DNA of 20,172 nt, from the IMG/VR virus record IMGVR_UViG_3300028364_000188, positions 1 through 20,172 of that record; one strand, 5' to 3'. The DNA comes from a virus. Of the stretch, positions 1 through 20,172 are shown piece after piece. The notes below the pieces were generated by a model, which worked only from the letters and a program-made list of their open reading frames with translations, searched no databases and was not told the origin of the DNA. The position numbers were made by a program, and so were the translations under genes. The stretch's first letter is position 1. Every line of letters starts with the position of its first letter.

Positions 1-1189
1 CCATTTGTAAAAAGTTGTTTATATTTTGCGTTAATTCCAATGCTAAAAAAATGGTTCGGACTAATCTAGTTTTTAAAATTGCGTTGCTCCAACTAATTGA
101 ATTTGTAAATTCCAAATTAATAAAATACTCAATTTCATTATTTGCATCAAAAAAAACAGTCTCTATAAAAATTTTAATTGTTTCGCTGCTTTGCGTTAAA
201 GTAAAAGTTTCTGTTTTAATTGGGAAATCTTCGCCAACTCGAAATATTCTAACAGTGCATTCGGTTGTGGGGTCGGTTAAATAATTTATTCCTTCGAAAG
301 TTATTTGCTGCAAAATTTTATCTAAAAGCAAAGTCCCGTTTAATTTGACTTTTACGCTATCGGTTGCGCTTTTAAAATCAATTATGAATCCCGCATTTGA
401 AGTAGTCGCGTTTTGCAAAATAATAAATTTGCTTTGCGTTTTGCTTCCAAAGTTTTCACCCATACACCAAATGTAGGCGTCTTTATATTCCGTTCTATTT
501 TCGAGCGGGGAAATAATTTGTAAACCGTATTTCAATTTAATTAATTCGACTATTGTGCTAAATGAAATTGCTGGTCTTAATTCATTTGCTTTTAGAACTT
601 TGTTTGACGTCGGCAAATTTGCTGGATTGAAGAATACATTATCTAGTCCTGAACCATCAGCATTGTATTGTATTACTCTATTAGTGGATGCTAGTGGTAC
701 AAAGTATTTTATTGGTATTCCTTCAATGTTATTTGATTGAATACTATATAGTAGATTCTTTGCGGTTGCGGGATTCCAATTAATTACTAGGCTTCCCAGT
801 TCGTTTATAGTGTCGTCTCCTATTTTATCCTTTAAATTTGTCAAATTTGTAGCAAAACTTGCAGTTATAACGGAAGGTTTACCCATTTTATAGACTATTT
901 TTTCTAATTTTAATAGTCCCGTTTGGTTTAAAATGCTATTTACATAAACTTTTGTACGTACTTTTCGCAAATCAGAAGGCTTAATTACGTCCGTATTGCC
1001 AAAATAACCCAATGAATTTAGATTATTAGGCGTTGCGTCAAAGGTAAAGTTCAAAGAATAAGGCGAAAATACTTTGCTAATATCTTGAGTATCTTTAAAA
1101 GTGTACCTCATCGGAATACTTTCATCTTTTATTAGGTCTAATTTGCTGTAATTAAGTCCATCGAGTGAAACGAATACTTCTGTTATCAT
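1..1189 (-). CDS. Virion structural (tail-type) protein, 3' end beyond window
   Basis: The frame is open from the ATG at 1189 to the left edge, giving at least 396 residues without a stop, so the gene is cut by the window. Its start overlaps the methyltransferase stop by four bases (ATGA), so the two are probably translationally coupled. The N-terminus (MITEVFVSLDG, then KDESIPMRYTFKDTQDISKV and SPYSLNFTFDAT) has the look of large virion proteins of Flavobacterium and Cellulophaga phages, whose N-terminal region reads KDE.., ..DI.KVF..FS..FT.PA. The rest is rich in beta-forming, N/T/S-rich sequence with no signal peptide, as in distal-tail or baseplate-hub proteins. The family match is recalled rather than searched, and the exact tail role is inference from position after another large structural protein. 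Confidence 0.75.
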   Translation of the reverse strand, partial: MITEVFVSLDGLNYSKLDLIKDESIPMRYTFKDTQDISKVFSPYSLNFTFDATPNNLNSLGYFGNTDVIKPSDLRKVRTKVYVNSILNQTGLLKLEKIVYKMGKPSVITASFATNLTNLKDKIGDDTINELGSLVINWNPATAKNLLYSIQSNNIEGIPIKYFVPLASTNRVIQYNADGSGLDNVFFNPANLPTSNKVLKANELRPAISFSTIVELIKLKYGLQIISPLENRTEYKDAYIWCMGENFGSKTQSKFIILQNATTSNAGFIIDFKSATDSVKVKLNGTLLLDKILQQITFEGINYLTDPTTECTVRIFRVGEDFPIKTETFTLTQSSETIKIFIETVFFDANNEIEYFINLEFTNSISWSNAILKTRLVRTIFLALELTQNINNFLQM

Positions 1190-1893
1190 TGGTTAATACG
1201 TGTTTTAGCAATGTTAAAATAATTTTCATCCATTTCAATTCCAATAAAATTACGGTTTAAATTCTTTGCAGCAACTCCAGTTGAACCGCTCCCGCAAGTA
1301 AAATCTAAAACCGTTTCGTTTTCGTTTGTGTAGGTTTTTATTAGATACTCCATTAATAAAACGGGTTTTTGAGTTGGGTGTATACCTGTCTTTGGTGTGC
1401 TTTCATTTATTATATTTACTGGGTACCTTCCAATATAAGTGCTACTTGCAATCTCTAAATGTTTTCCGTAATTCTCATTTTTAGATAATGTACCTTTTCT
1501 TTTAATTGTCCTGACTTCATCGCCTACCATCTGAGGATTGTAAACGCACTGATTGTTGTAAAACACACATATATTTTCTGTTTTCCTTAAAGGCTGTCTT
1601 TTAGCGTTTAAATGACCTGTTCCTTGTTGTTTTTCCCAAATCCAATCATACTTATAATCTTTTATATTACTCATCCTTAAAGCCGAACTAAACGGCTCAC
1701 TACCAAATAAAACAATAGCACCGTTAGGCTTTATTATCCTATTTAACTGATCCCACATCAGGTCAAACGGTATAACGCTATCCCACTTGCAAGCTGTCGT
1801 GCCGTATGGGGGGTCTGTGATAATCGCATCTATACTTCCATCAGGAATTGACTTCATTAATTCTAAACAGTTCCCGTGCATTAGTTGAATCAT
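1186..1893 (-). CDS. Site-specific DNA methyltransferase (beta-class, DPPY type)
   Basis: This 235-residue protein is an S-adenosylmethionine-dependent amino-methyltransferase, probably N6-adenine. The catalytic motif DPPY is at residues 27-30 and the SAM-binding motif DFTCGSGSTG at 197-206. The catalytic motif precedes the SAM motif, which is the order of beta-class enzymes; the target-recognition part lies between (about 90-180). HPTQKP near residue 170 is the usual stretch before the SAM motif. Length is normal for phage solitary methyltransferases and no restriction gene is adjacent. It is wedged between two virion genes with four-base overlaps at both ends, so it should be expressed late with them. 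Its likely job is protecting or marking phage DNA; the recognition sequence cannot be read from the protein. Confidence 0.93.
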   Translation of the reverse strand: MIQLMHGNCLELMKSIPDGSIDAIITDPPYGTTACKWDSVIPFDLMWDQLNRIIKPNGAIVLFGSEPFSSALRMSNIKDYKYDWIWEKQQGTGHLNAKRQPLRKTENICVFYNNQCVYNPQMVGDEVRTIKRKGTLSKNENYGKHLEIASSTYIGRYPVNIINESTPKTGIHPTQKPVLLMEYLIKTYTNENETVLDFTCGSGSTGVAAKNLNRNFIGIEMDENYFNIAKTRINQ

Positions 1894-3386
1894 CGAATGT
1901 TATTGATTTTATTATTTGTTTCGTCTAGTTTTAAATTATAGTCTATCGCTATCCTATCGTTCAGCCTTGTTTTACGCGTAAAATCCTCGTCTGTGATAAC
2001 GACTGGGATTTGCTGATGAGTTTTAAAGAATCCGATTGCTTCGGCTGTAATGCTTTGACTGTCTATTGAAATATTAGTATTGTCAATACTTACAATTGCA
2101 TTATCAATCGTGATTCCAATCGTCGTAACTAATTCAAAATCTCCCTTGAAATTAATTAAATAAACGATAGGCGAATAAATCAACTCCTCTATTATCGAAG
2201 TCATATTTTCGTCTAGCGAACCCGTATTAATAACATAGGATTGCTCGGCATCAATAGAAGTTATTTGTTTTGAGTGTATAAATGTGTTGTCAACTTGAGA
2301 CGGGTCCCGATGTGAAATATTGCTAATAGTTCGGGTAATATTTACTGGCACGGTTATTTTCCCGTGCGGTGTAAATGTTTCCCAAAGTCCCAACTTATTT
2401 ATAAAAATAATTAAACACGGATCTAGTGTACATCTTAATTTTGTTGGCGTTAATGGAATGTAATTTATAACATTTGCAGTTGTCGCTTCTGCAACCGTTT
2501 GGGTAAAATTAAAAGTTTGACTGAAATAATTATGAATTTTTGGATTAAACCATTTTTCAACTGGCACGATAAAACCTGATGCACCATAATTTTGTACGCC
2601 GTTATTTCCGATTAAATTTTGCTCGTAATTCCATCTATAACCTAGGGTACAAAAGAACGTATTTGTATAACGGCTGGTTTGGCTCCCGTCAAAATTAGTT
2701 AAAATTACTTGCGCTTGTAAAAATACGCCTTGGTTTGTAATTGCAGCGGGTGCCGCTCTGTTATACACAAACTTCGGTTTTATAAATGGTTTTATTAAGT
2801 CTGAAATTTCAAGTGAAATATAATTATCTAGCTGGCTTACTTTGTCTTTTCTTAAAATCACAGTCGGCTGGTTGATGACTTGATTTAATAATCCATTCCA
2901 AATGTAAAGATTTACGGTAACAGATTTTGTTAAGAATGTAGCAACCTCTCGAATGAATAAAGGACTATTAATAAACTGAATTCTACTTTCGTTACTAATA
3001 GCTTTGCGAACTCCCAAAGGTAGGTTTGGAGGAATTGGTGCAACGTCTGGTACGGTAACGTTTCTAATTGAAAAATTAAAGCCGCCTGCAATTTCTACGT
3101 TACTTGCATTAAAACCTTTATAATCTGTAATATTTATATTTGCTAACTTCCCTTGAAATGTAAAAACAGAAGTTCCTGTTATTTGAGCCGTAAACAAATT
3201 TGCATCAAATAATGCATTGGCAACAAAATAGTTGTTGAATCCCGTGGCTGAAAAAGTCCCGCCCGTTTGATTAGTAACAGATATTTGATTTGGAATACCC
3301 GTAATTGTATCTGTAAAATAAATAATGAATTTAGTTAAAGGCTGAACGGACGAAAAATGTATTACCTGAATATTTTTAACTATCAT
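1890..3386 (-). CDS. Large virion structural protein (tail region)
   Basis: This 498-residue protein is rich in N, T, I and V, with no signal peptide or enzyme motif. It reads like a beta-structured phage tail component. Features include a repeated short run near residues 425-445 (DNAIVSIDN, DNTNISIDS), a central NKLGLWETFTPHGK stretch and a C-terminus TRKTRLNDRIAIDYNLKLDE. These resemble conserved parts of virion proteins in Bacteroidetes phages, where a KLG.W..FTPFGK-like motif recurs. It starts 11 bases inside the upstream gp10-like gene and overlaps the methyltransferase by four bases, so it is in the late operon. A role in the tail (distal tail protein, tube-associated or fibre-proximal) is inferred from context only. 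Confidence 0.72.
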   Translation of the reverse strand: MIVKNIQVIHFSSVQPLTKFIIYFTDTITGIPNQISVTNQTGGTFSATGFNNYFVANALFDANLFTAQITGTSVFTFQGKLANINITDYKGFNASNVEIAGGFNFSIRNVTVPDVAPIPPNLPLGVRKAISNESRIQFINSPLFIREVATFLTKSVTVNLYIWNGLLNQVINQPTVILRKDKVSQLDNYISLEISDLIKPFIKPKFVYNRAAPAAITNQGVFLQAQVILTNFDGSQTSRYTNTFFCTLGYRWNYEQNLIGNNGVQNYGASGFIVPVEKWFNPKIHNYFSQTFNFTQTVAEATTANVINYIPLTPTKLRCTLDPCLIIFINKLGLWETFTPHGKITVPVNITRTISNISHRDPSQVDNTFIHSKQITSIDAEQSYVINTGSLDENMTSIIEELIYSPIVYLINFKGDFELVTTIGITIDNAIVSIDNTNISIDSQSITAEAIGFFKTHQQIPVVITDEDFTRKTRLNDRIAIDYNLKLDETNNKINNIR

Positions 3387-3798
3387 AATTTTGCGTTATT
3401 TGTTGTATTATTTCACTAACTATTATATTTATAGTTTCATCAACATTGTCATTTATAGCTTGTTGCAAAGCATTCATTTCGGGTGTGATAATTATCTCTT
3501 TACCGCTGTAAGTTCTTTTAGTATTGTCTCCTTTGGGGTAGTTCCATTTGCCATATTTGACTTGTGCAACTAAAAGCACGGTATCAGTTAACGGCTTGTA
3601 ATTTACGGAATCCCTCAATGTCCCACCTGCTTTTCTTAAAGTTCCTTTTGGTTCTACTCTATCTGTCAAATAATACAAATCTTCGGCAACTCTTGAACTT
3701 TCTCTTGCTTGCTGGTAAATCTTTTCGCCTAAGTCCATAAGTTGAGCACGGATTATTTTATCCGCATCAATCTGATCTCTAGTCCTTCTTTTTGCCAA
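3376..3798 (-). CDS. HK97-gp10-like head-tail/tail completion protein (copy 2)
   Basis: This is a 140-residue basic protein. The centre reads GGTLRDSV.Y, then V.LV.QVKYGKW, matching the G-x-LR-x-S pattern followed by strands ending in YG that is typical of HK97 gp10-like connector proteins. The same pattern occurs in the gene just upstream (DTGFLRRSISY ... FVEVFYGQFG), suggesting two related proteins. The C-terminal 35 residues are helical (QQAINDNVDETI). The start is TTG at 3798, 20 bases inside the previous gene; the next ATG in frame is 60 bases downstream at 3738, so the TTG start (MAKRRTRDQ) is preferred but not certain. The gene overlaps the following structural gene by 11 bases. The virion connector role is inferred. 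Confidence 0.6.
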   Translation of the reverse strand: MAKRRTRDQIDADKIIRAQLMDLGEKIYQQARESSRVAEDLYYLTDRVEPKGTLRKAGGTLRDSVNYKPLTDTVLLVAQVKYGKWNYPKGDNTKRTYSGKEIIITPEMNALQQAINDNVDETINIIVSEIIQQITQNYDS

Positions 3799-4177
3799 AA
3801 CCTTTAATTTTATTAATTAGTGACGTTACCGCTGTTGTGCTTTGCCTTCCAATGATGTCAGTTATTTTATTAATTGAGTTTCTACCCGTTTGCACGCGTC
3901 CCTCTTCAAGTACACTTCTATTAATGTCGGTGTATCTCATTCTCCACTTTACACCGCTTGGCATTAAACGCCTTGCATTTTCTTCTAGCTTTGAGTTTAT
4001 TCCGCTTGGTCTGTCAGACCCAAACTGTCCGTAAAATACTTCAACAAATATAAATACATTTTGTTCAACCGTGTAAGAGATAGACCGCCTTAAGAATCCC
4101 GTATCAATGTTTGAGCTAGCTTTTGATAGGTTTACTATCTTTTGCGCAATTACTCTTATTTCGGTTGTCGTTAACAT
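3779..4177 (-). CDS. HK97-gp10-like head-tail/tail completion protein (copy 1)
   Basis: This 132-residue protein has an N-terminal helix, then IDTGFLRRSISY and FIFVEVFYGQFGSDRPSG at about 24-60. That is the strand pattern of gp10-type proteins, which link the head portal complex to the tail in siphoviruses. The C-terminus is basic (KIKGFGKKKD). It overlaps the preceding 68-residue gene by seven bases and the following gp10-like gene by 20 bases. The likeness to the next protein is visible by eye: both have L-R-x-S-[VI]-x-Y, five residues, then a V-rich strand ending in YG. The assignment rests on motif pattern and location among structural genes. Confidence 0.6.
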   Translation of the reverse strand: MLTTTEIRVIAQKIVNLSKASSNIDTGFLRRSISYTVEQNVFIFVEVFYGQFGSDRPSGINSKLEENARRLMPSGVKWRMRYTDINRSVLEEGRVQTGRNSINKITDIIGRQSTTAVTSLINKIKGFGKKKD

Positions 4178-4377
4178 AAGGGTACGTCTAAAATTTCAAT
4201 TTCTCTATTTATAATGACAAATTGTTTTAAAATTGGGATAAAGCAAACTAATTTAGGCATACAATTGCCCGCTTCATTTTTATAAAAATATGCTCCTACA
4301 TTTTCAGTCTTAACAACATCAAAATCCACTGTTACATTTTGATCACAAACATTTAAGTAAACTACTTTTTTTTTCAT
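4171..4377 (-). CDS. Hypothetical small protein in connector cluster
   Basis: This 68-residue protein is of a family I do not recognise. It is mostly short beta-like segments (KKKVVYLNVC, VTVDFDVV, FVIINREIEIL) with four cysteines (11, 39, 45, 68), and no membrane segment or signal peptide. It overlaps the downstream gp10-like gene by seven bases and lies 13 bases after the tail-terminator-like gene, so it is co-expressed with virion connector genes. It could be a small virion component or an assembly factor; the sequence does not decide. Confidence 0.6.
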   Translation of the reverse strand: MKKKVVYLNVCDQNVTVDFDVVKTENVGAYFYKNEAGNCMPKLVCFIPILKQFVIINREIEILDVPLC

Positions 4378-4390
4378 AATATATTTTTAA

Positions 4391-4849
4391 TTAATTACAA
4401 CCACTTCCTAGATTTGGCATTGCTAATTCTATCGTAATTTGGTGACCATCTAGTCCGTTTTTATTAAAATTTTCTAGCTTTCTGGATTGCGTATTGCTAA
4501 ATAATTCAATGTGATTTTCAAAATTATTATTACTTCGCATTTGGTTCAAAAACCTCGAAATAACCGATAATGTTTCTGCCCAATTATCAACTAGATTTGT
4601 ATCTAGTCTTAACTTACTATCAGTCTTTTGCGGTCTTATATCTCGCTGCTGCACGACCGTAATTAAATAACTAGCAATTATAGCATCTGGCAAAGTTTCG
4701 CTTTCTAAATAGTCTATATTGACTAAACAATAGATATTTTCTTTGTTGTTATCAATATGCTTGCTTTCAACCAAAGTAATCGTATTTATCAAATCGTTGT
4801 CGCCAAACATATTGACCAAAAACTGCGTTAATAAAAATAGTTCGTTCAT
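4391..4849 (-). CDS. Tail-terminator/head-tail-joining-like protein
   Basis: This 152-residue protein begins with a helix (LFLLTQFLVNMFGDN), continues with strands ending in YCLVNIDYLES and ITVVQQRDIRPQ, then a long helix (LVDNWAETLSVISRFLNQM). It closes with NKNGLDGHQITIELAMPN. In Bacteroidetes phages a protein of this length with the ending LDGW...I.I..PN lies among the neck and tail genes and is usually read as a tail-terminator or neck protein; here the W is replaced by H. It sits between small unknown genes, 3 bases after one and 13 bases before another. Moderate confidence, from order and residue pattern only. Confidence 0.5.
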   Translation of the reverse strand: MNELFLLTQFLVNMFGDNDLINTITLVESKHIDNNKENIYCLVNIDYLESETLPDAIIASYLITVVQQRDIRPQKTDSKLRLDTNLVDNWAETLSVISRFLNQMRSNNNFENHIELFSNTQSRKLENFNKNGLDGHQITIELAMPNLGSGCN

Positions 4850-4852
4850 GAG

Positions 4853-4993
4853 TTAGTCTTCTTTTAAAACGTATTTCTTAAATTCTTTTTCTAGCAATTC
4901 CACATTAGTTGAAGGAAATTTTTTGTCTGATAACCAAGTGCCTTTGTTTAAACAATTGGTTAAAACTATTGCTTTTTCTTTTTCATTACTCAT
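4853..4993 (-). CDS. Hypothetical 46-residue protein
   Basis: This small frame runs from ATG at 4993 to TAA at 4853. It is accepted because it fits exactly between neighbours: 2 bases after the upstream stop and 3 bases before the next ATG, as in the rest of this operon. The peptide is lysine/glutamate-rich (SNEKEKAIVLT at the start, LLEKEFKKYVLKED at the end) with one short hydrophobic stretch and no membrane segment. It is probably a small helical accessory protein; function unknown. Confidence 0.6.
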   Translation of the reverse strand: MSNEKEKAIVLTNCLNKGTWLSDKKFPSTNVELLEKEFKKYVLKED

Positions 4994-4995
4994 AA

Positions 4996-5472
4996 TTATT
5001 TTAAATTTTCAACCGTTCTCTTTCGTAGTAAATACTCCGACCAAAATAAAAAGTACTTTGTATCATATGTAAAGATCACTTGCGGACTAACCGCCTCAAA
5101 GATAGCACAAAGATAAACCATTTCAGTATAACCGCCGTATGTTAGTGAAAAGTTTTCACGCTCCATACTTCCTTGCGATATTTCGCCTTCACTCGGAAAA
5201 TTTGGCGGGTTGTATATCCACGGGAAACTAGATTTTACCTCGTCTGCTTCTTGAATATACAAAGCAACCGCGTAACGCTGCACGAACTCTGGAATCGTCA
5301 AAAACCAAAGTCGGGGCGTTACGGTCGCCTTTATAAATGCTTTGTCATCCTCATCTTTTATAAACGTTTCAAGATCGATAAACCTCCCTACGTTTTTAAA
5401 TGTTACGTCAATTTTATAAAAGATTTTGATAATCAAAAATAACTTTAAGCTTTTCAATGTTTGTTTCGTCAT
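4996..5472 (-). CDS. Hypothetical protein downstream of terminase block
   Basis: This is a 158-residue frame from ATG at 5472; a TTG two codons upstream is a less likely start. The part from about residue 22 on looks like a normal folded protein, with aromatic-rich segments (TPRLWFLTIPEFVQRYA, FPWIYNPPNFP, YFLFWSEYLL). The first about 20 residues (TLKSLKLFLIIKIFYK) overlap the end of the 57-codon gene in another frame and may not be natural. A +1 or -2 shift near 5414 would instead join that upstream frame to this one. No known motif was recognised. Position among connector genes suggests a virion or assembly role. Confidence 0.55.
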   Translation of the reverse strand: MTKQTLKSLKLFLIIKIFYKIDVTFKNVGRFIDLETFIKDEDDKAFIKATVTPRLWFLTIPEFVQRYAVALYIQEADEVKSSFPWIYNPPNFPSEGEISQGSMERENFSLTYGGYTEMVYLCAIFEAVSPQVIFTYDTKYFLFWSEYLLRKRTVENLK

Positions 5473-5587
5473 CGCCAAATAATTCTTTTAAAGTTTCTTT
5501 TTTCTTAAGTTCCTTTTTGTCGAGCTTTCGATATTCAGTTTTCAAATACGGGAAAAACCTGCGAAGGTGTATTTTTTTGTCTGTCAT
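5414..5587 (-). CDS. Hypothetical 57-residue protein overlapping the next gene
   Basis: The frame runs from ATG at 5587 to TAA at 5414. The start overlaps the stop of the upstream 32-residue peptide by four bases (ATGA), a strong sign that it is real. The protein is charged (KKIHLRRFFPYLKTEYRKLD, KKELKKKETLKELFGDDE) and probably helical. Its last 59 bases lie inside the 158-residue frame. Either the two genes genuinely overlap or they are read as one product by frameshifting. Function unknown. Confidence 0.6.
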   Translation of the reverse strand: MTDKKIHLRRFFPYLKTEYRKLDKKELKKKETLKELFGDDETNIEKLKVIFDYQNLL

Positions 5588-5682
5588 GATAAAAGATATT
5601 TAAATAAAAAATAATAAAATATTAAACCGCCAATAATGTATAAAAAATTAAAGTCGGTATTTGGTTGTTTTGGATAACTCAT
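5584..5682 (-). CDS. Tiny single-membrane-span peptide after terL
   Basis: This 32-residue peptide is coupled by ATGA overlaps at both ends: its ATG overlaps the terL stop and its TGA overlaps the start of the 57-residue gene. Residues 14-31 are almost wholly hydrophobic or aromatic (LYIIGGLIFYYFLFKYLL), consistent with one membrane span after a short polar N-terminus (MSYPKQPNTDFN). It may be a membrane-associated accessory peptide; it is too short to call holin or spanin on present evidence. Confidence 0.6.
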   Translation of the reverse strand: MSYPKQPNTDFNFLYIIGGLIFYYFLFKYLLS

Positions 5683-6890
5683 AATGGCATTGGTGTTTTT
5701 CTTTGTGTGTAAATAAAATAACCGCCTGCTTCGGTTATGTGGTCAAATCCAGTTGTCTTGTCGGGTTCTCCATTCTTATATGTTTGTCGCTCCGTGGCTT
5801 CCGTGTAAACAGGGCAGTTGTTTGTGTTTATAAAATATACCCGATCGCCTTTTGCGTTCTTAAATGCCGCATTAACCGCATTAACTCTATCTTTTACGAA
5901 TGGATTTTTAGATTGCTTTCTGATTGTAAAACCCGCTTCCCGCAATACTACAATGTCACTTTTCCCGCTAGATTTACGGTTGTCGCCACTAGCATCAGGA
6001 TAGATAACAATGGAGTGATTTGGATATTTAGATTTGATTAATGATACCATTTCAAAAGTATCATAAGCATTTACTATTTCAGCAACTGCAGTTTTAATTA
6101 AGCCGTCCATTACGTGGACCACTGCATTCATTTTAGTAATGTTAAAATCCATCCCAATATGTAGAACATCGTTTGGTTGTATTTCTCGGATAGAATTATT
6201 TTCTACTCTGTCAAAGTGGTGGTAAACGTTGCCGCTTGTTAGGTTCACAAATTCTCCATTTAGGTACGCTTCTAATTGTTGAGGCGTGTAAATATCTGAA
6301 AGCGTTTCAATATATTCTTCTGGAATAAAGGGGTTGTCTAAAGTTTTGGCCTTTATCATTTTACGGTTTGCCTTTTTTTTTGTAACGAAAAACTCGTATG
6401 CCCACTTAAAACCCTCCGGTGTACCTACTACATCTGTTTTGTTTTTGTCTCCATTAGGCAACTGGCAGCGGTTTCTAGCGATAATTTTTACAAATACATC
6501 AGTCATTGCATCTTTTGATAAAATATCTGTTTCATCTATCAAAGAATAACCAACCTCATAACCTACAATGCGCTCTGGGTTCGACATTGAACGCAAAATT
6601 ATTTTTCCGTACTTGGTGTTAAAAAAGTGTTTTGATTGGTTTAAAACGTAAGGTGTATTCATATTTGTCAAAAGTTCCGCAAATTTAGGTATTGCTACGT
6701 CTTCAATCAGTCCGTAAGTTGGGAGATAGTAAGCTACTGGAATCGCTGGATATTTTAACTTCATTAAAGTAGTTTTTAAAACGCCCGCAAAAGATTTTCC
6801 CGAGCCATAACCGCCAATTAATCCCGTGTGAGTTGCGGTGCTTTCGACAAATGCAAGTTGATGTTTTAAAATATCTACTTCTACTCTCAT
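5679..6890 (-). CDS. terL: Terminase large subunit
   Basis: This 403-residue protein is the DNA-packaging motor, an ATPase plus nuclease acting at the procapsid portal. The N-terminal ATPase has Walker A GGYGSGKS (26-33), Walker B SLIDE (116-120) and a coupling motif VVGTPEG (154-160). The C-terminal RNase H-like nuclease has aspartates at D248 (IGMDFN), D299 (YPDASG) and D383 (GFDH), fitting the metal-binding triad. The length is on the short side of normal and all motifs are intact. It starts with a four-base overlap on the small subunit gene and ends with a four-base overlap on a tiny membrane peptide. Late expression from the promoter near 9000 is likely. Confidence 0.96.
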   Translation of the reverse strand: MRVEVDILKHQLAFVESTATHTGLIGGYGSGKSFAGVLKTTLMKLKYPAIPVAYYLPTYGLIEDVAIPKFAELLTNMNTPYVLNQSKHFFNTKYGKIILRSMSNPERIVGYEVGYSLIDETDILSKDAMTDVFVKIIARNRCQLPNGDKNKTDVVGTPEGFKWAYEFFVTKKKANRKMIKAKTLDNPFIPEEYIETLSDIYTPQQLEAYLNGEFVNLTSGNVYHHFDRVENNSIREIQPNDVLHIGMDFNITKMNAVVHVMDGLIKTAVAEIVNAYDTFEMVSLIKSKYPNHSIVIYPDASGDNRKSSGKSDIVVLREAGFTIRKQSKNPFVKDRVNAVNAAFKNAKGDRVYFINTNNCPVYTEATERQTYKNGEPDKTTGFDHITEAGGYFIYTQRKTPMPL

Positions 6891-7312
6891 TTTTTAGAAA
6901 TTACGTTAAAATCAATTCCAGTTAATGCAACGCCGCCCGATGTAAAGTCAACGGTATCTCCGTATTTCTTAGGATTTAATTTTGATGCAACCCACTTTCT
7001 AGCATCAATTCTTATTCTTGATCGTGCGACAAATTCGGAATCCATAACCTCTTCCCCGTTTTCAAGTACTTTCTTGTCTCCATAAGAAGCGTCTGCTATT
7101 TGAATTATTTCGTCAAAGATTGCGTCGCCTCTGACTTCGCACGCACACGCGTATTGTTTTGATTTTAATTCATTAGATTCTAACCAACGGTAAAAAGTTT
7201 GAGTACTTGGCATGTCTGAATCTTTTAAAATAGTTCTTAATGCTTCGCCGCCTTCAATCCTTTGAATGATTAAACTAAAAATAGTTTCAATTTCTTTTTC
7301 GGTATATGCCAT
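6887..7312 (-). CDS. terS: Terminase small subunit
   Basis: This 141-residue protein binds the packaging site on phage DNA and hands it to TerL. Residues about 23-45 form a helix-turn-helix (EALRTILKDSDMPSTQTFYRW). A helical oligomerisation part follows (YACACEVRGDAIFDEIIQIAD). The conserved closing motif RIDARKWVASKLNPKKYGD (101-119) is typical of Sf6/P22-like small terminases. Direct ATGA overlap with terL supports the call. Confidence 0.9.
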   Translation of the reverse strand: MAYTEKEIETIFSLIIQRIEGGEALRTILKDSDMPSTQTFYRWLESNELKSKQYACACEVRGDAIFDEIIQIADASYGDKKVLENGEEVMDSEFVARSRIRIDARKWVASKLNPKKYGDTVDFTSGGVALTGIDFNVISKK

Positions 7313-7315
7313 AAG

Positions 7316-7531
7316 TTAATCACATTTTACAATTCTTCTACTTACATATCCTGATTCGTAAAATTCAAACAACAATTTACCATCTTCGCTGCAATCATCG
7401 CCGTAATAATAAGTTTCCCCGTTGGGTACATCGTTAACCGTTGTAATCGCATTACAATCACATTCCGTCTTTGGTTCGTCTGCTGTGCAGCTGCTTAAAG
7501 CAATTGCACAAATCAATAATAGTTTTTTCAT
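7316..7531 (-). CDS. Small phage-encoded lipoprotein
   Basis: This 71-residue protein has a type II signal peptide: MKKLLLICAIALSS followed by C15 as the lipidated cysteine. The mature part is about 57 residues with four further cysteines (24, 26, 47, 70), which could form two disulphides, and is acidic. It would be anchored in the periplasm or outer membrane. Phage lipoproteins are known as superinfection-exclusion factors (for example Llp of T5) or as o-spanins; no partner i-spanin or endolysin is visible here, so exclusion is the more natural guess but remains inference. It overlaps the upstream gene by four bases and lies three bases before terS. Confidence 0.75.
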   Translation of the reverse strand: MKKLLLICAIALSSCTADEPKTECDCNAITTVNDVPNGETYYYGDDCSEDGKLLFEFYESGYVSRRIVKCD

Positions 7532-7740
7532 AGTGTTTGTATTTTTGCGTTTCTAATTGCTATCTGTAAAGCTAAAACTATATCTTTTGCTTCGTCAATA
7601 GTTAAAATGCTCTCATAATCTAATTCCTTTTCCGTATCAATATTCATTTTTATATGCATATAAATTTCTTTAGATTTAGTTGCTTGTAAACAAATTTCTG
7701 TTTGCGAGTTATTTCCGTGAATTGCTGTTGTAAATATCAT
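7528..7740 (-). CDS. Hypothetical 70-residue protein
   Basis: I do not recognise a family. The first half is beta-like (MIFTTAIHG, EIYMHIKMNI) and the second is a clear helix (SILTIDEAKDIVLALQIAIRNAK), a pattern common in small phage proteins. There is no membrane segment. Four-base overlaps at both ends tie it to the lipoprotein gene and to the upstream tail-anchored protein gene. Confidence 0.6.
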   Translation of the reverse strand: MIFTTAIHGNNSQTEICLQATKSKEIYMHIKMNIDTEKELDYESILTIDEAKDIVLALQIAIRNAKIQTL

Positions 7741-7967
7741 AATATAATAATTAATATTGCAACAATAGCAAAGATAGCTATAATAATTGTATGATGCTTG
7801 TTTTTTTCATGCAAGTCTGCCCAATATTCGTGACCTTCTGTGGTTTTTTTCCAATAAAACGCCCACTGCAAGTTATCAGTTTCTTTTTCGCAAGGATAAC
7901 TATCTGAATTTCTCTGATACTCTAATGCCTTTTCTTTAATCTTTGGAGGTAGTTCTGATATTTTCAT
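7737..7967 (-). CDS. Small tail-anchored membrane protein
   Basis: This 76-residue protein starts MKISELPPKIKEKALEYQ and contains AFYWKKTTEGHEYWADLHE. The ISELP opening and the W..T.EG..FW-like motif are seen in small phage proteins of unknown role. Residues 61-76 are entirely hydrophobic (IIIAIFAIVAILIIIL), giving a C-terminal membrane anchor with the bulk of the protein probably cytoplasmic. The start lies 32 bases inside the preceding ribbon-helix-helix gene, an unusually long overlap for this genome. Function unknown. Confidence 0.65.
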   Translation of the reverse strand: MKISELPPKIKEKALEYQRNSDSYPCEKETDNLQWAFYWKKTTEGHEYWADLHEKNKHHTIIIAIFAIVAILIIIL

Positions 7968-8097
7968 TTTTTACTAAATTTTCAATTATGGTTGCTTGAG
8001 ATGTGTTTTTATCTTCCGCTAATTGCTTAAGCTTATCCCGACAATCTTTTGAAAGTCGGAATGTTGCTAAATGCTTTTCCGTTGGTTTTTTGGTCAT
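7936..8097 (-). CDS. Ribbon-helix-helix (CopG/Arc-like) DNA-binding protein
   Basis: This is a 53-residue frame with ATG at 8097 overlapping the upstream stop by four bases. The sequence ATFRLSKDCRDKLKQLAEDK followed by TSQATIIENLV (residues 11-42) has the ribbon-helix-helix spacing: a short strand (TFRL) for the DNA groove, helix A (CRDKLKQLAEDK), and helix B (SQATIIENLV). Such proteins bind operators as dimers, so this is a candidate regulator of late genes or of its own operon. Its 3' end overlaps the next gene by 32 bases. Confidence 0.7.
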   Translation of the reverse strand: MTKKPTEKHLATFRLSKDCRDKLKQLAEDKNTSQATIIENLVKNENIRTTSKD

Positions 8098-8306
8098 TGA
8101 GTTGTTGTTTGCTGAATTTCGTCTATTTCTTGAATTAACTTAATTTTTTCTTGTGCCAAAAAATCCCATTTTCTAGATTTCTTTGCGTGCCTTTGCGTTT
8201 GCCACCCGTCTTGAATTACAGAAGTTCTGCATCGATCAAGCTCCGCATTTACTTTTATTAACTTTTTGTTAAGTTTTTCTATTTGAACTTGAGTTTCTAT
8301 TTTCAT
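8094..8306 (-). CDS. Small coiled-coil protein
   Basis: This 70-residue protein is highly charged and predicted helical. The N-terminal half (VQIEKLNKKLIKVNAELDRC) and the C-terminal half (FLAQEKIKLIQEIDEIQQ) both show heptad-like hydrophobic spacing, separated by a polar turn containing GWQTQRHAKK. This suggests an antiparallel helical hairpin or dimer. It abuts the upstream gene and overlaps the next by four bases. Family not recognised. Confidence 0.6.
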   Translation of the reverse strand: MKIETQVQIEKLNKKLIKVNAELDRCRTSVIQDGWQTQRHAKKSRKWDFLAQEKIKLIQEIDEIQQTTTQ

Positions 8307-8687
8307 TTATCTAAATTTTGAATTAAAATAAGCATTTCCGTATCTTCTAAAATCTTCTTCCTTTCCGTTTTTTAAAAGCGTTGTTATGTTATCGCATCTC
8401 AAACCTTCAAGCAAAGATCTTAATTTATCTAAATAACTTTCTTGATTTATGTTTTCTTTATAGTTAATTTCATGCAAAATTGGATATTTATCAATTTCAA
8501 ATAACGCATCAATTGCATCAACTAAATTTTGGTATTTTACACCATTAAAAACAGTCCAACGCCATTCTTTTGTGTAAATTTTTTTCCATTTCCAAAATGC
8601 ATTATTTGACTTTGAAACAGTTATTTCTTTATACTCTTCAATATAAAAAGCATTTTTTTCTAGTTGTTCAATTCTGTATTTTTTCAT
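8307..8687 (-). CDS. Hypothetical 126-residue protein
   Basis: The protein is lysine- and aromatic-rich (NAFWKWKKIYTKEWRWTVF) with a helical middle (NLVDAIDALFEIDKYP) and an ending with SYLDKLRSLLEGLRCDNIT. No known family, membrane span or signal was seen. It lies directly before the coiled-coil gene without spacing, and after a hairpin that separates it from the first gene of the late block. Confidence 0.6.
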   Translation of the reverse strand: MKKYRIEQLEKNAFYIEEYKEITVSKSNNAFWKWKKIYTKEWRWTVFNGVKYQNLVDAIDALFEIDKYPILHEINYKENINQESYLDKLRSLLEGLRCDNITTLLKNGKEEDFRRYGNAYFNSKFR

Positions 8688-8730
8688 TATCTTTGTTTTG
8701 TTAATTTTGCCAAAATAGGATTATTAATTT

Positions 8731-8766
8731 CAAAGCTCGATAATATTTAGTTATTACCGAGCTTTG
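8731..8766. terminator. Long hairpin between late genes (possible terminator)
   Basis: CAAAGCTCG (8731-8739) and CGAGCTTTG (8758-8766) are perfectly complementary. After one mismatch, TAATA (8741-8745) pairs with TATTA (8752-8756), leaving a six-base loop. On the plus strand it is followed by a run of T (8771-8775), so it resembles an intrinsic terminator for rightward transcripts. For the leftward operon there is no clean U tract, so there it may act as partial terminator, RNA-processing site or stabiliser separating the 60-residue gene from the rest. Confidence 0.55.
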
Positions 8767-8779
8767 CTGTTTTTTATGA

Positions 8780-8962
8780 TTAAGCTATTACTTTCTGAAC
8801 ATATACTCTATTATCTCCTAAATTAGATATTTTATCGTATATCTTTACAAGATATTTACCATTGTATTTTTCAAAATCTTTTAATGATTGAGAAACTATT
8901 AAATCTCCTTTTTTAAAGCTTCCTTGATCTTTTGCTGAGTAAGTGTTAAATGTAGTAGTCAT
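8780..8962 (-). CDS. Hypothetical 60-residue protein, first gene of late block
   Basis: This small polar protein (TTTFNTYSAKDQGSFKKGD at the start) then forms beta-like segments (YLVKIYDKIS, NRVYVQKVIA), resembling a small barrel. Family unknown. It is the first gene after the strongest leftward promoter (8998-9027), with a leader of about 30 bases, and is followed by a long hairpin, so it may be made in excess of the downstream genes. Confidence 0.55.
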   Translation of the reverse strand: MTTTFNTYSAKDQGSFKKGDLIVSQSLKDFEKYNGKYLVKIYDKISNLGDNRVYVQKVIA

Positions 8963-8997
8963 AATCCTATATTTTTGTTTTAGCTTTATTGCTTGTA

Positions 8998-9027
8998 CAA
9001 AGATACAATATGTATTTACATTTTCAA
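8998..9027 (-). promoter_or_regulatory. Leftward (late) promoter, Bacteroidetes type
   Basis: Read on the minus strand, TTG (9027-9025) is followed by 19 bases and TATCTTTG (9005-8998). This matches the Bacteroidetes consensus of a -33 TTG/TTTG and a -7 TAnnTTTG. Transcription should begin near 8991, about 30 bases before the ATG at 8962. It is the only promoter in the window with both boxes at textbook spacing. It precedes the terminase and virion genes, so it is the likely late promoter. Confidence 0.75.
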
Positions 9028-9040
9028 TACTTTTAAAGTG

Positions 9041-9160
9041 TTAAAGTTTAATTCCATAATAAAACCAGTCCAAATAAGACTGTATTTCTTTTCGCCGTTC
9101 GGGAGTTGTTGATTGCTTTTCTTTTTCAAGTTGCTCGATAGTTGTCTTTTTTGGTTTCAT
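9041..9160 (-). CDS. Hypothetical 39-residue protein
   Basis: ATG at 9160 overlaps the ninG stop by four bases, and TAA is at 9041. The peptide is charged and helical (TIEQLEKEKQ, TPERRKEIQ), ending SYLDWFYYGIKL. It is the last gene of the replication/recombination operon, ending just upstream of the -33 box of the late promoter. Function unknown; accepted on the ATGA coupling. Confidence 0.6.
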   Translation of the reverse strand: MKPKKTTIEQLEKEKQSTTPERRKEIQSYLDWFYYGIKL

Positions 9161-9795
9161 AAATTAAAAATACAAAATTCCTGTGAATAAATATTAAGTT
9201 CGGTGTTGATTTTATTTCTTAATTCAATTCTTTCTTTTGGTCCTAACTGTTGTAAATCCTTTGATAAATCCAAAGCTATCTTTTTTGCAATATTATTTAT
9301 CAATACCATTTCATCTTTTGTAAGGCTTAATTTTGGGGTCTGATGTAGGTAGTCCATAAATTCCAAATACTCTTTGCCATATCGATTTATAATGCCTTTG
9401 TGATACTTAATTGTATCTCCACCTTTGTAACTGTTAGAGGCAAAGGATTGAATATGGATGTTGTGTAAATTTAAAGAGGTTGTTCGGTTTGCGCCTACTG
9501 AAATGTTATGCCCTCCTGCAAGTTTACCAAAGTTATCAGTTGCAATGCAGGAGTTCCCAAAGTCAATAAACCTCGCTATTTTGTTGATAGTTGGTTGTAA
9601 ATACTTTGAACGGTATTCATCTGAAGTAATTATATTATGCTTTAAAACGGCTTTTTCTGCTTTCCATTTATCAGCATCTTTTTTTTCTTTAAGTTTTTTA
9701 GCGTGCATAATTGCACACTTATAATCACAAACGTTTTGCGCAAATTGTTTAGGATCAAATTTTACTTTGCAAATTTTACAAGTTTTTTGTTTCAT
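9157..9795 (-). CDS. ninG: NinG/Rap-like recombination protein
   Basis: This 212-residue protein has an N-terminal zinc-knuckle C6-x2-C9 and C23-x3-C27, then a basic linker (KKLKEKKDADKWKAEK). A central region (65-140) reads LQPTINKIARFIDFGNSCI, AGGHNISVGAN and LNLHNIHIQS, and then GGDTIKYHKGII. These correspond to the NinG (Rap) family order: a Q..fN.yIR-like helix, CI..., AGH, N.H.Q and the YR..L segment. NinG of lambdoid phages is a structure-specific endonuclease that helps RecBCD- or Red-linked recombination. The usual second cysteine of CxxC after CIS is absent here (CIATD). It lies in the replication operon. Confidence 0.8.
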   Translation of the reverse strand: MKQKTCKICKVKFDPKQFAQNVCDYKCAIMHAKKLKEKKDADKWKAEKAVLKHNIITSDEYRSKYLQPTINKIARFIDFGNSCIATDNFGKLAGGHNISVGANRTTSLNLHNIHIQSFASNSYKGGDTIKYHKGIINRYGKEYLEFMDYLHQTPKLSLTKDEMVLINNIAKKIALDLSKDLQQLGPKERIELRNKINTELNIYSQEFCIFNL

Positions 9796-10136
9796 TATCC
9801 TTGTTGTTTACTGTGGCTCATTTCACTTTTTAAAAAACTTATATTTGTTCTGATTGCATCGCATATTTTATATCCAGAATCCATAACTCTTCTAAGTTGA
9901 TACATTTGCGGGAAACATACATTAGCTTCGTTTACGGCTCGAGAAACGGTAAATTTTTGCTTTACTAAGTCAAATACCATAACTTCATAATGATTGTGAA
10001 CATTAGCTCTTACTGATTCTAGATAGTATAATAAGCCTGTTATCTTTTGAATTAACATTGATAATTCAGCACCGTCCTGTAAATTGCATTTGTAATACTG
10101 ATTTACGTATCTGTTTAAATTTTCTATTTCGTTCAT
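9795..10136 (-). CDS. Hypothetical helical protein
   Basis: This 113-residue protein is predicted all-helical (ELSMLIQKITGLLYYLESVR, YEVMVFDLVKQKFTVSRAV, QLRRVMDSGYKICDAIRT). No motif was recognised. Its stop and the ninG start share one base (TAATG), and its start overlaps the upstream winged-HTH-like gene by four bases, so it is strictly co-expressed with replication and recombination genes. A DNA-binding or replication accessory role is possible but not shown. Confidence 0.6.
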   Translation of the reverse strand: MNEIENLNRYVNQYYKCNLQDGAELSMLIQKITGLLYYLESVRANVHNHYEVMVFDLVKQKFTVSRAVNEANVCFPQMYQLRRVMDSGYKICDAIRTNISFLKSEMSHSKQQG

Positions 10137-10423
10137 TTCTTTAGCATTTTATTATAAATTGCAATTGCTTTTTCTTTTTGGTCTGCTGGCAATATGTGAA
10201 TGTGATAGGTGTAGCTATTGCCAAACTTATTAAATCGCTGAGCCTTTGTGGTTTCTAAACTTAATCCATATTCTAAAACCAAATTAGATACTCTAGTTCT
10301 AAAGCCTGCCATTACGGGAAACGCAAATAATGATACTTGCCCTTTTAAAATCAAAGTTAGTAAAACTTCCTGCAAATTGGTCTTTGGATATGCAAATCCC
10401 TGAAATAAATTTTCTGTTTTCAT
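10133..10423 (-). CDS. Winged-helix-like DNA-binding protein
   Basis: This 96-residue protein has a helix (NLQEVLLTLILKGQVSLFAF), a second helix with FRTRVSNLVLEYGLSLE, then a beta-wing-like segment RFNKFGNSYTYHIHIL and a closing helix. This helix-helix-wing arrangement resembles small winged-helix proteins found in phage replication modules. It follows the RecA-fold ATPase gene by 26 bases and overlaps the next gene by four bases. DNA binding is inferred, and the target is unknown. Confidence 0.5.
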   Translation of the reverse strand: MKTENLFQGFAYPKTNLQEVLLTLILKGQVSLFAFPVMAGFRTRVSNLVLEYGLSLETTKAQRFNKFGNSYTYHIHILPADQKEKAIAIYNKMLKK

Positions 10424-10449
10424 AATTAATAATTTAAGTTGTTTTTATT

Positions 10450-11289
10450 TTACATCCAGTCTGGTGTGCTTTTTGGTAACCAATCGTTATCATCAACATA
10501 AAAAGTAATTGGTTCAAAAGGTTGGTTTCTTGAATACTCGCATTTTACAATTGTATTGTTATCTTCCTTTTCGACAAATACAACCGTTTCCGCTTTTTTT
10601 AATATTGACGAACCAATATGCCCCACTGGCTTTGACGTGCCAAAGTTTTTATGAAGTATGCCTGTGCAATGCAAATTGCCTTTTGAGGTCCATTCAAGTA
10701 GCTTTTGCGTTAATCCTGTCGCTTGCTCTAAACTATTAAAATCAGTTACTAGATCAACAAATCCATCTATTGACATTAAACCTATTTTGTCTTTAAAATC
10801 GCTTTCAAAAACAATCCAGTCAATAAAATCAAATCTTTCCTTGGGAGAATATTTCCTTAAACAAAAAGTTTTGTAAAGTTCATAGTTTCCGCCAATTAAT
10901 TCTAAAACCCGTCTTTGAACTCTTTGAGTGTGAAAGTTTGATTGTTCAGTATCAAATGAAATTACAAACTTATCTTGAGTATTATGTCCTTTTATCATTG
11001 GATTAAAAACCGATGCAGTACCGCCAATATATCCCGCCTCTATCATTGATTTAAAAAACGTTTTTCTCGATTTTGACGCGCCAACTATGCAAGAAAAGTC
11101 TCCATAACTTCCAAATGGTATCGGGTAGTAATTTCCTTTGTATTGACTTTCGCCAATGCTAATTGCTATGGGTTGCTGTTTAATTTCTTCGCTCGGGTCA
11201 ATTAATGCTTCTTTGTAAATATCAGCAAAGTTTATTAACGGCTGGGGATTTATTGTTTTGTCTAGTTCGTCAAAGTTTAGTTTTTCCAT
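10450..11289 (-). CDS. RecA-fold AAA ATPase (replication, RepA/helicase-like)
   Basis: The start is placed at ATG 11289 (279 residues), 2 bases after a 48-codon gene; an upstream TTG extension would overlap that gene. Residues 69-78, VGASKSRKTF, form the P-loop, with R75 where glycine usually precedes K-T. Similar KS-x-KT loops are seen in RepA-like ATPases of Bacteroidetes mobile elements. FDTEQS (112-117) carries the likely catalytic acidic residue, and IGLMSIDGFVDL (169-180) is Walker B with D175. The C-terminal GILHKNFGT and HIGSSILKKAE suit a RecA/DnaB-type core. It probably loads or acts as helicase at the phage origin. Confidence 0.82.
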   Translation of the reverse strand: MEKLNFDELDKTINPQPLINFADIYKEALIDPSEEIKQQPIAISIGESQYKGNYYPIPFGSYGDFSCIVGASKSRKTFFKSMIEAGYIGGTASVFNPMIKGHNTQDKFVISFDTEQSNFHTQRVQRRVLELIGGNYELYKTFCLRKYSPKERFDFIDWIVFESDFKDKIGLMSIDGFVDLVTDFNSLEQATGLTQKLLEWTSKGNLHCTGILHKNFGTSKPVGHIGSSILKKAETVVFVEKEDNNTIVKCEYSRNQPFEPITFYVDDNDWLPKSTPDWM

Positions 11290-11291
11290 GA

Positions 11292-11438
11292 TTATTTTTT
11301 GAATCTTAAATAATAATAATTTGCCAAACAACCCATAGTAAGTAAAAACATTAAAGCTTTAATGTATTTGTCTTCAACGACTAACATAGTAATCAAACAC
11401 CCCCAAAGGCTAATAAATTGCGTTATTCTATTTTCCAT
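11292..11438 (-). CDS. Small two-span membrane protein
   Basis: This 48-residue frame from ATG 11438 to TAA 11292 has two hydrophobic segments (about 8-21, FISLWGCLITMLVV, and 28-43, ALMFLLTMGCLANYYY) separated by the charged turn EDKYIK, and ends LRFKK. It sits 11 bases after the upstream gene and 2 bases before the ATPase start. The hairpin topology is holin-like, but its place inside the replication operon argues for a membrane accessory role, so no function is assigned. Confidence 0.6.
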   Translation of the reverse strand: MENRITQFISLWGCLITMLVVEDKYIKALMFLLTMGCLANYYYLRFKK

Positions 11439-11449
11439 GATTTAGTTTT

Positions 11450-11911
11450 TTATTTGTAAAAGTCTATATTTTTAATTATTTCGTTTGCGGTATTGTAGAA
11501 AGATTTTTCAACATTTTCCAAACTCCAACTTTCTAAAAGTTTTTTTTGAAATTCCTTTTCGTTTTCTGATAAGATTGTTTTAGTTTTATTTTGCTCTAAA
11601 TAATCATTTACAGCCCGCTGGTTTAATTCCTGCTGCAAAAACGTAATATTATACTCTAACGGATTTTTAAGGTCGTCTTTCAAAGCTATTAAAGCCGTTT
11701 CAATACTTCCGTAATATCTTACATTTTGCGTTATTTGTAAAGATAAAAGTTTTGCGAATAGTTTGTTGTCGTTTACAAATTCCTTTTGATAAGCTTCTAG
11801 GCTTTCATTAATCGTTTTTAAGGCATTTATATCTTCTGGGTAAATGTTTACCTTACTTCGCTTAAAAACGTTAAATATACGTCTTAATGCGGTTTGTTCT
11901 TGCCAACTCAT
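11450..11911 (-). CDS. Hypothetical helical protein in replication operon
   Basis: This 153-residue protein is almost entirely predicted helix and rich in E, K, L and N (for example NESLEAYQKEFVNDNKLFAK, FLQQELNQRAVNDYLEQNK). No enzyme motif was found. It overlaps the preceding 98-residue gene by four bases. Its position between the replisome-organiser-like gene and the ATPase suggests a loader or accessory factor of the replication machinery; this is inference from context. Confidence 0.6.
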   Translation of the reverse strand: MSWQEQTALRRIFNVFKRSKVNIYPEDINALKTINESLEAYQKEFVNDNKLFAKLLSLQITQNVRYYGSIETALIALKDDLKNPLEYNITFLQQELNQRAVNDYLEQNKTKTILSENEKEFQKKLLESWSLENVEKSFYNTANEIIKNIDFYK

Positions 11912-12204
11912 ATCTGAATATTTTTATGATTCTTTTCTTTTAAAAATTCTCGAATCCAAATACAAACTTCTTGAGTGCAAAGTTTATAAGTTCTGCCGTA
12001 TTTACCAAGTCCACCGCTTCTAATTGCTTGAATTAAATCTTCGTCTTTTAATCTTGGAAATTCAGAAAGTAAGTCCTCAACCATTGTATCAATTCCAAAA
12101 GGGTTTGTTTGTGTTCTTTCAAAAGAAATTAAAACCGCATTTTTAATATTTAATGCTCGGGTTGTGATTTCTAACTGCTGCTGACATTTGCCTAACTGTT
12201 TCAT
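11908..12204 (-). CDS. Hypothetical replication-module protein
   Basis: This 98-residue protein has the segment LLSEFPRLKDEDLIQAIRSG then GLGKYGRTYKLCTQEVCIWI at 45-85. A pattern of this kind (helix ending AIR.G, then G.YG..Y.L....I..WI) recurs in small proteins of phage replication regions. Its start lies 62 bases inside the upstream gene, the longest overlap between two convincing genes here. The next ATG is at residue 41, but starting there would remove a plausible N-terminal helix. Function unknown. Confidence 0.6.
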   Translation of the reverse strand: MKQLGKCQQQLEITTRALNIKNAVLISFERTQTNPFGIDTMVEDLLSEFPRLKDEDLIQAIRSGGLGKYGRTYKLCTQEVCIWIREFLKEKNHKNIQI

Positions 12205-12901
12205 TGTTTTCTAATTTTATTTGTTGATTGTTTAAATTATTTGTTTGCCATTGCCACGATGCTTTAAAACCGCTCCAGCTTTCCGTAACGCATTTGTTGA
12301 TTATTTCGTTTATTGGCTTTCCTGATTTTTCTACTTCGATTAAAAGATTATTAAAAGCGGTTTTGGTGTTTGTTGCTTTTTTGGTTTTACGAACCGCAAG
12401 CCAATCGTTTATTAAATCTTTTGATAATCCCAAATCTAAAAGAGAATTAAAAAATGAAAACTTAACCGTAGGTTTATTTATCTTATCTTCTTTTATCTTC
12501 TCTTCTCTTATGGCATCGGTTTCGCATTGCGGTTTTAATGCGGTCGCATCTGTTTCGTATAATTCCTTTTGTTTACGTGCCTTTTCCCATCTTTCTTTTG
12601 CGTTTTTGCTATTGGTTTCGCTTAAATCTTTAAACAATAAAAGCTGTTCAGATAAAAATTTTATATAAATATTGCCATCTATAACCTCAATTATTTTTTC
12701 ATCGCATAGCGAATTTAATACGGTTGCATTGCCATCGCATAGCTTTTGTATGGCTAATTTTACTGGAAGGTTTCCAATTCTTGACCAATACATTGAACAT
12801 AAATCAATAAACAATCCTTTTTCGGCTCTGGAAAACATTTGTATATTTCCGTTTTCCCATTGATTAGGTTCAAATTTAAAATAAGGTAATTCCTTTGCCA
12901 T
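12143..12901 (-). CDS. Replisome-organiser-like protein (DUF1376/Lin1244-type N-terminus)
   Basis: This 252-residue protein opens with YFKFEPNQWENGNIQMFS and AEKGLFIDLCSMYWSRIG, a pattern shared by phage replication proteins of the DUF1376/DUF4373/Lin1244-like group, with a winged-helix feel (LAIQKLCDGNATVLNSLCDEK). A charged linker (about 105-145) is followed by a C-terminal helical region ending ESWSGFKASW, as in replication initiator or organiser proteins. It heads the replication operon and lies 14 bases after the U-tract of an attenuator-like hairpin. Expected role is recognition of the phage origin and helicase recruitment, by family analogy. Confidence 0.7.
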   Translation of the reverse strand: MAKELPYFKFEPNQWENGNIQMFSRAEKGLFIDLCSMYWSRIGNLPVKLAIQKLCDGNATVLNSLCDEKIIEVIDGNIYIKFLSEQLLLFKDLSETNSKNAKERWEKARKQKELYETDATALKPQCETDAIREEKIKEDKINKPTVKFSFFNSLLDLGLSKDLINDWLAVRKTKKATNTKTAFNNLLIEVEKSGKPINEIINKCVTESWSGFKASWQWQTNNLNNQQIKLENNETVRQMSAAVRNHNPSIKY

Positions 12902-12914
12902 AACTTTACTGTAT

Positions 12915-12998
12915 AAAAAATGCCCTACAGATTGGAAGTGGAGTTCCGCACTGTAAGGCTTTTTAAAAATTTCTTAAATCCAATAAATGCTCCACCAA
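12915..12998 (-). promoter_or_regulatory. Attenuator-like structured leader of the replication operon
   Basis: On the minus strand, GCCUUACAG (12959-12951) pairs with CUGUAGGGC (12930-12922) with one G-U pair. Inside, GGAA (12947-12944) pairs with UUCC (12937-12934) around the six-base loop CUCCAC. Six U follow at 12920-12915 and the ATG is at 12901, so this is a classic terminator placed just before a gene. Upstream, UUGGUGGAG (12998-12990) can pair with the loop and descending arm (CUCCAC, then CCAA after a two-base bulge), giving a mutually exclusive fold. That would be an antiterminator or, if only the loop pairs, a pseudoknot. It could also be the 3' end of a small RNA. Confidence 0.6.
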
Positions 12999-13009
12999 TT
13001 ATTGAACTG

Positions 13010-13017
13010 CAAATATA
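13010..13017 (-). promoter_or_regulatory. -7 box of replication operon promoter
   Basis: TATATTTG on the minus strand (13017-13010) matches TAnnTTTG. No TTG is present at the expected -33 spacing, so the promoter is weaker or needs an activator. Transcription would start near 13003, giving a leader of about 100 bases that contains the attenuator-like structure before the ATG at 12901. It lies just beyond the yopX stop codon. Confidence 0.55.
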
Positions 13018-13028
13018 AGAAATACTTT

Positions 13029-13352
13029 TTACTTTTCGTGTATGTTTCCGATTATTTTATCTAAAACTCGTAATTGTGAAAACGGTTTAATTTCAAAATA
13101 CCATCCACACTCTTTTTCGTTCCAATTTACCTCTTTAGGAATAAAACCGATATAAGGCAATATCAAATCCCCCGAGTAAATTTCAACATCATCGCTTGTT
13201 AGTTTGCCCGTAAATTGACCTAGTGATTCTGGGATTACTTCGTAAGTATTTATTCCAGAAATAATAAAAGATTGAATCTCATCATCATAATAATGCCCAC
13301 ACACCCACCCTTTACCGTCAACTCTTAATCCTCTAAATTTTATAGTTCGCAT
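13029..13352 (-). CDS. yopX: YopX family protein
   Basis: This 107-residue protein has the family marks in order: IKFRGLRVDGKGWVCGHYY at 4-22, YEVIPESLGQFTGKLTSDD at 36-55, EIYSGDLI at 57-64, V.W at about 75 and the closing IIGNIHEK. YopX proteins are widespread in phages of Firmicutes and Bacteroidetes; their function is unknown. The protein ends right after GNIHEK, where many members continue with N-P-E-L. It starts 13 bases inside the previous gene and is the last gene of this block. Confidence 0.88.
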   Translation of the reverse strand: MRTIKFRGLRVDGKGWVCGHYYDDEIQSFIISGINTYEVIPESLGQFTGKLTSDDVEIYSGDLILPYIGFIPKEVNWNEKECGWYFEIKPFSQLRVLDKIIGNIHEK

Positions 13353-13789
13353 GATTTTAATGTGTTAATGTCAATTGCTAATCCTTTATCAATAAGTCCG
13401 TAAATATCAAAGTGCCATTCTAAAAGCTTTTGCATTATTAAATATCCATCAATTAAATTAATTGTTTGACTGTAATTTTCCGTTATAATATCTAATGATA
13501 TTTCACCATTTAAAAATTGATAAATTTCAACATCTTTTTTAATATTGTAATAAATCCACGTATCAGGTACAAACGTAATTCCGTTAATTGTAATTAGTTT
13601 TATAAGGTCGGAAAGCGGATGAAGTATTGGTTTATAATGATTGTACTTACTAGTAATTAGCAAATAATCCAAAACTTCTCCATTTAAAAACAAGTCTTCT
13701 ACAAATAAAATTTGTTCGTTTCTAAAACATCTAATTTTTAATTCATAAGGCAAATACCCTGCTAAATGTTTTAATTGTAATTTTTCCAT
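13340..13789 (-). CDS. Conserved phage protein of unknown function
   Basis: This 149-residue protein opens with LKHLAGYLPYELKI and has a central KPILHPLSDLIKLIT and a closing LLEWHFDIYGLIDKGLAIDIN. Proteins with this combination (a LAPYLPYGLK-like start, KPILRPLSDL and W.FD.FGLI.KGLAID) recur in Bacteroidetes phage accessory regions and have no known function. It overlaps the upstream gene by 19 bases and yopX by 13 bases. Confidence 0.75.
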   Translation of the reverse strand: MEKLQLKHLAGYLPYELKIRCFRNEQILFVEDLFLNGEVLDYLLITSKYNHYKPILHPLSDLIKLITINGITFVPDTWIYYNIKKDVEIYQFLNGEISLDIITENYSQTINLIDGYLIMQKLLEWHFDIYGLIDKGLAIDINTLKSCEL

Positions 13790-13962
13790 GATTCTGTAAA
13801 TTTTAATAATGTTATATAATTTTCTTCGCTAAAAACTTCATTTCGTGTTTTGCATTTTCGCTTTCTAAATGCGGTGTAAGGCATTCCTATCACTTCAGCG
13901 GCACGTTTACCTGACATTCCTAATGTAGCGGTTAGGTTGTTTATTTTTTCGTTAGGGGTCAT
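13771..13962 (-). CDS. Small HTH-like protein
   Basis: The start is placed at ATG 13962 (63 residues), one base after the upstream stop; an ATG seven codons earlier would overlap that gene. Residues 2-30 (TPNEKINNLTATLGMSGK, then RAAEVIGMPYTAFRKRK) look like a helix-turn-helix: an alanine-rich second helix, glycine turn, and a basic recognition helix. It is probably a small DNA-binding regulator within the accessory block. No exact family was recognised. Confidence 0.6.
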   Translation of the reverse strand: MTPNEKINNLTATLGMSGKRAAEVIGMPYTAFRKRKCKTRNEVFSEENYITLLKFTESWKNYN

Positions 13963-13963
13963 A

Positions 13964-14179
13964 TTAGTAGACTTTAAAATCATTTAGCTCTTTTAATATT
14001 TTATCCATAACTTCATCTTCTTTTTCAGGGTGTTTTTCAAATCCTCTTGAACTCATAACCCTAAAAATTTCATTGTTATTTTTGTCATTAAAAATATCTG
14101 TAAAATAATCGTCTTGAACCGTAACTTCTTTTAATTTCATAAGTTTGTTAATTTTTTCTGCTTTTTCTTCTGTTATCAT
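13964..14179 (-). CDS. Hypothetical 71-residue protein
   Basis: The ATG at 14179 overlaps the upstream 54-residue gene's stop by four bases, which favours this start over a GTG 13 codons earlier. The protein is charged, with an N-terminal helix (EEKAEKINKLMKLKE), a middle containing FTDIFNDKNNNEIFRVMSSR and a C-terminal helix (EDEVMDKILKELNDF). Family unknown. Confidence 0.6.
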   Translation of the reverse strand: MITEEKAEKINKLMKLKEVTVQDDYFTDIFNDKNNNEIFRVMSSRGFEKHPEKEDEVMDKILKELNDFKVY

Positions 14180-14340
14180 AATATTTGTTTTACTGTTTCG
14201 GGCTTGCATTCTGTCCACTTAGGAAAGACTTCTTTTGTTTTTAAAAATATCCTAATTCCGTTTAGCTTTTTTCCCTGAAGTATTGAATCACTTTCTATTT
14301 GCACGCCTGAAAGTGATTCGCCTGTGAATTTTAAATCCAT
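14176..14340 (-). CDS. Hypothetical 54-residue protein
   Basis: The frame runs from ATG 14340 to TGA 14176 and is coupled to the next gene by an ATGA overlap. The peptide (MDLKFTGESLSG, GKKLNGIRIFLKTK, VFPKWTECKPETVKQIL) contains no recognised motif. It is second in the block driven from the palindrome-containing promoter near 14610. Confidence 0.55.
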   Translation of the reverse strand: MDLKFTGESLSGVQIESDSILQGKKLNGIRIFLKTKEVFPKWTECKPETVKQIL

Positions 14341-14379
14341 AATTTTTGTTTTTAAAGGGTTTTTACGCCCCGATTTTTT

Positions 14380-14553
14380 TTAGTTTACTTTATTTCCGAT
14401 AACTATTTCAACGTTATTTTTGTTAAATAAAGCACAAGCATTTACATATTCTGTGCTGCCTTTTTGAATTTTTATTGAAAATTCATTTCCACTTTCGCTT
14501 GTAACTACTTTAAAAAATGAAGTATTTGTGTCTCTTGTAATTGTAGTTTTCAT
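14380..14553 (-). CDS. Hypothetical 57-residue protein, first gene of accessory block
   Basis: The frame runs from ATG 14553 to TAA 14380. The sequence looks like a small beta-rich protein (TSFFKVVTSES, EFSIKIQKG, NVEIVIGNKVN). It is the first gene downstream of the leftward promoter at 14605-14612, with a leader of about 45 bases. The 39 bases to the next ATG hold only a weak GGG/CCC hairpin. No family recognised. Confidence 0.55.
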   Translation of the reverse strand: MKTTITRDTNTSFFKVVTSESGNEFSIKIQKGSTEYVNACALFNKNNVEIVIGNKVN

Positions 14554-14604
14554 AATTTCTAAGTTTTTGAGTTTTCCGTGTAAATCACTTCCTTAACTCT
14601 GGTA

Positions 14605-14612
14605 CAAATATA
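14605..14612 (-). promoter_or_regulatory. -7 box of accessory-block promoter
   Basis: TATATTTG on the minus strand (14612-14605) matches TAnnTTTG. TTTG at 14632-14629 could serve as -33 with a slightly short 16-base spacer. The spacer is filled by a perfect palindrome and preceded by a TTAACA direct repeat, so the promoter is probably regulated. It would drive the 14553-13029 genes. Confidence 0.6.
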
Positions 14613-14613
14613 A

Positions 14614-14629
14614 GGAACAAAAGTGTTCC
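14614..14629. promoter_or_regulatory. Palindromic operator inside promoter
   Basis: GGAACA (14614-14619), four bases, TGTTCC (14624-14629) is a perfect 6+4+6 palindrome. It lies between the -7 and presumed -33 boxes of the leftward promoter, where a bound dimer would block RNA polymerase. The short arms and small loop suit a protein operator better than an RNA hairpin. Candidate binders are the small HTH or ribbon-helix-helix proteins in the window. Confidence 0.55.
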
Positions 14630-14651
14630 AAAATGTTAACGCATTGTTAAA
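14630..14651 (-). repeat. TTAACA direct repeat upstream of accessory promoter
   Basis: Minus strand reads TTTAACA (14651-14645), five bases, TTAACATTTT (14639-14630), then 17 bases to the TAnnTTTG box. The same element with a four-base gap and the same 17-base distance occurs upstream of the rightward promoter at 18857. One helical turn separates the two TTAACA units, as for a dimeric activator or repressor. Confidence 0.5.
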
Positions 14652-14661
14652 GTTTTAAAAT

Positions 14662-14690
14662 AAAAAAACCACCAGATCAACGGTGGTTTT
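14662..14690 (-). terminator. Intrinsic terminator of the small RNA
   Basis: AAAACCACC (minus, 14690-14682) pairs perfectly with GGTGGTTTT (14673-14665) around an eight-base loop, followed by a T run on the minus strand (14668-14662). It closes any leftward transcript from the 14752 promoter and also isolates the accessory promoter downstream. Confidence 0.8.
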
Positions 14691-14745
14691 GAAATGCATC
14701 TTTCAATACGAAAGCACCCCGATCGAAGGCGTTATACATTTGCTA
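14662..14745 (-). ncRNA. Candidate small RNA with three-way junction
   Basis: A TATCTTTG promoter box (14759-14752) and a terminator (14690-14662) bracket about 84 bases with no reading frame of note. The transcript folds neatly: P1 AAAUGUAU (14741-14734) with AUGCAUUU (14699-14692, one G-U); P2 CGCC (14731-14728) with GGUG (14718-14715, one G-U) and nine-base loop; P3 CUUUC (14714-14710) with GAAAG (14704-14700) and loop GUAUU. P2, P3 and the P1 3' arm are contiguous with no unpaired base, and only two bases separate P1 from P2. The terminator hairpin follows. It matches no class I know; a hammerhead core is absent. Function unknown, possibly an antisense or protein-binding phage RNA. Confidence 0.55.
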
Positions 14746-14751
14746 TTGAGG

Positions 14752-14759
14752 CAAAGATA
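14752..14759 (-). promoter_or_regulatory. -7 box of small RNA promoter
   Basis: TATCTTTG (minus, 14759-14752) is identical to the late promoter -7 box. No TTG lies at -33, where the upstream terminator stem sits instead. Predicted start is near 14745, leading straight into the structured RNA. Confidence 0.5.
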
Positions 14760-14762
14760 AAT

Positions 14763-14791
14763 AAAAAAAGCCTCTAAACTAATAGAGGCTT
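14763..14791 (-). terminator. Intrinsic terminator of the 16777-14846 operon
   Basis: AAGCCTCTA (minus, 14791-14783) pairs perfectly with TAGAGGCTT (14776-14768) around a six-base loop, followed by seven T on the minus strand (14769-14763). It lies about 55 bases after the last stop codon of the upstream operon. Confidence 0.85.
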
Positions 14792-14845
14792 CCTAACTTT
14801 AAAAACAAAAAAATTAAACTATGAAAAAACAAAGATAGTGAATTA

Positions 14846-15085
14846 TTACATTGTTTCGTCAAAATCTTTCCTAATTATTGTCTCTATTTTTTTGACCATA
14901 TCGTTAAAATAGGTGGTTTTTTGAACTGTCGAAGTATCGGCAATAGAATCTATAAACTCTTCGCAAAATGCTAACTGTTGGACCATCTTTTCTGAGGTTG
15001 GTTTTAATTGGTCGTAAATTTCTAATTCAATCATTTTGATACAAACCAATTGATGCATTAGTTGGTGTTTTTTCTTTGGATTCAT
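14846..15085 (-). CDS. Hypothetical helical protein
   Basis: This 79-residue, largely helical protein (KKHQLMHQLVCIKMIELEIYD, KMVQQLAFCEEFIDSIA, YFNDMVKKIETIIRKDF) has no recognised family. It overlaps the upstream gene by four bases and is the last gene before the operon's intrinsic terminator. Confidence 0.6.
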   Translation of the reverse strand: MNPKKKHQLMHQLVCIKMIELEIYDQLKPTSEKMVQQLAFCEEFIDSIADTSTVQKTTYFNDMVKKIETIIRKDFDETM

Positions 15086-15456
15086 AATTCCTTTAATTTT
15101 AAAAATTCATCAAAGGTTACGGTCACCTTTGTTTTAGAAAAAACACGAACATAAAATTCGTTGTCGCTTTCGAACTTTGTGAAATAACATTCAATATCAG
15201 TTTTAACCAATGATCTTTGATTTTTCCAAATTGGCAAACCTTCTGCTAGTTCTTGAATTTCTTGAATTGTAAGGTCTTTTACGTTGACCTGTGTGTTGTT
15301 TATTGTGTTCATACTTTTGTTTAATTTTGAGTTTATAATAATAAATTCGTCTATTATTTTGAATTTTATGTTTTTTAAATTATATTTTTTTATAATAAAA
15401 TCTTTGTGTTCTTTGAAACTATCGTAGCCTTTAATCTGATTTTTTGTCTGTTTCAT
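15082..15456 (-). CDS. Hypothetical protein, start uncertain
   Basis: This 124-residue frame starts at 15456, overlapping the upstream gene by 26 bases. The first 48 residues are lysine/isoleucine-rich (KEHKDFIIKKYNLKNIKFKI) and come from very AT-rich DNA. An internal ATG at 15312 begins a more ordinary-looking 76-residue protein (NTINNTQVNVKDLTIQEIQE), ending with strands (EFYVRVFSKTKVTVTFDEF). Either start is possible. No family recognised. Its ATGA overlap with the next gene is clear. Confidence 0.55.
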   Translation of the reverse strand: MKQTKNQIKGYDSFKEHKDFIIKKYNLKNIKFKIIDEFIIINSKLNKSMNTINNTQVNVKDLTIQEIQELAEGLPIWKNQRSLVKTDIECYFTKFESDNEFYVRVFSKTKVTVTFDEFLKLKEL

Positions 15457-15976
15457 ATTCCTTTAAATACAAATCAATTAATACTTTTGTGCTTTTTAAG
15501 TCCGCTTCAAACTGCCCCTTTTTGCGGCATCGCATAATTCTTTTTATAAGGTCAAATTCATAACTATTTAGCTTTTGGTCCTCGCAAAATTTGTAAAGTG
15601 AACCCTTAGTATTGTCGTAGTGTGCCGGGGTGCTTATTATGAGCTTGAAGTCTTTCCTGTTTGTACTAACATCTTGATTATAATTGCCTTCTGCATATAA
15701 CTCTTCGTTTTCGTTTGAAAAGTATTTATTTCCTACCTTAAACTGACCAAACCAACCTTCTGCATTTACACACTCATACCAGTTACCTTTTATAATTTTT
15801 ATACCTCTTTCTACTAGGCTAAAGTCTTTAGAATTGATTTCTTCAATACTAATTTTCTCTTTGAATATATTAGTCAAAGTACCATCTAAATTACAATCGT
15901 AAAATTCTCCTTCGTTAAATGTAGCCCATTTTTCTGAATTTACACACTTATATTTTTCTCCTTTTATAATTTTCAT
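15431..15976 (-). CDS. Two tandem repeats fused to a DUF3310-like domain
   Basis: This 181-residue protein has an N-terminal part built of two copies of about 55 residues: 2-56 (KIIKGEKYKCVN.E.W ... KDFSLV) and 60-114 (KIIKGNWYECVNAEGW ... KDFKLI). Each resembles a small beta barrel. Residues 117-174 (PAHYDNTKGSLYKFCED, LNSYEFDLIKRIMRCRKKG, ADLKSTKVLIDLYL) fit the DUF3310 pattern of HY, a helix ending IKR..R..KKG, and a DL.K...L helix. T7 gp1.7, a phage nucleotide kinase, belongs to that family; whether this shorter domain is catalytic is unknown. A hairpin lies just upstream in the leader. Confidence 0.72.
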   Translation of the reverse strand: MKIIKGEKYKCVNSEKWATFNEGEFYDCNLDGTLTNIFKEKISIEEINSKDFSLVERGIKIIKGNWYECVNAEGWFGQFKVGNKYFSNENEELYAEGNYNQDVSTNRKDFKLIISTPAHYDNTKGSLYKFCEDQKLNSYEFDLIKRIMRCRKKGQFEADLKSTKVLIDLYLKEYETDKKSD

Positions 15977-15996
15977 TTTTTTAAGTTTTTAAATTA

Positions 15997-16018
15997 ACCC
16001 GCTAAATGAATAGCGGGT
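15997..16018. other. Intergenic hairpin
   Basis: ACCCGCTA (15997-16004) and TAGCGGGT (16011-16018) form a perfect eight-base-pair stem with a six-base loop in the 53-base gap between two genes. The minus-strand downstream sequence is TTAATTTAAA rather than a pure U tract, so it is a poor terminator and may be an RNA stability or processing element. Confidence 0.5.
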
Positions 16019-16029
16019 GTTGATTAGTT

Positions 16030-16257
16030 TTAGAAAGGAGCGTCTAATTCTGCCCAAAAAATAACATTGTTTATTTCAAAATCTCGTTCATCGTAAAAAT
16101 TACAAAATTCCGAACCATCTAAAGTTCCCTCATACATTTCCGCAATATGCATTTTTTCGCTTCTTGTAGCGACTAAAATTTTATCGGTTTTCAATCCGTC
16201 CCAATCGCCTTTTTCAGTAGCTATCGGTTTTCTTTTTTCTATTTTATACCAAAGCAT
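16030..16257 (-). CDS. DUF551-like small phage protein
   Basis: This 75-residue protein contains WYKIEKRKPIATEKGDWDG, TDKILVATRS and IAEMYEGTLDGSEF, then a closing NVIFWAELDAP. The plan (W....eR.P at the start, a vLV strand, and a final W..L..P) is that of DUF551 proteins common in phages, whose function is unknown. It sits between the HNH gene (25-base gap) and the DUF3310-like gene. Family call is moderate because the residues are spread out. Confidence 0.6.
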   Translation of the reverse strand: MLWYKIEKRKPIATEKGDWDGLKTDKILVATRSEKMHIAEMYEGTLDGSEFCNFYDERDFEINNVIFWAELDAPF

Positions 16258-16282
16258 AATTTTTGTTTTTAAGTTATTTATT

Positions 16283-16777
16283 TTAAAATTTAATTCCTTT
16301 AGATATTAAATACATTAAATGCTTTTCTTTTGTATCTAATAAAATGCCTAAATCAGATTTGAAAAGAAAAGTGTCGTAATCTAATGTTAAATGCAAATGT
16401 GCTTGCCGATGCTCTTTTATTTTCATTACACAAATATCTTGTAAAAAATCATCATTATAATTCCAATGATGCAATTCAAAGCCTTTCGGAGTTTTAAACT
16501 TTCTGCTTAAATTTTTATATTTTGAAGAGTTTTTCCAAGGTCTTTTTTTATCTAATTTATTTTGCCTTGTCTTGTAATTTAACCTTAAATACCTTTCGCA
16601 ATTTCTTTTTCTTTCAGACTGTATAAATTCTGGATTTTCTGATTTTCTGTAATAATCTTCTTTAACATCTAATTTGTTGCAGGTTTTGCACTTATTAACG
16701 TGTCCATCTGCCATTTTTGAGTGCTTGTAAAACTCAATTAACGGCTTTTCTTGTTTGCATTTAAAACATATCTTCAT
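16283..16777 (-). CDS. HNH endonuclease-like protein with zinc finger
   Basis: This 164-residue protein has an N-terminal finger with C4-x2-C7 and C30-x2-C33 enclosing [16 protein letters not shown], typical of phage-encoded HNH and homing-type proteins. A basic middle follows (about 55-95). LHHWNYNDD (102-110) with H103/H104, N106, then H123 and H127 (KEHRQAH) gives the HNH-like metal site. The end LLDTKEKH is also typical of this phage HNH group. It could be a homing endonuclease or a DNA-processing nuclease. It has its own promoter region with repeats. Confidence 0.8.
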
Positions 16778-16797
16778 ATTTACTTATTTTATAATTA

Positions 16798-16805
16798 CAA
16801 AGATA
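16798..16805 (-). promoter_or_regulatory. -7 box of HNH operon promoter
   Basis: TATCTTTG (minus, 16805-16798), the same octamer as the late promoter, lies about 20 bases before the ATG at 16777. No TTG is found at -33; instead repeats occupy that region, suggesting factor-dependent control. Confidence 0.6.
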
Positions 16806-16810
16806 TGTTT

Positions 16811-16847
16811 TTAAAATGGTAATTACTATTAATTAAAATGGTAATTA
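16811..16847. repeat. Two 15-base direct repeats spaced 22 bases
   Basis: TTAAAATGGTAATTA occurs at 16811-16825 and again at 16833-16847, start to start 22 bases, two DNA turns. They lie directly upstream of the -7 box of the HNH promoter in the 111-base gap 16778-16888. A bound regulator would contact both on one face. The core AAAATGGTAA differs by one base from AAAATGTTAA of the TTAACA element at other promoters. Confidence 0.55.
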
Positions 16848-16888
16848 TTTTACTATTAGTTTTATTTTTACGCGATTACTAAAAACGC

Positions 16889-17158
16889 TTAATTAAAAGC
16901 CAAATCGTCTGCTAAATCATTTTCAGCCTCTGATGCTTGCTGTTTTCTTGGCGGTGCAACTATATTTCCGTCCGTCCAAATTACTTGACCATTTGCCACA
17001 TAAGTACGTTTTTCTTTTGCCTCACGTTGCTCTTTTGTTTGGCTCAAATACATTGATACATTTTGCCCGTAATCGTTTGGCTCGTCCGAAATTGAGATTG
17101 TGTACTGCTTGTACTTTCCGTCTTTTCCTTTAATTCCTAAATTAATTAGTGTGCTCAT
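16889..17158 (-). CDS. Probable phage single-stranded-DNA-binding protein
   Basis: This 89-residue protein has a beta-type body (LINLGIKGKDGKYKQYTISI, GQNVSMYLSQTKEQREAK, TYVANGQVIWTDGNIV) and a disordered polar region. It ends in the acidic tip ENDLADDLAFN, resembling the SSB C-terminal tip (DDxPF) that recruits partner proteins. Similar small proteins lie beside annealase genes in Bacteroidetes phages. It is 4 bases after the ERF gene, the natural partner. It is shorter than a full OB-fold SSB (about 110 residues), so the fold is not proven. Confidence 0.6.
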   Translation of the reverse strand: MSTLINLGIKGKDGKYKQYTISISDEPNDYGQNVSMYLSQTKEQREAKEKRTYVANGQVIWTDGNIVAPPRKQQASEAENDLADDLAFN

Positions 17159-17162
17159 AATT

Positions 17163-17720
17163 TTACTCTGATTTTAATGTTAAATAGTCTTTTCTTTGGT
17201 CTTTTAATAAATAATTTCTTTTTTGCTCACTTTGGCTTAATGCCTTCCAAATTACGCCAAGTTCCTCAAGGTTTTTGCAATTACACAAATTCTTTTCATT
17301 TTGCTTTTGCTCTAGAGTTAATTCAACTTTTTTTGGTGGAATTGTTGCTTTTTGTCCGTCGTCGTCTTCTGCTCCAATACTCATAAACGATTGTAAGCCG
17401 TATCTTCTAGCGTATGTTACACCGCTTCCGTATGCTTGCGGGTCGTTTTGAGACTTGCAAATTATTTTAGTATGGCTTTCGATGCTTTCGCCTGATTCAT
17501 GCATTAAAACCGTGTTTATGTATTCTGAACCATCAATACTTACCATTAATTGCAATACAACTATTCCGTTTTCGTTGAGTAACGGCATTACCGCTTCTCG
17601 AACGCTGTTTAAATCTGAATATTTAGATTTAAAAAATGGATTTGTAGCAGATTTTACCGCGTTACCCATTTCTTTTTGTGCCTTTAATAATGCTGGTATA
17701 ATGTTTTTTTTATTTTCCAT
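17163..17720 (-). CDS. erf: ERF-family single-strand annealing protein
   Basis: This 185-residue protein anneals complementary single strands during phage recombination. The ERF pattern is clear: an N-terminal helix (ALLKAQKEMGNAVK), F.SKYSDLNSVREAV.PLL..NGI (about 30-53), VLMHESGESIES (71-82), DPQAYGSGVTYARRYGL (93-109) and the acidic EDDDGQ (118-123). The C-terminal helical part carries interaction segments. Length is normal for a short ERF. It is followed four bases later by the SSB-like gene and preceded by the 146-residue gene. Confidence 0.93.
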   Translation of the reverse strand: MENKKNIIPALLKAQKEMGNAVKSATNPFFKSKYSDLNSVREAVMPLLNENGIVVLQLMVSIDGSEYINTVLMHESGESIESHTKIICKSQNDPQAYGSGVTYARRYGLQSFMSIGAEDDDGQKATIPPKKVELTLEQKQNEKNLCNCKNLEELGVIWKALSQSEQKRNYLLKDQRKDYLTLKSE

Positions 17721-17724
17721 AATA

Positions 17725-18165
17725 CTAAAATTTAATTGTTATTGAATCTTTTCTGGGCGTTGTAGAAACTTTTGGTACTTGATTGCCATAAGCATCAAAT
17801 ACTTCTTGCTTTTGCGCTAATTTAAGCTGTTCGGTGCGTACGTCTAATTCTGATTTAATAGTTCGGTAAATTTCATCATCTGAATAATTTACTGTGTTAC
17901 CCCCGTTTGTTGGAGTAAAAGTAACTCCCATCAATTCGGTTTTTTTAGTTGGCAAATGATTCCGTAATTTAGCAACCGCACTACTTATTACTTCTTGAAG
18001 TCTTACTAGACTACAAGTCAATTCTAAAACAGAAACTTGTCCGTTATCTAATACGTTTTGCACTAAATTTTCTCCTGTTTTAATAGCTTCTTTTTTGGTA
18101 AAAGTACTATCGTAAAGCGTAGCGATTTCTTCGGCTCTCATTTCAAAAAATTGTAATTTACTCAT
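17725..18165 (-). CDS. Conserved recombination-module protein
   Basis: This 146-residue protein is mainly helical at first (FFEMRAEEIATLYDSTF, SVLELTCSLVRLQEVIS). It then has GVTFTPTNGGNTVNYSDDE, a long helix and the closing DAYGNQVPKVSTTPRKDSITIKF. A similar ending (G..VPKV ... KDSI.VKF) recurs in phage genes next to annealases in Bacteroidetes phages; function unknown. It lies four bases before erf, so a role in DNA replication or protection of recombining ends is possible but unproven. Confidence 0.68.
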   Translation of the reverse strand: MSKLQFFEMRAEEIATLYDSTFTKKEAIKTGENLVQNVLDNGQVSVLELTCSLVRLQEVISSAVAKLRNHLPTKKTELMGVTFTPTNGGNTVNYSDDEIYRTIKSELDVRTEQLKLAQKQEVFDAYGNQVPKVSTTPRKDSITIKF

Positions 18166-18167
18166 AA

Positions 18168-18284
18168 TTATTTGTTTTTATAATTTTCAAAAAAGTTATC
18201 TAAAATCTGTATTTCGTTTGGGCTTAATTCAGCGTATGGCTTGCCGTTCACAAGCCATCTACCATTTACTAATTCTATCTTCAT
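18168..18284 (-). CDS. Hypothetical 38-residue protein
   Basis: ATG at 18284 overlaps the upstream stop by four bases; TAA at 18168 is two bases before the next start. The peptide (MKIELVNGRWLVNGKPYAEL, then SPNEIQILDNFFENYKNK) looks like a beta hairpin plus helix. No family recognised. Confidence 0.6.
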   Translation of the reverse strand: MKIELVNGRWLVNGKPYAELSPNEIQILDNFFENYKNK

Positions 18285-18760
18285 AACGCTTTCATTTTAG
18301 CGGTTAATTTATCTATCTGATCTTGCAAAATGCTCTTTTCTGTTTTTGGCATTTCTGATATTTTCTTAAGTGCCATTTCATAACCTTGTTTTTTTTGCTT
18401 TTGTGAAAAGTCAGAATTAGTTGTAAAAGACTTTTCGCTAAACCAATCTTCGTAAAATTTAAAACTATCAAAACCATTGCCAATCCACAACTCATGAACG
18501 CTTCCTTTAATTGAAATCCTACAAACATTTTCATTTGATTTGACTACTTCATAATTTCCCTCCACTACTGATATAACTAAGTATTTCTTAAGAAATTCTA
18601 CGCAATTAGTGTAGTTGAAATTTACCCTCGGGATATTGTCAATATGCTCTTCTACAATTAGCGCATCTTCCCGATTTAATTGTAAATAAACGTCATCGAA
18701 ATTCTTTTCTCTTGGCGTTTCGTTTGCTGGCGACATAAAGTCTAAGTGATGTAAGTCCAT
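18281..18760 (-). CDS. Hypothetical first gene of leftward early operon
   Basis: The start is placed at ATG 18760 (159 residues) rather than an ATG at 18826, because the promoter -7 box (18785-18792) lies inside the longer version. The protein has an acidic middle (DALIVEEHIDNIPRVNFNY), strands (VISVVEGNYEVVKS) and a C-terminal coiled-coil-like helix (KSILQDQIDKLTAKMKAL). No known motif. As the first gene behind the divergent control region it is probably expressed immediately early. Confidence 0.62.
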   Translation of the reverse strand: MDLHHLDFMSPANETPREKNFDDVYLQLNREDALIVEEHIDNIPRVNFNYTNCVEFLKKYLVISVVEGNYEVVKSNENVCRISIKGSVHELWIGNGFDSFKFYEDWFSEKSFTTNSDFSQKQKKQGYEMALKKISEMPKTEKSILQDQIDKLTAKMKAL

Positions 18761-18784
18761 AATTTTTATATTTATTTGTTTCAG

Positions 18785-18792
18785 CAAAGATA
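18785..18792 (-). promoter_or_regulatory. -7 box of leftward early promoter
   Basis: TATCTTTG on the minus strand (18792-18785) is the same octamer as the late promoter. Its -33 region is occupied by the AATAACC/GGTTATT inverted repeat. Start is expected near 18778, 18 bases before the ATG at 18760. Confidence 0.65.
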
Positions 18793-18797
18793 TAACT

Positions 18798-18817
18798 AAT
18801 AACCCTTGTAGGTTATT
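18798..18817. promoter_or_regulatory. Inverted-repeat operator between divergent promoters
   Basis: AATAACC (18798-18804), six bases, GGTTATT (18811-18817) is a perfect 7+6+7 inverted repeat covering the spacer and -33 region of the leftward promoter. It is a likely site for the divergently encoded HTH protein (18880-19092), which would repress leftward transcription. Confidence 0.6.
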
Positions 18818-18818
18818 T

Positions 18819-18839
18819 TTTAACATACTTTAACATTTT
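18819..18839 (+). repeat. TTAACA direct repeat upstream of rightward promoter
   Basis: TTTAACA (18819-18825), four bases, TTAACATTTT (18830-18839) lies 17 bases upstream of the TACCTTTG box. The unit TTAACAT repeats with 10-base spacing, one helical turn. It is the counterpart of the element at 14630-14651. Confidence 0.5.
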
Positions 18840-18856
18840 AATATTGAATTTGGTTG

Positions 18857-18864
18857 TACCTTTG
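18857..18864 (+). promoter_or_regulatory. -7 box of rightward promoter
   Basis: TACCTTTG matches TAnnTTTG; no TTG at -33. Transcription should begin near 18871, leaving under ten bases before the ATG at 18880. The message for the HTH regulator is therefore nearly leaderless. Confidence 0.6.
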
Positions 18865-18879
18865 AAAAAAAAAACAATT

Positions 18880-19092
18880 ATGAATTTACTAAAATTATTG
18901 ATTGAAACTTCTGGCCTCAATCAGGCAAAATTTGCCGAAAAAGTAGGTAGAAAACCTCAGCATATTAGCCGCCAAATTAAAAGCGGTGGCGGAATGCATA
19001 CGAAAATGTTTTTTCAATATGCTGAAATAATTGGCGTATCTGAATTAAAATTTGATTACAAAAACACAAAAGTAATTTTGAACTTTAAATAA
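18880..19092 (+). CDS. Small HTH regulator (Cro/repressor-like)
   Basis: The start is placed at ATG 18880 (70 residues). A TTG at 18844 would run through the promoter -7 box. Residues 14-34 (NQAKFAEKVGRKPQHISRQIK) form a helix-turn-helix with the usual QAKFAEKVG first helix and basic recognition helix, as in XRE/Cro-type regulators. The rest (MFFQYAEIIGVSELKF) supports the core. There is no cleavage or dimerisation domain, so it is Cro-sized rather than CI-sized. It lies next to the inverted repeat that probably serves as its operator. Confidence 0.75.
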   Translation: MNLLKLLIETSGLNQAKFAEKVGRKPQHISRQIKSGGGMHTKMFFQYAEIIGVSELKFDYKNTKVILNFK

Positions 19093-19094
19093 AA

Positions 19095-19307
19095 ATGGAA
19101 TCAAAAGAAAAAATATTAAACGATATAAAAGAATCTTTAAACACAAAATCAAATGCACGTAATAGCATGGGGTGTTCTGAATCTTTTTATAACCCTAATT
19201 ATTTAATAGGCAAATGTTTTACAGAAGATGAACTTATTTTATTAAGTGAATCTGAATTAAATAATCTTATTAAGTTGGGTGAATTTGCTTCTGATGCGTT
19301 CTACTAG
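19095..19307 (+). CDS. Hypothetical 70-residue protein
   Basis: It follows the HTH gene with a 2-base gap, so it is co-transcribed. The N-terminus is charged and helical (ESKEKILNDIKESLN). The C-terminus (FTEDELILLSESELNNLIKL) is typical of small phage proteins with two acidic helices. No family recognised. A weak terminator follows in the gap before the thymidylate synthase gene. Confidence 0.58.
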   Translation: MESKEKILNDIKESLNTKSNARNSMGCSESFYNPNYLIGKCFTEDELILLSESELNNLIKLGEFASDAFY

Positions 19308-19330
19308 CATCTCGCACAAATATTAGATAT

Positions 19331-19350
19331 ACGCAGGTTTATGCGTTTTT
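19331..19350 (+). terminator. Weak intrinsic terminator before thyA
   Basis: ACGCA (19331-19335) pairs with TGCGT (19342-19346) around a six-base loop and is followed by a T run to 19350. The short stem suggests partial termination, separating the regulator pair from the thymidylate synthase gene. Confidence 0.5.
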
Positions 19351-19370
19351 AACAAATTAAAAATAAAATT

Positions 19371-20172
19371 ATGTCAAAAGTAGATCAAGAATTTCAAAAA
19401 TTATGTCAAAAAATTGTCAATGAAGGCAAAGTCTATGAAAACAAAAATAGAGGTGTTAAACGGCTTCAAATACCTAGCTATACCTTTAGACACGATTTTA
19501 ATGATGGATTTCCTGCAATAACAAACAAAAAACTTTATTGGAAAGGAATAGTAGGTGAGTTAATTTGGTTTTTAAGGGGCGATAATGACGTTAAATTTTT
19601 AAATGAAAACGCTATAAAAATATGGAATAAAGATGCTTACAACTGGCATAAAAAACAAGGTGGAGTTTTAACTTTTGAAGATTTTGAAAAAAAAGGAATC
19701 GGCTCTGTCGGACAAAATTACTCTGTACAATGGAGAAACTTTAACGGCAACACAGACCAAATTAAAGACCTTGTAAAAAATATGGCATTAGATATAATGT
19801 CAAGCAGATTAAAAGTAAATGCTTGGAATCCTTCTGAAACTGAACTAACAGCTTTACCTCCGTGCCATTCAGAATTTCAGATTATTGGTGTTCCGTTAAA
19901 GGATGGAAATTTTGGTTTTGAACTACACTGGAACCAACGTTCTACTGATACTTTTCTGGGATTACCATTTAACATTGCGAGTTATGGTCTTTTGGCTAAA
20001 ATTTTAGAAAAAGTAACTGGCTTTAAAGCAATATCTATAGAGGGAACTTTAAAGTGTGTTCATTTTTACGACAATCAATATGATGCAGTAAATGAGTTAT
20101 TAAAAAGAAATCCAAATACTCATGCCAATTGTGAAGTTTTAATTCCTGAGTTAAACGATATTTTAGAAACTG
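19371..20172 (+). CDS. thyA: Thymidylate synthase, 3' end beyond window
   Basis: 267 codons are visible with no stop. ThyA methylates dUMP to dTMP using methylenetetrahydrofolate. Visible marks: FPAITNKKL and ELIWFLRGDND (48-73), the Y..QWR region (117-122), catalytic cysteine C165 in LPPCH, QRS.D.FLGLPFNIASY (189-205) with the dUMP-selecting Asn201, and HFYDNQYD near the end. Asn201 argues against a dCMP hydroxymethylase, which has Asp there. In the segment DIMSSRLKVNAWN the first of the two phosphate-binding arginines (R126 in E. coli) appears to be serine. Phage ThyA supplies dTMP for replication. Confidence 0.93.
   Translation, partial: MSKVDQEFQKLCQKIVNEGKVYENKNRGVKRLQIPSYTFRHDFNDGFPAITNKKLYWKGIVGELIWFLRGDNDVKFLNENAIKIWNKDAYNWHKKQGGVLTFEDFEKKGIGSVGQNYSVQWRNFNGNTDQIKDLVKNMALDIMSSRLKVNAWNPSETELTALPPCHSEFQIIGVPLKDGNFGFELHWNQRSTDTFLGLPFNIASYGLLAKILEKVTGFKAISIEGTLKCVHFYDNQYDAVNELLKRNPNTHANCEVLIPELNDILET

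Follow-up and report, generated by a model that had tools for sequence, protein, structure and literature searches.

Does a short stretch of minus-strand DNA between two intrinsic terminators, in an IMG/VR virus record of 20,172 bases (the window), encode an RNA in its own right? The original prediction was that this interval specifies a stand-alone phage small RNA, folded into a compact three-way junction of helices P1, P2 and P3. On reanalysis, the promoter box, the three helices and both terminators all lie on the minus strand where they had been placed. Since related phages contain the promoter-RNA-terminator block at four different sites, and others show a clean absence of it, the interval is very likely to be a phage gene in its own right, encoding a small folded RNA of ~86 nt. 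The best reading of these sequences is that the gene represents a new family of phage small RNAs of the moron type that would act in trans. By sequence comparison, we document its anatomy, its homologues in four settings, the matching empty sites and the alternative RNAs that occupy the same slot. To our knowledge, descriptions of small RNAs from phages of Bacteroidota are few.

Anatomy of the locus

Following an ORF of 79 amino acids (15085–14846, minus strand), the region contains three boxes of the TAHHTTTG type, at 14837–14830, 14759–14752 and 14612–14605. TAHHTTTG is the promoter consensus of Bacteroidota, and the G of the box was mapped to −5 in F. johnsoniae (PMC6847099). The boxes fit a Bacteroidota host, and the nearest isolate relatives of the window by DNA are mainly Flavobacterium phages, among them morran9-1 (a 430-base stretch, 82%) and the snusmum6 phages (methyltransferase). 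Each of the first two boxes is followed by an intrinsic terminator (14794–14765 and 14690–14665, respectively), and a terminator scan of the region gave 4 sites, where 0.4 would be expected from shuffled sequence. The second of these units is the small-RNA block (14759–14662, minus strand), consisting of the promoter −7 box TATCTTTG (14759–14752, from the box scan), the folded RNA and its own terminator; the preceding terminator would insulate the RNA gene. Because the G of the box lies at −5 in the mapped promoters, we place the RNA 5′ end at A14747, 6 nt before P1; in homologues with a shorter spacer, P1 starts at the third RNA nucleotide. From this start to the end of the terminator T-run, the predicted RNA (14747–14662; fold and covariance model R1) measures ~86 nt.

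In the predicted fold, P1 is a helix of 8 bp (14741–14734 with 14699–14692) that encloses two hairpins. P2 (14731–14715) pairs 14731–14726 with 14720–14715 and is capped by the pentaloop CGAUC (14725–14721), inside which lies the palindrome GAUC. P3 (14714–14700; CUUUC-GUAUU-GAAAG) pairs 14714–14710 with 14704–14700, giving 5 bp. Two unpaired A residues separate P1 from P2; P2 abuts P3 directly, and there is no nucleotide between P3 and P1. The dimensions of P1 and P3 and the exact abutment of the arms are thus as originally described, and so is the existence of a P2 hairpin, but this helix has 6 bp, three of them G-U, rather than 4–5.

Directly upstream of the RNA gene (14837–14762, minus strand), a second promoter-to-terminator unit consists of TATCTTTG, a strikingly conserved U-rich UUUCAUAGUUUAAUUUUUUUGUUUUUAAAGUUAGGA and a terminator hairpin (14794–14765) that varies in sequence with its pairing kept in 20 loci; this unit could be another small RNA of ~65 nt. 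It follows a methyltransferase in L032, L038 and L041. On the other side, outside the RNA gene, an inverted repeat GGAACACTTTTGTTCC, which is a possible operator, stands beside the box TATATTTG (14629–14605, minus strand), and this unit comes next in every homologue with downstream sequence. Repeat, box and a leader TTAAGGAAGTGATTTACACGG (together 14629–14555) are kept in many related contigs, and the ORF after the leader differs between phages. The three elements look like one regulated promoter and leader for a hypervariable gene slot.

Could the junction instead be a cis-acting attenuator, an aptamer whose terminator is read through to control the downstream gene, as in transcriptional riboswitches? 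A single base separates P1 from the terminator, the 3′ strand of P2 contains GGUG that could pair with CACC of the terminator, and the same kind of promoter and leader always follows the block. However, the downstream gene has its own promoter, is present in many relatives that do not have the block, and varies between phages, and the junction and loops do not contain the strictly conserved unpaired core typical of ligand-binding RNAs. As in the original prediction, no known riboswitch or ribozyme was recognized: Rfam gave no match in the window at gathering score, and a relaxed search returned weak matches below the gathering scores. We therefore consider an attenuator unlikely.

Homologues, settings and empty sites

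The strongest evidence for a real element is comparative, and we regard it as decisive at the level of sequence: the block is kept as a unit in 12 IMG/VR contigs besides the window, with scores of 92–105 bits against covariance model R1. Using the neighboring 79-aa protein as query, we retrieved 25 phage contigs and compared the DNA that follows this ORF, which contained the RNA block in some, nothing in others and other content in a small number. With pattern scans for terminator and core, the number of contigs with homologues rose to 12, and looser pattern scans of IMG/VR gave no further member. One of the 12, L002/L028 (9,647 bases), is identical to the window at the RNA block; alignment A1 holds nine distinct sequences. 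All members found are from uncultured phage contigs, and the sequences are few and related. A BLAST search of the window and L042 versions against isolate phages matched terminators or chance sequences, and model R1 scored weakly (~32 bits) in the isolates morran9-1, where the match overlaps a coding region, and snusmum6-1. Plasmids gave no match, and a scan of bacterial genomes with one exact pattern gave one chance match, in a Burkholderiales MAG, and no true member at that sensitivity.

The homologues occur in four settings: after the 79-aa ORF (L002, L004, L009, L018 and L026), after a methyltransferase (L041, L032 and L038), after a gene ending in ..YATM (L035 and L040) and after a 94-aa membrane ORF (L042 and L043). 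Near relatives have no block at the corresponding sites. L042 and L075 are 98.1% identical in both flanks and differ solely by one 112-bp insertion in L042, which comprises promoter, RNA and terminator and nothing more. After the 79-aa ORF, L003, L006, L013, L015 and L017 do not contain the block, and the upstream terminator runs straight into the downstream promoter. The block is thus inserted between genes that are adjacent in relatives, as expected of a moron. It also carries its own predicted promoter and terminator, both kept at fixed places in homologues with flanking sequence: a TATCTTTG or TATATTTG box stands at the same position in every homologue with upstream sequence, and the terminator hairpin of L042 has been rebuilt with another loop and other closing bases. 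Since promoter and terminator travel with the RNA between settings, these comparisons support an independent transcription unit, which would be hard to explain as part of a neighboring gene. The movement of the block as a unit and its clean empty sites likewise favor the stand-alone phage small RNA of the original prediction.

It is also conceivable that conservation acts on a DNA site, such as one at the GATC/GTAC palindrome, with transcription being incidental. The aligned sequences do contain palindromic stretches (ATGCAT and GATC/GTAC). Yet a DNA site would not readily account for a promoter and terminator at fixed spacing in every setting or for a terminator hairpin that changes with its pairing kept, and we consider this explanation very unlikely.

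Support for the fold and for RNA over peptide

How strong is the case for the three-way junction itself? In the window, the whole RNA folds with a z-score of −2.70 against shuffles, and the core without the terminator is only modestly beyond shuffles (z = −0.98). The claim that so compact a junction is unlikely by chance was borne out: one case was found among 8050 50-nt windows of the phage sequence when the search called for a P1 of 7 bp or more, a P2 and a P3 of 4 bp or more each and no more than 2 unpaired nucleotides in the junction, and the consensus fold of eight homologous cores was better than those of column-shuffled alignments (z = −3.3, 6/1000). Across the alignment, 98.6% of the cells of P1, 90.7% of those of P2 and 100% of those of P3 are paired. 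P1 is mostly invariant, as is the stem of P3, the loop of which is variable; the greater part of both helices shows no variation at all and is therefore uninformative on pairing.

The covariation check that had been suggested for P1–P3 gave a mixed answer. On the one hand, 8 of the 13 distinct changed pair states keep a standard pair, where a fraction of 0.20 is expected for random single substitutions (P = 0.0013). On the other, the sole double-sided change within P1–P3 is U-G to A-U in P2 of L032, and the covariation score was reached by 32 of 500 shuffles. In L039, P1 is interrupted by a U-C mismatch and P2 by an A-G mismatch, and the RNA folds otherwise; the minimum-energy folds of L040 and L032 also differ, with alternatives better by ~1 and ~3 kcal/mol, respectively. 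No significant excess of variability was seen in loop columns over helix columns (Fisher P = 0.09). Taken together, these comparisons support the three-way junction without proving it: P1, P3 and the terminator probably form, and P2 plausibly does.

Another way to account for the conserved block is that it is a tiny protein gene, in which a nearly leaderless mRNA encodes a peptide of 16–20 amino acids (in the window, MYNAFDRGAFVLKDAFQNHR) and any folding is incidental. The interval had been described as containing no gene, which holds overall, except that a 20-codon ORF starts in P1, without a coding signature. Its ATG lies 8 nt past the predicted 5′ end, or 4 nt past it in several homologues, the frame is open to codon 16 or beyond in seven of the eight distinct cores, and mean pN is 0.12 compared with a pS of 0.21. 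Nonetheless, the selection on amino acids that marks a small protein gene was not found. Variable sites are spread evenly over the codon positions (7, 5 and 6), no third position varies in the conserved codons for Gly, Ala and Asp, codons 5, 6 and 12 change the amino acid, and in L035, L036 and L041 a stop at codon 12 is followed by unchanged DNA. In Flavobacterium, A at −3 favors initiation and only a small minority of leaders measures 10 nt or less (PMC6847099); the start codon in question is buried in P1 and has no A at −3. Because of the even spread over codon positions, the invariant four-fold sites of Gly and Ala and the stops at codon 12, we favor an RNA over a peptide, for which the chances seem slim.

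The slot, the P2 loop and relation to known RNAs

The same slot can hold other RNAs. In L019 (3900–3990, plus strand) and L020 (6330–6420, plus strand), a different small RNA is flanked by the promoter and terminator that also flank the window RNA, with fold z-scores of −3.8 and −3.4; its opening bases, AAUAGAAAUGUA, are similar to the AAUAGCAAAUGUA at the start of the window RNA. In a sister phage, L014, the slot contains a permuted tmRNA gene (840–1056, plus strand) that matches RF04321 at 53.2 bits (cut-off 47) and combines a canonical T arm with a G3-U70 pair in the acceptor. This gene escaped detection by ARAGORN, and a possible tag frame within it ends in ..RMAS, which is not a usual degron. 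As judged from reading frames only, L007, L011, L012 and L021 have DNA methyltransferase-like genes inserted between the 79-aa ORF, which they directly follow, and the small-RNA units. These inserts make the whole stretch an insertion hot spot.

Since permuted tmRNAs of aquatic phages are already known (RF04321; Melnitz phage, PMC9004378) and one occupies the slot in L014, might the window RNA be a reduced relative, a tag-less tRNA-like decoy in which P1 corresponds to tmRNA P2, P2 to the T arm and P3 to the acceptor stem? The order of helices is identical, the P2 loop of the window conforms to the T-loop consensus if taken as the 7 nt UUCGAUC, and tag-less tmRNAs are known, one of which, from phage DS6A, inhibits the host tmRNA (PMC11915505). 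Unlike permuted tmRNAs, however, the window RNA has no tag frame, no D-loop and no consistent T-loop, as the consensus fails in five of the eight distinct cores (CCAGAUC, UUGGUAC, UUCGUAC, AUCGUAC and UACGUAC). Its putative acceptor has 5 bp without G3-U70, there is no discriminator or CCA, and RF04321 does not match in the window. On these grounds a T-loop or tmRNA origin was rejected, and we regard it as extremely unlikely.

What, then, might a phage small RNA of this form do? The P2 loop contains a palindrome in all homologues, GAUC in four of the eight distinct cores and GUAC in the other four, and never GAAC or GUUC, a pattern expected once in 70 times if the two middle columns are re-paired at random, ignoring relatedness. 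All four combinations of GAUC or GUAC with C or T at the first P2 position occur, which implies that the change between GAUC and GUAC either happened more than once or recombined. That the palindrome is kept through a two-base swap suggests, from few sequences, a kissing-loop dimer or a palindromic partner.

We envision that a group of flavobacterial tailed phages carries an autonomous small-RNA gene as a moron, inserted between phage genes and exchanged among phages, probably by recombination in its AT-rich promoter and terminator flanks. From its own promoter to its own terminator, the gene would produce an RNA of ~86 nt, with the compact three-way junction at its very 5′ end, that we infer to be transcribed and to act in trans within the host. 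Its fixed scaffold, in which P1, the stem of P3 and GGUGC are all almost invariant, may stabilize the RNA or be held by a protein, and loops L2 and L3 may make RNA-RNA contacts, L2 via its self-complementary GAUC or GUAC. Because a fixed scaffold is combined with variable loops, we judge this mode of action the most likely, and offer it tentatively. The target is likely to be in the host. For antisense pairing to the phage's own mRNAs, the best duplex was no better than for shuffled RNA. Two contacts within the RNA were rejected: a pseudoknot of the 5′ AAUA with L3, the pairing of which is lost in L032, and kissing of L2 with L3, which reaches at most 3–4 bp by eye and shows no consistent covariation. 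A bolder and rather doubtful proposal is that the slot trades whole RNA genes (the junction RNA, the second RNA and the permuted tmRNA) and that the junction RNA homodimerizes via kissing loops, which remained palindromic as they changed between GAUC and GUAC, as an RNA-based counter-defense or superinfection-immunity device.

The family is defined well enough, by its homologues, its empty sites and the predicted ends of the RNA, for expression and function to be directly testable. If RNA genes are indeed traded in the slot as protein morons are, it would also be a place to seek further phage RNAs that alter host regulation or defense.

Short phage RNAs with their own promoter and terminator have a familiar example in OOP of phage lambda, a ~77-nt RNA that is antisense to cII. 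In contrast to OOP, the window RNA has no ORF of at least 50 amino acids opposite it. Another class of phage RNA, the Racr RNA anti-CRISPRs, mimics CRISPR repeats (PMC10651486). In our analysis, the closest functional precedent would be the EcOnc anti-sRNAs AgvB and AsxR, which are encoded at a moron insertion site in lambdoid prophages of EHEC (PMC4104026). These, too, are short phage RNAs at a moron site, and their several versions have a conserved segment in common and another that varies. EcOnc RNAs are 51–60 nt long and bind Hfq; their variable segment is a linear 5′ end, and they base-pair with identified small RNAs of the host, whereas the variable parts of the window family, which belongs to phages of a different phylum and has no sequence relation that we found to EcOnc RNAs, are the hairpin loops of a three-way junction.
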